A program made the position numbers and the translations under genes. From the NCBI RefSeq assembly GCF_000024985.1, contig NC_013523.1, positions 2,542,001-2,606,000 of the forward strand: a stretch of 64,000 nucleotides of DNA. Reading direction: 5' to 3'. The notes under the pieces were generated by a model. The model saw only the letters and a list, made by a program, of their open reading frames with translations. It did not search any database and was not told the origin of the DNA. This DNA comes from Sphaerobacter thermophilus DSM 20745. GTDB taxonomy: Bacteria; Chloroflexota; Chloroflexia; Thermomicrobiales; Thermomicrobiaceae. Every line of letters starts with the position of its first letter. The first letter of the stretch is position 1. Shown here one piece after another: positions 1 to 64,000 of this stretch.

Positions 1-1
1 G

Positions 2-547
2 ACCGGCGTCACGTTGATCGCGCTGTACGAGTTCTCCACCGCCGCGGTGTGCTTGCTGGCGACCTGTGTCGTGCTCGTGTTCCTCACGCCCGCCATGCTC
101 TTCACCGCGAGTCGCCCCAGCGAGGCGGTCGGCGGGCTCTTCTTCGTGCTGCTGCTCTTCGGGTTCTTTCTGGCCTTCGCCATCGGCTCGGCGTTGGTCG
201 GCTGGGGATTGCTCCTGCAGGAGCGCTGGTCGCGGATCGGGGCGATGGTGCTGGCAATCCCGGCCCTGCTCGGCTTCCCGGTCTGGACCGTGGCCGCGAT
301 CGCGGTGCTGGTCTATCTCGCCAGCGGCGAGGGGCGAGCCGCGTTTGAACAGGTGTCCGCGCCCGAGGAGAGGGCTCCCGTCACGAGCCTGGCGCCGCCC
401 GCACCGCCGCCTCCGCCGCCCGGTATGGGTCGGAGCGGCTCAAGGGCGGGGGACGAACACGGCGGCGCGGACTCCCCGGCGGAGGAGACGCGCGAGGTGC
501 AGCCGGCAGACCGCGAGCGACCGGCCTCCGGCCCACCGGATGATTGA
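2..547 (+). CDS. Hypothetical membrane protein, probably cut at its 5' end
   Basis: The frame is open to the left edge, so the true start may lie outside; a TTG at 14 is the first start-like codon inside. The product has about three hydrophobic segments (roughly residues 5-30, 42-68 and 74-100). A proline run and a charged hydrophilic tail rich in Glu, Arg and Ser follow to the stop. This looks like a small integral membrane protein with a disordered cytoplasmic tail. I see no catalytic motif and do not recognise the family. The methyltransferase gene follows after about 145 bases. Confidence 0.6.
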   Translation, partial: TGVTLIALYEFSTAAVCLLATCVVLVFLTPAMLFTASRPSEAVGGLFFVLLLFGFFLAFAIGSALVGWGLLLQERWSRIGAMVLAIPALLGFPVWTVAAIAVLVYLASGEGRAAFEQVSAPEERAPVTSLAPPAPPPPPPGMGRSGSRAGDEHGGADSPAEETREVQPADRERPASGPPDD

Positions 548-692
548 GCCGCCGGGCCAGGGTCGGTTCGCCACCCGCGACGAGACGCTGTGTATACGGC
601 AGCCCACGACACCGTGTAGATCAATACCCGCGCCGGCCGGCTCCGTGTCTGCGCGTCGCCGGGCCCGCGCGACCGTTGGAGGAGGGGTTGCG

Positions 693-1412
693 GTGCGCTA
701 TTCGGATGAGGAGACAGCGGCCCTCTATAACGTGCTCAACCCGTGGGGACCGAGCGACGAGTTCTACCTTGGCCTCGTCATGGAGGCCCGGGCGGTGCTC
801 GATGTCGGCTGCGGGACGGGCACGCTGCTGCACCAGGCGCGGGATGCCGGGCACACCGGCCGGCTGTGCGGGGTGGACCCGGACCGTGCGATGCTCGGGT
901 TGGCACGGAGGCGGACCGATATCGAGTGGTGGGAAGGCAAGGCGGCGGCGATGCCATGGTCGAACGAGTTCGACCTCGCCGTGATGACCGGCCACGCCTT
1001 CCAGTGTCTGGTCGACGATGACGACTTGCGCGCCTCGCTGGCGGCGATCCGCCGCGCGCTGGTCGAAGGCGGACGCTTCGCGTTCGAGACCCGGAACCCG
1101 CTGGTCCGCGAGTGGGAAACCTGGACGTCGGACCATCCAATCGATGTCGTCGATCCGGCGGGCCGGCCGCTCCGCGTCTCCTATAGGGTGGAGGCGGTTG
1201 TTGGCGACGTGGTCACGCTCGTTGAGATTACCAGCGAGCGGGACGGCACCGTGCTGCGAGAGGACCGCGCAGACCTGCGCTTCCTCGACGCCGACACCCT
1301 GGCCGCGTTCCTCACCGAGGCAGGATTCCGGATCGAGGCCCAGTACGGCGACTGGTCCCGCGCGCCGTTCACCGAGACGAGCCGGGAGATCATCACCATC
1401 GCCCGGGTCTAG
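693..1412 (+). CDS. Class I SAM-dependent methyltransferase
   Basis: 239 residues from a GTG preceded by a GGAGG-type site; the frame is open further upstream, but that part is Arg-rich and unlike a protein. The SAM-binding motif I reads VLDVGCGTGTLL near residues 32-43, followed by an acidic motif II (CGVDPD) and a motif near LAVMTGHAFQCL. A beta-rich C-terminal half follows. These are the marks of a Methyltransf_25/11-type Rossmann methyltransferase acting on a small molecule. The substrate cannot be told from sequence or neighbours. It is convergent with the universal stress gene, separated by a hairpin. Confidence 0.88.
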   Translation: MRYSDEETAALYNVLNPWGPSDEFYLGLVMEARAVLDVGCGTGTLLHQARDAGHTGRLCGVDPDRAMLGLARRRTDIEWWEGKAAAMPWSNEFDLAVMTGHAFQCLVDDDDLRASLAAIRRALVEGGRFAFETRNPLVREWETWTSDHPIDVVDPAGRPLRVSYRVEAVVGDVVTLVEITSERDGTVLREDRADLRFLDADTLAAFLTEAGFRIEAQYGDWSRAPFTETSREIITIARV

Positions 1413-1416
1413 GGGG

Positions 1417-1443
1417 TGTGGCGGCCGGCACGTGGCCGCCACA
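1417..1443. terminator. Hairpin between convergent genes
   Basis: A perfect 10-bp stem (TGTGGCGGCC with GGCCGCCACA) around a 7-base loop lies just after the methyltransferase stop and before the convergent stress-protein stop. There is no clear T-run, so it is a plausible but unproven bidirectional terminator. Confidence 0.45.
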
Positions 1444-1466
1444 ACGTGTGCGATCGAGAGCGGTGG

Positions 1467-2357
1467 TTAGTTGCCCGCGTCGCCCGACTCGGCGATCGCC
1501 CCCTTGGGCTTCACCATCATGACCGGCGTCTTGCCCAGCTTCAGCACCCGCTCGGCCACGCTGCCGAAGACAAGCCGGCTGAAGCCGCTGCGGCCGTGCG
1601 TCGCCATCACGACCAGATCGATGTCCTCCTCCTGCTCATAGGCTAGGAGCTGTTCGGCCGCGATCCCCTCCAGCGTCTGGGTACGCACGCGCAGCCCCTC
1701 GCCCTGGAGCCGCTCGCCCACCTTGGCCAGATATGCGTTGGCGTCGGCGATGAGCTGGGCGACGACCTCGTTCAGGGATTCGACGGCGGGCGGGGTCTGG
1801 GCCGGCGGCGTCAGCATCGCGTAGATCTGGGTCGTCTCGGCCACACGCACCAGCGACAGCTCCGCGTCGAACGCGCGCGCGATCTGCACGGCGTAGGAGA
1901 GCGCGGCCTCCGCGTAGGCGGAGCCGTCAAGGGGCACCATGATCCGGCGGAAAGTGCCGCCCTCGGGCTGTGCCATCCCGGAGCGGATCAGGAGCACCGG
2001 AACGCCGGCCCCACGCACCACCCGCTCGGCCACGCTGCCGTAGATCCAGCGGCCGATCCCGCTGCGGCCGCGCGTGGTCATGACGATGACCGGGTCGATC
2101 ATCTCCTCGGCGCCGTCGACGATCTGCTCGGCCGCGTCGCCGATGCGGATCGAGATCTGCACGCGGTCGCCATAGCTACGGGCCTTGCCGCGCAGGTAGG
2201 TGCGCGCCTCCTCCTCCGCCGACGCGGGCTCGTCGGGCGCGATGACACGCATCAAGTGGAGCGGGGCACCGGAGCGCTCGGCGATAGCCGCTGCGAAGGG
2301 CAGCGCTTCTTCCGCTAACTCCGACCCATCCAGTGGGACGATCACCGTTCCGATCAT
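1467..2357 (-). CDS. Tandem-domain universal stress protein (UspA family)
   Basis: 296 residues with two Usp domains in series. Each starts with a hydrophobic strand and DGS (VPLDGSELAEEAL near residue 7; MVPLDGSAYAEAAL near 145). Each ends with the nucleotide-binding signature G-x2-G-x9-G-S (TTRGRSGIGRWIYGS and ATHGRSGFSRLVFGS). This is the ATP-binding class of Usp, cytosolic proteins linked to stress survival. Tandem Usp proteins are common in actinobacteria and Chloroflexota. It is transcribed alone, divergent from the dehydrogenase gene at 2587. Confidence 0.93.
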   Translation of the reverse strand: MIGTVIVPLDGSELAEEALPFAAAIAERSGAPLHLMRVIAPDEPASAEEEARTYLRGKARSYGDRVQISIRIGDAAEQIVDGAEEMIDPVIVMTTRGRSGIGRWIYGSVAERVVRGAGVPVLLIRSGMAQPEGGTFRRIMVPLDGSAYAEAALSYAVQIARAFDAELSLVRVAETTQIYAMLTPPAQTPPAVESLNEVVAQLIADANAYLAKVGERLQGEGLRVRTQTLEGIAAEQLLAYEQEEDIDLVVMATHGRSGFSRLVFGSVAERVLKLGKTPVMMVKPKGAIAESGDAGN

Positions 2358-2586
2358 CGCGTATGCTCCTATCCTGTGCCCGAGCGGCGTACTCCTCTCG
2401 CAGCGGCACGCCGCGTGCCCAGACGGGACGACTGTCTCTCAGTCTAGAACAGGCACCATGGCAAAGGAACCACCGAAGTGGGGCACCGCGTGACAGACCC
2501 GTTGCAGCGACCGGCTCCGGGGCGCGGTATCATGCGCAGCACGGAGATCCGGTCGTGGGAACCCGCGGAGAACGGGGGGAGATCGA

Positions 2587-3654
2587 ATGGGCGAGCCGAA
2601 CGTGCGAGTCGACGCCGCGGTGCTGCAGCAGTTCACGGCCGATGTGCTGGTCGGATTCGGGCTGAGCCGTGACGAGGCGGCCATCACCGCCGAGGTGCTG
2701 ATCGCGTCCGACATCCGCGGCATCGACTCGCATGGCGTCCCCCGCCTCGGCTACTACGCCGAGCGGCTGCGGAAGGGTTTGATCAACCTCACGCCGAACT
2801 TCCGGGTCATCACCGAGACCCCGGCCACCATCGCCTTCGACGCCGACAACGGCATGGGCCACCCGGCCGCCTACCGCGCCATGCGCCGCTGCATCGAGAA
2901 GGCGCGCGAGACCGGCCTCTGCATGGCCACGGTACGCCACAGCAACCACTTCGGCATCGCCGGGTACTACGCCATGATGGCGCTGGAGGAGGGGCTGTGC
3001 GGCGTGGCGATGACCAACGCCACCCCGCTCGTGATCCCCACCTTCGCCCGCGAGCCGTACCTGAGCACGGCGCCGATCGCGGTGGCCATCCCCGCCGGTC
3101 GTGAGCGGCCGATCGTCGTCGACCTGGCGACCAGCACCGTCGCCTGGGGCAAGATCGAGATCGCCCGGCGAGAGGAGAAGCCGATCCCGTGGGGCTGGGC
3201 CCTCGACGCCGAGGGGAACATCACCACCGACCCCTTCGCGGCCGTGGCGCTGACCCCGCTCGGCGCCACGCGGGAGCTGGGCAGCCACAAGGGGTACGCG
3301 CTGGCCCTCGTAGTCGAGGTGCTTTGCGGGCAACTGGCCGGCGCGGCCTGGAGCCGCTACGTCGCCGGGTCGCGCACCGTGCCGCCCCGGCCGGCGAACA
3401 TCGGCCACGCCTTCATGGCCTGGCGCATCGACGCCTTCCGCCCGGAGGAGGAGTTCCTGGCCGAGATCGACCAGATGCTGGCCGAGTTGCGCGCGGCCGA
3501 GCCGGTCGAGGGCCAGCCACGCGTCTACGTCCCCGGCGACCCGGAGGACCTGGCCGAGGCCGACCGCCGCGCCAACGGCATCCCGGTGCACCCAAAGGTG
3601 CTGGCCGAGCTGCGCGCCCTCGGCGACGAGGTCGGCGTTCCAGCGCCGTTCTAG
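2587..3654 (+). CDS. Malate/L-lactate dehydrogenase family (Ldh_2) oxidoreductase
   Basis: 355 residues, the usual length for the YlbC/MdhB/ComC family of NAD(P)-dependent 2-hydroxyacid dehydrogenases, unrelated to classical MDH. Family blocks are visible: SDIRGIDSHGVPRL near residue 40, where the His is the likely catalytic base; the ATVRHSNHFGIAGYYA block near 118; MTNATPLVIP; and GSHKGYALALVVEVL near 235. Possible substrates include malate, sulfolactate or ureidoglycolate, and context does not decide. The start has GGGGGAG upstream, and a TATCAT hexamer at 2528-2533 could be its -10. Confidence 0.88.
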   Translation: MGEPNVRVDAAVLQQFTADVLVGFGLSRDEAAITAEVLIASDIRGIDSHGVPRLGYYAERLRKGLINLTPNFRVITETPATIAFDADNGMGHPAAYRAMRRCIEKARETGLCMATVRHSNHFGIAGYYAMMALEEGLCGVAMTNATPLVIPTFAREPYLSTAPIAVAIPAGRERPIVVDLATSTVAWGKIEIARREEKPIPWGWALDAEGNITTDPFAAVALTPLGATRELGSHKGYALALVVEVLCGQLAGAAWSRYVAGSRTVPPRPANIGHAFMAWRIDAFRPEEEFLAEIDQMLAELRAAEPVEGQPRVYVPGDPEDLAEADRRANGIPVHPKVLAELRALGDEVGVPAPF

Positions 3655-3680
3655 GCCGCTCGGGCCCGTCATCGGCCCGG

Positions 3681-3689
3681 TGCTATACT
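3681..3689 (+). promoter_or_regulatory. Extended -10 promoter for the nucleotidyltransferase
   Basis: TGC followed by TATACT forms an extended -10 element about 110 bases before the ATG at 3801. No good -35 is seen, as is usual for extended -10 promoters. The leader between can fold into GC-rich hairpins. Confidence 0.45.
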
Positions 3690-3800
3690 CAGGAGCGGAC
3701 CGGGAAGCCGGTGCAGGGGGGTCTGCGCCGGCTCCGACCGTATCCGACAGCGAGCGAGGCGCGAGAGCGCCGTCACGCGACGGACGGGGGACACGCCGCG

Positions 3801-4568
3801 ATGAAGGGGATCGTCCTAGCGGGAGGATTAGGCAGCCGGCTCTATCCGTTGACCCACGCGACCAACAAGCACCTGCTGCCGATCTACGACCAGCCGATGA
3901 TCTACTACCCGATCGCGACCCTGGTAAACGCGGGGATCGACCACATCATGGTCGTCACTGGCGGTCCACACGCGGGGCACTTCCTGCGCGTCCTGCGCGA
4001 CGGCAAGCACCTGGGGGTGCGCCACCTTGAGTACACCTACCAGGAGAACGAGGGCGGCATCGCCGAGGCGCTCAGCCTGTGCGAGGACTTCGCGGATGGC
4101 GACGATATCTGCGTCATCCTGGGCGACAACACGACCGACGCCGATATCCGCCCGGCCGTTGAGTCATTCACGGGGGGCGCGCTCCTGTTCCTCGCCAAGG
4201 TGCCCGACCCGCACCGCTTCGGGTGCCCCCGCTTCGACCCGAACGACCCGACGCGCATCCTCCGCATCGAGGAGAAGCCGCGCGAGCCGGCCAGCAACTA
4301 CGCGGTCACCGGCCTCTACATCTACGACGCACGCGTCTTCGACTACATCGCGCGCCTGGAGCCGTCGGATCGCGGGGAGCTGGAGATCACCGACGTCAAC
4401 AACTTCTACCTGGAAGACGGCCTCCTCCGCTGGGTCGAACTGGAAGGGTTCTGGACCGACGCCGGGACGTTCGAGAGCCTGCACCGCGCCAATCGCTACT
4501 GGGCCGAGCGCCGTGGCTGGCGCGCGCAGCCGGTGGAGGATACGTCATCCGTCGTGCGTAAGGCGTAG
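3801..4568 (+). CDS. Sugar nucleotidyltransferase, RmlA-like
   Basis: 255 residues. The N-terminus GGLGSRLYPLT is the nucleotidyltransferase signature, followed by NKHLLPIYDQPMIYYP typical of glucose-1-phosphate thymidylyltransferases. GDN near residue 111 is the metal-binding region, and EEKP, NNFY and GFWTDAGT are family blocks. The likely reaction is NTP + sugar 1-phosphate to NDP-sugar for cell-surface polysaccharide. It is shorter than classical RmlA (about 290), so the base and sugar specificity are unsure. No rmlBCD genes are adjacent. Confidence 0.87.
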   Translation: MKGIVLAGGLGSRLYPLTHATNKHLLPIYDQPMIYYPIATLVNAGIDHIMVVTGGPHAGHFLRVLRDGKHLGVRHLEYTYQENEGGIAEALSLCEDFADGDDICVILGDNTTDADIRPAVESFTGGALLFLAKVPDPHRFGCPRFDPNDPTRILRIEEKPREPASNYAVTGLYIYDARVFDYIARLEPSDRGELEITDVNNFYLEDGLLRWVELEGFWTDAGTFESLHRANRYWAERRGWRAQPVEDTSSVVRKA

Positions 4569-4573
4569 GGCGA

Positions 4574-4733
4574 GTTGCGTGTTCCGTGTTGCGTACTGCG
4601 TAGTGCGTAGTGCGTACACCTCCCCTCGCCCCTGGTGGGCTCCGCCCAAGAGGGGCCGGGAGCAAGGGGAACGCCTGACGCACGGCGGAACACTCAGTGC
4701 GCACTACGCGATACGGAACACGCAATACGCAAC
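4574..4733. repeat. R1 palindromic dispersed repeat
   Basis: Arms built of degenerate TGCGT-type units (TTGCGTGTTCCGTGTTGCGT on the left) are inverted on the right (ACGGAACACGCAATACGC). The core contains the CCCCTCGCCCC/GGGGCCGGGAG pair. It could fold into one long hairpin. Related copies lie at 37041, 43124, 44913 and 61497, with core-only copies at 33893, 48628 and 52292. Confidence 0.85.
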
Positions 4734-4750
4734 ACTAACAGGAGCCCGCG

Positions 4751-6925
4751 ATGGTAACGACGTTTCAGACTGAGGAGCGGCGGGCCGCCGCGCTGATCAA
4801 CGACGCGCTGGAGGAGCTCGGCTACGGCCGGCGTGAGTTCGACATGCGCGCCATCCCCTTCGCCGGCGTCTGGGGCACCTCCGCCTCGGTCAGCTATCAG
4901 ATCGCCACCGAATTGGTGACGGCGGAGGCCGCCGCCGAGCTTGAGGGACTCTCCAAGAAGGAAGCCAAGCGCCGCACCCAGGAGCTGGTCCGCCAGCGCG
5001 CGCAGGCGATCGCCGAGCAGGTGGCTGAGCGGCTGCGGGCGGCCGACGGCTTCGCCAGCGTCGAGGCGGTCAACGGCTACATCAACATCGGCTTCGACAC
5101 CAACCGCTTCAGCAATGAAGTGGTCCACGCCGTGCTCACTACCGGCGAGGACTACGGCCGCGGGGAGCCGAAGACCGACCGGGTCATGGTCGAGTACTCC
5201 CAGCCGAACACCCATAAGGCGTTCCACGTCGGCCACCTGCGCAACGTCTGTCTCGGCAACGCCCTCAGCCGGATCATGAAGTTCGCCGGGTTCGACGTGC
5301 TGCAGGCGAACTACATCGGCGACATCGGCCTGCACGTCATCAAGACGCTGTGGTGCTACCAGCGGTTCCACCAGGGCGAGGAGCCGCCGCGGGCGCAGCG
5401 CGGCCGCTGGCTGGGCGAGATCTACACCGAGGCCGATCAGCGGCTGAACTACCGCCAGGACGTGGTCGACCTGCTCAACGACCTGGCCCGCAACGACGCC
5501 ACCTTCCGCGAGGCGGTCGACCGCATGATGAAAGAGCTCTGGCGCGAGCATAAGGTCGGCGAGGATGTCGCCTACCTGCTCGGGCAGATCGCCAACGCGC
5601 GCGAGATCAAGACCGACGCCTTCTACGACGACGAGACGATCAAGAAGTTCTGGCCGATCGTCGGCAAGCAGCTCACCACGTCGCTGGAGGCGGTGCGCGA
5701 GAACCCGCCGCAGCCGGCCGCCGAGGGTGAGCCGCAGCCCTTCACCGCCGCCGACTACGAGGAGCGCCTGGAGCGGTGGCGGCGGCTCGGGGAGCACCTG
5801 GACTGGTGGCCGCACGTGCCCGAGTGGCAGCGCGAGGTCCGCCAGACCTTCCAGCTCTGGGAGAAGAAGGACCCGGCCTTCGTCCAGCTCTGGGAAGAGA
5901 CCAAGGCCTGGAGCATGGAGGAGTTCCACCGGATCTACGACCAGCTCGACGTCCACTTCGACGTCTGGTTCTACGAGAGCGAGGTCGAGGAGCCGGGCCG
6001 GCAGATCGTCCAGGAGCTGCTGGAGCGAGGCATCGCCGAGATCAGCGACGGGCTACCGGTGGTCAAGATCGACGAGAAGCTGGGGCTGGAGAAGGAGACG
6101 TATCGGACCCTGCCGATCCTCCGCTCCGACGGCACCACCCTCTACTCGACCAAGGACCTGGCGCTGACCAAGATGAAGTTCGAGCAGTACCACGTCGACC
6201 GCTCGATCTGGGTGGTGGACGTCCGCCAGAGCCTCTACTTCCAGCAGATCTTCAAGATCATGGAGCTCTGGGGCTTCGAGCAGGCGGAGAAGTGCTACCA
6301 CCTCAGCTACGAGACGGTCATGCTGCCGACCGGGGCGATGAGCAGCCGCTCCGGCAACGTGGTCCTGTACGAAGACATCGCCGCGCGGGTGCTGCAGCGG
6401 GCACGGGAGATCATCGACGAGAAGAACCCGAGCCTGCCGGACGAGGTCAAGGATCGCATCGCCAACGATGTGGGCCTGGGCAGCATGAAGTACGGCATGC
6501 TCATGCGGGACAACAACCGCGTGCTGGTGTTCGACATCGAGGAGGCCCTCTCCTTTGAGGGGCACGCTGCCCCCTACATCCAGTACGCCCACGCCCGTGC
6601 CTGCCGCATCCTGGAGAAGGTCGACCAGATCCCGACCGAGGGGCTGACCTTCACCGACCTCACGACGGAGGAGATCAACCTGATCCAGCAGGTCGCCATC
6701 TTCCCGAGCGAGGTCGAGCGAGCCGCCGCGGAGTACAAGCCGCTGGTCATCGCCAACTACGTGTACGAGCTGGCGAAGCGCTTCAACGACTTCTACCGCG
6801 CCTGCCCGGTGCTGCAGGCGGAGGAGCCGCAGCGCTCGGCCCGACTCGCGCTGGTCGCCGCCGCGCGCCAGACGCTGGCCAACGGACTGGGCCTGCTCGG
6901 CATCGCCGCGCCGGAGACGATGTAG
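4751..6925 (+). CDS. argS: Arginine--tRNA ligase
   Basis: 724 residues. Class I synthetase charging tRNA-Arg in the cytosol. The HIGH-like motif HVGH lies near residue 160 within PNTHKAFHVGHLRN. The KMSKS position is MSSRSGN near 530, the degenerate form common in ArgRS. The N-terminal additive domain and the C-terminal DALR anticodon domain (YVYELAKRFNDFYRACPVL) are present. It is longer than most bacterial ArgRS (about 560-590), with extra helical inserts around residues 210-390. The stop overlaps the GTG of the arginase gene by one base. Confidence 0.95.
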   Translation: MVTTFQTEERRAAALINDALEELGYGRREFDMRAIPFAGVWGTSASVSYQIATELVTAEAAAELEGLSKKEAKRRTQELVRQRAQAIAEQVAERLRAADGFASVEAVNGYINIGFDTNRFSNEVVHAVLTTGEDYGRGEPKTDRVMVEYSQPNTHKAFHVGHLRNVCLGNALSRIMKFAGFDVLQANYIGDIGLHVIKTLWCYQRFHQGEEPPRAQRGRWLGEIYTEADQRLNYRQDVVDLLNDLARNDATFREAVDRMMKELWREHKVGEDVAYLLGQIANAREIKTDAFYDDETIKKFWPIVGKQLTTSLEAVRENPPQPAAEGEPQPFTAADYEERLERWRRLGEHLDWWPHVPEWQREVRQTFQLWEKKDPAFVQLWEETKAWSMEEFHRIYDQLDVHFDVWFYESEVEEPGRQIVQELLERGIAEISDGLPVVKIDEKLGLEKETYRTLPILRSDGTTLYSTKDLALTKMKFEQYHVDRSIWVVDVRQSLYFQQIFKIMELWGFEQAEKCYHLSYETVMLPTGAMSSRSGNVVLYEDIAARVLQRAREIIDEKNPSLPDEVKDRIANDVGLGSMKYGMLMRDNNRVLVFDIEEALSFEGHAAPYIQYAHARACRILEKVDQIPTEGLTFTDLTTEEINLIQQVAIFPSEVERAAAEYKPLVIANYVYELAKRFNDFYRACPVLQAEEPQRSARLALVAAARQTLANGLGLLGIAAPETM

Positions 6926-7902
6926 TGGAGAGCGACAGGATCCGCGAGGCCGTTGCCACGACCAACCGCCTGAAGGCGGGGCCGATCCAGCCAGTGTGCT
7001 TCCCGCTGGCGCTCGGCGCCGTACGCGCGGGGGTCGAGCTTGGCGCGGCTGCGCTGGACGACGCCCTCCGCGCGCGCCTGATCCGCCGCGGGTTCCCAGA
7101 CCTGCTCAACCGCCTACGCCCAGCCATCACGATCCCGGCCCCGCAAGCCGGTGACGAACCGCTTGACGGCCGCAGGCGCCCGGGCGAGGCCATGTACCTC
7201 GACGAGATCGCCGCGTCGATGCCACCGCTCGCTTCGGCCGTGGCGGACGCCATCCGCGACGGCGCGCTGGCGCTGGCGCTCGGCGGGGACCACGCGCTCT
7301 CCCTCGGCACACTGGCCGGCGCCGCCGCCACCGCCGAGCGGCTGGCCGTCCTCTGGATCGACGCCCACGGCGACATCAACACCCCCGAGACCAGCCCCTC
7401 GGGCCATGTCCACGGCATGCCGCTGGCCGCCGCGCTCGGCCGCGGCCCGTCGGTGCTGACCGACCTCTTCGCGGAGACGCCGCCGATCCGCCCCGAGGAC
7501 ACCGTCATGCTCGGCCTGCGCGATCTCGACCCCGGCGAGCGCGCCTGGCTGGCCGAAGGAACCATTCACTACGCCACGATGGCACACATCGACGACCGCG
7601 GGCTGGACGCCACCATCGCCGACGCCATCGACCGCCTCCGCGCCTCCGGCGCCGACGCCGTCCACGTCAGCTTCGACCTCGACGTGCTCGACCCGCTGCT
7701 GCTGCCGGGGACCGGCACCCGTGTGTACGGCGGCCTGACTTTCCGCGAGGCAGCGCGCCTGCTGCGCATGCTACGCGACTCCGACCTGCCGATCCGCTCG
7801 CTCGACTGGGTGGAACTCAACCCCGCCCTCGACCCCTCCGGCGGCAGCACTGCCGTCGCCGCCGAGCTCCTCGCCATCGCCCTCGGCGAGACGACGGACT
7901 GA
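6925..7902 (+). CDS. Arginase/agmatinase/formiminoglutamase family hydrolase
   Basis: 325 residues. The binuclear Mn-binding motifs are intact: GGDHALSLGT near 120, DAHGDIN near 146, SGHVHGMPL just after, and SFDLDVLDP near 250. The family splits a guanidino or formimino group from arginine, agmatine or formiminoglutamate. SGHVHGMPL and the spacing resemble true arginases (arginine to ornithine and urea). The GTG start overlaps the argS stop (TAGTG), implying translational coupling. A synthetase and an enzyme of the same amino acid thus share a transcript. Confidence 0.88.
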   Translation: MESDRIREAVATTNRLKAGPIQPVCFPLALGAVRAGVELGAAALDDALRARLIRRGFPDLLNRLRPAITIPAPQAGDEPLDGRRRPGEAMYLDEIAASMPPLASAVADAIRDGALALALGGDHALSLGTLAGAAATAERLAVLWIDAHGDINTPETSPSGHVHGMPLAAALGRGPSVLTDLFAETPPIRPEDTVMLGLRDLDPGERAWLAEGTIHYATMAHIDDRGLDATIADAIDRLRASGADAVHVSFDLDVLDPLLLPGTGTRVYGGLTFREAARLLRMLRDSDLPIRSLDWVELNPALDPSGGSTAVAAELLAIALGETTD

Positions 7903-7946
7903 TCCGGCATATGGGGTCGGCCGGGAGGGGGTCCCAGCGGCAGTAC

Positions 7947-8456
7947 GGGCCCGGGGCTGAAGCCGCCGGGCTGACCACGAAAGCCGGCTGAAGCCGGCTG
8001 GAATCCCGCAGGGCTCAGATGCTGCTAGTACGGTGTCCAACGGCCAGGTAGGTGCCCGGGGCTAAAGCCGCCGGGCTGACCAGGCGAAGTCCACTGAAGG
8101 GACTGGGGACGCTGTGTCCGCTGGGATGCCGAGGCGGATACGCCTGGATGTCGCCATTACAGCCCCTTCAGTGGGCTTTCCGTTTTCAGCCCGGCGGCTT
8201 TAGCCCCGGGCACGCGCCGAGCGGCGGGACCGAATGCCGGGGTGTGAGTTCTGTTCTGCCCCAGCCGGCTTATGATGTTTCACAACTTAATCGGACGATC
8301 TCTCCGAGGACCACTGCCAGGTGCGACGGGACACGGCAAACGCTGCGCTGAGCGCTCCGCACGCACCGATGTGCCCAGGCAGGCATGATCCGAATTAGTT
8401 GTAAAACATCATCAGCCGGCATTCGTGGTCAGCCCGGCGGCTTCAGCCCCGGGCCC
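7947..8456. repeat. Nested R2 palindromic repeat region
   Basis: No gene is seen from 7903 to 8521. Outer arms of about 43 bases (7947-7989 and 8414-8456) are inverted copies with one visible mismatch. Inside, 8052-8213 is a second palindrome running from GTGCCCGGGGCTAAAGCC to its complement, with AAGTCCACTGAAGGGACTG-type units near each end. The MITE-like element at 8271-8411 splits the right outer arm. Confidence 0.8.
8271..8411. mobile_element. MITE-like element inside R2
   Basis: About 141 bases with terminal inverted repeats at 8273-8294 and 8390-8411 (19 of 22 positions match by eye; ends TGATGTTT and AAACATCA). It is less GC-rich than its surroundings and has no open frame. Removing it restores a continuous R2 motif AGCCGGCTTCAGCCGGC, which is good evidence for insertion of a mobile, non-autonomous element. 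No transposase with matching ends lies in the window. Confidence 0.7.
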
Positions 8457-8521
8457 GTACCGACCGCGTGCGCTCGATGAGGCCCACCTCTGCCGGCACA
8501 CGACAGAGACCGCCGCCCGGC

Positions 8522-11473
8522 TCAATCTGCCGCCTGGGTCGCCGCGGGGCGGACGGCGGGGGCGAGGCGGGTAGCCAGAACCTCGGCGATGTGCAGCGGG
8601 CGGCGGTGGGTGAAGTGGCCGATCTGTTCCCGGCAGGAGACACCGGCGACGGCGATCATCGTCCCCGCGCTCTGCGCCTCCACCTTCGGGAAGAGCCGCT
8701 CCGCGCCGATCTTGCGCGACACCTCGTAGTGCTCCGCCTCGTAGCCGAACGACCCGGCCATGCCGCAGCAGCCCGCGCCGCTCTCCTCCGCCTCGCAGCC
8801 GGCGGCCCGCAGCACCGCCATCGACGGCCCGACGCCGATGAGCGCCTTCTGGTGGCAGTGGCCGTGGAAGAGCACCTTCGGCCCCGGATCCTCGCGCCAC
8901 GTGATGTCCAGCTCCCCGTTCTCGGCCAGCCGTGCCAGGAACTCGTCGATCATGAAGCTGTTGGCAGCGATCTGCGCCACCGCAGGATCGTCCGGCAGGA
9001 GGTCGGCGTATTCGTCGCGCAGCGTCAGGATGCAGCTCGGCTCGGTGCCGACGATCGGCACCCCGCGGCGCGCGTAGTCGGCCAGCGCCTCGACGTTCCG
9101 GCGTGCCAGCTTGCGCGCCCCGTCGACCAGCCCCTTGGAGAGCATCGGCCGGCCGCAGCAGGCGCGCTGCCGCACGATCTCCACCGTGTACCCGGCCGCC
9201 TCCAGCAGGCGCACCGCCGCCTTGCCGATCTCCGGGTAGTTATAGTTGGTGAAGGTGTCGTGGTAGTAGACCGCCACCCCGCGCGTGCCGAGCGGCGCGC
9301 TCGGCTGGCGAGCGCGGAACCACTCCTCGAAGGTCTGGCGCGCGAAGGGCGCGATCTCCCGCTTCGGGTGGACGCCGATCGCCCGCTTGCCCACGTCCCC
9401 AAGTGGGCTGCGCAGCATGAAGTTCGCCAGCGGTGCCACGCGCGAGCCGAGCCGGTTCATGGTGTGGATATGGCCGAAGACACGGGCGCGCAGCGGCGTG
9501 CCGTGCGCCTCGTAGTACTGCGCCAGGAACTCGGTCTTGATCTTCGCCATGTCCACGCTGGAGGGACACTCGGTCTTGCACGCCTTACAGGAGAGGCAGA
9601 GGTCGAGGACGTCGTACGTCTCCTTGGCGGTGAGCTGGCTGTGGGACAGCAGCCGGCCGGACAGCGCGGCGCGCAGTGCGTTGGCACGGGCGCGCGTCGT
9701 GTCGTGCTCGTCGCGCGTCGCCATGTAGGAGGGGCACATCGTGCCGCTGCCTACCTTGCGGCAGACCCCGGCCCCGTTGCACATCTCGATCGCGGCTGCG
9801 AAGCCCCCCTCGCGGGCGAAGCTCAGGTGCGTCTTCGGCTCCAGCGTGCGGTAATCCGGGCCGTAGCGCAGGTTCTCAGTCATCGGCGGGCAGTCGACGA
9901 TCTTTCCCGGGTTCATCAGCCCGTCCGGGTCGAAGGCGGCCTTCAGCTCACGCATGCACTGGTACAGCTCGGGGCCGAAGATCCGCTCGTTCAATTCGCC
10001 CCGGGCCAGCCCGTCGCCGTGCTCGCCGCTCATCACCCCGCCAAACTTGATCGCCAGGTCCGCCGCCGCCTCGGTCAGCTCCCGCATCGTCCGCACCCCG
10101 GCGGCCGTCTTCAGGCTCACCAGCGGGCGGACGTGGAGGCAGCCGGCGCTGGCGTGGGCGTAGAAGGCCGCGCGGGTGCCGTGCTCCGCCACCAGCCGCA
10201 GGATCTCGCGGACGTACTCGGCCAGGTGCTCCACCGGGACGGAGACGTCCTCGATGCAGGCGATCGGCTTGGCGTCGCCCTTGATGCTCATCAGCAGACC
10301 CAGGCCCGCCTTGCGTACCGACCAGACGTCGGCCTGCTGCTTCGGGTCGTAGACGGGCAGCGGGTCCTGCACCACGCCCTGCTCGGTCAGGTGCCGGGTC
10401 AGGCGCTCGACCTTGGCGCGCAGCTCCGCCTCGCTCTCGCCGTAGAACTCGACGGCCAGGATCGCGTCCGGGTCACCCTTGATGAAGGAGATCTGCCGCG
10501 CGTAGCCCGGCTGCTGGCGGGTGAGCGAGATGAGCATGCGGTCCATCAGCTCCACCGCCGACGGCTCGCACTCCAGGATCGTCGGCGTGGCCTCCATGGC
10601 GCGCACCAGGTCGTCGAACTGCAAGAGCACCAGCGCGGTGCGCGTCGGCCGCGGCACGAGGTTGATGGTGTACTCGACGCCGAGGGCCAGCGTCCCCTCG
10701 GAGCTGGCCAGCAGGCGCGCCGGGTTGAAGCCGTCCTCGACCAGCAGCTCGGGCAGGCTGTAGCCGGTGGCGCGGCGCCAGTGGCGCGGGAAGTCGCGCT
10801 GGATGGCGGCGCCGTAGCGCTCGCGCAGGCTGAGCAGGGCGCGGTAGAGCCGCCCCTCGCGGGTGTCCTGCGCCGCCTTGGCGGCCACCTCATCGGGCGT
10901 GAGGGCGCGGAAGGTCAACTCGGTGGCGTCGGAGAGGAAGACGTGCGCGGCCAGGACGTGGTCCTTGGTCATGCCGTAGAGAATCGAGTGGGAACCGGAG
11001 GCGTTGTTCCCGACGACGCCGCCGATGGTGGCGCGGTCGGAGCTGGCCGGGTCGGGGCCGAACATCAGACCGTAGCGGGCCAGCTTGGCGTTGAGCTGGG
11101 CAAGGACGATACCGGGCTGCACACGAGCCACCCGCGCGCTCGGGTCAACCTCCAGAATCTGGTTGAGGTATTTGGAGGTATCGACTACGAGCGCTGCGCC
11201 GACTGTCTGTCCGGCCAGGCTGCTGCCCCCGCCGCGCGGCAGGATCGGCACGCCGTGCTTGGCGGCCAGCTCGATCGTGGCGCGCACGTCGTCGACCGTG
11301 CGCGGCAGCACCACACCGACCGGCTCGATCTGGTAGTTGCTGGCGTCGGTGCTGTAGAGCATCCGGGAGTACTGGTCGAAGCGCACCTCACCGCTGATCC
11401 GCCAGCGCAGCTCGGCCTCGAGCGCCCGCGCCGCCTCGCTGCCCGGCGTCACGGCCCGCACGGTCGCCACCAT
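8522..11473 (-). CDS. FAD-linked oxidase fused to Fe-S/CCG reductase (GlcD-GlcF type)
   Basis: 983 residues from an ATG with GGAGAGG upstream; the frame extends 34 codons further without support. The N-terminus is a PCMH-type FAD-binding domain (PRGGGSSLAGQTVG near 75; VGNNASGSHS near 160) and an FAD-oxidase C domain to about 500. Two Cys clusters follow, CNGAGVCRKVGSGTMC near 563 and CLSCKACKTEC near 632. Two CCG domains follow, with ACCGRP near 771 and GAGCCGMAGS near 898. The layout matches YdiJ-type D-2-hydroxyacid (D-lactate or D-2-hydroxyglutarate) dehydrogenases passing electrons to a membrane carrier. Confidence 0.9.
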   Translation of the reverse strand: MVATVRAVTPGSEAARALEAELRWRISGEVRFDQYSRMLYSTDASNYQIEPVGVVLPRTVDDVRATIELAAKHGVPILPRGGGSSLAGQTVGAALVVDTSKYLNQILEVDPSARVARVQPGIVLAQLNAKLARYGLMFGPDPASSDRATIGGVVGNNASGSHSILYGMTKDHVLAAHVFLSDATELTFRALTPDEVAAKAAQDTREGRLYRALLSLRERYGAAIQRDFPRHWRRATGYSLPELLVEDGFNPARLLASSEGTLALGVEYTINLVPRPTRTALVLLQFDDLVRAMEATPTILECEPSAVELMDRMLISLTRQQPGYARQISFIKGDPDAILAVEFYGESEAELRAKVERLTRHLTEQGVVQDPLPVYDPKQQADVWSVRKAGLGLLMSIKGDAKPIACIEDVSVPVEHLAEYVREILRLVAEHGTRAAFYAHASAGCLHVRPLVSLKTAAGVRTMRELTEAAADLAIKFGGVMSGEHGDGLARGELNERIFGPELYQCMRELKAAFDPDGLMNPGKIVDCPPMTENLRYGPDYRTLEPKTHLSFAREGGFAAAIEMCNGAGVCRKVGSGTMCPSYMATRDEHDTTRARANALRAALSGRLLSHSQLTAKETYDVLDLCLSCKACKTECPSSVDMAKIKTEFLAQYYEAHGTPLRARVFGHIHTMNRLGSRVAPLANFMLRSPLGDVGKRAIGVHPKREIAPFARQTFEEWFRARQPSAPLGTRGVAVYYHDTFTNYNYPEIGKAAVRLLEAAGYTVEIVRQRACCGRPMLSKGLVDGARKLARRNVEALADYARRGVPIVGTEPSCILTLRDEYADLLPDDPAVAQIAANSFMIDEFLARLAENGELDITWREDPGPKVLFHGHCHQKALIGVGPSMAVLRAAGCEAEESGAGCCGMAGSFGYEAEHYEVSRKIGAERLFPKVEAQSAGTMIAVAGVSCREQIGHFTHRRPLHIAEVLATRLAPAVRPAATQAAD

Positions 11474-11689
11474 GGTCGTATTCCTCTCCAGCACAACGCT
11501 CCTCGGGCCGGCACCGGCGGTCGTCCCCAGCCCGCCTTGCCGCACCCAGCCAGCACGGCACCTCGGTGCCCACATCCCGTGGTGTTGAGTGTAGCACCTG
11601 GCGGGCGGGCCTGCCCGGCATCTGCATGGGGAGGCAGGACGAGTTACGCGTGTTTTCGGTTGAGTGCTGATGAGATAGAAAAAAAGGAA

Positions 11690-11718
11690 TTGACGTACCT
11701 GTCTTTGTCAGTTATGAT
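11690..11718 (+). promoter_or_regulatory. Sigma-70-type promoter
   Basis: TTGACG at 11690-11695 and TATGAT at 11713-11718 are separated by exactly 17 bases in an AT-rich pocket. This is the best vegetative promoter match I found in the window. It gives a leader of about 180 bases before the secreted protein gene at 11905. The 430-base stretch 11474-11904 holds no supported gene. Confidence 0.75.
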
Positions 11719-11904
11719 GCAATTCAAGATCATCAGTGACATCGGGCCCAACGGCCCTCAGGAGAACAAGGCCCTCCGTACACCGGATGAAACGACGCCG
11801 GCAGTTTGGTGTTGGTGTCAAGAGGTCGCCGCGGCGGCTACGATCGCCGATGATCTCTCCGTCCTTATGAGCCCCGGAGGGCGTTCAGCAGCGGGAAGTG
11901 CGCG

Positions 11905-12348
11905 ATGGCACGCAGGCAGCTTCTAGTCGTACCGCTCGTGGTGCTCGCAGTGCTCGTTGTTCTGGCTATCCCAGCATCCGCTGAGGGAAGCTGGACGTCA
12001 TATCTCTCGAACGTCAGGGTCGGTTTTGAGACCCGCCGTTGGTGGGACAATCACAATGACGCGGCAGGTACCATGGCTGGGATATACGCCTGCCGCGATC
12101 AGGCCCCAGATCCTTCGGACAGTATCGGCCTCGAGCTGCGAAGACATGTTCCTGGATGGTTCGATGAATCCAAAGGAACTCGTGAGGGGACGTGCTACAA
12201 CTTGGTCTATCTGTACTGGGGAGAGATGAAGGACCCAGGGGAGTACTGGTTCAAAGTATCTGACATATCCAACTGCGCGGATCATGGTGGGTGCTACTTG
12301 TACTCAATCTCGACGAGGTATCCTGACGGCTTCATGGTGAGTTACTGA
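11905..12348 (+). CDS. Secreted hypothetical protein with signal peptide
   Basis: 147 residues. A classical Sec signal (MARR then a long Val/Leu core, ending IPASA-EG near residue 27) is followed by a small, aromatic, Cys-containing domain with four cysteines (YACRD, GTCYN, SNCAD, GGCYLY). Many Trp and Tyr residues occur. The protein is exported and probably disulfide-bonded. Base composition is lower in GC than its neighbours, suggesting transfer. It lies 30 bases upstream of an ABC transporter operon and may be its substrate or partner. I do not recognise the family. Confidence 0.75.
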   Translation: MARRQLLVVPLVVLAVLVVLAIPASAEGSWTSYLSNVRVGFETRRWWDNHNDAAGTMAGIYACRDQAPDPSDSIGLELRRHVPGWFDESKGTREGTCYNLVYLYWGEMKDPGEYWFKVSDISNCADHGGCYLYSISTRYPDGFMVSY

Positions 12349-12377
12349 TCTACAACCCTGGAGAGTGGGGCGCCGCC

Positions 12378-13121
12378 GTGGAGCTGTCCTTCGAAGAGGT
12401 GAGCTTCCGCTACCGCCGCTCTCCGCGCCCGGTGTTGACCGACTTCACCTGGCAGGTGCCGCCGGGGCGGACGGTGCTGCTGGGGCCGAACGGGGCCGGC
12501 AAGTCCACCTTGCTGGCCCTGGGCGCCGACGCCCTCCGCCCCTCGAGCGGTCGAGTCCGCTTCGGGGACCTCTGCCCGTCGCGCGGCCGGGATCGCGCCG
12601 CCTACCGGCGGGCGGTCGGCTGGATGCCGCAGCAGATTCACGCCGTGCCCGGGCTGCGGGTGCAGGAGCAGGTGGCCTACGCCGGCTGGCTGAAGGGGCT
12701 GAGCCGGCGCGAGGCCTGGGCGGCCGCTGCCACGGCGCTCCGCCAGGTGGCTCTCAGCGACCTGGCGGAGCGCAAGACCTCGACCCTCTCTGGCGGGCAG
12801 CTCCGCCGGGTCGGGCTCGCCCAGGTTCTCGTCCATGATGCGCAGGTGCTGCTGCTGGATGAGCCGACGGCCGGCCTTGACCCGGCACAGCGCGCGCGCT
12901 TCCGCGAGCTGCTCGCAGCCCTCCCCCCGGAGCGCCCGGTCGTCGTGTCCACCCACCAGGTGGATGACCTGACCGACCTGTTCGACACGGTGGTGGTGCT
13001 CGACGACGGCGTCATCCGCTTCGTGGGTACGGTGGCGGAGTTCATGGGTCTGGCCCCCGCGGGCGGCGGGGCGCGCCCCGCCGAGGCGGCTTACGCCCAG
13101 ATCGTGACGGGGGAGCGCTGA
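12378..13121 (+). CDS. ABC transporter ATP-binding protein
   Basis: 247 residues from GTG. Walker A GPNGAGKST near residue 38, signature LSGGQLRR near 140, Walker B VLLLDEPTAGLDP near 158 and the H-loop STHQVDD near 195 are all intact. It resembles the ATPases of ABC-2 and bacitracin-type exporters. It is the first gene of a tight set; its stop shares bases with the ATG of the membrane gene at 13121. It should drive transport through the next two proteins. Confidence 0.92.
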   Translation: MELSFEEVSFRYRRSPRPVLTDFTWQVPPGRTVLLGPNGAGKSTLLALGADALRPSSGRVRFGDLCPSRGRDRAAYRRAVGWMPQQIHAVPGLRVQEQVAYAGWLKGLSRREAWAAAATALRQVALSDLAERKTSTLSGGQLRRVGLAQVLVHDAQVLLLDEPTAGLDPAQRARFRELLAALPPERPVVVSTHQVDDLTDLFDTVVVLDDGVIRFVGTVAEFMGLAPAGGGARPAEAAYAQIVTGER

Positions 13122-14383
13122 TGGCCGTCCAGACGATCCTACGGATCAGCCCGGCCGCCTGGCTCGGGCCGATCCTAGCCCTGGTCGCCATGGGCTACGC
13201 CCGCATCATCTACCCCGCGACCTACGACCCCTACCCGCTGGCGCTGACGTCCGTGGCCGGCTGGACGGTGTCGGTCATCGGCCCGACGGTGGCAGCCTTC
13301 GGTGCCTGGGAAGGCGGCCGCCTGCACCGTGCCGGCTGGTGGGGGCTGCCCCACGCACGCCCGGCGGTCGTGGTAGCAGGGGCGTCGCTGGCGCCGGTCC
13401 TGGTCGCCGGGCTCGGGGCGCTCGGCGCCGCGATCGCAATCCGGTTCGCGGATGCGGGCGTGCTCGCCTGGCCGGACCTCCGGGTCGTCGGCGTGGAGAC
13501 CTGCGTCGTCACAGCGCAGGCGCTGCTCGGCTTCGCCATCGGCCTGCGCCTCCGCCCGGTGGTGGCGGTGCCGGCTGCCTTCCTCCTCATGTTCACCTGG
13601 ATGGCGCTGCCGGCCGCCATTCTCCCGGTCTGGCTCGACTTCCCGACAGGGGCCTGGGCCGGCTGTTGCGCGATCGACTCGGATCTCGCCCCGCGGGCCG
13701 TCGCCAGCGCGCTCACGGTCGTGGCCGGCTTCCTCGTGGCTGCCCTCGTGCTGCTGCGGCAGCCGTTCGCCCGGGTTCAGTTCGGCCTGGCGCCGCTCGC
13801 CGCCGCGCTGGGCATCGCGGCCGGCCTCTGGCTCGTGCGCGGGATGGATTCCAACCCGACCGTGCCGCGCGATCCGTCGGTGCTGGTCTGCGCCCCAGGC
13901 CCACCGGAGGTCTGCGTCTGGCCCGAGCACCGCTCGCGGCTGGCCACCGCCGCCCGCGTGGTGGCAAAGGTGGCGCCCGTCTGGCAGGCGGCTGGGGTCC
14001 CTCTCCCGGCCAGGTTTAGCGAGGAGTGGTCAGAGTCGCTCCCGTCGAGCACCGGCAGAGTCATAATCCGGTCGGACAACGAGGAGGAGATCGTATTGTC
14101 CCTCGCGCGTGGCGTGCTACCGCCGGTGCCGCCCTGCGCCCTCAAGAGCGAGGTTCCCTATTTTGGCTTCGAGGCGCGCGCCTACGTCATCGCCTGGCTC
14201 GTCGATGTCGCCGGGGTGCCGCCAGAGCGCTATGCGAGCACCCACGTGAACGGAGTCGAGATCCTCGCGACCGTCGCGGCGGTGCGCGCGCTGCCGCCGG
14301 ACGAGCAGCGGGCCTGGCTCGCGGGCAACCTGGCCGCCATGCGCGCCTGCGGGGTCAGGCCACCACTGGAGCCCACCCAATGA
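13121..14383 (+). CDS. ABC-associated membrane protein with C-terminal soluble domain
   Basis: 420 residues. About six hydrophobic segments span residues 10-245. A soluble C-terminal domain of about 170 residues follows, beginning with CAPGPPEVCVWPEHR. A C-x-P-x-VCVWPEH motif of this sort occurs, as far as I recall, in uncharacterised actinobacterial ABC-linked proteins. It probably serves as one permease half with an extracytoplasmic or regulatory domain. It overlaps both neighbours (ATGA junctions), so the three genes are translated together. Confidence 0.75.
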   Translation: MAVQTILRISPAAWLGPILALVAMGYARIIYPATYDPYPLALTSVAGWTVSVIGPTVAAFGAWEGGRLHRAGWWGLPHARPAVVVAGASLAPVLVAGLGALGAAIAIRFADAGVLAWPDLRVVGVETCVVTAQALLGFAIGLRLRPVVAVPAAFLLMFTWMALPAAILPVWLDFPTGAWAGCCAIDSDLAPRAVASALTVVAGFLVAALVLLRQPFARVQFGLAPLAAALGIAAGLWLVRGMDSNPTVPRDPSVLVCAPGPPEVCVWPEHRSRLATAARVVAKVAPVWQAAGVPLPARFSEEWSESLPSSTGRVIIRSDNEEEIVLSLARGVLPPVPPCALKSEVPYFGFEARAYVIAWLVDVAGVPPERYASTHVNGVEILATVAAVRALPPDEQRAWLAGNLAAMRACGVRPPLEPTQ

Positions 14384-14964
14384 CGCTGTGGCTCCGCGTG
14401 CGGCGGGCGCGCACCTGCGTCGCGGTCGCCCTGGCGCTGGCGGCCAGCCTGCTGCTGACCGGCGACCTGGCGCTCCCGATCCCCAGCCTGCGCGTCGGGA
14501 GCACCCTGGCCCTGCCGTTCGCCTTCCTCCTCCCCCTCGCGGTGGCGACCGTCGTGGCCTACGCGCTCGGGGCGGGTGACCCGCGGGCGGAGGCCGTCGC
14601 CTGCCGGCCGATGCGGCTGCTCGACACGGCCTACGCCCTGGCGGTGGCCGCGCTGGCCCTCGGGGCCTGCGGGCTGCTCTGGGCAGCGGACGTGAGCGAC
14701 ACGGCCCCTGCCGCCGGGCGAAACGCGCTCGGCTACGTGGGGCTGACCCTCCTCGGCCGCCGCCTCGTCGGCCCGCACGCGGCCCCGATCCTCCCGGTCG
14801 GCTTCGTCCTCCTGACCGCCATGTTCGGCGTGCGCCCCGGCGTGGAGCGCGACTGGTGGGCCTGGCCGCTGGCGGGCGCGTCCGACCCCGCCGCCTGGCT
14901 CTTCGCCGGGGCGCTCCTCCTCCTCGGCGCGGCGGCCCTCGCCGGCACCGGCGCCGACCGCTAG
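14380..14964 (+). CDS. Hydrophobic membrane protein, ABC system partner
   Basis: 194 residues with about six predicted membrane helices and an Arg-rich N-terminus (LWLRVRRARTC). The start overlaps the previous stop as ATGA. No catalytic motif is visible. With the ATPase at 12378 and the protein at 13121 it likely forms a three-part exporter. I do not recognise the family. Confidence 0.72.
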   Translation: MTLWLRVRRARTCVAVALALAASLLLTGDLALPIPSLRVGSTLALPFAFLLPLAVATVVAYALGAGDPRAEAVACRPMRLLDTAYALAVAALALGACGLLWAADVSDTAPAAGRNALGYVGLTLLGRRLVGPHAAPILPVGFVLLTAMFGVRPGVERDWWAWPLAGASDPAAWLFAGALLLLGAAALAGTGADR

Positions 14965-15033
14965 CCCGGCGCGCGCCGCCTGGCAGGGGATGTGCCACAA
15001 TCGGGCTGGACGACAGCGGAGGGAGCGACGGCG

Positions 15034-15573
15034 ATGTTCTACACACGCAAAGGCGACCAGGGCTACACCGACCTCCTGGGCGGCCGCGTGCCGAAGTACG
15101 CGCCCCGGCCGGAGGCCTACGGCACCCTCGACGAGGCTACCTCCTGCCTCGGGCTGGCCCGCGCGCTGGCGACCAGCCAGCGGACCAAGGACATCCTCAT
15201 CGCGGTGCAGCGGGACCTCTACGTCATGATGGCCGAACTGGCCTTCACCCCCGAGATGCAGCAGAAGCGCTACCACATCACGGAGGAGCACGTGGCGCGG
15301 ATCGAGCAGGAGACGGACCAGCTCGCCGCCGAGGTGCCGCTGCCGCCCCACTTCATCCTCCCGGGCGACACGGTCGCGGGTGCCGCCCTCGACGTGGCGC
15401 GGACCGTGGTCCGCCGGGCGGAGCGGCTGGTGGTGAAGCTGGCGCACGAGGGGGAGATCGAGAACGAGCAGGTGCTGGCCTACCTGAACCGGCTCTCCTC
15501 GCTTCTCTTCATTCTGGCCCGCTTCGAGGACCAGGCGGCCGGCGTCACCCCGACCCCGGCCAAGCAGGCCTGA
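15034..15573 (+). CDS. ATP:cob(I)alamin adenosyltransferase, PduO type
   Basis: 179 residues; the ATG has GGAGGGA upstream. The N-terminal TRKGDQGYTDLLGG is the ATP-binding motif of PduO/MMAB enzymes. A four-helix bundle with the DVARTVVRRAERLVVKL helix near residue 125 follows. The enzyme transfers the 5'-deoxyadenosyl group of ATP to cob(I)alamin, making coenzyme B12 for mutases and reductases. No B12-dependent gene or cobalamin riboswitch is adjacent. A GC-rich palindrome follows its stop (GCGGCGGGG-TAT-CCCCGCCGC). Confidence 0.92.
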   Translation: MFYTRKGDQGYTDLLGGRVPKYAPRPEAYGTLDEATSCLGLARALATSQRTKDILIAVQRDLYVMMAELAFTPEMQQKRYHITEEHVARIEQETDQLAAEVPLPPHFILPGDTVAGAALDVARTVVRRAERLVVKLAHEGEIENEQVLAYLNRLSSLLFILARFEDQAAGVTPTPAKQA

Positions 15574-15752
15574 CGCGGCGGGGTATCCCCGCCGCGGCGG
15601 AGCATCGGGGCACAGCATCGGGAGGAAACGGGACCGCGTCCAGGCTAGAGGCAGCGCCACGCAGCCGCCGTGGCGGCGGTTCTTCGGGCACACAGGGTGC
15701 GATGACCGCGGTTGCTCAGTGCCGTACCACAACGCGGAAGGAGCGAGCGCCG

Positions 15753-16424
15753 ATGACTGTGCCCGATACCGCTGCCACGACCCCGAGCCTGCCGCGGCTG
15801 AACGAGCCGGCGCCGGACTTCGAAGCCGTCACCACGCACGGGCCGATCCGGCTGTCCGACCTCACCAACGCCGGCAAGTGGGTGCTCTTCTTCAGCCACC
15901 CGGCCGACTTCACCCCGGTCTGCACCACCGAGTTCGTGGCGTTCTCCGAGCTGGCGCCCGAGTTCGAGAAGCGCAACACCCAGCTCCTGGGGCTGTCGGT
16001 CGGCTCGATCCCGTCCCACCTGGCCTGGATGCAGGACATCGAGCGGAACCTGGGCGTGAAGGTCCCGTTCCCGGTCATCGCCGACCTGGACATGAGGGTG
16101 TCGCAACTCTACGGAATGATCCACCCCGGCGTCTCCTCGACCGCGGCAGTGCGAGCGGTCTTCCTGATCGACCCGAAGCGGACCCTGCGGGCGATGGTCT
16201 ACTACCCGCTCACCACCGGCCGCTGGATGCCGGAGTTCCTCCGCGTGCTCGACGCGCTGCAGACGACCGATGCGCACGGCGTCTCCACCCCGGCCAACTG
16301 GACGCCGGGCAACGAGGTCGTGGTGCCGGCCCCTGCCACGGTCCAGGCCATCGCCGCCGAAGAGGCCAGGAAGAACGACTACGACTACAAGAGCTGGTAC
16401 CTGCGCCTCAAGAAGCTGGAGTAG
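15753..16424 (+). CDS. 1-Cys peroxiredoxin (Prx6 family)
   Basis: 223 residues; GGAAGGAG precedes the ATG. The peroxidatic Cys is in HPADFTPVCTTE near residue 57, the P-x3-T-x2-C motif. This is the only cysteine in the protein, so no resolving Cys is present. The long C-terminal extension (NWTPGNEVVVPAP) is typical of Prx6. It reduces hydrogen peroxide and organic peroxides in the cytosol with an external thiol donor. Archaeal and thermophile Prx6 proteins have this size. Confidence 0.94.
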   Translation: MTVPDTAATTPSLPRLNEPAPDFEAVTTHGPIRLSDLTNAGKWVLFFSHPADFTPVCTTEFVAFSELAPEFEKRNTQLLGLSVGSIPSHLAWMQDIERNLGVKVPFPVIADLDMRVSQLYGMIHPGVSSTAAVRAVFLIDPKRTLRAMVYYPLTTGRWMPEFLRVLDALQTTDAHGVSTPANWTPGNEVVVPAPATVQAIAAEEARKNDYDYKSWYLRLKKLE

Positions 16425-16506
16425 CGGGGAGGTGGAAGGATCCCCGCGGTTTGGCTGGCGCCCGGCGCGGGTGGTGTGAGAATCCCCACGCCGTGGCGCG
16501 TGCCCG

Positions 16507-17178
16507 GCAATGAGCGGTGTGAAGATTCCCGCGCGGTCGTCAGTGCCGGGGGCGGTGGTGTGAGGAGCCAGCACCGAGGTCCGCGCCCGGAACCGGTGGT
16601 GTAAGGATCCCAACGCCGTGACGCGTGCCCGGGGGTTTACCCCCGGGCTCACAAGGAAAAGCCCACTGAAGGGGCTGGGGAACGCGGCGCCCGGTGGGAG
16701 GCCGGATCGGACCCGCCTGGATGTAGCCATCGCAGCCCCTTCAGTGGGCTTACCCCATTCAGCCCGGCGGCTTGAGCCCCGGGCACATACCGCGGTGCAA
16801 TGAGCGGTGTGAAGATTCCCACGCGGTCGTCAGTGCCGGGGGCGGTGGTGTGAGGAGCCAGCACCGAGATCCGCGCCCGGAACCGGTGGTGTAAGGATCC
16901 CAACGCCGTGACGCGTGCCCGGGGGTTTACCCCGGGCTAACAAGGAAAAGCCCACTGAAGGGGCTGGGGAACGCGGCGCCCGGTGGGAGGCCGGATCGGA
17001 CCCGCCTGGATGTAGCCATCACAGCCCCTTCAGTGGGCTTACCCCATTCAGCCCGGCGGCTTGAGCCCCGGGCCCAGACCACGGCGCAAGGATCCTATTG
17101 TCACCCGGCCGGATCACTGCCCCCAAGCCGGCTAAAGCCGGCTTCTGTTTGTGAGCCCGGGGGTGAACCCCCGGGCCC
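16507..17178. repeat. 290-bp tandem duplication carrying R2 palindromes
   Basis: 16425-17234 holds no gene. 16507-16796 is directly repeated at 16797-17085 with only a few differences visible and one missing base. Each copy contains an R2 palindrome (16628-16787; 16917-17073) with AAGCCCACTGAAGGGGCTG units. A further R2 half-unit lies at 17123-17178 (AAGCCGGCTAAAGCCGGCTT then a CCCGGGGG palindrome). The near identity points to recent duplication. Confidence 0.85.
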
Positions 17179-17234
17179 TATCCGCTGGCGCGGTGATCCG
17201 TCACATGCAGCCGATGCGCTCGGGAGAACGCCCC

Positions 17235-17828
17235 CTACTTCTCCTCCTCCAGCGCCATCGCGATCTCCTCGGCCAGGCGGCTGGGCTTGGGGTCGATCTG
17301 GCCGGCGTACTTGTTCCCCCGCTTTTTGCGATACGGCACCATGGCTGGGGAGGTGAGCTGCTCGAAGGTGAACGAGCAGATGCGCATGCCGGGGTAGAGG
17401 GCGACCGCCATCCGGCCCAGGTTCGATAGCTCCATCGTCGCGGTGCCGACCCAGCCGGGCTCGAACACCGCCGCGGTGCTGTGGACGGTGATCCCCAGGC
17501 GGGCGATGCTGCTCCGCCCTTCCAGCCGGCCGAGCAGATCGTCCGGCAACTCCAGCGACTCCAGCGTCGACGCCAGCGCGAAATCCCCCGCCTGCATGAT
17601 GAAGGCCTCGCCGTCGGGCACGGTGATGGTCCGCATGGCATCGCCGATTGATTGAGGTTGGCGCGGGTCGATATAGGAAAACCGTGAGTGCTCGAAAACC
17701 ATGAAGGTGTTGCCGAGCCGGAAGTCGATCGAGCAGGAGCCCAGGCTGCGCTCCAGGTCAGGCTGCGGAGTAATCTTGATGCGCCCTGATTCCAGCGCCT
17801 GAACGATATCACGATCGGATAGAATCAT
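17235..17828 (-). CDS. dcd: dCTP deaminase
   Basis: 197 residues, close to the usual 190. MILSDRDI at the start, GSCSIDFRLGNTF, and the active-site block GRSSIARLGITVHSTAAVFEPGW near residues 110-130 are diagnostic. The catalytic Glu and Ser-Arg-Ala-like region are present (LEGRSSIARLG). It converts dCTP to dUTP plus ammonia, feeding dTMP synthesis. The start has GGGGGAGACG upstream; the longer open frame upstream is not supported. It is divergent from the LCP gene at 18037. Confidence 0.95.
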   Translation of the reverse strand: MILSDRDIVQALESGRIKITPQPDLERSLGSCSIDFRLGNTFMVFEHSRFSYIDPRQPQSIGDAMRTITVPDGEAFIMQAGDFALASTLESLELPDDLLGRLEGRSSIARLGITVHSTAAVFEPGWVGTATMELSNLGRMAVALYPGMRICSFTFEQLTSPAMVPYRKKRGNKYAGQIDPKPSRLAEEIAMALEEEK

Positions 17829-18036
17829 CGTCTCCCCCTCACGACCCGCTGTGACGTTTGGCCTTTCGCATGCGTTGTGTCTGATAGAAGGCGGCTTGTT
17901 TCGGTGTACGTACAGTATGCGGAGCGGCCGCCTGCTCGTCAACCGGTGCGTCCGCGTCGGGCGCCGCTCGCAATGGTACACCGGAGGCGCGTTCGGTCGC
18001 CTTCGCACACGGCGCCCGCGTCACGCGGAGGGGACG

Positions 18037-19287
18037 ATGCCCCAGGGTCGCCGCGCCACGTCGCGACTTCACCACCCGCGCGGCCACCGCACGCGCGCTC
18101 GCGGCGGGAGGCGTGAGCGCGCGGTTCGCCTGAGGGTCCCGGTGCGCCGCCTGTGGCGTGGCCCACGCCGGGCCCGGCTGGCGAACCGGCGCGTCCGGGC
18201 GGCTCGGAAACCCTGGTGGCTGCGTCCCCGTTACGTCGTGTCGGCGGCGGCGGTTGCGCTGCTCGCGCTGGGCGCCGCCTGGCTGCTCCCGCCGCTGCTC
18301 GCGGCGCGCACCGCCTATGAGGAGGTTTTCGTGCCGGATTCCCCGCGCCCGGTGGTGACAGTTAACCCACGCGGCACACCGGAGGTTGTTGTCCTGCCCA
18401 CGGAGACGCCCCCGCCGCTGCCCGACTGGGACCGGCAGGAACGGATCAACGTGCTGCTGATCGGCGCCGATACCAACAGCGCCCGACTGGAGGCAGGCGA
18501 GCCGGCACTGTCCGACACGCTCATCATCGTCACCATCGCCCCGGTCACCCGGACGGTGGGGCTGCTCTCGATCCCGCGCGACCTGCTCGTCACCATCCCG
18601 GGTGTCGGCCTCGACAAGATCAACGCCGCCTTCTCGATCGGCTCGCTCAGCGAGCTGACCGGCCCGGGGCTGGCCCGCGCCACCGTCGAGTACAACTTCG
18701 GCATCACCATCCACTACTTCGCGCAGGTGGACTTCGAGGGCTTCCAGCGGATCATCGACACGCTGGGTGGGGTGACCATCGACGTGCCGGCGCCGATCAA
18801 GGACGACGCCCACCCCGGCGAGGGGTTCAACTACACGCGCATCTACTTCCACACCGGGCCGCAGCACATGGACGGCAAGACCGCCCTGCGCTATGCCCGC
18901 ACGCGGCACGACGACAACGACTTCGCCCGTGCCAACCGCCAGCAGCAGATCCTGCTCGCACTGCGAGAGCAAGCCGTCACGCGCAATCTCATCGCCAACG
19001 CTCGGGAGTTGCTGGTGGCGCTGAGCGACACGGTGCGGACCGACATTCCGCCGCTGGATCTGTTGAAACTGGCCAAGCTGGGGACGGAGATTCAGCCGCA
19101 GGACATCCACTCCTACAGCATCCTCCGTGCGACCTACGTCGAGTGGAACCCGCCCGGCCCGTACCTCCTCATCCCGGACTGGGAGGCCGTGCACGAGATC
19201 GTGCGGCAGATGATCCCGCCAGAGCCGGCAGTCGCGCCGGACCCTGCCGCGCCGGTGCGGCCTCCGGCGGTGATCAAGCCGGTCTAG
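18037..19287 (+). CDS. LytR-CpsA-Psr (LCP) family cell-wall ligase, first copy
   Basis: 416 residues; ATG with CGGAGGGG upstream. A very Arg-rich cytoplasmic N-terminus (about 65 residues) precedes one membrane helix. The LCP domain follows, with INVLLIGAD, SDTLIIVT, LLSIPRDLLVTIPG, VDFEGFQRIIDTLGGV and ALRYARTRHDDNDFARANRQQQ. Asp and Arg residues of the pyrophosphate-binding pocket are intact. LCP enzymes move polymers from undecaprenyl carriers onto peptidoglycan or act on related glycans. A paralogue follows directly. Confidence 0.93.
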   Translation: MPQGRRATSRLHHPRGHRTRARGGRRERAVRLRVPVRRLWRGPRRARLANRRVRAARKPWWLRPRYVVSAAAVALLALGAAWLLPPLLAARTAYEEVFVPDSPRPVVTVNPRGTPEVVVLPTETPPPLPDWDRQERINVLLIGADTNSARLEAGEPALSDTLIIVTIAPVTRTVGLLSIPRDLLVTIPGVGLDKINAAFSIGSLSELTGPGLARATVEYNFGITIHYFAQVDFEGFQRIIDTLGGVTIDVPAPIKDDAHPGEGFNYTRIYFHTGPQHMDGKTALRYARTRHDDNDFARANRQQQILLALREQAVTRNLIANARELLVALSDTVRTDIPPLDLLKLAKLGTEIQPQDIHSYSILRATYVEWNPPGPYLLIPDWEAVHEIVRQMIPPEPAVAPDPAAPVRPPAVIKPV

Positions 19288-19321
19288 CCGGGGAGGCCCG
19301 TCCAGGCAAGGAAATAGCCCG

Positions 19322-19330
19322 TGCTATAAT
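19322..19330 (+). promoter_or_regulatory. Extended -10 promoter for second LCP gene
   Basis: TGC followed by a perfect TATAAT at 19325-19330. Transcription would begin near 19337, so the GTG at 19339 would be nearly leaderless. The GTG at 19372, with AGTAGGG upstream, fits better. Confidence 0.6.
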
Positions 19331-19371
19331 CCGCGGGCGTGCCCGGCTGGCAACGAGTGAGTAGGGTACTG

Positions 19372-21081
19372 GTGACTGACGATAACGCAAGCCGTTCCGC
19401 AGAGAGACGAATCTCGCGCCAGCAGCCGCGGGTCGGGCCGCGTGCCACGCGCGGGATGCGCGGCCGCCGCTTGAGCGCCGCGGAGGTGCGGCGGGCGCGC
19501 CGGGCACCGGCGGGGACGCCAGAGCAGGCTGCCGCCCCCTCGACAGGCGGTGCCCAGCCGTCGCGCCAGCCACGCCGCCGCGACGCGGCCGAGATCCGGC
19601 AAGAGCGGCTGCGCGCGCAGAGCGGAGCCCGGGCCGGTGCGCCGGGTCCGCGGGGGGAAGTACCGCGACAACGACCCCAGCCCCGGTCGATCGGCCGGGC
19701 AATGCCCGCCACGGCGGAGCCGCCCCGGCGGCGCTCCCGGCTCCGCGTCGCGCTCATGACCATCCCCATCTTCGCGCTGGCGCTAGGCGCCATCTTCATC
19801 GCGCCGTCGGTCTTCCGCGCCTACCAGGCCTACGACCGCATCTTCAACACTCCGGTGCCGCGCCCGGCCATCGGCGTCAACCCCGACGGCACGGTGGTGA
19901 TCATCCCGGACGCGACGGAGGAAGTGAAGCTGCCCGACTGGGACAAGAAAGAGCGCGTCAACATGCTCCTCCTCGGCGTCGACGACCGCGACGACGGGGT
20001 AGTCGCGCGCTCCGACACGATCATCCTGGTCACGATCGACCCGGCGACCAAGCAGGTCGGGATGATGTCGATCCCGCGTGACCTGCTGGTCACGATCCCC
20101 GGCCTCGGCGAGGAGAAGATCAACGCCGCCTACTCCGCCGGGGAGGAATCCGGGGTCACCGGCGCCGGGCTGGTCCGGGCGACCGTCGAGTACAACTTCA
20201 ATATCCCGATCCACTACGTGGCCGAGGTCGACTTCGAGGGCTTCCAGCGCATCGTCGACACGCTGGGTGGGGTGACCATCGACGTGCCGGCGCCGATCAA
20301 GGACGACGAGTACCCGGGCGAGCAGTTCAACTACACGCGCATCTACTTCCACACCGGGCTGCAGCACATGGACGGCAAGACCGCCCTGCGCTATGCCCGC
20401 ACGCGGCACGACGACAACGACTTCGCCCGCGGCAACCGCCAGCAGCAGGTGCTCCGCGCGCTGCGGCAGCAGGCTGTCTCGCTCAACCTGATCACCAAGG
20501 CCCCTGAGCTGCTGGAGGAACTGGGGAACAGCGTGCGCACCGATCTGCCGCCGGGCGACGCGCTGGCGCTGGCCAAGCTGGGGACGGAGATCGACGCGGG
20601 CAGCATTCGCTCCTACAGCCTGCTGCCCGCCACGACCGCGCAGTGGAACCCCGGCGAGCCCTACTACCTGATCCCCGACTGGGATCAGGTGGCGGCGATC
20701 CTGGCCGAGATGATGCCGAACGGCACCGGCCCGGCACAGGAGCCGGCCGAGACCGAGACGGCGCCGGAGTCGGAGCCCCAGTACGCAGCCACGATCCTGG
20801 TGGAGAACGCCACCCTGGTCAATCGGCTCGCGGCCAACGCCGCGGCGCAACTGGAAGCCGCGGGCTTCATTGACGTCAGCGCCGCGCAGTCGGCTGAGAC
20901 CGGCAACGTTCCGACCTCACGGATCGTCGATTATGTGGGGGACGGGGTGACTGCCCGGCGCATCGCCGAGGTGTTGCATCTCTCACCGGCGGCCATCATC
21001 CCGGGAGACCCAGCGACGTACGTGGGCAATGACATCGTCGTCGTCTTAGGAGACGATGCCTCGGCGCAAGCCGGCTCCTAG
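19372..21081 (+). CDS. LCP family cell-wall ligase with LytR_C domain, second copy
   Basis: 569 residues from the GTG chosen by promoter and ribosome site. A long Arg/Pro-rich N-terminus precedes a membrane helix (ALMTIPIFALALGAIFIAP). The LCP domain follows (VNMLLLGVDDRDD, SIPRDLLVTIPGLGEEKINAAY, GGVTIDVPAPIKDDEYPG, ALRYARTRHDDNDF). Unlike the first copy it ends with a LytR_C domain (ATILVENATLVNRLAANAA to the end). It is probably a membrane-anchored glycan ligase acting outside the cell. Part of its DNA is nearly identical to the first copy. Confidence 0.93.
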   Translation: MTDDNASRSAERRISRQQPRVGPRATRGMRGRRLSAAEVRRARRAPAGTPEQAAAPSTGGAQPSRQPRRRDAAEIRQERLRAQSGARAGAPGPRGEVPRQRPQPRSIGRAMPATAEPPRRRSRLRVALMTIPIFALALGAIFIAPSVFRAYQAYDRIFNTPVPRPAIGVNPDGTVVIIPDATEEVKLPDWDKKERVNMLLLGVDDRDDGVVARSDTIILVTIDPATKQVGMMSIPRDLLVTIPGLGEEKINAAYSAGEESGVTGAGLVRATVEYNFNIPIHYVAEVDFEGFQRIVDTLGGVTIDVPAPIKDDEYPGEQFNYTRIYFHTGLQHMDGKTALRYARTRHDDNDFARGNRQQQVLRALRQQAVSLNLITKAPELLEELGNSVRTDLPPGDALALAKLGTEIDAGSIRSYSLLPATTAQWNPGEPYYLIPDWDQVAAILAEMMPNGTGPAQEPAETETAPESEPQYAATILVENATLVNRLAANAAAQLEAAGFIDVSAAQSAETGNVPTSRIVDYVGDGVTARRIAEVLHLSPAAIIPGDPATYVGNDIVVVLGDDASAQAGS

Positions 21082-21206
21082 CCCTCCCGCCCGGCCTCCC
21101 AGCCGGGCACAATGGGAACCGACACGCGTGCCCCGGCACGCGGGGCGATTCCCACACGGTACACCCGCCCCGCACACCGGCGGCCGCACCCAGGGAGAGG
21201 GAACGG

Positions 21207-22385
21207 ATGACCAAGAGACGCTACCACTTCGCGGCGCTTCTCATCATCGGCCTCTGGCTGCTGAGCGCCTGCGGCGGGGGCTCGGAAACGGCCACGACCC
21301 CGCCTGACCGCGGGACGGCAGAGACCCCCACGGTTACCGTCAGCCCCACTGAGCCACCGGCCGAACCGGCAACGCCGGAGCCGACCCCGGCCGACTCCGA
21401 CCCCACGGCCACGCCGGAGACCATTCCCGACGCCACCACCGTCAGCCCCCTGACCATCGACGGGGAGCGGGTGGTCGAGATCGCCGTTCCCGCACCGGGG
21501 CTGGACATCGTCTACGCCGTGGCCGGGAACGCGCTCTACCGCCGCGACGGCGACGAGGAGTGGACAAAGGTGTCCGAGGGCGCCACCGAGGCGCACATCC
21601 TCGCCGACCCAACGCACCCCGATATCATCTACCGCGGCGACCACTCGCCGTGCGCGCGCGGCGGCGACCCGGTTCCCTTCGAGCGGAGCACCGACGGCGG
21701 GGCGACCTGGGAGACCATCCCCACCGCGGAGAACATCCGACCGCTCGTCATCGATCCGCTCAACACCAGCCGCCTCTACGGAGAGTCGTGCCAGCTCGCG
21801 ATCAGCGTCGACGGTGGGGAGACATGGGAGCTGTCGAGCCCGGTCGCCGGGTTCGACGTGACGAGCCTGGGCCTTATCGCCACCCAGCTCTACGGCATCT
21901 TCACCTCCGAAGGGGGCACCAGCCGCGTCGTCGCCCTCGACGTCTCGACCCCGACCAGCCCCGTGACCGGCCCGGCGCTGCTCGAGTTCTGGGGTGGCGG
22001 GGTGCTCCTCGCCTCGGTCGACAAGGTCATCGTCGGCGAGCCCCACGGCATCCACATCAGCACCGACAACGGCGAGACCTGGGAATTCAGCCGCGCTGGG
22101 CTCGAGGAGGTAACGCTCTCGGTCAACGCGCTGACACAGCCGATCCCCGAGGAGGAGCAGGGCCGCGGCTTCGGGATCTTCGCGCTGGCGGTGGACCCGC
22201 GCCAGCCGGAGCGGATCTTCGCCGGTACGATCCGAGGGCTCTACCGGAGCGATGACAACGGGGTGACCTGGCAGCGCGTGCCCGAGGTAGACGAGGTGAA
22301 GGTCCGCACCCTCGCCTTCGCCCGCGGTGGTACGCTCCTCTACGCCACCACCGACGAGGGCGCCCTCGTGCTCACCAACCCGTAG
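21207..22385 (+). CDS. Lipoprotein with BNR/Asp-box repeats
   Basis: 392 residues. The signal ends in the lipobox LLSAC-G, so it is lipid-anchored outside the membrane. A Pro/Thr/Glu-rich linker (residues 25-75) follows. Four Asp-box motifs are visible (STDGGATWE, SVDGGETWE, STDNGETWE, SDDNGVTWQ). These mark a beta-propeller of the sialidase/YCF48/VPS10-like fold. No sialidase active-site Arg triad is apparent, so a binding or assembly role is more likely than hydrolysis. It follows the LCP pair and may be part of envelope upkeep. Confidence 0.82.
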   Translation: MTKRRYHFAALLIIGLWLLSACGGGSETATTPPDRGTAETPTVTVSPTEPPAEPATPEPTPADSDPTATPETIPDATTVSPLTIDGERVVEIAVPAPGLDIVYAVAGNALYRRDGDEEWTKVSEGATEAHILADPTHPDIIYRGDHSPCARGGDPVPFERSTDGGATWETIPTAENIRPLVIDPLNTSRLYGESCQLAISVDGGETWELSSPVAGFDVTSLGLIATQLYGIFTSEGGTSRVVALDVSTPTSPVTGPALLEFWGGGVLLASVDKVIVGEPHGIHISTDNGETWEFSRAGLEEVTLSVNALTQPIPEEEQGRGFGIFALAVDPRQPERIFAGTIRGLYRSDDNGVTWQRVPEVDEVKVRTLAFARGGTLLYATTDEGALVLTNP

Positions 22386-22427
22386 GCCGCACGGCCCAGT
22401 GTCCTGACATCCAGTGTGGCGCAACGG

Positions 22428-22460
22428 ATCGCCCACCGGGATGCTCTCCCGGTGGGCGAT
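22428..22460. terminator. Intrinsic terminator-like hairpin
   Basis: A perfect 14-bp stem, ATCGCCCACCGGGA with its complement, around a 5-base loop. It lies between the lipoprotein stop and the convergent methyltransferase gene. There is only a short T tail. Confidence 0.6.
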
Positions 22461-22547
22461 TCTGCGACGGGAATTGGGTGCCGCCCGCCACTCCTGATGA
22501 CGGCAAGGCGACGTCGTCACGCTGTTCGATCACGCCGGCCGGCGCGC

Positions 22548-23174
22548 TCACGCCGCCGGCTGCAGCCGCATCAGGTGGAAGATGCCAAGCAGGCGGCGCC
22601 GTGCCTTGATCGGCTGGAGCCCGGCCTCCCGCGCTAGCTCGTACGGCTCGCGGTTCCAATGGCAGCCGACGTACTGCGCGTTACGGTCCGCCCGCCGGTC
22701 CTGCCAGCGACCGATCCACCCCACGCTGCTCCGTCCGTGCTCCAGCAAGAGGATGCGCCCACCCGGACGGCAGACACGACCCATCTCCCGCAGCGCGGTG
22801 ACCGGATCGGGGAAGGTGCAAACGCTCATCGTGGAGACGACGGTATCGAAGGAACGGTCGGGAAACGGGAGACGCTCGGCGTCGGCGATGATCAAGTCGA
22901 CCGGGCGGCCGATCTTGCGGGCCCGCGCTCGCGCCACGGCCAGCATCCCCGGACTGATATCCACCGCCGTGAGATCAATCCCCTCCGGGTAAAACGGGAA
23001 GTTGCGCCCCGTCCCGGCCGCGACCTCCAGCACCCGGCCGGTCGCCTCGCGGACCAATCCCCGCCGCCAGCGCCGCAGGCCCAGCACCTCCATGATCGCC
23101 TCCATCCGGTCGAAGACCGGGGCGACCGCATCGTACTTCGCCCGCAGCTCCCGAGCGGTGAACTGAACCGGCAT
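22548..23174 (-). CDS. UbiE/PmtA-like class I methyltransferase
   Basis: 208 residues. SAM motif I reads VLEVAAGTGRNFPFY near residue 48, with AVDISPGML as motif II and the LPFPDRSFDTVVSTMSVCTF block typical of UbiE-like enzymes. CRPGGRILLLEHG is motif III. The C-terminal GCHWNREPYELAREAGL is like phospholipid and arsenite-type methyltransferases (PmtA, METTL7). The substrate may be phosphatidylethanolamine or a quinone precursor. No lipid gene is adjacent. Confidence 0.86.
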   Translation of the reverse strand: MPVQFTARELRAKYDAVAPVFDRMEAIMEVLGLRRWRRGLVREATGRVLEVAAGTGRNFPFYPEGIDLTAVDISPGMLAVARARARKIGRPVDLIIADAERLPFPDRSFDTVVSTMSVCTFPDPVTALREMGRVCRPGGRILLLEHGRSSVGWIGRWQDRRADRNAQYVGCHWNREPYELAREAGLQPIKARRRLLGIFHLMRLQPAA

Positions 23175-23212
23175 CGTGCCTCCCTCTCTACTCGCGGTCG
23201 TGTCAGGGGCTC

Positions 23213-23713
23213 CTAATCCCGATCCTCCGCGGAATCAAGGCGCAGCTCGACGATTCTGCTCGCCACGAAGCCCAGATCCTGGTAGAGCGGCGCGCTCATC
23301 GGTGTCGTCTCCAGCACCAGCCGCGTCGCGCCGTGTGCCGCCGCGGCGTCCCGTACCGCGCCCATCAGCCGCCGGGCGATGCCGCGCCGCCGGTAGCCGG
23401 GGATGGTATAGACGCTGGTGACGTGCCCCTGCCACTGCGCCAGCCCGCCGGGCCAGGGCAACACCGGCCAGAGCCACAGCGCCGCCATCGCCACTCGCTT
23501 CCCGCTGCCCTCATCGACCGCGACGAAGACGCGGCACTGCACATCGTCGATCCAGCGCTCCAGGAAGTCGTGCAGCGCCGCCGCGTAGCGGTCATACCCC
23601 TCCTGGTCGTCCGCGTCGGCCACCCCCTGCTCGACACACATCTCCCACCGCAGGCGCACCACGTCCGCGATGTCACCCCGCCCCGCCCGTCGAACCTCGA
23701 TCCCCGCCACCAC
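23213..23713 (-). CDS. GNAT-family N-acetyltransferase
   Basis: About 166 residues from GTG at 23713 (a second GTG at 23710 is equally possible). The frame is open to 23854, but that part is less GC-rich and unlike the domain. The acetyl-CoA-binding loop is GYRRRGIARRLMGAV (R-x2-G-x-A type), preceded by the strand VTSVYTIP. The C-terminal APLYQDLGF is the usual last motif. The acceptor is unknown. It is divergent from another acetyltransferase gene at 23832. Confidence 0.82.
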   Translation of the reverse strand: MVAGIEVRRAGRGDIADVVRLRWEMCVEQGVADADDQEGYDRYAAALHDFLERWIDDVQCRVFVAVDEGSGKRVAMAALWLWPVLPWPGGLAQWQGHVTSVYTIPGYRRRGIARRLMGAVRDAAAAHGATRLVLETTPMSAPLYQDLGFVASRIVELRLDSAEDRD

Positions 23714-23831
23714 GCCACTCCGATCCGTCTTGTTAAAGAAATGGTGACCAAACGAAAATAAGAGCCGCGGGTCCGGCCACTTATTAAACCGCGCGACAAC
23801 AACAGCGCGGTGCACCAGGGAGCGATGCTTG

Positions 23832-24407
23832 ATGACGACGGAACTCACAATCATCGACCTGACGCCCGAGGACGACGAGCGGGTACGGCAGGCAGCAGAG
23901 ATCCTGACCGATCAGCTCAGCGTGGGCTACCCCACGTTCGAAGAGGCGTTAGCAGAGGTGCGGGAGATGCTCGCGCCGGAACGAATCTGCCGGGCCGCCA
24001 TCGACGACGACGGCAACGTGCTCGGCTGGATCGGCGGCATCCCCGCCTACTCCCACGCCTGGGAGCTGCACCCCCTGGTGGTGCGGGGTGACCGGCAGTA
24101 CCAGGGCATCGGTACGGCGCTCTTGCGCGACCTGGAGGAGCGTGTGCGCGAGCGTGGCGCACTCACCCTCTGGCTCGGCACTGACGACGAAACCGACGAG
24201 ACGACAGCATCGAATATCGACCTCTACCCGGATGTCCTGGCGCACGCCGCGCGCCTCCAGGTCCGTCCCGGACGCCGGCATCCGGTCGACTTCTACCGCC
24301 GCCAGGGCTTCGTCGTTGTCGGCCTGCTGGCCGACGCCAACGGCCCCGGCCGCCCGGACATCTTCATGGCCAAGCGCCTGACGCCGGTGACGCTGCCGCG
24401 CCAGTAG
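23832..24407 (+). CDS. GNAT acetyltransferase, aminoglycoside 6'-type-like
   Basis: 191 residues. WELHPLVVRGDRQYQGIGTALLRDLE contains the CoA-binding Q-x2-G-x-G motif near residue 92. LTLWLGTDDE and FYRRQGFVVVGLL are family blocks. The arrangement (HPLVV then YQGIGT, and LGTDDE) resembles AAC(6')-type enzymes and their environmental relatives. Resistance is possible, but the natural acceptor cannot be told. It forms a divergent pair with the GNAT gene at 23213, an arrangement that may reflect local duplication. Confidence 0.82.
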   Translation: MTTELTIIDLTPEDDERVRQAAEILTDQLSVGYPTFEEALAEVREMLAPERICRAAIDDDGNVLGWIGGIPAYSHAWELHPLVVRGDRQYQGIGTALLRDLEERVRERGALTLWLGTDDETDETTASNIDLYPDVLAHAARLQVRPGRRHPVDFYRRQGFVVVGLLADANGPGRPDIFMAKRLTPVTLPRQ

Positions 24408-24442
24408 CGTGTGGCATGAGCGACGCGGCAATTCGGCGGTGG

Positions 24443-24470
24443 CTGACACGGCTGGGCCACCTGCTACACT
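24443..24470 (+). promoter_or_regulatory. Promoter of the PucR-family regulator
   Basis: CTGACA at 24443-24448, a 16-base spacer, and TACACT at 24465-24470 with a TG extension two bases upstream. Transcription would start near 24477, about 40 bases before the GTG. Confidence 0.55.
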
Positions 24471-24515
24471 GCTTACATACGGCACAACGAAGCAGCACGT
24501 GAGGTAGAGAAGGCA

Positions 24516-26453
24516 GTGTCGAAGAGCAGTTTAGGCTGGACAGCATCGGAGTGGGAGCCCATTGACGAGGTGTCCAGACGGCCTGAACAGCTGCTGATCT
24601 ACGAGTTTCTCGAAACGATCACACAGTTTCGCTCGCTTGAGGAGACGCTTCAGTCTCTCGCCGTCGCGATTTGTACCCGACTGGGGTTCCACTCCTGTGC
24701 GATCCTGCTCGAGCGACCAGACGACGACTTGCTGGTAATCGAGGGTGCATCAGGACTCGGTGCAAACTACGTCGAGGCGGTCAACCGGAAACGCCCAATC
24801 CACATTGCCGACCCCCGTCTGAGCGAGGCGCCTTCCAGTGAGGCATTCCGTACGGGACGACCTGTCGTCGTACAAGACACTGAAACCGACGAGCGGTTCC
24901 GCCGATGGCGGGTGTTGGCGCGGAAGGAAGGCATTCGCTCGCTCCTATCAGTGCCATTACGGTCTCGGAATCGCGTCATCGGCACGCTCAACGGGTACCA
25001 TCGTGAGCCGCACCGGTACCGACTAAGTGAGATCCGCGCGCTGCACACCGTCGCGATGCAAGCCGGCATCGCAATCGAGATTGCGCGGCTCGTCGATGCT
25101 CGGGAGCACACGATCCAGCGCCTCGCGGAGCTCACACGGAAACTGGACGAGCACCGTGCCCTGCTAGAGCAGGCTGCCGAGATCCACGACGCACTGACCC
25201 AAGTCGTTCTGACACAACGCGGCATCCCTGCCATCGCCCGGACGCTGGCTCACGTGGTCGACTGCCCGGTAGTTGTGTATGACCAGTTCTTCCAAGTACT
25301 GACCGCGGTGACCCCATCCGGGGAGCCAATCGATGATCCGCCGCCCCTCACCGCAGAGATGGTGCACCGGCGGGGACTGCGGCCGAACCAGCCCGATGCT
25401 CGGGCACCATTCGAACTCCCAGCCAGGACCGACGGGGATCCGCAGCCGGCACGTGCCGTGGCCCCCATCGTGGCCGGCCGGGACTTACTCGGTTATGTCA
25501 CGATCACATTGCCATCCCTTCCCGCGCCACCCCTTGCCCTGCGCGCAGTCGGTCACGCCGCGACTGTGCTCGCGCTGGAGATCATGAAGGAGCGCTTGGA
25601 GCACGAAGTGGAGCTCCGCATGCAGCGTGGCTTTGCAGCCGAGCTCCTGACCGGCCGCTTCGACGACGTGAAACTCGTTCAGGATCGAGCCCGGTACCTT
25701 GGCTACCGCCTGCAGGAGCCGTATCAAGTGCTCGTCTTCGACATCGATCGCCCTGGCGAGGCCATCGTCGGATCCGAACGACCGGAGGCTGCCATCGATG
25801 TTCTCCGCCAGCGCTTCGCCGCGCTGCTCCAGACAGTGGCAACAAGTCGCACACCGCACGCGCTAGTCGGGGGTCGTGACGACCACCTCGTCATGGTCCT
25901 GATGGGAGTCGATGGGCCACCAGGAGAGCTGGCCGCGCAAACGATCGGCGCCGTCCGGGAGCTGATTGCCGCCCGGGTGCAGGGGTTGAGTGTCTCAGTT
26001 GGCGTCGGCCGGGTTGTTCCGCAGATCGATCAAGTGCCTACATCCTACCGTGAAGCGGAGCGGGCACTGCTGATCGCGCGCCGCTTCGGCGGCCACGATC
26101 GGACTGTTTATTACGATGACCTCGGCGTAGCGCGCCTGCTCTACCAAGTGGAAGATACGGAAGAGTTGATCGCGTTCGCCCAGCAGCGGCTGGGCCCCGT
26201 GCTACGCTATGACGAGCGGCATGGTGGGATCTTACTCACCGCGCTCGAGGCCTACTTTGCCAACGGCCAGTCAGTCCCGTACGCCGCCAAGCACCTTCGG
26301 ATTCACCCGAATACGCTGCGCTACCGCCTGCGGCGCGTCGAATCCTTACTCAATGTATCGCTGAACCAGGTTGACGTCCTTCTCGATCTTCGCCTCGCCT
26401 GCCTCATCCTCCGATTGATTGACAGGCATCAAGATACCCCCGGACCTGTCTAG
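24516..26453 (+). CDS. GAF-domain PucR-family transcriptional regulator
   Basis: 645 residues. A GAF sensor domain spans about 30-190 (TRLGFHSCAILL, SLLSVPLRSRNRVIGTLNGY). A short helical linker and a PucR/CdaR-type middle domain follow. The HTH_30 domain (PucR C-terminal helix-turn-helix) is at the end: YFANGQSVPYAAKHLRIHPN then TLRYRLRRVE. PucR proteins usually activate catabolic genes for purines or other nitrogen compounds. It precedes the Mo-hydroxylase operon in the same direction and is the likely regulator of that operon. GC content is lower than in flanking genes. Confidence 0.92.
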   Translation: MSKSSLGWTASEWEPIDEVSRRPEQLLIYEFLETITQFRSLEETLQSLAVAICTRLGFHSCAILLERPDDDLLVIEGASGLGANYVEAVNRKRPIHIADPRLSEAPSSEAFRTGRPVVVQDTETDERFRRWRVLARKEGIRSLLSVPLRSRNRVIGTLNGYHREPHRYRLSEIRALHTVAMQAGIAIEIARLVDAREHTIQRLAELTRKLDEHRALLEQAAEIHDALTQVVLTQRGIPAIARTLAHVVDCPVVVYDQFFQVLTAVTPSGEPIDDPPPLTAEMVHRRGLRPNQPDARAPFELPARTDGDPQPARAVAPIVAGRDLLGYVTITLPSLPAPPLALRAVGHAATVLALEIMKERLEHEVELRMQRGFAAELLTGRFDDVKLVQDRARYLGYRLQEPYQVLVFDIDRPGEAIVGSERPEAAIDVLRQRFAALLQTVATSRTPHALVGGRDDHLVMVLMGVDGPPGELAAQTIGAVRELIAARVQGLSVSVGVGRVVPQIDQVPTSYREAERALLIARRFGGHDRTVYYDDLGVARLLYQVEDTEELIAFAQQRLGPVLRYDERHGGILLTALEAYFANGQSVPYAAKHLRIHPNTLRYRLRRVESLLNVSLNQVDVLLDLRLACLILRLIDRHQDTPGPV

Positions 26454-26454
26454 A

Positions 26455-26491
26455 TGTACAAGTTCTAGGTGCTCACGTTGTCCTGTACAAC
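26455..26491 (+). promoter_or_regulatory. Candidate operator upstream of the Mo-hydroxylase operon
   Basis: TGTACAA occurs at 26455-26461 and again at 26484-26490, 29 bases apart, near three helical turns. The second is embedded in the palindrome GTTGTCCTGTACAAC (26477-26491). It sits in the 200-base gap between the regulator and the operon, so it is a candidate PucR-family binding site. A related GTTGTGGACAAC lies at 31218-31229 before the monooxygenase. Confidence 0.4.
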
Positions 26492-26656
26492 ATAGACACT
26501 GCGTAAGCAGCCTCCTACCATGAGTCTGCAGCCAGCTTCGTCTGGGACCGATTCTCGGGGCTGATCGATGCCGTAGTCCCCCACGTACACGCACTTCTTG
26601 GTGTAGTGCCCGTGCCACGCCTAGAGAGGATCGGACCCGAATAGGAGGGAGGGCCA

Positions 26657-27529
26657 ATGAAGCCACCGGTCTTCGACTATTTTGCCCCAACGACCGTGGA
26701 CGAAACGCATCGGGTCTTGGCCGAGCACCAGGCCGACGGGAAGATCCTGGCCGGCGGGCAAAGCCTCGTGCCCGTCCTGAACATGCGGCTGGCGTACCCC
26801 GCGGTGCTCATCGATATCAACCGCGTCAGCGAGCTCGACCACATTACCCTGGACAATGGCCGTCTGACGATCGGCGCACTGACCCGGCAACAGACGCTCC
26901 TTGAGAGCGACGTCGTCGCGGAACACTTCCCGCTCCTCGCCGAAGCGACGCGCTACATCGGGCACCGGACAATCCGGAATCGAGGCACGGTCGGAGGCTC
27001 CCTGGCGCACGCCGACCCCGCCGCCGAGCTGCCAGCCGTTATGCTGGCGCTGAATGCCGAGTTGACCTTGAGCAGCACACGTGGGCAGCGGCAGGTTCCG
27101 GCCCAGGACTTCTTCGTCGACTACATGACGACCGCACTGAACCCCGACGAACTCCTCCAAGCTGTGCAGATCCCTGCGCCAGCCCCGCGCAGCGGCTGGT
27201 CCTTCAAAGAAGTGAGCCGGCGACACGGTGACTTTGCTCTCGTCGCTACGGCGGCTCTGGTCACGCTGGATGAAGCGGGCACCTGCACCGATGCACGCCT
27301 GGTGTTGACCGGTGTCGGACCGACGCCAGTGACGGTCGATCTGAGCACGACACTGATCGGAGCAGTTCCGACTGCCGACGCAGTCGCGGCGGCCGCTGAC
27401 GCTGCGCGAGAGGCGGTCGATCCACCGTCTGACGTGCACGCTACATCGGACTACCGGCGACACCTGGCGCGCGTCCTGTCGCGCCGGGCACTGACGACGG
27501 CCATCGAGCGAGCAGGAGGACGCGTATGA
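26657..27529 (+). CDS. Mo-hydroxylase FAD subunit (CoxM/NdhM-like)
   Basis: 290 residues. FAD-binding motifs of the CO dehydrogenase M-type subunit are present: KILAGGQSLVPVLNMRL near residue 29 and RNRGTVGGSLAHADPAAELP near 107. The C-terminal CO_deh_flav_C domain follows (FKEVSRRHGDFALVATAA). This medium subunit passes electrons from the 2Fe-2S subunit to an acceptor. The start has AGGAGGGAGGG upstream. Its TGA overlaps the ATG of the next subunit (ATGA). Confidence 0.94.
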   Translation: MKPPVFDYFAPTTVDETHRVLAEHQADGKILAGGQSLVPVLNMRLAYPAVLIDINRVSELDHITLDNGRLTIGALTRQQTLLESDVVAEHFPLLAEATRYIGHRTIRNRGTVGGSLAHADPAAELPAVMLALNAELTLSSTRGQRQVPAQDFFVDYMTTALNPDELLQAVQIPAPAPRSGWSFKEVSRRHGDFALVATAALVTLDEAGTCTDARLVLTGVGPTPVTVDLSTTLIGAVPTADAVAAAADAAREAVDPPSDVHATSDYRRHLARVLSRRALTTAIERAGGRV

Positions 27530-28047
27530 CCGTGGTAGAGAAGCGCCAGATCACGGTAACCGTTAATGGACGGGAATATCAAGCCTCAGTAGAGCCGCGA
27601 CGCACGCTTGCAGACTTCCTCCGGGAGGATCTTCATCTGCCCGGCACGCATCTCGGCTGTGAACACGGGGTATGCGGCAACTGCACCGTCCTGCTCGACG
27701 GCCGAAGTGTCCGCTCGTGCCTGATGTTTGCAATCCAGGCCGATGGCCACGAGATCCTGACCGTGGAGGGCCTGTCCTCAAACGGAGACCTTCACCCGCT
27801 GCAAGAGGCCTTCTGGGAGCATCACGCGTTGCAGTGTGGGTTCTGCACTCCCGCGATGCTTCTGACCGCCTACGAGTACCTACGGCAGAACCCAACCCCC
27901 GGTAGCGACGAGGAGATCCGGGAAGCGATCAGCGGTGTCCTCTGCCGTTGCACCGGCTATCAGAACATCGTGACTGCCGTCCGCGCAGCTGCGGCTTCGA
28001 TGACCACGTCGGACCCGGCGACGGACACCCGGTCGGTGGTCGATTGA
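27526..28047 (+). CDS. Mo-hydroxylase 2Fe-2S subunit (CoxS/NdhS-like)
   Basis: 173 residues. All eight cluster ligands are seen: C45, C50, C53 and C65 (GCEHGVCGNC type, plant ferredoxin-like) and C104, C107, C140 and C142 (CGFCTP and CRCTGYQNI, the xanthine-oxidase-type helical domain). It carries electrons between the molybdopterin site of the large subunit and FAD of the medium subunit. It is tightly coupled to both neighbours. Confidence 0.96.
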   Translation: MTVVEKRQITVTVNGREYQASVEPRRTLADFLREDLHLPGTHLGCEHGVCGNCTVLLDGRSVRSCLMFAIQADGHEILTVEGLSSNGDLHPLQEAFWEHHALQCGFCTPAMLLTAYEYLRQNPTPGSDEEIREAISGVLCRCTGYQNIVTAVRAAAASMTTSDPATDTRSVVD

Positions 28048-28065
28048 GGGAGAGGGAGTCCGTCC

Positions 28066-30495
28066 ATGGCTGAGACGACGACCAATCGGCCGAAATGGAT
28101 CGGCCAGAGCTTGAAGCGAGTGGAGGATCCTCGCTTCCTGCGAGGCAAGGGCCGCTACATCGACGACATTCAACTGCCCAATATGGCGGTTGCCGCAGTG
28201 CTACGCAGTCCTCACGCCCATGCGCGTATCGTGCGCATCGATACGAGTGCCGCGGAGCGGCTTCCCGGTGTCCATGTGGTCGTAACCGGGAAAGACGTTG
28301 CCGAGCGCATGGCGCCGCTTCCGACGTTCGCCGTGGGACCGATCTATCAGCACCTCCTGGCAGTGGACAAGGTGCGCCACGTCGGTGAGGGTGTCGCGGC
28401 GGTGGTCGCTGAGAACCGGTATATCGCCGAGGATGCTTGCGACCTCATCGAGGTCGAGTACGAGCCGCTTCCCCCCGTTGTGGATCCGTTCGAGGCGATG
28501 AAGCCGGACGCGCCGCTGGTTCATGAAGCGCTGGGCAGCAACATTGCTTATGCCCGCACCTTTACTTTCGGTGAGTTCGAACGGGATTTCGCCGACGCTG
28601 ACCACATCGTGCGCGCCAAGCTCTACTGGCCTCGTTCGAGCGGGATGCCGATGGAGACGAACGGCGCCATCGGCGACTATGACGAGGGCACCGGACTCCT
28701 GACGGTCTACGCCAACTCGATGAGCTTCACCTACTTCCAGTGGTTGATCGCCACGTCCTTGAAGATCCCGGCTAGTAAGCTCAGGGTCGTACCGATCAAC
28801 GCGGGCGGCAGTTTCGGCTCGAAGTTCTTCATGCATAAAGTGCCGACGATGGCTGGGTTCCTCTCGATGGTCGCGGGCCGCCCCGTGAAATACATCGAGG
28901 ACCGCATCGAGCACATTCTCGCCAACGACCACTGTGGCTCCGACCGTCACTACGATGTGGCACTAGCGGTCGACCGCGACGGAACCATGCGAGCCCTCAA
29001 GATCTCCTGCGTCGACGACTATGGCGCCTATCTCCAGTTCGGCACGGGGACACATGGCAATGCGCTGGCACAGGTCACGGGGCCGTATCGCATTCCGAGC
29101 GTCCAGTACGAGCTGACTGCCGTGCTGACCAACAAGAACCAACAGGGAGCATACCGAGGCTTCGGTTCCGAGGTCAACAACTGGGTGCTGGAACGGATGG
29201 TCGACTTCGCGTCCCAGGAACTCGGGATCGACCCAGTCGAGATCCGGCGCAAGAACTTCATCCGCCCCGACGAGTTTCCCTACCGGAGTCCGACGGGGAA
29301 CATCTACGACAGCGGCAACTACGAGGGCGTGCTCGAGAAGGCGCTCGCCTTGGCTGACTACGACCACTGGGTTGCCGAGCGGGAACGGGCGCGGAAGGAA
29401 GGGCGCTACCTGGGCATCGGAATTGTGACAGCGCAGGAGCGTAGCGTCTTCAGCTCTACTGAGTTCTGGTTCTGGTTCGACAAGCCGGAATTCCCGGTCA
29501 CCAGCAGTCCGGAAAGCGCCACGGTCACGATTGACCCCACGGGCAAGTTCGTCGTCACGCTCCACTCGCTCGCCTTCTGGGGGAACAGCCCGGAGACGGT
29601 CGCAGCTCAGGTGGTAGCCGAGCAGTTCGATATTGATCCCAGGGACGTCGTCATCACCTATGCCGACTCTCAACGTGCCCTTCCGGGAACGGGGCCGGGT
29701 GGATCCCGCTACACAGTCATGGTGACAGGGGCACTAGTGGGGGCATCAGAGCGCCTCAAGGACAAGATCAAGAAGATTGCGGCGCACCGGCTCGATGTGA
29801 GCCCGGAGGATCTGGAATTCCGCGAAGGCAAGGTCCAGGTAAAGGGCGCCCCCGATCGCTCGCTGACGCTCAGCGAGATCGCCCTGAGCGCCTACATGTT
29901 CAAGCTCGCTCTCCCCGAGGATGTGGAGAGCGGTCTTGAGGCGAGCTTCACCTACGACCACCCTTACACCACTCTCCCCTCGCCGGACCGCAAGGACCTC
30001 GGTGTGTTCTACCCCTTCATGGGGCACGCCTGCCACATCGCGGTCGTCGAGGTGGACCCGGAGACCGGCCAGTTCATCTACCACAAGTATGCGGCCGTTG
30101 CCGACGCTGGGACAGTGGTGAACCCGATGACACTGGACGGTCACCTGACCGGTGGAACCGCGCAGGGACTCGGCACCGCACTGTACGAGGAGTACGTGTA
30201 CGACGAGAACGGCCAGATGCTGACGGCCAATTTCATGGACTACCTCGTGCCGACCGCGATGGAGGTGCCGCCGATCGCCATCGATCACCAAGAGACGCCG
30301 TCACCCTACACACCGTATGGAATCAAGGGCGCTGGGGAGGGCGGCCGCATGATGGCGCCGGGCGTCATCACGTCGGCCATCGAGAACGCCCTAGCGCCGT
30401 TCGGGATACGCATTACCGAGCTACCGATTACGCCCAGCAAGCTGGTGCAGTGGATCGAAGAGAGTAAGGCTCGGGGACAATCGACGGCCAGCTAG
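28066..30495 (+). CDS. Mo-hydroxylase large (molybdopterin) subunit of unknown substrate
   Basis: 809 residues of the xanthine dehydrogenase/CO dehydrogenase family. Seen: GKGRYIDDI and RSPHAHARI at the N-terminus; GGSFGSKF near 245, a Mo-cofactor loop; AYRGFGSE near 360; and the catalytic Glu in GIKGAGEGGRM near 756. The active-site loop lacks the Cys of true CO dehydrogenase form I (AYRCSFR), so this is not a CoxL. Purine, nicotinate, nicotine or another N-heterocycle is more likely. It forms the L subunit of the LMS enzyme with the two genes upstream. Confidence 0.93.
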   Translation: MAETTTNRPKWIGQSLKRVEDPRFLRGKGRYIDDIQLPNMAVAAVLRSPHAHARIVRIDTSAAERLPGVHVVVTGKDVAERMAPLPTFAVGPIYQHLLAVDKVRHVGEGVAAVVAENRYIAEDACDLIEVEYEPLPPVVDPFEAMKPDAPLVHEALGSNIAYARTFTFGEFERDFADADHIVRAKLYWPRSSGMPMETNGAIGDYDEGTGLLTVYANSMSFTYFQWLIATSLKIPASKLRVVPINAGGSFGSKFFMHKVPTMAGFLSMVAGRPVKYIEDRIEHILANDHCGSDRHYDVALAVDRDGTMRALKISCVDDYGAYLQFGTGTHGNALAQVTGPYRIPSVQYELTAVLTNKNQQGAYRGFGSEVNNWVLERMVDFASQELGIDPVEIRRKNFIRPDEFPYRSPTGNIYDSGNYEGVLEKALALADYDHWVAERERARKEGRYLGIGIVTAQERSVFSSTEFWFWFDKPEFPVTSSPESATVTIDPTGKFVVTLHSLAFWGNSPETVAAQVVAEQFDIDPRDVVITYADSQRALPGTGPGGSRYTVMVTGALVGASERLKDKIKKIAAHRLDVSPEDLEFREGKVQVKGAPDRSLTLSEIALSAYMFKLALPEDVESGLEASFTYDHPYTTLPSPDRKDLGVFYPFMGHACHIAVVEVDPETGQFIYHKYAAVADAGTVVNPMTLDGHLTGGTAQGLGTALYEEYVYDENGQMLTANFMDYLVPTAMEVPPIAIDHQETPSPYTPYGIKGAGEGGRMMAPGVITSAIENALAPFGIRITELPITPSKLVQWIEESKARGQSTAS

Positions 30496-30547
30496 TTCGC
30501 CGGGGCCGAGGCCGCGCGCACTCGGCCCCACCGGACCACAGTACAAG

Positions 30548-30595
30548 GAGCGCCGGCAGCGTGGACGGGCGTGAGCCGCCACGCTGCCGGCGCTC
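30548..30595. terminator. Bidirectional terminator-like hairpin
   Basis: A perfect 17-bp stem beginning GAGCGCCGGCAGCGTGG with a 14-base loop sits between the Mo-hydroxylase stop and the convergent VOC gene. The T tail on the plus side is short (CCGTTT). Confidence 0.65.
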
Positions 30596-30616
30596 CCGTT
30601 TCCCGCTCGGTCCGAG

Positions 30617-31081
30617 TCAGCGGAGGAAGAGCGTGGCGCGTAGGTTCTCCTCGCTCTGCGGATGCTTATCCGCGAGCCGCCGCATGTCCGCCCGCACGTC
30701 GTCCGGCAGATCACTGACGTCCGGATAGTCCACTTCGATAAGGTTCCCAGCAGGGTCTCGGAGATACATTTGGGCGTTGTTGCCGGGTAGCTCATAGAGA
30801 TGGTGCCCAAACGTCGTCCGATCGAGGATTCCCAGTTCCTTCGCCTTGCGATAGACCGCCGCGAAGTCGTCTACCGTCAGCCCCACGTGGTGATAGGTTG
30901 GTGCGTCCCCGGGGCGCTCGAATAGGTGAAGTTGGAGCGTGCCCACGCGGAGCCACTGTACTGGGAACCCGAAGTTCGGAGTCGGGATGCGTTCCATGCC
31001 GAACAGTTCTTCATAAAAGCGGGCCGACTCCACAAGATTCCTGGCCATGACGCTGACGTGGTTGAGACCGGTTGCTGCCAT
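30617..31081 (-). CDS. VOC-family protein (glyoxalase/extradiol dioxygenase superfamily)
   Basis: 154 residues with two beta-alpha-beta-beta-beta modules. Likely metal ligands are the His in LNHVSVMARN near residue 8, the His in YHHVGLTVDD near 67, and the Glu in DPAGNLIEVDYP near 117. That His-His-Glu set fits glyoxalases and type I extradiol dioxygenases. The position between a Mo-hydroxylase and a ring hydroxylase suggests ring cleavage or product conversion in the same pathway, but this is inference. It is divergent from the monooxygenase. Confidence 0.84.
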   Translation of the reverse strand: MAATGLNHVSVMARNLVESARFYEELFGMERIPTPNFGFPVQWLRVGTLQLHLFERPGDAPTYHHVGLTVDDFAAVYRKAKELGILDRTTFGHHLYELPGNNAQMYLRDPAGNLIEVDYPDVSDLPDDVRADMRRLADKHPQSEENLRATLFLR

Positions 31082-31403
31082 CGGCCTTCACCTCCTTCTC
31101 TGGACGGGTTCGCCCTCCTGGTGCACACACCCGCCGTCTCCCGAGGGTGCTTCTCCGCAGGCTAGCAGCGAGCGCTGAGCTAGTCCACGTCCGAGAGCAC
31201 AGAATTCCGGTGGTTTCGTTGTGGACAACCACAGCGACGACGCGGTTTCCGCCGCCCAAGACAGATGGTGGGCATCGGGCTGTGTTAGTGGACAAGGAAC
31301 TCGTCACTGTTTGGTGCAACCCCACATAGACTCGAGGCTCCCGACTGCCTACGATCCTGAGAGAGATGCCGGCAAGCGCATCGGCGACGACAGGAGGTGC
31401 CTG

Positions 31404-32618
31404 ATGGCGACGAAGGAGAGGACGAGGCCGCGCGTGGTCGTGATCGGAGGGTCGATCGGCGGTCTGAACGCGGCGCTCTGGCTACAGGATGCTGGTTGCG
31501 ATACCGTCGTCTTCGAGCGTGCACAGGCGCCGCTTGAGGATCGCGGCGCCGGCATCGTGTTGCACCCCGCCACCATCCGCTATCTCCTGACACACGAACG
31601 GCCCGATATCCAACAGCTCGCCGCGGCTGCCCACTGGATCCGTTTTCTTGATCCCAGCGGGGAGATCGCCCATCAAGAGCCATGCCGCTACCAGTTCACT
31701 GCGTATAACGTCCTCTATCGAACACTGCTACGCCACTTCGACCTTGCGCGCTACCATCTCGGGCAGGAGTGCACAGGATTCGAGCAGGTGGGCGATCAGG
31801 TATTCGTCTCCTTCGCAAGCGGCCGTCGCGAGCACTGTGACCTCCTCGTCTGTGCCGATGGGATCAACTCGCTGGGACGGCGCACGCTCCTCTCGGAGGT
31901 ACAGCCCCAGTATGCTGGGTACGTAGCTTGGCGCGGGACGGTAGCGGAGCAGGACCTACCGCCCGACGTCTTCGCCGTCATCCATGAGGCCATCACGTAC
32001 TCGGTGATGTCCGACAGCCATATCCTGGTCTACCCAATCCCTGATGGCGAGGGGAACGTCGAGCCAGGATACCGGCTCATGAACTGGCTGTGGTACCGCA
32101 ATGTTCCAGAGGGAGAGGATCTGGACGACCTGTTGACAACGCGGACCGGGGAACGCTTCGGCACATCTGTCCCACCTGGTTTCGTACAAGAGCGCCACCT
32201 GCGGAAGCTCCGGGCGGATGCTCAACATCTCCCGCCCGTGTTCACTACCCTGATTGAGCGGACCGCAACCCCGTTCCTGCAGGTAATTATGGACCTTGAA
32301 ACACCCCGTATGGCCTTCGGCAGGGTGTGCCTGATCGGTGATGCTGCGTTTACCGCCCGCCCGCATGTCGCTGCGGGCTCTGCCAAGGCGGCTGAGGACG
32401 GGTGGACGCTCGCTGAGGCAATCCGGGACTGTGGGGGAAACATCGACGCGGCGCTCGCCCGCTGGGAACCGGCCCAGCTCGCTCTCGGTCAGCAGGTCGT
32501 CGCTCGAGCGAGGGAGGCGGGCACCCGCTTGCAAAACAATCAGTGGGATACTGGCACACCGCTACCTTTTGGGTTGTACGCCGTCGGTGACAACGTGTTC
32601 GGAGACACCCTGGCATAA
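31404..32618 (+). CDS. FAD-dependent monooxygenase, 2,6-dihydroxypyridine 3-monooxygenase-like
   Basis: 404 residues; AGGAGGTG precedes the ATG. The N-terminal FAD motif is VVVIGGSIGGLNAALWL near 11-27. YAGYVAWRGTV, LMNWLWYRNVPEG and CLIGDAAFTARPHVAAGSAK near 310 closely follow what I recall of 2,6-dihydroxypyridine hydroxylases of nicotine degraders. The GD motif binding the FAD ribityl chain is intact. The likely reaction is NADH-dependent hydroxylation of a hydroxylated pyridine or similar ring. Its codon use and lower GC match the Mo-hydroxylase genes. Confidence 0.88.
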   Translation: MATKERTRPRVVVIGGSIGGLNAALWLQDAGCDTVVFERAQAPLEDRGAGIVLHPATIRYLLTHERPDIQQLAAAAHWIRFLDPSGEIAHQEPCRYQFTAYNVLYRTLLRHFDLARYHLGQECTGFEQVGDQVFVSFASGRREHCDLLVCADGINSLGRRTLLSEVQPQYAGYVAWRGTVAEQDLPPDVFAVIHEAITYSVMSDSHILVYPIPDGEGNVEPGYRLMNWLWYRNVPEGEDLDDLLTTRTGERFGTSVPPGFVQERHLRKLRADAQHLPPVFTTLIERTATPFLQVIMDLETPRMAFGRVCLIGDAAFTARPHVAAGSAKAAEDGWTLAEAIRDCGGNIDAALARWEPAQLALGQQVVARAREAGTRLQNNQWDTGTPLPFGLYAVGDNVFGDTLA

Positions 32619-32630
32619 CCCCGCCGCCAC

Positions 32631-33764
32631 TCATACTGCCTGCGCGAAGCGGGCGGGGCTGAGGGGTGCGAGCAGCGGGTCGGGAGCACCGGACAGGAGG
32701 GAAGCAACCAGGACCTCGGCGGTGCCGATGGCGAGTTGCACGCCGGTGCGGAAGTGCCCGCTGGCGACCCAGAGATTGTCGTAGCCGGGGACCAGGCCGA
32801 CGATCGGCTCGCGGTCGGGAGTGCCGGGGCGCAGGCCGGCCCAGGTGGCGACCACCTCGCCGTCCAGCAGTCCGGGCGCCAGCGCCTCGATCAGCCCCAC
32901 AAGCGCCCGCAGCCCGGCCGGGGTCACGCGGGTGTCGAACCCGGCCTCCTCCTCGGTCGCGGCGACACCGACGGTGCCATCGGTCCACGGTACAAGGTAG
33001 CCGCCCGCCCCGCCGATGATGGTGCGCGGCGGGTGAAGAAGCCCGCCGAGCGCCAGCATCTGGCCTTTGACCGGCACCGTGGGAAGCGCCTGGCCCAGCT
33101 CCAGGCCGAAGCGCGCGGTCCAGGCGCCGGCGGCCAGCACGACCTGGGCGGCGGGGAGCGTGCCGTCCGCCAGGCGCACGCCGGTGGCGAGGTCGCCGCT
33201 CGTGGCGACGCCCAGGGCAGGGGTGTGCTCCAGCACGAGCGCCCCACGGCGGGCGGCGGCCGCTGCGAGCGCGCGGGTCAGGCGCCGGACATTGACGCTG
33301 CCGGCGTCGTTGGCGAGCATGCCGCCGAGCAACCCCTCGGGCAGTGCCGGCTCCAGGTGCCGAAGCTCGGCGGGCTCCACCCACTCGCTGTCGAAGCCCA
33401 GATCCTCTTGCCAGGAGAGGAGCGCGCGAAGGCGGGCATGGTCGTTCTCGTTGCTGGCGACCAGGAGCGCACCCCACTGGCGGTAGCCGACGTCGAATCC
33501 CGTCTCGTCCTGGAGCGCGGCGACCAGCCAGGGATAGGCCGAGAGGCTGCGCGCCGTCAGCTCCACGCGCACGGCGGGCGTGTCCTTGTTCGAGGGTGGT
33601 GCGATGATGCCGGCCGAGGCCCCGCTGGCTTCGCCGCCGATCGCCCCGCGTTCGACCACGGCCACGCGGTGGCCCTTGCGCGCCAGTTCATAGGCGATGG
33701 CGCAGCCGATGATCCCACCGCCGACGATCGCCACCTCGACCGCCTCGTAGCCCATGCCGCTCAT
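32631..33764 (-). CDS. FAD-dependent amine/glycine oxidase (ThiO/DAO family)
   Basis: 377 residues; AGGAGGAG lies upstream of the ATG. VAIVGGGIIGCAIAYELARKG is the Rossmann FAD motif near residue 10. GEASGASAGIIAPPS, VLAAGAWT and WAGLRPGTPDREPIVG are typical of glycine oxidase ThiO and D-amino acid oxidases. ThiO makes iminoglycine for thiazole synthesis, but no thi gene is near, so a D-amino acid or sarcosine substrate is possible. It is convergent with the monooxygenase, 12 bases between stops. High GC sets it outside the island. Confidence 0.86.
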   Translation of the reverse strand: MSGMGYEAVEVAIVGGGIIGCAIAYELARKGHRVAVVERGAIGGEASGASAGIIAPPSNKDTPAVRVELTARSLSAYPWLVAALQDETGFDVGYRQWGALLVASNENDHARLRALLSWQEDLGFDSEWVEPAELRHLEPALPEGLLGGMLANDAGSVNVRRLTRALAAAAARRGALVLEHTPALGVATSGDLATGVRLADGTLPAAQVVLAAGAWTARFGLELGQALPTVPVKGQMLALGGLLHPPRTIIGGAGGYLVPWTDGTVGVAATEEEAGFDTRVTPAGLRALVGLIEALAPGLLDGEVVATWAGLRPGTPDREPIVGLVPGYDNLWVASGHFRTGVQLAIGTAEVLVASLLSGAPDPLLAPLSPARFAQAV

Positions 33765-33892
33765 GGCTCTCCTCCTGATCGTTCCCTGGTCGGCGGCCCC
33801 TTCCCCGCGCCGCCGCACCCGCGGCACGTGGCCGCGTCTGGCACGCAGGCGTACCAGATCCGCCCCGCGCTGGCAAGCGGAGCGTTCCGGCG

Positions 33893-33936
33893 GCCCTCAC
33901 CCCCGGCCCCTCTCCCAACCTTAGGCGAGGGGGGTC
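33893..33936. repeat. R1 core-only repeat
   Basis: CCCTCACCCCCGGCCCCTCT and an imperfect inverted half without the TGCGT arms. It lies in a 382-base gap (33765-34146) where I see no gene. Confidence 0.65.
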
Positions 33937-34146
33937 ATGTGCTGGGCCGGGCAAAGCTCCGGCCGACACAGCGCCTGGATTCAGGTGGGAACCGCCGCCC
34001 GCCCGGCATCGGCTTTGCGTTCGTCCGGCGCAGGGCCGCCGCGGGACGCGGCCGGAGTGACCATGGATCCAGTCCGGGAGGCCCACTAGCGGTAGGCAGG
34101 GGCGCTGCCGCGCAGGACGCAGGCGGCGCGGGAAAGGGAGGTTCTG

Positions 34147-34617
34147 ATGAACCCCATCGTGCGCGGCGCGCTGGCCGGAACGGCGGCGACCGGGTTTATG
34201 TCGATTGCCATGGCTGCCGGACGGGCGACCGGCCTGCTCGGGAAACCGCCACCGAAGCACATCACGGAGCGGGTGGAAGAGGAGGCGGGCGTCCGCCACA
34301 AGCTCTCCGAGCCGGCCTTCCTATCGAGCTGGCTGCTGGCTCACGTCGGGTACGGCGCGGGCGCCGGGGCACTCTTTGGCCTGGGGCGCCGCCTGCTGCC
34401 GTCGTCGGACATCACTGCCGGGCTGCTCTACGGGGGACTGGTCTGGAGCGTGAGCTACCTCGGGCTGATGCCCGGCCTGAAGCTCTACCCCTGGCCCGAC
34501 GAGGATCAACCCTCGCGGCAAGGGGTGATGATCGCCGCCCACGCCGTCTACGGCGTCGCGCTGGCGCTGATCGACCGCCGGCTCGGCGGCGAGGAGCCAC
34601 GTGCCCGCATGCGCTAG
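34147..34617 (+). CDS. Hypothetical membrane protein (YagU/DUF1440-like)
   Basis: 156 residues; GGGAGG precedes the ATG. Four hydrophobic segments are seen, beginning with the Gly/Ala-rich ALAGTAATGFMSIAMAAG. HVGYGAGAGALFGLG and AAHAVYGVALALI are similar helices, separated by a charged loop (KHITERVEEEAGVRHK). This pattern resembles DUF1440/DUF6789 inner-membrane proteins of unknown function. The last four bases overlap the stop of the convergent YeiH-like gene. Confidence 0.72.
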   Translation: MNPIVRGALAGTAATGFMSIAMAAGRATGLLGKPPPKHITERVEEEAGVRHKLSEPAFLSSWLLAHVGYGAGAGALFGLGRRLLPSSDITAGLLYGGLVWSVSYLGLMPGLKLYPWPDEDQPSRQGVMIAAHAVYGVALALIDRRLGGEEPRARMR

Positions 34618-35696
34618 AGCCCGACCAGGACCGCGATCAGCACCAGAGTGAGCAGGCTGAGCAGCGTCGAGGCTGCCAGACCCAGGTAGAAGGGGCGCAG
34701 CCCGACGGCGCGCATCTGACCGAGGTTGGTGCTCAGCCCGACGCCGGTGAGCGCCGCGAGGACGAGCAGCTTGGCGCCCTCGCTCGCCGCTTGCTCTGCC
34801 TGCGGCGGGATGAGCCCGAGGCTGTTGAGGAGCGCCACGCCGAGGAAGCCGAGCACGAAGGGCGGCACCACCGCCATGGCCCGCCGGGCACCTGACCGGT
34901 TCCTCCGGCCGGAGACGGCTCCACGCACCACGTGCGCGTAGACGGCACCGATGACGACGATCAGCGGGCCCATCAGCGTGTTCCGCGTCAACTTGACCAC
35001 CGTGGCCACCTCACCAGCCGCGTCTGAGTAGGCAAACCCGGTGGCGATCACCTGCGACGTGTCGTTGACCGCGGCGCCCGCCCAGTAGCCGAACGCATGG
35101 TCGGAGAAGGCGGCAAGGTGGCCGATGGCGGGGTAGAGGAGCACCGCGAGCGTCCCGAAGAGGGTGATCGTCGCCACGGCGAAGGAGACGTCGCGCTCCT
35201 TCGCTTCGATCGTGGGAGCCGTGGCGATGATGGCCGTGTTGCCGCAGACTGCCGTGCCGACACCGATCAGCAGGCATAGCCGCGGCGGCAACCGCAGCAG
35301 TCGCCCGGCGCCGAGGGTGAAGAGCAGCGCCGTGGTCATCCCGGCCGCCACGATGACCAGCGCATCCAGCCCGGTGGTCAGCACGTCCTGGACGCTGAGG
35401 CGCGCGCCGAGCAGAACGATCCCGACCCGCAGCAGCGTGCCGACGGCGAACCGGATGCCCGGCTGCAGTGCCGCGGGCAGGTGCACGATGTTTCCCAGAG
35501 CGAGGCCGAGGAGGAGTCCGACGGTGACTTCGGCGATGACATCCGGCAGGGCGCCGGCCACACCGCGGCTGACGACCGCCAGGAGGAGAACGAGACCGAG
35601 CCCGGGCGCATGCCGCGCGCCCCAACTCAGGGCCGTACCGCGAGGTTGCCGCACGGGCGCGGGGCCAACTATCGGCCCGTGCCGTCGCTTATCCAT
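34614..35696 (-). CDS. YeiH/UPF0324-type putative sulfate exporter
   Basis: 360 residues with about ten membrane helices. ARHAPGLGLVLLLAVVS, the GVGTAVCGNTAIIATAPTI block near 135-155 and GYWAGAAVNDTSQVIA near 205 are signatures of the PSE/YeiH family. Its members have been linked to sulfonate or sulfate export and sometimes to cysteine metabolism. The GTAVCG..AI pattern is retained, so the protein looks functional. No sulfur genes are adjacent. 35697-35965 upstream has no supported gene. Confidence 0.88.
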   Translation of the reverse strand: MDKRRHGPIVGPAPVRQPRGTALSWGARHAPGLGLVLLLAVVSRGVAGALPDVIAEVTVGLLLGLALGNIVHLPAALQPGIRFAVGTLLRVGIVLLGARLSVQDVLTTGLDALVIVAAGMTTALLFTLGAGRLLRLPPRLCLLIGVGTAVCGNTAIIATAPTIEAKERDVSFAVATITLFGTLAVLLYPAIGHLAAFSDHAFGYWAGAAVNDTSQVIATGFAYSDAAGEVATVVKLTRNTLMGPLIVVIGAVYAHVVRGAVSGRRNRSGARRAMAVVPPFVLGFLGVALLNSLGLIPPQAEQAASEGAKLLVLAALTGVGLSTNLGQMRAVGLRPFYLGLAASTLLSLLTLVLIAVLVGL

Positions 35697-35965
35697 GCTC
35701 CGTCACCGCTCCACTGTCCCGCGCGACCCCGCCATCCCGTACCGCCCCACGCCAACGCCCCGCTCGGTACGGCATGCGGCACGTGCCCATGGGGGCGTCC
35801 GGAGGGACGGCTCGGCTGGGCTGACGCAGCGGTGACGACGTGGAGAAGACGGCGCTGCAACGGCCGCGAAGCGAGGTCGGTCCCCCTGGCGCCGACCGGT
35901 GCGACGCCTGCCCGATTATCCGCTATTGCATTCGGGTTCTGCACGCCCGTTGTGCATCGGACGCG

Positions 35966-37045
35966 CTAGGGAGTGATGTCGCGGATGAGGGCGGCGTACT
36001 CGGCGGCATCGCGCTCACCCGGCGGGGCGATGAAGACGCCGTTGACGCCGATCTCCGCCAGTTCGCGCAGCCGCGCGCGGATCTCCGCCGCCGGTCCGAC
36101 GAGGCTGACGGCGGCGACGAGCTCGGTGGGGATCAGGCGGCGCGCCGCGGCGAAGTCCGCCACCTGGCGGATGTCGATGAAGGCCCCGCCGGCTTCCAGC
36201 ACCTCGTTGGTGCGCATCACCTCCCGGACCCGGGCCATGATGGCCGGGACGTCGAAGCCCGGCACCTCGATCTGGCGCGTCATGCCCGGCAGCGCGTTCA
36301 CCAGTGCCATCTGATTCTTCCGCCGCTCCAGCACCGGCTCCGGGTCGTCCGTGACGACGATGCCAGTCCGCACGTAGAAGCGGAAAGAATCCGGATCGCG
36401 GCCGGCCTCGGCGACCCAGGAGCGGACCGTCGGGATCAGCCGCCGCAGGTAGGGCACGGAGGCGAAGTCGGCCACCAGCAGGCCGTCGGCCCGCTCGGCC
36501 GCCACCCGCAGGGCACGCGGCCCGAGCGCGGCGAGGTAGATCGGCACGTGGGACTGCACCGGTCCGATCGCGCGCGCCCAGTCGCGCACGTGGAAGTGCC
36601 CGGTGGAGCTGGCCCGTCCGGGCGGGCGCCACCACTGGCGCAGCAGGTCGATCGTCTCGGCCAGGACCTCGGGCGGGCGGCCGGTGCGGACGCCGAGTGC
36701 GCGGGAGTACCACTCGGCCTGGCCGCGGCCGAGTCCGAGGAAAGCGCGCCCACCGGAGAGCCAGTCCACCGTGGCCACCGACATGGCGATCAGGTTGGGG
36801 TGACGCAGGTAGGGGTTGGTCACCCCGGTGCCGAGGCGGATGCGCTCGGTCTCGCGCGCCGCGGCGGCGAGCACGGCGACGGCGTCCCAACCGTCGGGAT
36901 CCTCGCTCAACCAGACGGAGTCGAGCCCGGCCGCATCCGCCACGCGGATCGCCCGCAGGGTCGCATCGACGGCCGCCACCGGGTCGGCCGCCCGCGCCCA
37001 TGAATGGTGCGTCAGACCGAGGCAGAACTGGATCTCATACGTCAT
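35966..37045 (-). CDS. LLM-class flavin-dependent oxidoreductase
   Basis: 359 residues of the luciferase-like monooxygenase/F420-reductase superfamily. A (beta/alpha)8 barrel is indicated by SVWLSEDPDGWDAVAVLAAAA, RIRLGTGVTNPYLRHP, GRAFLGLGRGQAEW and VPIYLAALGPRALRVAAERADG. The cofactor, FMN or F420, cannot be told with certainty. The substrate is unknown. The start codon lies within the edge of an R1 repeat, so its ribosome site is unclear. An amidase operon lies upstream on the same strand. Confidence 0.88.
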   Translation of the reverse strand: MTYEIQFCLGLTHHSWARAADPVAAVDATLRAIRVADAAGLDSVWLSEDPDGWDAVAVLAAAARETERIRLGTGVTNPYLRHPNLIAMSVATVDWLSGGRAFLGLGRGQAEWYSRALGVRTGRPPEVLAETIDLLRQWWRPPGRASSTGHFHVRDWARAIGPVQSHVPIYLAALGPRALRVAAERADGLLVADFASVPYLRRLIPTVRSWVAEAGRDPDSFRFYVRTGIVVTDDPEPVLERRKNQMALVNALPGMTRQIEVPGFDVPAIMARVREVMRTNEVLEAGGAFIDIRQVADFAAARRLIPTELVAAVSLVGPAAEIRARLRELAEIGVNGVFIAPPGERDAAEYAALIRDITP

Positions 37046-37151
37046 GCGTCATCCGTCACGCGTACTGCGTACTCCGTATTGCGTATTCCATTGCTCGCCC
37101 CTCTCCCCTTGGTGGGAGAGGGGCCGGGGGTGAGGGGGACGTATGACGCGT
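37041..37151. repeat. R1 palindromic dispersed repeat
   Basis: TGCGT-type arms (GCGTACTGCGTACTCCGTAT on the left, ACGTATGACGCGT on the right) around CCCCTCTCCCC and its complement GGGAGAGGGGCCGGGGGTG. It overlaps the start codon of the LLM oxidoreductase and lies between that gene and the amidase. Confidence 0.8.
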
Positions 37152-37158
37152 GTCCGCC

Positions 37159-38562
37159 TCACCCCACTTTCGGCCGGCGGGTGTGCCAGTCGGTGCGCGC
37201 CTGGTAGGCGCGGGCCACGGCGAGGATGGCGTTCTCGCCCCCGACGCGGCCGACGATCTGCATTGCCGTCGGCAGCCCCCGCTCGCCGAACCCGTTGGGC
37301 AGGCTGATCGCCGGCAGCCCGGCGACATTGCCGGCCGCGCCGACGGGGAGCCGCCGGACCTTGCCGAAGTACGCATCGAGCGGCATGTCCAGCGGGGCAG
37401 CGACCACGGCGTTGGTGAGGCACACGACGCCGTCGTAGCGCGCCAGCAGCCGGTCGAGCGCGACGCCGATGTGCCGCCGGACACGGAGCGCCCGCAGGTA
37501 GTCGACCGCCGGGATGACGGTGCGGGCGTAGGCGCCCCAGCGGTCCTCGGGCGCGGTCAACCCGGCCACAGCACCGCTCTCGATCAGGTCCTCAAAGGCG
37601 GCCGCCGACTCGGCGTTCAGGATGATCCGTGCCACCTCGGCATAGGGGAAGTCGGGCAGCGTGACCTCCTCGAGCGTGGCGAACTCGCTCAGCACCGCCA
37701 GCGACTGCTCGAAGTTGGCGCGCACCTCCGGCTGTGCGTCGTCGAGCCCGTCGCGCAGCACGCCCAGGCGGAAGCCTTCGGTGCGGTCCTGCTCCGGCGC
37801 GTAGCGGTACGGCTCCGGCAGCGTGGTCGGATCGTCCGGGTCGGGCCCGGCGATAGCGTCCAGGACGAGCCCGCAGTCGTCCGCCGTGCGGCACATCGGG
37901 CCGAGCTTGTCCAACGTCCAGGAGAGGGCCATCGCCCCGGCCCGGCTGACGCGGCCGTAGGTCGGGCGGAGGCCGGTGATCCCACAGAAGTTTGAGGGGG
38001 TGACGATCGAGCCCCACGTCTCGGAGCCGATGGCGAAGGGGATCGCCCCGGCGGCCACGGCTGACCCGGAGCCACTGGATGAGCCGCCGCTCCACGCCTC
38101 CGGGTTCCAGGGCGTGATCCCCGGCCCGGTCAGCGAGGCGTTCGGCTGGTTGTACCCCAGGCCCCCGGCGAGTTCGACCATGCTGAGCTTGGCCAGCAGG
38201 ACCGCCCCCGCGTCCCGCAGGCGGCGGATCACGGTGGCATCGGTGTTGAACACCTGATCCCGCAGGGGCGCCGCGCCCCAGGTGGTCGGCGCGCCGACGG
38301 TCGCGAGCAGGTCCTTGGCTCCATAGGGGATCCCGTGGAGCGGCCCCCGATCGTAGCCCGCTTTCAACTCTGCCTCGGCCTGCGCCGCCTCGCGCCGCGC
38401 TCGGTCGAGCATGATCGTCACCACGGCGTTGTAGCGGCGCCCGACGGAATCCAGGCGTTCGGCGAAGTGCTCAACCAACGCGGTCGGCGTCGTCTCGCCG
38501 CTGCGCAGCATCCGAGCCAGATCGCGCACCGTTGCGAAGCTCAGGGTATCGTCAGCCGCCAC
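37159..38562 (-). CDS. Amidase signature family hydrolase
   Basis: 467 residues from GTG, with GGGGAGGG upstream. The Ser-cisSer-Lys triad is intact: K83 in HGIPYGAKD, the cis-Ser within SGGSSSGSGSAVAAG near 160, and the nucleophile Ser in GSETWGSIVTPS near 185. The family cleaves amides such as carbamates, biuret, indoleacetamide or Glu-tRNA. It starts three bases after the stop of a small helical protein, which resembles the accessory subunits of AtzE-type amidases, so a small-molecule amide is more likely than Gln-tRNA. Confidence 0.9.
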   Translation of the reverse strand: MAADDTLSFATVRDLARMLRSGETTPTALVEHFAERLDSVGRRYNAVVTIMLDRARREAAQAEAELKAGYDRGPLHGIPYGAKDLLATVGAPTTWGAAPLRDQVFNTDATVIRRLRDAGAVLLAKLSMVELAGGLGYNQPNASLTGPGITPWNPEAWSGGSSSGSGSAVAAGAIPFAIGSETWGSIVTPSNFCGITGLRPTYGRVSRAGAMALSWTLDKLGPMCRTADDCGLVLDAIAGPDPDDPTTLPEPYRYAPEQDRTEGFRLGVLRDGLDDAQPEVRANFEQSLAVLSEFATLEEVTLPDFPYAEVARIILNAESAAAFEDLIESGAVAGLTAPEDRWGAYARTVIPAVDYLRALRVRRHIGVALDRLLARYDGVVCLTNAVVAAPLDMPLDAYFGKVRRLPVGAAGNVAGLPAISLPNGFGERGLPTAMQIVGRVGGENAILAVARAYQARTDWHTRRPKVG

Positions 38563-38565
38563 CCG

Positions 38566-38787
38566 TCATCCCTCCCCACGGTAGGGCCGGAACAGCACGT
38601 CCGGCTCGTCGGCGTTCGTCAGCGGGACACGGCGCAGGGCCTCCGCTGCTTCGACCATGCGGCGCAGCTCGTCCGCGACCCGCTCTTCTTCCTCGGCGCT
38701 CAGTCGGTCACCGTAGCGGGCACGCACGGCATCCATCAGCCCACGGGCCATGGCCGCGTGCCGCTCGCTCCCATTCGACTCCGGCAT
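38566..38787 (-). CDS. Small AtzG/GatC-like amidase partner
   Basis: 73 residues. Two amphipathic helices rich in Arg and Glu (AMARGLMDAVRARYGDRLS; EEEERVADELRRMVEAAEAL) are followed by PLTNADEPDVLFRPYRG. The tail shape (two helices, then L-x-N-x-D-E-P-x3-F-x-P) recalls small subunits that wrap amidases such as GatC and AtzG. Its stop is three bases before the amidase GTG, so the two are translated together. The function is inferred from size, shape and coupling only. Confidence 0.7.
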   Translation of the reverse strand: MPESNGSERHAAMARGLMDAVRARYGDRLSAEEEERVADELRRMVEAAEALRRVPLTNADEPDVLFRPYRGEG

Positions 38788-38997
38788 CTCCGGCCTCCCT
38801 CGTCATCCAACGCCTGATGCCACTCTTTGCGGCACTATACGCCGCAGTCGCGCTTGTGTCAGGGGTGTGATGGGATGCGTCATGCGTCATGCGTCGGCGT
38901 TGACCCCGACCGAGGCTGGTCGCGGCTCGGTCCGTGTGGAGGAACCTGGCCTCTCCGCCACGCCGATTGCGTGCGACGGGTTTGCGTGCTGTGGTCT

Positions 38998-39457
38998 GTG
39001 CCCGGGGGGTAAACCCCCGGGCTGACAACGAAAAGCCGGCTGAAGCCGGCTGGGGACATCGGATTCGCGCGCAGGTGTTGGGGTGTCCGCCGAGTGGTTC
39101 GGGCCCGGGGATAAATCCCCGGGCTGAACAGGGGTAAGCCCACTGAAGGGGTTGTGATACCTACATGTCGGCGGACCCGATCCGGCCACCCACCGGATTC
39201 AGCTTCTGCAGTCCCTTCAGTGGACGTCGCCGTGTCAGACCGGGGGTTTACCCCCGGCACGAACCGCGACGCTGGGAACCTCGACCCACCCGTCCACGAC
39301 AGAGACAACGGCGCGGGAACCCGCGCACCACCGGGCAGGTGTCACCATCCCGCGCCATGCCAAACCGGCGGCTGGAGCCGCTGCACGTCAAAATCGATCT
39401 CAGCCCGCTTTGGCGGGTTTTTCTTTGTCAGCCCGGGGGTGAACCCCGGGTACGCAT
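38998..39457. repeat. Cluster of R2 palindromic repeats
   Basis: 38788-39573 has no supported gene. It holds a short TGCGTCATGCGT remnant of R1 near 38877. R2 pieces lie at 38998-39053 (CCCGGGGGGTAAACCCCCGG then AAGCCGGCTGAAGCCGGCT), 39098-39261 (full palindrome with CCACTGAAGGGG units) and 39402-39457. The last includes CCCGC-TTT-GCGGG followed by TTTTTCTTT, which looks like an intrinsic terminator on the plus strand. Confidence 0.75.
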
Positions 39458-39573
39458 GATCGACAGGCTGCGCGGCGCGCAGCACGAACCGAGTAATGCG
39501 CTGGTCGCCCCTCGCCTACGAGCCCGACCGGCGCGGAGCCGGAGGGTCGGGCGAGGGGGTATGGGCGGCGACG

Positions 39574-39813
39574 TTACGCCTGTACGTCGGCGGATGGCGG
39601 TGGGGTGAGATCCAGCGCCGGAGGGGCGTCCAGGGTCGCGTCGCCGTCGGCGGGCACACGCGCAAGCCCGTCCAGCTCTTCGGAAGCGGGGTCAGACCCG
39701 AGCGGCGCGTCCGGCCGCCGCTGCGGGTGGGGTAACTGCTCACGGTGCCGGCGCAGAAGCCGGCGCGAGCGTCTCCTAGACGATGCTAATGAGAACGCGA
39801 GAGGCTTGGTCAT
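39574..39813 (-). CDS. Small hypothetical ORF
   Basis: 79 codons from an ATG with CAGGAG about ten bases upstream. The N-terminal half is Arg-rich, the C-terminal half is Pro/Asp-rich, and no domain is seen. A perfect TTGACA (39947-39942 on the minus strand) with a weak GATTAA 18 bases on could be its promoter. An inverted repeat CGCACCT-GGG-AGGTGCG at 39855-39871 lies in the leader. It may be a real small basic protein or a chance frame. Confidence 0.4.
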   Translation of the reverse strand: MTKPLAFSLASSRRRSRRLLRRHREQLPHPQRRPDAPLGSDPASEELDGLARVPADGDATLDAPPALDLTPPPSADVQA

Positions 39814-39971
39814 GGATGCACACTCCTGGGTTATGGTCGCAGAATAATAGGGTACGCACCTGGGAGGTGCGTGGCACGATGTGCGTTCTCCTGCCCGGTG
39901 GGCGCGCGGGCGTTAAGTTAATCGCAGAATTGGTGCCTTGATGTCAAGTGCCGTGGCGAGGGGGATCAGCG

Positions 39972-40649
39972 GTGACGAGAGCAGGTGTGGACGGCCGAGC
40001 AGTCCTGTTCGACTGGGACGATACGCTTTGCGGCGCGGTGCCGCACCGCTACGAAACCATCGCCCGCGTGTTGGAGCGCCTGGGGGAGCGGCGCACGATT
40101 GTCGAGGTGCACGACGCCTGGGTTCGTGCCGATGACCCGGTGGTGGACCGGATCGCCAACGGCTTCTGGCAGCGACTCCAGCGCGAGCTGGGCCTGACGG
40201 GGCGCGACGATGCCATCGAGGCACTCATCGAGGCCTTCGCCGCGCGCGAGCGTGAGCGGCGGTTCGAAGTCTACGCCGACGTCCACGCCGCGCTCGACCA
40301 CCTCGATGCCGCGGGCTGGCGCGTCGGGGTCGTCTCGAACAACGTCGAGGCGCCGGAGCGCATCCGCGAGGTCGGCCTGGACGGACGCTTCGCCGCGGTT
40401 GTGACGCCGCGGGATGTCGGCGGCCGGGGCAAGCCCGACCCGGTCATCTTCCACGCCGCGCTGAGCCGCCTGCGCGTCTCGCCGGGGAACTGCCTCTACG
40501 TGGGCGACACCTACGCGGTCGACGCGGTTGGCGCACGGGCCGCCGGGCTACGCCCGCTCCTGATCGACCGGCTCGGCATCGGCGCCCCTGGCGATTGCGA
40601 GGTGCTTGCCACGCTGGCAGAGCTCCCGCGCTGGCTGCCGACCGGCTGA
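39972..40649 (+). CDS. HAD-superfamily hydrolase
   Basis: About 225 residues from GTG at 39972; a GTG at 39987 is an alternative. All four HAD motifs are present: FDWDDTL (nucleophile and acid Asp), VVSNN (motif II), GKPDPVIFH (motif III Lys) and CLYVGDTYAVDAVGA (motif IV Asp). The helical cap between motifs I and II is of the PGMB/phosphoglycolate type. A small phosphorylated metabolite is the likely substrate. It is convergent with the Yip1-like gene. Confidence 0.88.
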   Translation: MTRAGVDGRAVLFDWDDTLCGAVPHRYETIARVLERLGERRTIVEVHDAWVRADDPVVDRIANGFWQRLQRELGLTGRDDAIEALIEAFAARERERRFEVYADVHAALDHLDAAGWRVGVVSNNVEAPERIREVGLDGRFAAVVTPRDVGGRGKPDPVIFHAALSRLRVSPGNCLYVGDTYAVDAVGARAAGLRPLLIDRLGIGAPGDCEVLATLAELPRWLPTG

Positions 40650-40665
40650 GCCGGCCCTGGCCGCC

Positions 40666-41307
40666 CTAACCGTAGTTGAAGACGAGCAGCGCCACCGCCG
40701 CCAAGACCTGCATCACCCCGAACACCGTCACGAGCAGCGCGATCGGGGAGACAACCGCGGTCGCCGCACGCCGGGCCGGGAGCCGGTGCATCACACGCAC
40801 CCCGGCCACACCGATGGCCGCGGCGTGGACGAGGCAGAGCGCGCCGATGTAGGGCACCCAGGCACCGAGCGCAGCCACCGCCGAGTAGCAGACAACGCGG
40901 AAGGTCGCCCCGAACCCGGCCGTCCCCGCGGGCGCGACGGTGCGGACCATGTAGTGCCCGGCTCCCGCCACGAGGGCCAGGAGCAGTGCCCCGGCCAGCG
41001 GGGCCACCAGCACGGACATCAGCAGCCCCTCCGGCGTCTGGCTAACCAGCGAAGGCTCCACCCCACTCACCATCACCGTCTGGTGGAAGGGCCAGGGGAT
41101 CAACACACCCCGCACCCCCGCCATGCGCAGCACCTCACCCAGGAGCGTCGCCGTCTCGATACAGGCCAGACCGGTGACCAGCGGCCCGAGCAGACTGCCG
41201 CGTGCAGGCTCATCGACGAAGAACGCCCGCGGTCGGAACAACAGGCGCACCAAAGCCGCCGGCAGGAGGTCCACTGCCAGCCGGCGCGTGGATTGTTCAA
41301 CGCGCAT
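40666..41307 (-). CDS. Yip1-family membrane protein
   Basis: 213 residues. A short basic N-terminus and a segment LFRPRAFFVDEPARGSLLGPL are followed by about five membrane helices, including GALLLALVAGAGHYMVR and ALGAWVPYIGALCLVHAAAIGVAG. This is the usual layout of bacterial YIP1-domain proteins, whose role is unknown. The ATG at 41307 is preferred; the frame is open to 41469, but that stretch is a structured leader. A promoter at 41498-41469 would give a leader of about 155 bases. Confidence 0.78.
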   Translation of the reverse strand: MRVEQSTRRLAVDLLPAALVRLLFRPRAFFVDEPARGSLLGPLVTGLACIETATLLGEVLRMAGVRGVLIPWPFHQTVMVSGVEPSLVSQTPEGLLMSVLVAPLAGALLLALVAGAGHYMVRTVAPAGTAGFGATFRVVCYSAVAALGAWVPYIGALCLVHAAAIGVAGVRVMHRLPARRAATAVVSPIALLVTVFGVMQVLAAVALLVFNYG

Positions 41308-41342
41308 GAGGAAACCGCTCCCATATCCCATTCCCCATTCGC

Positions 41343-41448
41343 GGCTGCCGTGTCCCCTGCGGCAGCCGGACCGCGCCGGGGTGTACCCGGCGGGGGAGGG
41401 CGCCGTGGGCGAGCGCCCGAGGGTGCGCCGCCTGTCCCCTGGCGGCGC
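41343..41448 (-). promoter_or_regulatory. Structured mRNA leader with twin hairpins
   Basis: In the leader of the Yip1-like gene, two hairpins have 8-bp perfect stems and the same loop on the transcribed strand. 41425-41448 has stem GCGCCGCC and loop AGGGGACA. 41343-41367 has stem GGCTGCCG and loop CAGGGGACA. A further GC-rich stem lies between them. Equal loops on unlike stems suggest a conserved RNA element such as a ligand- or protein-binding leader. I do not recognise the class. Confidence 0.5.
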
Positions 41449-41468
41449 CGGCACCGTCCCCGGCGCCA

Positions 41469-41498
41469 AGTGTAGAAAAACAGGTAAGGAAAAAGCAA
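41469..41498 (-). promoter_or_regulatory. Promoter of the Yip1-like gene
   Basis: On the minus strand, TTGCTT (41498-41493) and TACACT (41474-41469) are separated by 18 bases inside an A/T-rich pocket that stands out in this GC-rich region. Confidence 0.55.
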
Positions 41499-41638
41499 AG
41501 TACTAACGACTCGCGCGCCTTGCGGCGGCCGGTATTGGGGAATGCGGGGAAGGGACGGCGGCCCATCCGAAGCCGGCCGGACCCGAAGCAGAGCACCTGC
41601 TCATGTGGGAGGAGCGGGTGTGGCGGCCGCTTAAATTG

Positions 41639-41906
41639 ACAAGGGGCGTGCTCACTGTTCGGCAAGCACGCCCCTTATCGCCAGTCAGGTCAACCGTGAG
41701 AGAGAGGAGAGTCCTGGCTCGGTCGTGGCCGGGGCGACCAAGCCGTTTCGAGGGAATCAGAGGAAGCGAGCCCCCGAGGGGGCTGCGCGTCAAGAGGAAA
41801 TCAAGGGGGGTTGTGTGAAGCCTGGCATACGCCCGAGGGCGCTGCCCAGCGGCCTCACAACCGGCCTTGACGCGGTTGACCCTCGCTCCTCACGCGTTAT
41901 CGCGTG
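41639..41906. other. Gene-free stretch with several hairpins
   Basis: No coding frame is supported from 41499 to 41954. Stems are at 41639-41677 (ACAAGGGGCGTGCT with near-complement AGCACGCCCCTTAT), 41769-41784 (AGCCCCC-GA-GGGGGCT) and 41891-41906 (CACGCGTTATCGCGTG). TTGACA at 41636 lies just before the first stem, but no -10 follows. It may be a small RNA or the 3' region of the ArsR-type gene. Confidence 0.3.
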
Positions 41907-41954
41907 GTCGGAGTTAGTTTGTTAATGTCGATCACCCGACAAGCGGTGTGATCG

Positions 41955-43031
41955 TCATCCGATCTGCTCGAGTTCTTCGGCAATCTGCCGAAGACGCTGA
42001 GCGTTGATCGCGTAGTATTTCATGCCGTTGGTCGGCCGTACCTTGACGATGTCCGCGGCTTCCAGCATGGACAGGTGTCGCGACACCGCAGACTGGCTGA
42101 TTCCAAGCCGACCAACGATCTCCTGCGCGTACAACTCCCCGCCCTGCAGCATCTCAATGATGCGGAGGCGCGTGCCGTCGGCCAAAGCCCGGAGCCCGGG
42201 GAGCAAGTCCGCCGAGAGCTTCGATCCCCGCGCCGGCTGTGTCGCGGCGCTGGTCCGCTGGCAGTTGAAGTAGAGGATCAACTCCGGCGGATACAGGATG
42301 AACTGCGCGAAGTTCCCCAGATGGTACGACGGGCAGATGGTCACGCGCTCGACGTGCGGCAGGGCGAGCTGCACCTCTTCGGGCAGCCGGTGGCCGCTCA
42401 GCTCTTCGAAGGCGACCGCCACACTCGGATAGGTCGTCGAGCGGGCCTGCCGGAGTGCCCGGCGCATTTCTGGCAGCGTGCGATGATACTCGTCATGGTA
42501 GCAGTCATGCCAGAAACGCTCGATCAAGGAAATTGTACGCGCTTTCAGTTGTTCAGGTGCCAGAACCAGGTCGACGACCTCATCAAGGTCGGCTCGTGTG
42601 ATACCTGGTTCAAGAAACGCCCTCCAGGCCGTGCGGTCAGCAGTGTCCGGAGGTGCTACCGTAACTCCACGATCGCGATACACCCTAAGCAATGACTGTG
42701 CCATCATCGAATGGTATGCCCAGGGCGGCAGACTCCGCAGATGCGCGATATACGCGTCGAAGTCGGCATCCAGATGCTCCGGCGTGAACGGGTCGAAGGA
42801 CATCAACAGTTCTTCGACGTAGTACAGCAGCCGGCCTGAACTCCCCAGCACGGTGTCCAGATCGTGCCGGGCTTCTGGATCCAGTCGCTCTCGCGCTTCG
42901 ACGAGCCAGCGGTCAAACCGCCGCGGGTCGGTCGCCCGAAAAACCAGTGATAGCGCCGATGTCAGATCGAGCGGCACGGACACCGCGAATTCCAGCTTGA
43001 GCGCCGGCCGGCCCAGAATGAGTTCCCCCAT
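41955..43031 (-). CDS. ArsR-type winged-helix regulator with large N-terminal domain
   Basis: 358 residues. The C-terminal 90 residues are an ArsR/HTH_20 winged helix: LRALADGTRLRIIEMLQGGE, then AQEIVGRLGISQSAVSRHLS as the recognition helix. The N-terminal 260 residues are helical and resemble DUF5937-type domains found in Bacillota and Chloroflexota regulators. No Cys metal-binding box is seen, so it is unlikely to be a metal sensor. The target is unknown; the nearest gene upstream on the same strand is the cupin. Confidence 0.87.
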   Translation of the reverse strand: MGELILGRPALKLEFAVSVPLDLTSALSLVFRATDPRRFDRWLVEARERLDPEARHDLDTVLGSSGRLLYYVEELLMSFDPFTPEHLDADFDAYIAHLRSLPPWAYHSMMAQSLLRVYRDRGVTVAPPDTADRTAWRAFLEPGITRADLDEVVDLVLAPEQLKARTISLIERFWHDCYHDEYHRTLPEMRRALRQARSTTYPSVAVAFEELSGHRLPEEVQLALPHVERVTICPSYHLGNFAQFILYPPELILYFNCQRTSAATQPARGSKLSADLLPGLRALADGTRLRIIEMLQGGELYAQEIVGRLGISQSAVSRHLSMLEAADIVKVRPTNGMKYYAINAQRLRQIAEELEQIG

Positions 43032-43123
43032 GTTTGTCCCGGCTCGACTTGTCCGCTCCGCTGGAGCCTGCCCTTATCGCGGCATGAGCATATCACGTTA
43101 TCACCAGAGTGTCAACAGCCTCT

Positions 43124-43270
43124 CGTCATGCGTCATACGTCATGTGTCATGCGTCCCCCTCACCCCCAGCCCCTCTCCCCTGGAGGGCTCCGTCCGAGAG
43201 GGGAGTAGGATGGAACACGCAACACGGAACACGTACTACGCACTACGGGTGACGCATGACGTATGACGCA
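43124..43270. repeat. R1 palindromic dispersed repeat
   Basis: Arms with CGTCATGCGTCATACGTCAT on the left and GACGCATGACGTATGACGCA on the right enclose CCCCTCACCCCCAGCCCCTC and a matching CCGAGAGGGGAG. The right edge touches the stop codon of the cupin gene. Confidence 0.82.
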
Positions 43271-44912
<1,642 letters not shown>

Positions 44913-45036
44913 GACGTATTGCGTGTTGCGTGTTCCGTGGGAGGGCCCTCACCCCCGACCCCTCTCCCAAAGTTGGGAAAGGGGAGAAGACGAAACACGG
45001 ACCACGCAATACGCAATACGGAACACGCAATACGTA
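44913..45036. repeat. R1 palindromic dispersed repeat
   Basis: ATTGCGTGTTGCGTGTTCCG on the left is inverted as CGGAACACGCAATACG on the right. The core has CCCTCACCCCCGACCCCTC and GGGAAAGGGGAG. It splits hemE from the next haem-block gene. Confidence 0.85.
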
Positions 45037-45046
45037 AGGGGAACGC

Positions 45047-46075
45047 ATGCGCATTCTGGTCATCGGTGGGACCCGCTTTATCGGACCGTACGTCGTCCGG
45101 CACCTGGTCGAAAACGGCCATGAGGTGACGGTGTACCACCGGGGGCAGACTCAGGCGCAGCTCCCTCCCCAGGTACACCACCTCTACGGCGATCGGTATG
45201 ACCTCCCCACCCGCCGGGACGAGATTGCACGCCTGGCCCCCGACGCCGCGATCGACATGTTCGCCTTCACCGAGGCCGATGCCCGCGCCACAGTGGCCGG
45301 GCTGACCGGGATCGCCGGGCGCCTGACCGTCATCAGCAGCGCCGATGTGTACGCCGCGTTCGGCCGCCTCATCGGGATCGAGTCGGGGCCGCCCGAGCCA
45401 GGGCTGCTGACGGAGGAGTCGCCGCTGCGCCAGCGGATCTATCCCTACCGCGGCGACACGCCGCGCGCGCCGGATGACCCTCACCGCTGGCGGGACGACT
45501 ACGACAAGATCCTGGTGGAGCGCGTGGTCATGAGCGACCCGGCCCTCCCCGGCACGGTGCTGCGCCTGCCGATCGTCTACGGCCCGGGTGATACCCAGCA
45601 CCGTCTCTTCCCGTATCTCAAGCGGATGGACGACGGCCGGCGCGTCATCGTCCTGGACGAGATCGCCGCACGCTGGCGGGGCGCGCGCGGCTACGTGGAG
45701 AACGTCGCCGCGGCGATCGCGCTGGCGGCGACCGACCCCCGTGCCGCCGGGCGGGTCTACAACGTCGCCGAGCCGGAGCCGCTTAGCGAGGCGGACTGGG
45801 TGCGCGCCATCGGACGGGCCGCCGGCTGGGACGGGGAGGTTGTGACGGTCCCGCCCGAGCGGCTGCGCGGCGTGTCAACGATCCCCGGCGATCTGACTCA
45901 CGACCTGGCGATGGACACCACGCGCATCCGCCAGGAACTCGGCTACGTTGAGCCGATCCCGCAGGAGGAGGCGTTGCGCCGCACGATCGCCTGGGAGCGG
46001 GCCAACCCGCCGGCCGAGTACGACCCGGCGCGCTTTGACTACGACGCGGAGGATGCAGCCCTCGCGGCGAGCTGA
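45047..46075 (+). CDS. NAD-dependent epimerase/dehydratase-like protein
   Basis: 342 residues of the atypical extended SDR family. MRILVIGGTRFIGPYVV contains G-x2-G-x2-G near residue 7. VISSADVYAAFG is the usual Ser motif, and DDYDKILVERVV replaces the Tyr-x3-Lys pair. The C-terminal VYNVAEPEPLSEADWV is also family-typical. It resembles CSP41-like or isoflavone-reductase-like SDRs rather than sugar epimerases with a known substrate. It sits between hemE and hemH, ending 14 bases before the ferrochelatase GTG. Confidence 0.85.
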   Translation: MRILVIGGTRFIGPYVVRHLVENGHEVTVYHRGQTQAQLPPQVHHLYGDRYDLPTRRDEIARLAPDAAIDMFAFTEADARATVAGLTGIAGRLTVISSADVYAAFGRLIGIESGPPEPGLLTEESPLRQRIYPYRGDTPRAPDDPHRWRDDYDKILVERVVMSDPALPGTVLRLPIVYGPGDTQHRLFPYLKRMDDGRRVIVLDEIAARWRGARGYVENVAAAIALAATDPRAAGRVYNVAEPEPLSEADWVRAIGRAAGWDGEVVTVPPERLRGVSTIPGDLTHDLAMDTTRIRQELGYVEPIPQEEALRRTIAWERANPPAEYDPARFDYDAEDAALAAS

Positions 46076-46089
46076 GTCGCGAGGGCCGA

Positions 46090-47139
46090 GTGAGCGTTAT
46101 CGCTTTGGAGACGACGGAGACATCTCGAATGGACGAGTCGCAGCGGATGGATGAGCAGGGGCAGAGCGCGGTGACGGTCGGGCCGCGCGTTGGCGTGCTG
46201 ATGATGGCCTACGGTGGCCCCAACTCGCTCGAGGACATCCCCGCCTACCTCCTGGACGTGCGCGGCGGGCGACCCTACTCGGACGAGTTGCTGGCCGAGT
46301 TGACCGAGCGCTACCGCGCTATCGGCGGGCGCTCGCAGATCGTGGAGTTGACCCAGGCCCAGGCAGCCGGTGTCGAGCGGGAGCTGAACGACGCGGCGGC
46401 CGAGGCGGCCGGCCTGACGTTCCGCACCTACGTCGGCATGCGCCACTGGCACCCCTACATCCGTGAGGTGGTGCCGGACATCCTGGCCGACGGCGTCGAC
46501 ACGCTGGTCGCGATTGTGATGGCTCCCCACTATTCCCGCATGAGCGTCGGCGCCTATCTGGAGCAGTTGGACAAGGCGCTGCAGGAGAACAACGCCAGCG
46601 TGCCGGTCCTGTCGATCGAGAGCTGGAAGACCCAGCCCGCCTTCATCGCCGCCGTCGCCGGACGCATCCGGGACGCGCTCGAGCGCTTCCCCGAGGAGGA
46701 GCGGGACGATGTCGCCCTGGTCTTCACCGCGCACAGCCTGCCAGAGCGGATCCTCCAGTGGGGCGACCCCTATCCGGAGGAGCTCCGCATCTCGGTGGAG
46801 ACCGTGGTCGCGGAGGTGAAGCCGCGTCGCTGGCGCTTCGCGTATCAGAGCGCCGGGGCAACGGCCGATCCCTGGCTCGGCCCGGCGCTGGAGGAGACGC
46901 TGGAGGCCCTGGCAGGTGAGGGGGTCCGGAACGTCCTCGTCGTGCCGATCGGCTTCGTCTGCGACCATGTCGAGGTGCTCTACGACATCGACATCGAGGC
47001 GCGGGAACTAGCCAAGAGCCTGGGGATGCGACTGGAGCGGACCGAGTCGCTGAACGACCACCCCCTGCTCTGCCGGGCGGTGGCCGACGCGGTGCGCGAG
47101 CGGCTCGGCCAGCCCGTGCAGGCCGCGGCGACGGAGTAG
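46090..47139 (+). CDS. hemH: Ferrochelatase (HemH/CpfC type)
   Basis: 349 residues from GTG, about 25 more than the core at the N-terminus. The conserved APHYSRMSVGAYL near residue 142, VFTAHSLPERI near 214 with the metal-binding His, and VCDHVEVLYDID near 294 with the catalytic Glu are all present. No cysteine cluster is seen. It inserts Fe(II) into a porphyrin; in monoderm lineages that is coproporphyrin III. Partner genes hemE and hemY flank it. Confidence 0.94.
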   Translation: MSVIALETTETSRMDESQRMDEQGQSAVTVGPRVGVLMMAYGGPNSLEDIPAYLLDVRGGRPYSDELLAELTERYRAIGGRSQIVELTQAQAAGVERELNDAAAEAAGLTFRTYVGMRHWHPYIREVVPDILADGVDTLVAIVMAPHYSRMSVGAYLEQLDKALQENNASVPVLSIESWKTQPAFIAAVAGRIRDALERFPEEERDDVALVFTAHSLPERILQWGDPYPEELRISVETVVAEVKPRRWRFAYQSAGATADPWLGPALEETLEALAGEGVRNVLVVPIGFVCDHVEVLYDIDIEARELAKSLGMRLERTESLNDHPLLCRAVADAVRERLGQPVQAAATE

Positions 47140-47164
47140 CGAGCGTAGCGAAGGGGACGGGCGG

Positions 47165-48610
47165 ATGGCAGCGGGTCGCGTCGCGATCATCGGCGGCGGC
47201 ATCGCAGGGCTGGCCGCGGCCTACCGGCTGCGGCAGGCCGACACCGGGCTGGCCCTGACGCTGGTCGAGGCCGATACCCGCCTGGGCGGCAAGATCCGCA
47301 CCGAGCGGATGGAGGGCCTGGTGATCGAGGCCGGACCCGACTCCTTCCTCGCCAGCAAGCCGGCCGCCGCCGCCCTCTGCGAGGTGCTGGGCCTCGGCGA
47401 TCGCATCGTCAGCACCACCCGGGAGAGCGGTGGCACCTACATCCTCCACCGCGGCCGGCTCGAGCCGCTGCCGGAGGGGATCACTATGCTGGTGCCGACC
47501 AAGGTCCGGCCCCTCCTCCGCTCGCGCCTCCTCTCGACGCGCGGCAAGCTGCGCCTGGCGACCGAGTACTTCCGCCGGCCGCGGCTCGACGACGCGGATG
47601 AGTCGGTCGCCAGCTTCGTCCGTCGCCGCTTCGGTGATGAGGTCTTCGACCACATGGCCCAACCGCTTCTCTCCGGCATCTACGCCGGGGATGCCGAGCA
47701 GTTGAGCCTGCTCGCGACCTTCCCGCGCCTGCGCGAGACCGAACTGCGCTACGGCAGCCTGATCCGCGGGATGCTGGCGCAGCGGCGTGCGGCCCCGCCG
47801 CCTCCGCCCGCTGGTGGCCAGCCCCGCGGCGCGTTCCTCTCGCTCCGCGACGGGCTGGGCGAGTTGATCGACGCGCTGGTCGCCTCCCTCGATGGGATCG
47901 ATTGGCGGGTCGGCGTGGCGGCTGTAGCCGTGGAGCCGGTCAACGGCGGCTGGATCGTCCACCTGGCCGACGGCTCGGCCGTCGCGGCCGACGCCGTCCT
48001 GCTGGCAACTCCGGCCTGGGCGACCGCCGACCTGGTCGCCGGGATCGACGAGGAGCTCGCCGAGCTGCTGCGCGGGATCCCCTATGTCTCCACCGCGACC
48101 ATCTCGCTCGCCTACCGCCGGGAGGACGTGGGACAGGTCGGGGTCGGCCGCGGCTTCGTCATCCCGCGCATCGAGGGGCGGGAGTTGACGGCCGTCACCT
48201 GGGCGTCGAGCAAGTTCCCGCACCGCGCGCCGGAGGACCTTGTCCTGCTACGCGCCTTCGTCGGCAGCGCCGGGCGCGAGGAGGCGGTCGATCTGCCGGA
48301 CGACCAGTTGCTGGATCTGGTGCGGCGGGAACTGCGCGAGATCCTGGGACTGGACGCGACCCCGGTGCTGACGTACATCCACCGCTGGTACCGCGCCCTG
48401 CCGCAGTACGTCCTCGGCCATCTGGAGCGGGTGGAAGCCATCGACCGGCGGCTAGAGCAGCATCCCGGCCTCCTGCTCCTCGGCGCCGCGTACCGCGGTG
48501 TCGGCATCCCCGACTGCATCGTCTCCGGCGAACGCGCCGCCGCCCGGGCGCTGGCGTACCTGGCCGGCGCGGCGGAGCCGTCACGCCAACCGCAAGAGCG
48601 GGCCGGGTAA
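47165..48610 (+). CDS. hemY: Protoporphyrinogen/coproporphyrinogen oxidase (HemY/CgoX type)
   Basis: 481 residues. FAD motif VAIIGGGIAGLAAAYRLR near residue 6, then LVEADTRLGGKIRTE. GPDSFLASKPAA near 62, FLSLRDGLGELIDAL and the C-terminal LLLGAAYRGVGIPDCIVSGE are typical of HemY. It is an oxygen-dependent six-electron oxidase of protoporphyrinogen or, in the coproporphyrin-dependent route, coproporphyrinogen III. Gene order hemE-hemH-hemY as in Bacillus favours the latter, but no hemQ is in the window. Confidence 0.93.
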   Translation: MAAGRVAIIGGGIAGLAAAYRLRQADTGLALTLVEADTRLGGKIRTERMEGLVIEAGPDSFLASKPAAAALCEVLGLGDRIVSTTRESGGTYILHRGRLEPLPEGITMLVPTKVRPLLRSRLLSTRGKLRLATEYFRRPRLDDADESVASFVRRRFGDEVFDHMAQPLLSGIYAGDAEQLSLLATFPRLRETELRYGSLIRGMLAQRRAAPPPPPAGGQPRGAFLSLRDGLGELIDALVASLDGIDWRVGVAAVAVEPVNGGWIVHLADGSAVAADAVLLATPAWATADLVAGIDEELAELLRGIPYVSTATISLAYRREDVGQVGVGRGFVIPRIEGRELTAVTWASSKFPHRAPEDLVLLRAFVGSAGREEAVDLPDDQLLDLVRRELREILGLDATPVLTYIHRWYRALPQYVLGHLERVEAIDRRLEQHPGLLLLGAAYRGVGIPDCIVSGERAAARALAYLAGAAEPSRQPQERAG

Positions 48611-48627
48611 GTCCCCAATTCGGGAAC

Positions 48628-48669
48628 GGCCCTCACTCCCAACCCCTCTCCCAAGGTTGGGAGAGGGGC
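48628..48669. repeat. R1 core-only repeat
   Basis: GCCCTCACTCCCAACCCCTC then CCCAAGGTTGGG and GAGAGGGGCG, a compact palindrome without TGCGT arms, directly after the hemY stop. Confidence 0.7.
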
Positions 48670-48815
48670 GTGTTGTCAGGGAACGCGCGAGGCGCCTGCG
48701 CCGCTCATGACATGCCGGAGCGCCTACCCGCAGGTGATAGGGCCACCCGCGGTATAGTTGCCCGGAGGCGAACCTCGTGCGCATGTTGAACCGGTAAGGC
48801 GGGAGGAGCGCAATC

Positions 48816-49643
48816 GTGCAGCAGGACGGACGCGCGCAGGTACCACGGGAGGGCGTGTCTCCCGCGATCCGCGCCGTAGGTCTCACCAAGCGCTACGGGG
48901 ACTTCACCGCCGTCGATCGGCTCGACCTCGTGGTCCAGCCAGGAGAGCTCTTCGGATTCCTCGGTCCCAACGGCTCGGGAAAGACCACGACGATCAAGAT
49001 GCTGACCGGGCTGCTGGAGCCGAACGAGGGGACCGCTGAGGTAGCGGGTTTCGACGTCTGGCGAGAGCCGCTGGCCGCCAAAGCACGCTTTGCTTACGTG
49101 CCGGACGAGCCGAACCTCTTCCCGAAGCTGACCGGACGCGAGTTCCTGCGCTTCATCGGTTCGGTCTTTCGCGTGCCGGCGGATGTCTTCGAGCGGCGCT
49201 CTCGTGATCTCCTGACCTTGTTCGACCTGACCGACAGCATCGACGACCGGATCGAGACGTACTCCCACGGCATGCGGCAGAAGCTGGCGATCTGCGCCGC
49301 ACTGGTGCACGACCCCGAGGTGATCTTCCTCGACGAGCCGACGGTCGGGCTGGACCCGCGCAGCGCGCGTACGCTCAAGACGCTCCTCCGTCGGGTCTGC
49401 GACAGCGGTGCGACTGTCTTCCTCACCACACACATCCTTGAGATCGCGCAGCAGATGTGCGACCGCGTCGGAATCATCCAGCAGGGGAAGCTCATCGCCC
49501 TCGGCACGCTGGAGGAACTGCGGGAGCGCGGCGGCCATGCCGGCGCATCGCTCGAAGACATCTTCCTGGAGCTGACCGGTGGTGCGGAGTCGGCCGAGTT
49601 GATCGAGGCGCTGGCGGAGGGCGAGCGGAGCGGCGGGCGATGA
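48816..49643 (+). CDS. ABC-2 type transporter ATP-binding protein
   Basis: 275 residues from GTG with GGGAGGAG upstream. Walker A GPNGSGKTTT near residue 52, signature YSHGMRQKL near 148, Walker B VIFLDEPTVGLDPR near 168 and H-loop TTHILEIA are intact. The DrrA/CcmA-like C-terminal tail (GTLEELRERGG) is present. It overlaps the permease gene (ATGA). The pair exports an unknown molecule or remodels the envelope. Confidence 0.93.
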   Translation: MQQDGRAQVPREGVSPAIRAVGLTKRYGDFTAVDRLDLVVQPGELFGFLGPNGSGKTTTIKMLTGLLEPNEGTAEVAGFDVWREPLAAKARFAYVPDEPNLFPKLTGREFLRFIGSVFRVPADVFERRSRDLLTLFDLTDSIDDRIETYSHGMRQKLAICAALVHDPEVIFLDEPTVGLDPRSARTLKTLLRRVCDSGATVFLTTHILEIAQQMCDRVGIIQQGKLIALGTLEELRERGGHAGASLEDIFLELTGGAESAELIEALAEGERSGGR

Positions 49644-51337
49644 CCGGTCTGCTCCTCTGGGCTCAGTGGCGTCAGTGGGTGCACACCTGGCTGTCGCGGC
49701 GGCGCGTGCCGGTGATCATCGCCATCGCTCTCGCGGCTCTCAGCTTCGCGACTATGCTGACCTTCTTCGGCTACGCGATCGGCCGGAATTCGTCTCTCGA
49801 CGCGCTCCGGCCGGTGGCCGGGCTGGCGCTGCCGGCCGTGGTCATCGTGGTTATCCTGGCCGACCTGCCCCAGGTGTACGGGCAGCTCTACGTCGCGCGC
49901 GATGTCGAGCTGCTCTTCACGCTGCCGATCCCCACCCGCAGCATCTTCCTGGTGAAGTACCTGCAGACGCTGATCGTCGGCAACCTCCTGACCATCCCCC
50001 TCATCCTGATACCGCTGATCGGCCTCGGGATCGGCGCCGGCGCTCACCTGCTCTACTACCCAGCGGTGGTGCTGGTCGTCTTTGTCGTCGTAGCCGGGGC
50101 GGTCGCGATCAGCTACCTCATGATGCTGACCCTGGTGCGATTCCTGCCGCGCAAGCGACTCAACGAGATCATTGTCGCCTCTCAGGCGCTGACCGGCCTG
50201 ATCGCCGCGCTGGCGGGTCAGCTCTTCCGCTTCTCCGATCAGCTGGATCGCGCGCCCGACGTGCTCCCGGTCGCCCCTATTTGGCTTCCGACGACCTGGG
50301 GCGCGATCGCGCTGGAGCGGCTCGGGCGAGCCGATCCGTTCGGCATCCTGCCGGCGCTCGGCGTCATCGCGACCAGCGGCGTTCTGCTCCTGCTCTCGAT
50401 GAGGATGGTGGAGCGCGGCTTCCGCCTCGGCTGGGTGCGGATAAGTGAGGGCTCCGGAAGGAAGCGGCAGACTCGGGCACGATCAGCGGCCTACGCCCCA
50501 CCGCGCGGCCCGATCGCTGGTATCGCCGTCAAGGAGATCACCATGCTGCGGCGCGACATCCGGCAGTGGATGTCGCTCTTGCCGATGATTGTCCTTTTTG
50601 GCATCGGTCTTTTTCAGTTCATTGCCGGCGGTGGCTGGACGATAGCCCGTGAGTATCCCAGCGCGACATGGTTCGTCGTCCAGAGTGGCCTCGTCACGTT
50701 CATGATCTTCGCCGGTACGGCGTTCGCCGCGCCGGCGTTTGCCCTGGATGGTCTGGCGGCCTGGGTGCTCCGCACCGCGCCGCTCTCCGGCTGGCAGATT
50801 GCGCTTGGTAAGTTCCTGGTCTACTGGGGAGTGCTGGCCGGCCTCGTCATCGCGGCCGACCTCATCGCCGCGGTCGTCCTCAGGTGGTCACTCCTCCAAG
50901 CCGCTGGAGGAGTGGTCGTCGCCGTCGTCCTCCTCACCGGCGCGGTGGCATTGCAGGTGTGGATCGGAACGTTCGGCGTGCGATACGACCCGCAAAACCC
51001 CCACAATCAGCTACGCACCGGCATCGGGTTCTTGGTGATCGGCGTATCCGTTGTCTACTTCCTTGTGGCGCTCTTGCCGGTGCTTCTGACGCTGCTCCCG
51101 ACCAGCCTGGAGCCGCTGCTCGCCGACGACGTGGCGAGCGCCTCGGGATGGGCCGCGACGGTCGGCCGTGCCCTGCTCGCGGTGGTGCGGTTGAAGATTG
51201 CGCACCCCGTGCTGACCACCGGGCTCGGTGTGCTCTGGCTGATCGCGACCGGGCTCGGGATTGCGGCGTTCGCCCTCTGGCGCACGGCGCGCCGTGTAGA
51301 CGCCGGCATCCAGATCGAGATCGTCCAGCAGGGATAG
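49640..51337 (+). CDS. ABC-2 type transporter permease
   Basis: 565 residues with about twelve hydrophobic segments in two halves joined by a basic loop (GSGRKRQTRARSAAYAPP). YVARDVELLFTLPIPTRSIFLVKYLQTL and VKEITMLRRDIRQWMSLLP are typical of the large ABC-2 permeases. Pairing with the upstream ATPase is clear from the overlap. The substrate is unknown. Confidence 0.88.
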   Translation: MTGLLLWAQWRQWVHTWLSRRRVPVIIAIALAALSFATMLTFFGYAIGRNSSLDALRPVAGLALPAVVIVVILADLPQVYGQLYVARDVELLFTLPIPTRSIFLVKYLQTLIVGNLLTIPLILIPLIGLGIGAGAHLLYYPAVVLVVFVVVAGAVAISYLMMLTLVRFLPRKRLNEIIVASQALTGLIAALAGQLFRFSDQLDRAPDVLPVAPIWLPTTWGAIALERLGRADPFGILPALGVIATSGVLLLLSMRMVERGFRLGWVRISEGSGRKRQTRARSAAYAPPRGPIAGIAVKEITMLRRDIRQWMSLLPMIVLFGIGLFQFIAGGGWTIAREYPSATWFVVQSGLVTFMIFAGTAFAAPAFALDGLAAWVLRTAPLSGWQIALGKFLVYWGVLAGLVIAADLIAAVVLRWSLLQAAGGVVVAVVLLTGAVALQVWIGTFGVRYDPQNPHNQLRTGIGFLVIGVSVVYFLVALLPVLLTLLPTSLEPLLADDVASASGWAATVGRALLAVVRLKIAHPVLTTGLGVLWLIATGLGIAAFALWRTARRVDAGIQIEIVQQG

Positions 51338-51358
51338 ATAAGCGGAGCCGCGGCCGAC

Positions 51359-51847
51359 TTACGCCCGCACGGTCAGGCGCTGGTCCTCGCCTTCGGACTC
51401 CCGGGCGTAGGCATAGCCCGCACCGGTCACGATACCGCCCAGCACGTCGTACAACCGGTTCATCTCCTCGCGGCTGACCCCGGCCACGCCCAGGATGTCG
51501 TCCACCGTGACCGTCATGTCGAACCGGTCCTCCAGTGCCTCGGGGAGGCCGTCGCCAGGGAGATCGGAGATCAGAATCTCCCCCTCCTCGGCTGTCATGG
51601 CCCGCGATCGCACGTCCCCGCCGAGCGCCTCAGCACTGAGCTGCAGGAGGAGCGTGCTCGCCTCCACGCCGGGTGTCCCCATGGCGCCCCAGGTTTCGCC
51701 CAGCCGGGCAGCGGCATAGTCGATGAACCCGTCGATCCCGCCCTCGCGTTCTCGCACGTAGGCCAGCGCCAGACCAACCAGCGTCAATCCGGTCAGCCGG
51801 CACCAGGCCAGCAACTCCTGCGGGGTATACGGCCGTGGCTCGAGCAT
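51359..51847 (-). CDS. Hypothetical protein
   Basis: 162 residues; GAAGGGAG lies before the ATG. Soluble and largely helical, with an acidic middle (AEEGEILISDLPGDGLPEALEDRFD). LAWCRLTGLTLVGLALAYVRERE near the N-terminus is amphipathic. No known motif. It is convergent with the ABC permease and lies beside the DnaA-box region. Confidence 0.7.
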   Translation of the reverse strand: MLEPRPYTPQELLAWCRLTGLTLVGLALAYVREREGGIDGFIDYAAARLGETWGAMGTPGVEASTLLLQLSAEALGGDVRSRAMTAEEGEILISDLPGDGLPEALEDRFDMTVTVDDILGVAGVSREEMNRLYDVLGGIVTGAGYAYARESEGEDQRLTVRA

Positions 51848-51925
51848 CCGTCGCTCCCTTCGCTACGTTTTCCCAGGCCTCGCTGGTGCCGCCGGGTCAA
51901 GACCGCGACGATCCTGCGGCCGGGA

Positions 51926-52209
51926 TGTGGAGAAATCCACGCCTGATGTGGATAACCGCGTGGATTTGTGGAAATCCGTGTGTACACCCGCGGTGTTGAT
52001 GGGGAAAGCGCCCGTCTGGCCGTGGGCGGCGTGGGGATGGTCGTGGCATTGACAAGGAAGTCACACCGGCTGTCCCCAGCCTCCTGTGGAGTCGTGGACG
52101 GCTTGTCCACACACCACCCACGGGCGAAATCCCCGTCTGGACGCGGATCTTCCCGCTTTTCCCCACCGTCCACAGTCTCTACTAACCACGACGGTTATCT
52201 TCATCCACA
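51926..52209. other. Cluster of DnaA-box-like sequences, possible origin region
   Basis: 51848-52353 holds no gene. It contains TGTGGATAA (51947-51955, perfect DnaA box) and one-mismatch boxes TGTGGAGAA (51926-51934), TTGTCCACA (52103-52111) and TCATCCACA (52201-52209). Weaker boxes are at 51967-51975 and 52166-52174. Left boxes point one way and right boxes the other. The right end is relatively A/T-rich (AAAGAGATTAAC). This resembles oriC or a DnaA-titration site. Confidence 0.55.
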
Positions 52210-52291
52210 AAGAGATTAACACGCGAGGACCACCCCGCTCCGGTCATGTCTCAGGTGCCGGTGCATCTCGCACCGTCTCCAATCACGAGAG

Positions 52292-52334
52292 TGGCCCTCA
52301 CCCTCAGCCCTTCTCCCAACGTTGGGAGAGGGGG
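52292..52334. repeat. R1 core-only repeat
   Basis: GGCCCTCACCCTCAGCCCTT then CCCAACGTTGGGAGAGGGGG, a palindrome beside the DnaA-box cluster. Confidence 0.7.
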
Positions 52335-52353
52335 TTACTCAGAGGATGCGTGA

Positions 52354-53325
52354 TCAATAGAAGATCGTGCGGGTGCGGTGGTAGGGAAGAGTACCGGCCG
52401 GGAGGCGCTGGCCCTCGTCCCAGAGCAGCCAGTCCACCTGGTAGGCATCAAGCGCGTGCCCGCGGCTGGCCAGCGCGCGCCGCAGCTCCTCGACGCCCCA
52501 GATGGTCGCCGCGCGGATCTCAACCTCCTCCGGGCTGCCGGCGGGGATCTCCTCCCGGCGGGCCAGCCGGTCGTGCAACGCCGGCGCGTAGCGCAGGATG
52601 CCGAGGTGGTGGAGCACCTGGGGCACCTTGTAGTCGGCGAAGGCCGTCAGCTCCCCCAGGTCGTCGAATGCCCCGAGGTCGGACCCATCGAACGCGCCAT
52701 AGAGGTCGCTCACGAGGATCTGGGCGCGCTTGTAGAAGCGCACCTGTTCTCCCCGGTAGGTCGCCACATCCCGGAACGAGGGAAAGGCATTGGTGACGAT
52801 GTCGACCAGCGCGACGGCGCTCCTACCGGCCGCGGCGATGGCGTCCGAGAAGCGGCCGGCGAAGCGCTCGGCCAGGACACTCCCGGTCTCGCGGAGGATG
52901 CGGGCACGCTCGTCGAGCAGCGGGATCTCCCCTTCGCCGGCGAAGATGGTCGCTACGTCGTCGCGGGTAATCTCGGCCAGGTAGCTGGCATCGGTGAGCG
53001 GCACACCTTGTTCCAGTGCGCGTTTCAGCGACGCTGCCAGGGCCCAGTACCCGTCGTAGACGGCGCCGGCGTACTCGATGCGCCAGCGCGGCTCGCCCCA
53101 GAAGCAGAAGTTGACCGCATCGAGCACGAGGATGTAGTTGGCCAGGGCCTCCCGGCCGTCGCTCCAGTGGAGCTCGCGGTTCCAGGTCGGCGGCGTCACC
53201 TGCCGCGCGGCGAAGGCCTCTGCGATCTGCGCGACCGCGTCGTGGTCAATCCACACCGCCTGTGCCTGCTCCACCACGCGCCGCGTCGTCGTCAGGACTC
53301 CCAGCCGGTCGCCGGGGTCAGCCAT
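52354..53325 (-). CDS. Queuosine salvage protein (Qng1/DUF2419)
   Basis: 323 residues; GGAGGGAGGG precedes the ATG at 53325. Family blocks: FWGEPRWRIEY after an aromatic NFCFW near residue 75, VDIVTNAFPSFRDV near 175, YKRAQILVSDLYGAF near 200, and LTAFADYKVPQVLHHLGILRY near 228, which holds the conserved Asp and Lys. The family releases queuine from queuosine 5'-monophosphate for tRNA modification. A Sphaerobacter member has, as I recall, been studied structurally. No queuosine transport or tgt gene is near. Confidence 0.87.
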   Translation of the reverse strand: MADPGDRLGVLTTTRRVVEQAQAVWIDHDAVAQIAEAFAARQVTPPTWNRELHWSDGREALANYILVLDAVNFCFWGEPRWRIEYAGAVYDGYWALAASLKRALEQGVPLTDASYLAEITRDDVATIFAGEGEIPLLDERARILRETGSVLAERFAGRFSDAIAAAGRSAVALVDIVTNAFPSFRDVATYRGEQVRFYKRAQILVSDLYGAFDGSDLGAFDDLGELTAFADYKVPQVLHHLGILRYAPALHDRLARREEIPAGSPEEVEIRAATIWGVEELRRALASRGHALDAYQVDWLLWDEGQRLPAGTLPYHRTRTIFY

Positions 53326-53398
53326 GGGCCCTCCCTCCATTCGGGCACTGCGTTATCCGAGGAGAGAATAGCACGCGGCGGCGCGTCGGCCGGTGCGG

Positions 53399-53698
53399 CT
53401 AGGGCAGGTGCAGGTCGTTGGGTTCGAGGTCGAAGCCGTACGTCTCGGCGATGTCGCGCAGATGATCCATCGTGACATCCGGCTCGGAAGTGAGGTAGTA
53501 CCAGACGCCGTCCCCAGAGGGAGTGGTATCCCCGCGCTGGAAGTAGCGGACCTGGCCGTCGATGGCGTTGAAGTAGTAGCCCGGCTGCTGCACGTCCTGG
53601 TCGCTGTCAAGCACGATGTCGTGCTCCTCCGGGTCGGTCTGGCCGGGGTTGGGGTGTGCCTGATCTCCGGGTCGGGGAGCGGGGTTCGGGCCTCGCAT
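53399..53698 (-). CDS. Hypothetical acidic small protein
   Basis: 99 residues; GGAGAGGAG precedes the ATG at 53698. The N-terminal 40 residues are Pro/Asp-rich and probably disordered. QPGYYFNAIDGQVRYFQRGD and VWYYLTSEPDVTMDHL form a small beta-rich domain, and the end is strongly acidic. I do not recognise it. It lies just upstream of the Qng1 gene on the same strand and may be co-transcribed. Confidence 0.6.
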   Translation of the reverse strand: MRGPNPAPRPGDQAHPNPGQTDPEEHDIVLDSDQDVQQPGYYFNAIDGQVRYFQRGDTTPSGDGVWYYLTSEPDVTMDHLRDIAETYGFDLEPNDLHLP

Positions 53699-53956
53699 AG
53701 CGACTCCTCTCCACGGCGACCACCGGCAGGTCTCGGGGATGCCCATGCAGCATCCGTGCCAGACGCAGGCGGAGCGGGCATTGCCAATTGGGAGAATTAG
53801 GCTACCGGTCCACCGTTGAGGCAGGGCGAGGCGGCTCCCTATACTAGCCGCATATGCCGGCTGCGGAGAGAGCCGTGTGGGCGTCAGGCTGCGCGGCAGG
53901 TCAGATCAGGACGGCGAACGCAGGACGACCATCGGTCCCACGGAATCGAGGACGAT

Positions 53957-56437
53957 ATGCCCGCGCTTCTGCTGGCTGAGGCAGTCCAACAGGCACAAGA
54001 CGCGATCGGCGCCGGCGACTACCGGCGTGCCGTTGAGACGTGCCGCCAGGTGCTCCACTCCTACCCCGACTGCGTAACCGCACATCGACTGCTCGGTGAG
54101 GCGTACCTCGAGCAGCGGGACGAGGCCTCCGCCGAGCGAGCCTTCACCGCGGCACTGCAGCGCGACCCGCAGTGCGTCGGGGCCTATGTGGGACTCGGCC
54201 TCATCGCCGAGACGCGCCGCGAGCCTGAGAAGGCCCTGGCCTTCTTCCAGGCTGCCTGGGAGATCGCGCCGACCCGCAACGACCTGCGCGAGCGGGTGGT
54301 GCGGCTGGCGAGCGACACCTACGGCCCGGAGGGACGCCTGCAGCTCACGCGCGCCGCGCTCGGGTCGATCCATTATCAGGCCGGCCGCTGGGGCCGCGCG
54401 GTGAACGAGTGCGCCGCCGTGCTGGCCGAGTACCCGGGCCGGGTGGACGTTCGGCTGCGACTGGCCGAGGCGCTCTGGCGCCGGGGCGAGTGGGAGCGCG
54501 CAGCCGCCAACTGCCGGGCCGTGCTGGAACAGTCGCCCGGGGCCTTTGGTGCCCTGGTGCTGCTGGCGGACATCGAGCGCCGCCTGGGGAACGACGAGGA
54601 AGCCGCGAAGCTGCGCGAGCGTGTCCGGGCCGCCGACCCCGACGGCTCTCGCGCGGCGGAGATGCTCGCGGCCGTGCCGGACCGGGTTGACTTCTTCCTC
54701 CCGGCCGAGCCGCCGGTGGTGGAGGAACTCGCCGAGCCGGCCGTCGACGTGGAGCGTCCGCGCATTGGCCCCGCGCCCGATTTCACCGCGCCGGAGATTG
54801 ACGAGACGCCGCCGGCGGCGATGTGGGAATCCGTGGCGCCGGAGCCGGCGATCCCCGTCGAAGACGCGCCCGACGCTGCCGACCCGTTCGACGTTCCGCT
54901 GCCCAGCGATCAGGAGCTGGAATCCGCGCGCCCCGACAACCTGTCCACCGCGGGGTATACCGGCCTGCTCCGCTCACTGGAGGACAGCGGCATCGAGCCG
55001 TTCGACGCCGCGGCCTTCGGCGACAACGAAGCCGGCCTCCCGCCGTGGGTACTGGAGCCGGAGGAGCCCGCACCGACTGAACCGGAACCCGTCGTCTCGG
55101 AGGCGGCCGAACCGGAGCCACCCGCCGCGGCGGCCGAGCCTGCCCCAGAGCCCGCCGAGGAAGAGCCGGATCTCTCGGCGCTGCTCGGCGTCTCCAGCGA
55201 TCAGGAGATCGAGGCCGCGCGGCCGGATGACGGGCCGCTTTCCGGCTACACGGGCATCCTCCGCTCGCTCGAGGACACCGGGCTGGCGCCCTTCGACCCG
55301 GAGATGACCGGCGAGCCGGCTGCGGCGCTGCCCGACGAGACACCCGAGGAGACGCCCGAGCCGGAGCCGGACTTCGCAGTGCCGGATGCCGCGGCAGAGC
55401 TTGACGCCGGCGAAACCGACACCAGCGATGTGCTGGCCGGGGACTGGGATTCGATCGACCAGGAGATCCGAGAGGCGATCCCGGGCGAGATGCCGCGGGG
55501 CTACACCGACGAACTCCGTAGCCTGGACGCTGCCGGGATTGAGCCCTTCACCTTTGACGACGAGGAGATCCCCTTCTTCCAGCGCACGCGCCAGGACGAC
55601 GTGCTCCCGGTCGCGGAGGAGCTCGCAGCGGCCGAGGAAGCTCCCGTGGCCGAGGAGGCAGCCGACACCGAGACCGACATCGAGTCGCTGGGTGCGCTTG
55701 AGGTGCCGGGCGAGGAGGAGGTCCCGGCGCTGGCAGCCGATGCGGCCGACGAAGCCGACGCGGAGCGGCTGCTGGACGAGGTGGATCTGGCCGCGCTGGA
55801 GGGAGACGTCGAGCCGTCACTCGCCGAGACGGACCTGGCCGGGCTGGAGGAAGAGGTCGAGCCGGCACCGACGGAGGCGGTCGTGGACGAGGCGCCGACC
55901 CTGCCGGACCGCGAAGAGGTGGTCGATGCCGCTGCGTTCAGCAGCGCGATCGAACGCCTGGGCGTCGGGCCCGAACTCGTCGAGCGGGCGCGGGATGCCA
56001 AGGAGGAGTTGATCGCGTCCGGTCGGATCAGCGGCGACCAGCCGCTGGAGCCCGCCGCCGACACCGATGCGGCACCGGTGGAACCCGAGGGCGGCGAGCC
56101 GGAGGGCGTCGACCTGGCGGCGCTGGAGGATGCGGTGCGCGAGCAGCCAGACGCCAGCGACGCGCGGCTCGCGCTGGCCGAGGGGCTGGTGGCAGCCGGG
56201 CAGGCCGAGGCGGCGTTGGAGCACTACCAGTGGCTCTACCGCCACGCGCCGGACCAGAGTGAGGCGGTCATCCGCGGATTGACCCGGATCACCGAGCTGG
56301 CACCGGAGGTTGTACCGGCAGCACACCGGCTGCTGGGGGCGATCTACCGCAAGCGGGGCGACGTCCACCTGGCGTCTCGCCACTACGGCCTGGCGGTGTC
56401 GCGGGCGCAGGGGCGGCGCGGCGAGCGGAGGGGGTAG
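53957..56437 (+). CDS. TPR-repeat protein with acidic repeat-containing middle region
   Basis: 826 residues. TPR units occupy about 5-240 (AGDYRRAVETCRQVLHSYPD, DEASAERAFTAALQRDPQCV, RGEWERAAANCRAVLEQSPG) and about 715-815 (VAAGQAEAALEHYQWLYRHAP). Between lies a very acidic, Pro-rich stretch. It holds three related 37-residue motifs beginning near 316, 414 and 500: SDQE/IDQE, then GYTG-LRSLED-GI-PF. These may be short helices that bind a partner. It ends three bases before the roadblock gene, so the two are probably a pair. Confidence 0.85.
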   Translation: MPALLLAEAVQQAQDAIGAGDYRRAVETCRQVLHSYPDCVTAHRLLGEAYLEQRDEASAERAFTAALQRDPQCVGAYVGLGLIAETRREPEKALAFFQAAWEIAPTRNDLRERVVRLASDTYGPEGRLQLTRAALGSIHYQAGRWGRAVNECAAVLAEYPGRVDVRLRLAEALWRRGEWERAAANCRAVLEQSPGAFGALVLLADIERRLGNDEEAAKLRERVRAADPDGSRAAEMLAAVPDRVDFFLPAEPPVVEELAEPAVDVERPRIGPAPDFTAPEIDETPPAAMWESVAPEPAIPVEDAPDAADPFDVPLPSDQELESARPDNLSTAGYTGLLRSLEDSGIEPFDAAAFGDNEAGLPPWVLEPEEPAPTEPEPVVSEAAEPEPPAAAAEPAPEPAEEEPDLSALLGVSSDQEIEAARPDDGPLSGYTGILRSLEDTGLAPFDPEMTGEPAAALPDETPEETPEPEPDFAVPDAAAELDAGETDTSDVLAGDWDSIDQEIREAIPGEMPRGYTDELRSLDAAGIEPFTFDDEEIPFFQRTRQDDVLPVAEELAAAEEAPVAEEAADTETDIESLGALEVPGEEEVPALAADAADEADAERLLDEVDLAALEGDVEPSLAETDLAGLEEEVEPAPTEAVVDEAPTLPDREEVVDAAAFSSAIERLGVGPELVERARDAKEELIASGRISGDQPLEPAADTDAAPVEPEGGEPEGVDLAALEDAVREQPDASDARLALAEGLVAAGQAEAALEHYQWLYRHAPDQSEAVIRGLTRITELAPEVVPAAHRLLGAIYRKRGDVHLASRHYGLAVSRAQGRRGERRG

Positions 56438-56440
56438 CGC

Positions 56441-56785
56441 GTGGAGAACTACCTCCTCGAGCTGCTTGACTACCGCGACGTCCTTGCCGTGGTCGCGACG
56501 ACGGCCGACGGGTTGATCGTGGCCACTGCCGGGCTGAACGGCGACGACGCGGAGGTGGTGGCGGCGTCCGGGTCGGCCCTGGCGCAGCACGTTCTCCAGC
56601 AGGGCGAGCGACACGGGAGCGTCAACGTCCCGGGCGGGGCGCTGCACCTGCTGGTCGGCGACGAGCTGATGCTGGTCGCGCTCACCGAGTCGGCAGCGCC
56701 TGCAGAGCGGCTGGCGGAGGTGATGGACGGGGTGCTGACCCGGCTTGCCGAGGTGATCCGCGACGACGGAAGCGCGATCGAGTAG
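56441..56785 (+). CDS. Roadblock/LC7-domain protein
   Basis: 114 residues from GTG. A single roadblock fold: ELLDYRDVLAVVATTADGLIV near residues 7-28, the strand GSVNVPGGALHLLVGDELMLVAL, and a C-terminal helix LAEVMDGVLTRLAEVI. Bacterial roadblock proteins such as MglB act as regulators or GTPase-activating partners of Ras-like GTPases. No GTPase is in the window. Its gene is three bases downstream of the TPR protein, suggesting joint action. Confidence 0.83.
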   Translation: MENYLLELLDYRDVLAVVATTADGLIVATAGLNGDDAEVVAASGSALAQHVLQQGERHGSVNVPGGALHLLVGDELMLVALTESAAPAERLAEVMDGVLTRLAEVIRDDGSAIE

Positions 56786-56807
56786 CGTGGAAGCTATGGT
56801 AGGCTAG

Positions 56808-56835
56808 CACCGCCGGCGTTGCCGGCGGTGTTTTG
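56808..56835 (+). terminator. Intrinsic terminator
   Basis: A perfect 10-bp stem CACCGCCGGC with GCCGGCGGTG, a GTT loop, then TTTTGTGT. It closes the TPR-roadblock unit before ndk. Confidence 0.8.
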
Positions 56836-56887
56836 TGTCTGTCTGCGGCCGATGAGGGCCGAGCGGGTAAAGCGGAGGGACACGCGC

Positions 56888-57340
56888 GTGGAGCGAACGC
56901 TCATCATCGTGAAGCCGGATGGAGTCCAGCGCGGGCTGATCGGGGAGGTCATCGCGCGGCTGGAGCGGCGCGGCTTGAAGGTCGTCGGGCTGAAGATGAT
57001 GCAGATCAGCCGCGAGCTGGCCGAGCAGCACTACGGGGTGCACCGGGAGCGACCGTTCTTTGCGAGCCTGGTCGAGTACATCACCTCGGCCCCGGTGGTG
57101 GTCGGCGTCCTCGAGGGGCCGAAGGCCATCGAGGTGACGCGGGCGACCGTGGGGGCCACCAACCCGGTGGATGCGGCGCCCGGCACCATCCGCGGCGACT
57201 TCGGCCTCACCATCGGCCGGAACCTGATCCACGCCTCGGACGGCGCGGAGTCTGCGGAGCACGAGATCAACCTGTTCTTCCGGCCGGAGGAGCTCATCTC
57301 CTACGAGCGCGCGGTCGATCCCTGGATCGTCGAGGAGTAG
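56888..57340 (+). CDS. ndk: Nucleoside-diphosphate kinase
   Basis: 150 residues from GTG with GGAGGGA upstream. [20 protein letters not shown] at the start, [14 protein letters not shown], and the active-site block [20 protein letters not shown] with the phosphorylated His are intact. It balances NTP pools by transferring the gamma-phosphate through a phospho-His. Length is normal for the family. parS-like sites lie in the gap just after its stop. Confidence 0.97.
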
Positions 57341-57350
57341 CCGCGGCGGG

Positions 57351-57404
57351 TGTTTCACGTGAAACATGGCGGAGGCACCGTGCGACGACGTTTCACGTGA
57401 AACA
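57351..57404. other. Two parS-like ParB-binding sites
   Basis: TGTTTCACGTGAAACA (57351-57366) is a perfect 16-base palindrome that matches the chromosomal parS consensus as I know it. CGTTTCACGTGAAACA (57389-57404) differs at one end base. Their centres are 38 bases apart, in the gap between ndk and the MOSC gene. CCGCGG at both outer edges makes the pair a larger inverted repeat. Confidence 0.8.
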
Positions 57405-57443
57405 CCCCGCGGCCCCGGACAGCAGCGAGCCGGAGAGGGGACT

Positions 57444-57986
57444 ATGACCGGACGTGTTGTGGCCGTCAGCCGCAGTGCAACCCACACCATGAGCAAGCCG
57501 AACCAGCCGGTGATCACGCTGCTGGCGGGGCTCGGCGTTGCGGGGGACGCGCACGCCGGGATCACCGTGCGGCACCGCTCCCGGGTGGCCCGTAACCCGA
57601 ACCAGCCGAACCTGCGCCAGGTCCACCTGATCCATGCCGAGCTGCACGAGGAGCTGCGCCGTTCCGGCTTCAACGTCGCGCCCGGCCAGATGGGCGAGAA
57701 CATCACCACCGAGGGGATCGACCTGCTCGGCCTGCCCACCGGCACGCGCCTGCGGCTCGGCGCGGAAGCGGTCGTGGAGATCACCGGCCTGCGTAACCCC
57801 TGCAAGCAGCTCGAGGGGATCCAGCGCGGCCTGATGAAGGCGGTGCTCGACCGCGACGAGCACGGCAACCTCATCCGCAAGGCGGGCGTGATGGGGATCG
57901 TCATCGCCGGGGGCGACGTTCGCCCCGGCGACCTGATCACTGTCGAACTCCCACCCCCACCTCACCGCCCCCTGGAGCCGGTGTGA
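57444..57986 (+). CDS. MOSC-domain protein
   Basis: 180 residues; GGAGAGGGG precedes the ATG. GDAHAGITVRHRSRVARNPN, the family motif APGQMGENITTEGIDL near residue 78, and VEITGLRNPCKQLEGIQ near 113 with the conserved Cys are present. MOSC domains handle sulfur or molybdopterin ligands, as in YiiM and Moco sulfurases. A link with the Mo-hydroxylase at 28 kb is possible but not shown by position. Confidence 0.88.
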   Translation: MTGRVVAVSRSATHTMSKPNQPVITLLAGLGVAGDAHAGITVRHRSRVARNPNQPNLRQVHLIHAELHEELRRSGFNVAPGQMGENITTEGIDLLGLPTGTRLRLGAEAVVEITGLRNPCKQLEGIQRGLMKAVLDRDEHGNLIRKAGVMGIVIAGGDVRPGDLITVELPPPPHRPLEPV

Positions 57987-58189
57987 CGTCCGCCGCCTCC
58001 CGGTACTTGTGCATTTCATCCTGCGCGAACTGCGGAACCTCACGCGCACGCGGCCGCACCGGCCCGCGCCGTCGCTCGACTGAGGTCGCCACGGAGACGT
58101 GCCAGCACCCTGCCGAGGTTTGATCGTCACAACGAATCGGGAGCGGGGTGCAACCCCGCCCCCGGTGAATCGCCTGGCTATCCGGCCCG

Positions 58190-58615
58190 CTAGCTGTCGG
58201 TTTGGTTCATCAGGAGGGGCTGGGTGTTCCAGTAGGAGAGCAGCTCCGCGATGAGGTTCCGGAGCTGGTTGTCGCTCATCCGGCTGCTGACCGGCCGGAC
58301 TCCCTCGAAGGGAAGCGCCGCAAACTTCTCCTTGCTGGCGCTGGATCGGACATCGGTACGCCAACCGATGATGTTGATCTGGGCAAAGACGGACTCGCCG
58401 TCGGTCATGATGTACAGTCCGTAGCCGGGGTCGAGGTGGATGCCGAAGTAGCCGCCTTCCTCGACGCTGTCGAAGACGATCGGGTACCCCGGCTCGACGC
58501 GCGAGGCGTACTCCTGCGCCACCGCCTCGAACATCGGGAGCATACGTGCCCGCAGCGCCTTCAGTTCCTCCAGCCCGGCCGACTCGCTCGTCTCCACCTT
58601 GGTGCTGCCCGTCAC
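58190..58615 (-). CDS. Hypothetical protein
   Basis: 141 residues. A helical N-terminus (GLEELKALRARMLPMFEAVAQEYASR) leads into alternating strands (YFGIHLDPGYGLYIMTDGESVFAQINIIGW) and ends with a helix. No catalytic motif is seen. A hairpin GCGGGG-TGCAA-CCCCGC lies just after its stop. It is immediately downstream of the YczE-like gene on the same strand. Confidence 0.68.
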   Translation of the reverse strand: MTGSTKVETSESAGLEELKALRARMLPMFEAVAQEYASRVEPGYPIVFDSVEEGGYFGIHLDPGYGLYIMTDGESVFAQINIIGWRTDVRSSASKEKFAALPFEGVRPVSSRMSDNQLRNLIAELLSYWNTQPLLMNQTDS

Positions 58616-58661
58616 CCGTCACTCCCCGTACTCGCCGGGCGCCGCTCGCGCCGCGGCCTGC

Positions 58662-59378
58662 TCAGTCGCCGGTCGACTCGACCTCGTCAATTATGGGCGC
58701 AGCCGCGGTGCCCTGTCCATCCACGGCCCGACGCGGCGTCCCGCTCGACGACAACCCGGTCAGCCGGAAACCCGCGCTGACGGCCGGACCCATCAGCAGC
58801 GCCGAGAGGATCGTCCCCACGCCGAAGTGGCCCCCGAGCACGATGCCGATCAGGACGGCGGCTGACTCGATGAGCCAGCGGACGACGCCGACGGAGAGCC
58901 CGGTGATCCGGATCAGCGCCAGGTTGAAGCTGTCTCGCGGCCCGGCGCCGAATCCGGCGCGGATATAGATCCCCGTGGCGATCCCGAGCACCCCGACCGA
59001 GGCCAGCAGCATCGCCACCCGCGCCGGGTAGGCCTGCGCCAGCGGCACCCAACCGGCCTCCAGGATGAGGTCCATGAACAGCCCGACAAGGTACATGTTC
59101 ATGAAGGTTCCGACACCGGGCCGCACGCCGACCAGCCAGCTCGCCGCGATCATGAGAAAGCCCACGAGCTGGCTGGCCTGCCCGATCGTGAGCGGGGTAC
59201 GTCGCGCGAGGCCGTCGTGGAAGACGGTCCAGGAGTTCGCTCCGAGGTTGCTTTGGAGACTCAGCACCAGTCCCAGCGCGAAGAGCGCCAGGCCGGTGAT
59301 CAGGATCGCGAAATGGATAAGCCAGCGGCGCCACTCGTCGCGGGTCCAGCCTCGCAGGTTGCGCAGCGGCGGCGGCAT
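58662..59378 (-). CDS. YczE/YitT-like membrane protein
   Basis: About 238 residues from ATG at 59378; the frame extends 29 Gly/Arg-rich codons to 59465, and no ribosome site is strong for either. Five membrane helices: FAILITGLALFALGLVLSLQ, SQLVGFLMIAASWLVGV, FMNMYLVGLFMDLIL, VAMLLASVGVLGIATGIY and AAVLIGIVLGGHFGVGTIL. GAGPRDSFNLAL near 150 is the family signature of YczE/YyaS. The function is unknown. Confidence 0.82.
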   Translation of the reverse strand: MPPPLRNLRGWTRDEWRRWLIHFAILITGLALFALGLVLSLQSNLGANSWTVFHDGLARRTPLTIGQASQLVGFLMIAASWLVGVRPGVGTFMNMYLVGLFMDLILEAGWVPLAQAYPARVAMLLASVGVLGIATGIYIRAGFGAGPRDSFNLALIRITGLSVGVVRWLIESAAVLIGIVLGGHFGVGTILSALLMGPAVSAGFRLTGLSSSGTPRRAVDGQGTAAAPIIDEVESTGD

Positions 59379-59634
59379 GCTGAGCGTCGGCCTCCCCTTG
59401 CCAGTCGTTCCTCCCGCCTGGCGCGGGTTGCGCCCGATTCCCCTCCCTGTCACTGCTGTCTCCACCGGCGGCCGCTGGGGCCGACCCTGATCGCATCCGA
59501 AATCCGATCGTGTCCGGCATGGACACGCCGCCGACTATACCACCGAACGGGCAGGATGATGCTCCCAATTGCCGACCGGTTCACCGAAATGCAGGCAGGA
59601 GTTTGAAAAGGGGGCTAGCGTTTTTCGACGAAGT

Positions 59635-59796
59635 GTGCTAATGTTCAAAGTCGATGGCCAAGGTTTCAAAGCGCGTGTCCGCGGTGGCAGCGAGGGCCTG
59701 TCCCCGACTTATCTCGCCGAGAAAACCTGAGCCTCACCCAAAAACCGGAGCGCCGCCAACGGGGCGGCAAAGCGAAACCAAGGAGATCTCGACGAG
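59635..59796 (+). promoter_or_regulatory. Promoter and long leader of the zinc-ribbon gene
   Basis: TGC-TAATGT at 59636-59644 is a candidate extended -10 after an A/T-rich stretch. A leader of about 150 bases follows, with a stem GCCGCC-AACGG-GGCGGC near 59752-59768 just before the AGGAG site. Leaders of this length are often regulatory; I do not recognise a riboswitch. 59466-59634 has no gene. Confidence 0.35.
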
Positions 59797-60129
59797 ATGA
59801 GCTTCGCAGACAAGACCCTGACCTGCCGCGACTGCGGCACCGAGTTCGTGTTCACCGCCGGTGAGCAGGAGTTCTACGCTGAGAAGGGCTTCACCAACGA
59901 GCCCAGGCGCTGCCCGTCGTGCCGGCGCGCGGCCAAGGCGGCCCGCGAGGGCGGCAACGGCGGCTACACCAGCTACAGCGCCCGCCCGGAGCGCACGATG
60001 CACCCGGCGGTGTGCAGCAACTGCGGCCAGGACACCATGGTCCCCTTCGTTCCTCGGAACGACAAGCCGGTGTACTGCTCCGACTGCTTCCAGACGATTC
60101 GCGAGCAGCGCAGCTACAGCCGCTACTAG
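59797..60129 (+). CDS. Zinc-ribbon protein (zf-trcl family)
   Basis: 110 residues; AAGGAG precedes the ATG. Two Cys4 zinc sites: TCRDCGTEFVFTAGEQEFY with RCPSCRR (the CxxC-x17-CxxC type domain), and VCSNCGQ with VYCSDCFQTI. The middle is Gly/Tyr/Ser-rich (GGNGGYTSYSAR). The C-terminus RSYSRY is aromatic and basic. Such proteins are widespread in Chloroflexota and are presumed to bind nucleic acid; none has a proven role that I know. Confidence 0.87.
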   Translation: MSFADKTLTCRDCGTEFVFTAGEQEFYAEKGFTNEPRRCPSCRRAAKAAREGGNGGYTSYSARPERTMHPAVCSNCGQDTMVPFVPRNDKPVYCSDCFQTIREQRSYSRY

Positions 60130-60180
60130 ACGTGTGATGCAGCGCCGGGAACAACCGGCGCCCTCATCCAACGACTCACA

Positions 60181-60211
60181 CACCATCCGGTCCGCCCTCA
60201 ACCGGATGGTG
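60181..60211 (+). terminator. Terminator-like hairpin
   Basis: CACCATCCGGT pairs with ACCGGATGGTG across a 9-base loop, followed by a short T stretch, downstream of the zinc-ribbon gene. A smaller stem CGCCGG-GAACAA-CCGGCG precedes it. Confidence 0.65.
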
Positions 60212-60294
60212 TTCGTGCCTTAAAGCACCCTATAACATCCAACTCAACCGTGTTCGAATGGTCCACGCGCCGTGTACGCGGTCGGCGTCGGCAC

Positions 60295-60319
60295 GTGCCC
60301 GGGGTAAACCCCCGGGCAC
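60295..60319. repeat. Short R2 end palindrome
   Basis: GTGCCCGGGG-TAAAC-CCCCGGGCAC is an isolated R2 end unit without the inner modules. Confidence 0.65.
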
Positions 60320-60410
60320 ACGCTCATCGCGTATCCCCGACCTATTCGTCAATCACCACGAACCGGATGAGGCGTGTCTAGTACCGCGTTGTTCTTGCCG
60401 GGCCAGGCTG

Positions 60411-60992
60411 TCAGCCTAATCGGTTGCGGCTCGGCTGCGGGATGCTTCCCAGGCTCCCCTCGGCCGGGGGACGGATCAGGTAATGCAGCGACACCGCGCC
60501 GATGGTGATGAGGTCACCGTCGCGCAGCACGGCCGACCGGATCGGCGTGCCGTTGATCCGTGTGCCGTTGCGGCTCTCCCGGTCGGTCAACTCATGCCGG
60601 CCGTCCGGCCGTAGCGAGATCTCGGCGTGGTAGGCCGACACGGTCGGGTGATCGATCACCAGGTCGTTGTTCCCGAAGCGGCCGATGCGCACCTGCTCGC
60701 TCGTGAGCGGGAAGGTCTTGCCGCCGATCACCAGGCGTGGTGTCGCGCTGTCACGCCCACTTGCGCCGCCGAGGGAGGCGACCCGCTCCCAGAAGTCCGC
60801 CAACCGCTCGACAACGTCCGGCGCGAACGCCGCGACCGGCAGGGCCAAGACATAGAAGATGGCTGCCCCGGAGACGCGCGCGATCGGATCGTCCCCCGCC
60901 TGCACGGCGCCGCGCCAGAGCAGCACCAGCTCGATCCCCCACAGGATGGTCCCGGCCACCAGGATCAGGTTGAGCCACGACGCCCCGTCCAT
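60411..60992 (-). CDS. Membrane-anchored FHA-domain protein
   Basis: 193 residues; GGAAGGAGGG precedes the ATG. Two N-terminal membrane helices (WLNLILVAGTILWGIELVLLW; AAIFYVLALPVAAFAP). A forkhead-associated domain spans residues 90-175: VRIGRFGNNDLVIDHPTVSAYHAEI and ESRNGTRINGTPI, with the GR, S-x2-H and N-G residues that bind phosphothreonine. It should read kinase signals at the membrane. No kinase is adjacent. A TATACT -10 lies at 61034-61029 on the same strand. Confidence 0.87.
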   Translation of the reverse strand: MDGASWLNLILVAGTILWGIELVLLWRGAVQAGDDPIARVSGAAIFYVLALPVAAFAPDVVERLADFWERVASLGGASGRDSATPRLVIGGKTFPLTSEQVRIGRFGNNDLVIDHPTVSAYHAEISLRPDGRHELTDRESRNGTRINGTPIRSAVLRDGDLITIGAVSLHYLIRPPAEGSLGSIPQPSRNRLG

Positions 60993-61183
60993 CGTTGCAC
61001 CCTCCTTCCCCGGGTCCGTAGTGTGGGCAGTATACGCTAGACTGGCCACTCGACGCGCGTGCCCGCCGGGCATGGGGCGTGCGCCGTATCCCGCGGCGCG
61101 GACCAAACCAGCTCGAACAACAGTGGCACACGAGCGTGGCAGTTCTACTCGTTGAACGAACGACATGAGGGACGGTGAAGCCC

Positions 61184-61495
61184 ATGGAGGACCGCGACCG
61201 GGCCGAGATTCTCGCCGAAATCCTGCGGGAGCGCCTGCCGGGCGTACAGCGGACGATCGAGGAATGGAGCGTGCCGCATGCCGACCCTGTGAACTACGCC
61301 CAACTCAAAGATCTGATCTGGCAGGTGCTGGCGCCGCTCGGCCTGAGCCTGATCGGTTTCCGAGCCGCCGAGCGTGCCGCTCTGGAGGGCGCCGACCCGG
61401 ACCTCCTGCAGCACCGAGCGCTGTTCGCCCGCATCGGCGAAGACGCAGGGCGCGTCCTCGACCGCCTCCTCGCTGCCGCCGACGAGGTGAGGTAG
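61184..61495 (+). CDS. Hypothetical small protein
   Basis: 103 residues from ATG at 61184, chosen over GTG at 61175 for its distance from GAGGGA. Mostly helical: DRAEILAEILRERLPGVQRT, NYAQLKDLIWQVLAPLGLSL and ARIGEDAGRVLDRLLAAADE. No motif recognised. It is divergent from the FHA gene and ends next to an R1 repeat. Confidence 0.62.
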   Translation: MEDRDRAEILAEILRERLPGVQRTIEEWSVPHADPVNYAQLKDLIWQVLAPLGLSLIGFRAAERAALEGADPDLLQHRALFARIGEDAGRVLDRLLAAADEVR

Positions 61496-61496
61496 A

Positions 61497-61650
61497 GACG
61501 TGTTGCGTGATGCGTGTTCCGTCGTGCGTGATGCGTCATGCGTCCCCCTCACCCCCGGCCCCTCTCGGACGGAGCCTACCAGGGGAGAGGGGGCACTACG
61601 CACCACGCAGTACGGGCGACGTATGACGCATGACGTATCACGCATGACGT
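61497..61650. repeat. R1 palindromic dispersed repeat
   Basis: TGTTGCGTGATGCGTGTTCC to ATGCGTCATGCG on the left and ACGTATGACGCATGACGTAT on the right enclose CCCCTCACCCCCGGCCCCTC and AGGGGAGAGGGGG. It lies between two converging genes. Confidence 0.85.
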
Positions 61651-61651
61651 C

Positions 61652-62185
61652 TCACTCCTCCCACCCAAAGGCGATCTGCTCCTGGATCGCGGAGATGGCG
61701 CCGGTTTCCTCGGCGCTGGTCGTCTGAAGCCGGCGGAGGGCAGGCTGGACCTCGGCCAGGATCGCTGCCGGCCGCTCGTCGTATGGGCAGCGCTGGGCGT
61801 TGTGCCAGGCGTCACTTAGGGTCACCAGGAGCGTGCGGGCGTGGGCAGGGGAGAGGTCGTTCACGATGATGGCGAGCGTTGCCCGTGCGGCGTCGTCCGG
61901 CTTGCCGTGACGGCTGTAGAGCAGGCTGAGCGCGAAGATCGCCGGGACGCCCAGATCGGCCGGAACGCGGCCAACCAGCAGCGCCAGGAGATCACGCTGG
62001 GTTGACTCGACGATGTCCCAGAAGAGGGGCGAATAGCGCAGGAACGCCTGGCGGTAATCCTCCAGCCCGGCCGGGCCAGGGAAGTGGCGCGCCCACTCCG
62101 CCGCGCGCTGTGCCCGCAGGTCGGCGGTCGTAGGCTGAGCATCGCCGTCCTCGTGGCGCTGTCGTCGTCGGAAGATGGCCACCAT
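61652..62185 (-). CDS. Hypothetical protein
   Basis: 177 residues from ATG at 62185, with GAAGAGGA upstream; an ATG 18 bases earlier is possible. Helical and soluble, with YRQAFLRYSPLFWDIVESTQRD near the middle and a HEAT/TPR-like run to the end (ARATLAIIVNDLSPAHARTL). No catalytic motif and no recognised family. Confidence 0.65.
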   Translation of the reverse strand: MVAIFRRRQRHEDGDAQPTTADLRAQRAAEWARHFPGPAGLEDYRQAFLRYSPLFWDIVESTQRDLLALLVGRVPADLGVPAIFALSLLYSRHGKPDDAARATLAIIVNDLSPAHARTLLVTLSDAWHNAQRCPYDERPAAILAEVQPALRRLQTTSAEETGAISAIQEQIAFGWEE

Positions 62186-62291
62186 GGATTCCTCTTCGGG
62201 CACGCCGGGCGCCTGGGCCGGACCGGCGCGCTCGCGGCCGTCGTGCTCGCGTCACCGACCGGCAAGGATACCAACCGCCAGGGTCACGCGC

Positions 62292-63491
62292 TCACACGTG
62301 CTCCTCGACGAGCGTCGGCGCCGGTGGCTGGTCGGTGCGCAGGAGGCGTGCGACTGTGGCGATCGCCAGAAGCAGAAGCGGGATCGTGAGGAGGGCGGCG
62401 ACCATCGGCGCCTGTGGCCTCCAGCCGTAGAGCCACCCGGCCACGAACGGCGCCACCGCCATGCCGGCGCCGGCCAGCAACTCGGCCAGCGCATAGGCCC
62501 GTCCCCGGAGCCGGTCAGGGGTCACCTCTCCCAGCGCGGCGTAGAAGGTGGACCATGCCACCATAAAGCCTCCGCGCAAAAGATAGGCGAAAACAAACCA
62601 GATGAAGCTCCGGCCTGTCAGCAGGAGTCCGAGCATCCCGGCGACGGACGTGATCCCGAGTGCGATCCCCGCCAGCGGCCGGCGGAAGGGGGCGACCCGG
62701 CTGATCACCAGCCCCAGCAGGGCGCTACCGATGGCGGCGATTGACCCGAGCCACCCGATGCGCTCGATGCTCACGGCGTGGATGTCTTGCAGGAAGTTCG
62801 GCGCCAGCGTGACGCCCAGCGTCAGTACAAAGATGGTGGCGAACATGAGCAGGAGGTGCAGTCGGATCGGCCGCTCCACGAGCGCCGAGCGGTACGTGAC
62901 CGGCGGCCCCTCCTGGGTCGACACCGACCCCCGCTCGATGGTGGAGAAGATGGCAGCGCCGGTGGCGGTCAGGCCGGCTGAGATGAAGAGGAGCGCGCGC
63001 AGGTTGACGTGCTCGGCGATGAATCCACCCAGCGTCGGCGTGACCAGGAAGGCAGCCGACGGCGCCACCGTGTAGATCAGGGTGAAGGCGCGCGTTCGCG
63101 CCCAACCGTTACCCGCCCGCTCGGCGATCGTGCTGGACAGCGCTGGAAATGCGATCGTGCCGGCAGACATGATGAATACCCCGGGAATCAGGTGCCACCA
63201 CGACTGTGCCAGGCCGAGCAGGAACGTGCCGAAGGCCGCCACCAGCCGGGCGCTCACGATCAGGGTGCGGGGCGGGATGCGGTCGCCGAGCATCCCACTC
63301 GGGACGAGGTACACGAGGCGGCAGAGCCCGAGCAGGCCGATGACGAGGCCGATCTGCGGCGGGCTGGCGCCGAGCGAGGCGATGTAGATCGGCCAGAGGG
63401 TCTGGTAGATCCCCAGGCCCCCCTCGTTGAAGATCATGCCGAGAAAGATTCGCGTGTTGTCCCGCCCGAGTCCGAGACTCAGCCTCACCAC
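62292..63491 (-). CDS. Major facilitator superfamily transporter
   Basis: 399 residues with twelve hydrophobic segments. The loop 2-3 motif reads VPSGMLGDRIPPRT near residue 65, a G-x3-D-R variant of the MFS signature. GEVTPDRLRGRAYALAELL near 325 is the equivalent of loop 8-9. It resembles YcaD/drug-efflux-type MFS proteins. The substrate is unknown. TATACT at 63561-63556 on the same strand may be its -10. Confidence 0.9.
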   Translation of the reverse strand: MVRLSLGLGRDNTRIFLGMIFNEGGLGIYQTLWPIYIASLGASPPQIGLVIGLLGLCRLVYLVPSGMLGDRIPPRTLIVSARLVAAFGTFLLGLAQSWWHLIPGVFIMSAGTIAFPALSSTIAERAGNGWARTRAFTLIYTVAPSAAFLVTPTLGGFIAEHVNLRALLFISAGLTATGAAIFSTIERGSVSTQEGPPVTYRSALVERPIRLHLLLMFATIFVLTLGVTLAPNFLQDIHAVSIERIGWLGSIAAIGSALLGLVISRVAPFRRPLAGIALGITSVAGMLGLLLTGRSFIWFVFAYLLRGGFMVAWSTFYAALGEVTPDRLRGRAYALAELLAGAGMAVAPFVAGWLYGWRPQAPMVAALLTIPLLLLAIATVARLLRTDQPPAPTLVEEHV

Positions 63492-63685
63492 TCGCCGCTC
63501 CTTGCGATGTCGTGGAACTGGGACGACATCCCCCGCTGACGCGTGGAGTCGGCTTAGTATAGCCGCGTGCGCGTCGGGGAACTACTGTACTTCGGGTATG
63601 AGGGTGTGGCGCTCACCAGGGAGAGCCGCCATAATCGGGGCCGAACGACGATGAGGCCGATCCCAGGGGAGGAAAACGGAAGATC

Positions 63686-64000
63686 ATGATTGATCTGATC
63701 AGCGATACCGCGACCCGGCCGTCACCCGAGATGCGCCGCGCCATGGCCGAGGCGCCCGTCGGCGATGAGCAACTCCGGGAGGACCCCACCGTCAATCGCC
63801 TGCAGGAGATGGTAGCGGAGCTGACCGGGAAGGAAGCGGCCCTCTTTCTCCCGTCGGGGACGATGTGCAACGCCATCGGGATCAAAGTCCACACCAACCC
63901 GGGCGACAAGATCGTGCTCGAGCGCTGGGCGCACCCATATACCTCGGAGGCCGGCGGGCCGGGTCTTCTGGCCGGGGTCATGACGGCCTTGATCGAGGGT
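63686..64000 (+). CDS. Low-specificity threonine aldolase, cut by the right edge
   Basis: The first 105 residues only. [20 protein letters not shown] at the start and [20 protein letters not shown] are the fold-type I PLP enzyme N-terminus of GLY1/Lta[18 protein letters not shown] and [15 protein letters not shown] follow, the latter with the His that stacks on PLP. The enzyme splits threonine or allo-threonine to glycine and acetaldehyde. GGGGAGG lies upstream. Divergent from the MFS gene. Confidence 0.9.

Follow-up and report, generated by a model that had tools for sequence, protein, structure and literature searches.

A DnaA-box cluster uncoupled from dnaA as the probable chromosomal replication origin of Sphaerobacter thermophilus

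Where does replication of the main chromosome of Sphaerobacter thermophilus, a thermophilic member of the Chloroflexota, begin? We analyzed a 64,000-nucleotide stretch of that chromosome (the window; C1:2542001-2606000), in which an earlier note, made from the letters alone, had pointed to a cluster of DnaA boxes as a candidate replication origin. The genome comprises 3,993,764 bp in two contigs, C1 (2,741,033 bp) and C2 (1,252,731 bp), and the smaller replicon of S. thermophilus DSM 20745 was termed a plasmid in the genome paper (PMC3035262). The candidate cluster falls at C1:2593926-2594209, on the 2.74-Mb main replicon. In the literature searched, we found no oriC with DnaA boxes described for Sphaerobacter, Thermomicrobia or Chloroflexota, and no experimental origin for the phylum Chloroflexota; DoriC lay outside that scope and may hold a prediction.

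A cluster of DnaA boxes in a gene-free gap

The features on which our analysis draws are as follows (window coordinates):
51848-52353 (506 bp), unstranded: gene-free gap with the candidate oriC, between an ORF at 51359-51847 (minus) and the Q_salvage ORF at 52354-53340 (minus)
51926-51934, minus: DnaA box 1, TGTGGAGAA (TTCTCCACA on the minus strand), one mismatch, start of a phased triple array
51947-51955, minus: DnaA box 2, perfect, TGTGGATAA (TTATCCACA), 21 bp from box 1
51967-51975, minus: DnaA box 3, weak, TGTGGAAAT, 20 bp from box 2
52103-52111, plus: DnaA box TTGTCCACA, one mismatch, oriented opposite to the triple array
52157-52174, plus: tandem weak boxes TTTTCCCCA (52157-52165) and CCGTCCACA (52166-52174), 9 bp apart
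52179-52184, plus: CTACTA, equivalent to two DnaA-trios (3'-GAT-5') on the opposite strand
52180-52220, unstranded: A/T-rich stretch, probable unwinding element, 62% A/T per 40 bp
52201-52209, plus: DnaA box TCATCCACA, one mismatch, within the A/T-rich end
52354-53340, minus: gene for a queuosine salvage protein (Pfam Q_salvage), conserved neighbor of the cluster
56888-57340, plus: ndk, nucleoside diphosphate kinase, conserved neighbor of parS
57353-57364, unstranded: parS site 1, TTTCACGTGAAA, exact match
57391-57402, unstranded: parS site 2, TTTCACGTGAAA, exact match

The one perfect and three one-mismatch boxes that the earlier note had reported are all present, together with three weaker ones (51967, 52157 and 52166) that score under the usual threshold, and the gap that holds them has no ORF. 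Such a density had been judged unlikely by chance, and our simulations agree: these 284 bp have four boxes with no more than one mismatch, and a 4th-order Markov model yielded two at most among 300 simulated 64-kb windows. When we scanned 1.338 Mb of C1 (about half; the remaining half was covered by exact pattern searches only), no other 284-bp stretch equaled it, and the next best, with three boxes, was the mraZ promoter. Only four perfect DnaA boxes occur genome-wide, one in the gap, two at mraZ and one single. The gap thus holds what is expected of an oriC, an intergenic DnaA-box cluster beyond chance.

The first reading had not picked up the triple array with its phasing, the CTACTA trios behind the tandem boxes, or the presence of dnaA on the same chromosome. 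The array (TGTGGA-N15-TGTGGA-N14-TGTGGA, 51926-51972) is unique in the genome and stands about 180 bp from the tandem-box module. The flanking genes do not diverge from this point, an observation already set against an origin in the earlier note, and it holds. Beside the candidate origin, at 52280-52335, we also noticed an inverted repeat, CTTCTCCCAACGTTGGGAGAGGGGGTT, which is probably dispersed because a near-identical element lies in locus L004 (about 2180-2215).

A probable unwinding module, parS sites and the GC-skew minimum

The right end of the gap was described as A/T-richer, and this is borne out: A/T content over the 40 bp at 52180-52220 reaches 62%; the window as a whole averages 31%, and this value ranks at its 99.9th percentile. 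This A/T-rich element adjoins the boxes, as in an oriC. A basal unwinding system (BUS) consists of one or more DnaA boxes, a spacer of up to 16 bp and then DnaA-trios (PMC8287927), and the same order of box, spacer and trio is found at 52157-52184, where TTTTCCCCA-CCGTCCACA is followed by a GTCT spacer and CTACTA. TTTTCCCCA is nearer consensus (two mismatches) than CCGTCCACA and lies 13 bp from CTACTA. Two GAT trios are clear and further repeats are degenerate; the published search program requires at least three NAN triplets. The layout resembles the BUS of Bacillus subtilis oriC, which likewise has several boxes, tandem boxes directly before 3'-GAT-5' trios (CTACTA) and A/T-rich DNA (PMC8287927). 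Unlike the B. subtilis element, the Sphaerobacter locus lies away from dnaA, its tandem boxes are weak, and a same-direction triple array with 21/20-bp phasing stands about 180 bp off on the other side.

The parS-like pair noticed 5 kb away is real. Exact TTTCACGTGAAA occurs twice in the genome, both copies at ndk, so that parS sites lie near the candidate, as expected of an oriC. We dropped parAB as a local origin marker; ParB is encoded at C1:525600 and C2:229119. The ParB gene of the main chromosome is about 0.67 Mb from the parS sites and the other is on C2, which has no exact parS of the TTTCACGTGAAA type.

We computed GC skew from stretches that make up about 49% of the chromosome, with samples of 16-20 kb along C1 and near-complete coverage around the candidate (near-continuous from 2.40 Mb across the contig end to 0.22 Mb, with about 3 kb missing). 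Sampled skew is positive at about 0.24-1.28 Mb and negative at about 1.32-2.57 Mb, with the opposite switch at about 1.302 Mb. Along the near-continuous stretch, cumulative skew reaches its minimum at C1:2,569,900 (-2202), 24 kb from the candidate (-2156), whereas dnaA stands at -1496; the candidate is thus 46 units above the minimum and dnaA 706. This was the check that the earlier note had proposed, and it places the minimum in the candidate region and not at dnaA. The switch from negative to positive skew expected of an oriC is therefore found here, and it is sharper in two relatives (G017 and G020, below). Because the minimum lies in a wide, flat basin (about 2.50-0.11 Mb) that also takes in dnaA, skew backs the region and not the exact gap. 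Replichore symmetry does not separate the candidate from dnaA.

That dnaA is not at the cluster, as previously remarked, proved correct: the gene lies at C1:440, from which it follows that C1 is numbered from dnaA, and the distance across the contig end is 147 kb if the contig is circular. Adjacency to dnaA, a common but optional mark of an oriC, is accordingly lacking. We found no DnaA-box cluster at dnaA (2.4 kb at the gene and 20 kb at the contig end), and no rival cluster near the skew minimum in the near-continuous stretch. The oriC of E. coli also lies apart from dnaA on its chromosome; its neighbors and box layout differ from those of the Sphaerobacter candidate, and E. coli is not known to have chromosomal parS/ParB. 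Separately, we observed that L002 (C1:1761076-1761519) encodes a further protein carrying an ATPase domain of the DnaA type (open frame of 287 aa), which may be a helicase loader resembling DnaC/DnaI; most relatives searched also show a weaker second match. Domesticated dna[CI] genes have been reported in Chloroflexi (PMC5109545).

Conservation in the family and across Chloroflexota

Ten other genomes of the family, among them Sphaerobacter sp. HOG56, Sphaerobacter sp. Bu17, Thermalbibacter longus and a Thermomicrobium sp., carry a box cluster beside Q_salvage, 4-6 kb from ndk-parS. Of 21 family genomes, 18 have one or two parS copies, with all 14 good-quality genomes among these 18, and a copy adjoins ndk in every family locus fetched. 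In G017, sampled skew is negative below the locus and positive above it, with a local minimum at 1,099,904 and the cluster starting at 1,101,433 (1.5 kb apart), and dnaA lies at 1,834,031, 733 kb from the cluster. In G020, too, the skew flip coincides with the cluster, and dnaA lies only 7 kb from it (L110, L151; G020:C3 288857-296005). Comparison of the two genomes shows that the skew switch goes with the cluster and not with dnaA. The short distance in G020 is perhaps ancestral, predating relocation of dnaA in the other genera. At seven family loci (L097, L098, L100, L101, L104, L109 and L110) our simple box/CTA pattern missed the unwinding element, which is divergent there by eye, with a related ACTACGG or CTACGG often visible.

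A parallel comes from Thermomicrobium roseum, of the same lineage, whose origin was placed solely by GC skew, near dnaX (PMC2615216). Its replication genes are described as dispersed, which suggests that dnaA does not mark the origin there either; unlike what we see in the Sphaerobacter candidate, DnaA boxes and parS are not named in the part of that account on which we draw (PMC2615216).

To look further afield, we trained a profile on 22 loci from other families of the class, excluding the candidate's own family. Run against 1.338 Mb of C1, it gave a single match (E up to 10), at window 51946-52206 with E=4.2e-10. Of 300 Chloroflexota genomes sampled, 76 have the TGTGGA triple array when gaps of 14 or 15 are allowed, a count that includes some simple repeats in G056, G220, G285 and others; the array is usually in one copy, nearly all listed matches have 15+14 gaps, and the 21/20 phasing in the window agrees with that of relatives. 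In some Chloroflexus-type genomes the array is distant from dnaA, as in G027, where the array is at 1.967 Mb and dnaA at 0.8 kb. A TCCAC box, then a CTA motif within about 12 bp, then A/T-rich DNA appear in 20 of the 22 class loci, most of which also have the tandem-box arrangement of 52157-52174. Q_salvage as a neighborhood marker fails in most of the more distant Chloroflexota. We consider it probable that many Chloroflexota share one origin blueprint (a 21/20-phased triple array, about 180-200 bp, then tandem boxes, trios and an A/T-rich element), kept through deep divergence while dnaA moved freely.

Alternative readings and a proposed course of initiation

Taken together, skew, box density, conservation with parS and Q_salvage, skew flips in two genera and the out-of-family profile support the candidate put forward in the earlier note, and we put the probability that 51926-52220 is the oriC of the main S. 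thermophilus chromosome at roughly 0.94. Sites that titrate or regulate DnaA, such as datA or DARS of E. coli, likewise combine multiple DnaA boxes with the absence of dnaA. Such a site, near a distinct true origin, would fit the box cluster, and the flat skew basin leaves room for an origin elsewhere inside it. This is nevertheless improbable, since the cluster has an unwinding module (tandem boxes, CTACTA and A/T-rich DNA), the skew switch in other genera sits on the cluster itself, and neither the near-continuous stretch at the skew minimum nor dnaA offers a competing box cluster.

More improbable still is an origin at dnaA (about C1:1), the arrangement of most bacteria, with the cluster as a relic. 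The numbering of C1 from dnaA and the position of the gene within the broad basin would suit it; we reject it given the lack of a box cluster in the 2.4 kb at dnaA and the 20 kb at the contig end, a cumulative skew well over the minimum, and G017, whose cluster sits at the skew flip with dnaA 733 kb off. Box phasing and trios are also kept across families, which is unexpected for a relic. Equally hard to credit is a promoter-type array mimicking DnaA boxes, like the repeats that MraZ binds in front of mraZ. In this genome, the repeats of the mraZ promoter do include two perfect TTATCCACA, but the gap is not upstream of mraZ (its neighbors, both minus-strand, do not include that gene), its boxes face both ways and are accompanied by trios and A/T-rich DNA, and its location is conserved with parS. 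We therefore rejected this reading too and regard the mraZ promoter as a useful control. The repeats there, TTATCCACA / TTATCCCCA / TTCTCCCCA (L004 1501-1549; C1:2221291-2221341), are probably the MraZ operator.

The locus is thus best read as a chromosomal origin that depends on DnaA, has a basal unwinding module and is apparently uncoupled from dnaA. Elements of this kind are known; the new points are an origin anchored in this lineage and its conserved phased architecture. That initiation occurs at 51926-52220 we infer from features visible in the DNA: boxes, phasing, trios, the A/T-rich end, parS, the skew minimum and conservation. DnaA would bind the three phased boxes at 51926-51975 and the single box at 52103, and the tandem weak boxes at 52157-52174 would nucleate a DnaA filament that runs onto the adjacent CTACTA trios. 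The filament could then melt the A/T-rich end (52180-52220), the predicted site of helicase loading, and ParB bound to the parS pair 5 kb off may segregate the newly copied origin.

Most automatic origin calls rely on dnaA, which lies 147 kb from the candidate origin here and 733 kb in one relative, and repeats upstream of mraZ that mimic a DnaA-box cluster are a trap for origin finders. As a defined DNA substrate, the candidate could serve to study how phased boxes direct unwinding. A dnaA-independent signature for Chloroflexota origins would fix replichore maps and enable growth-rate estimates from metagenomes.
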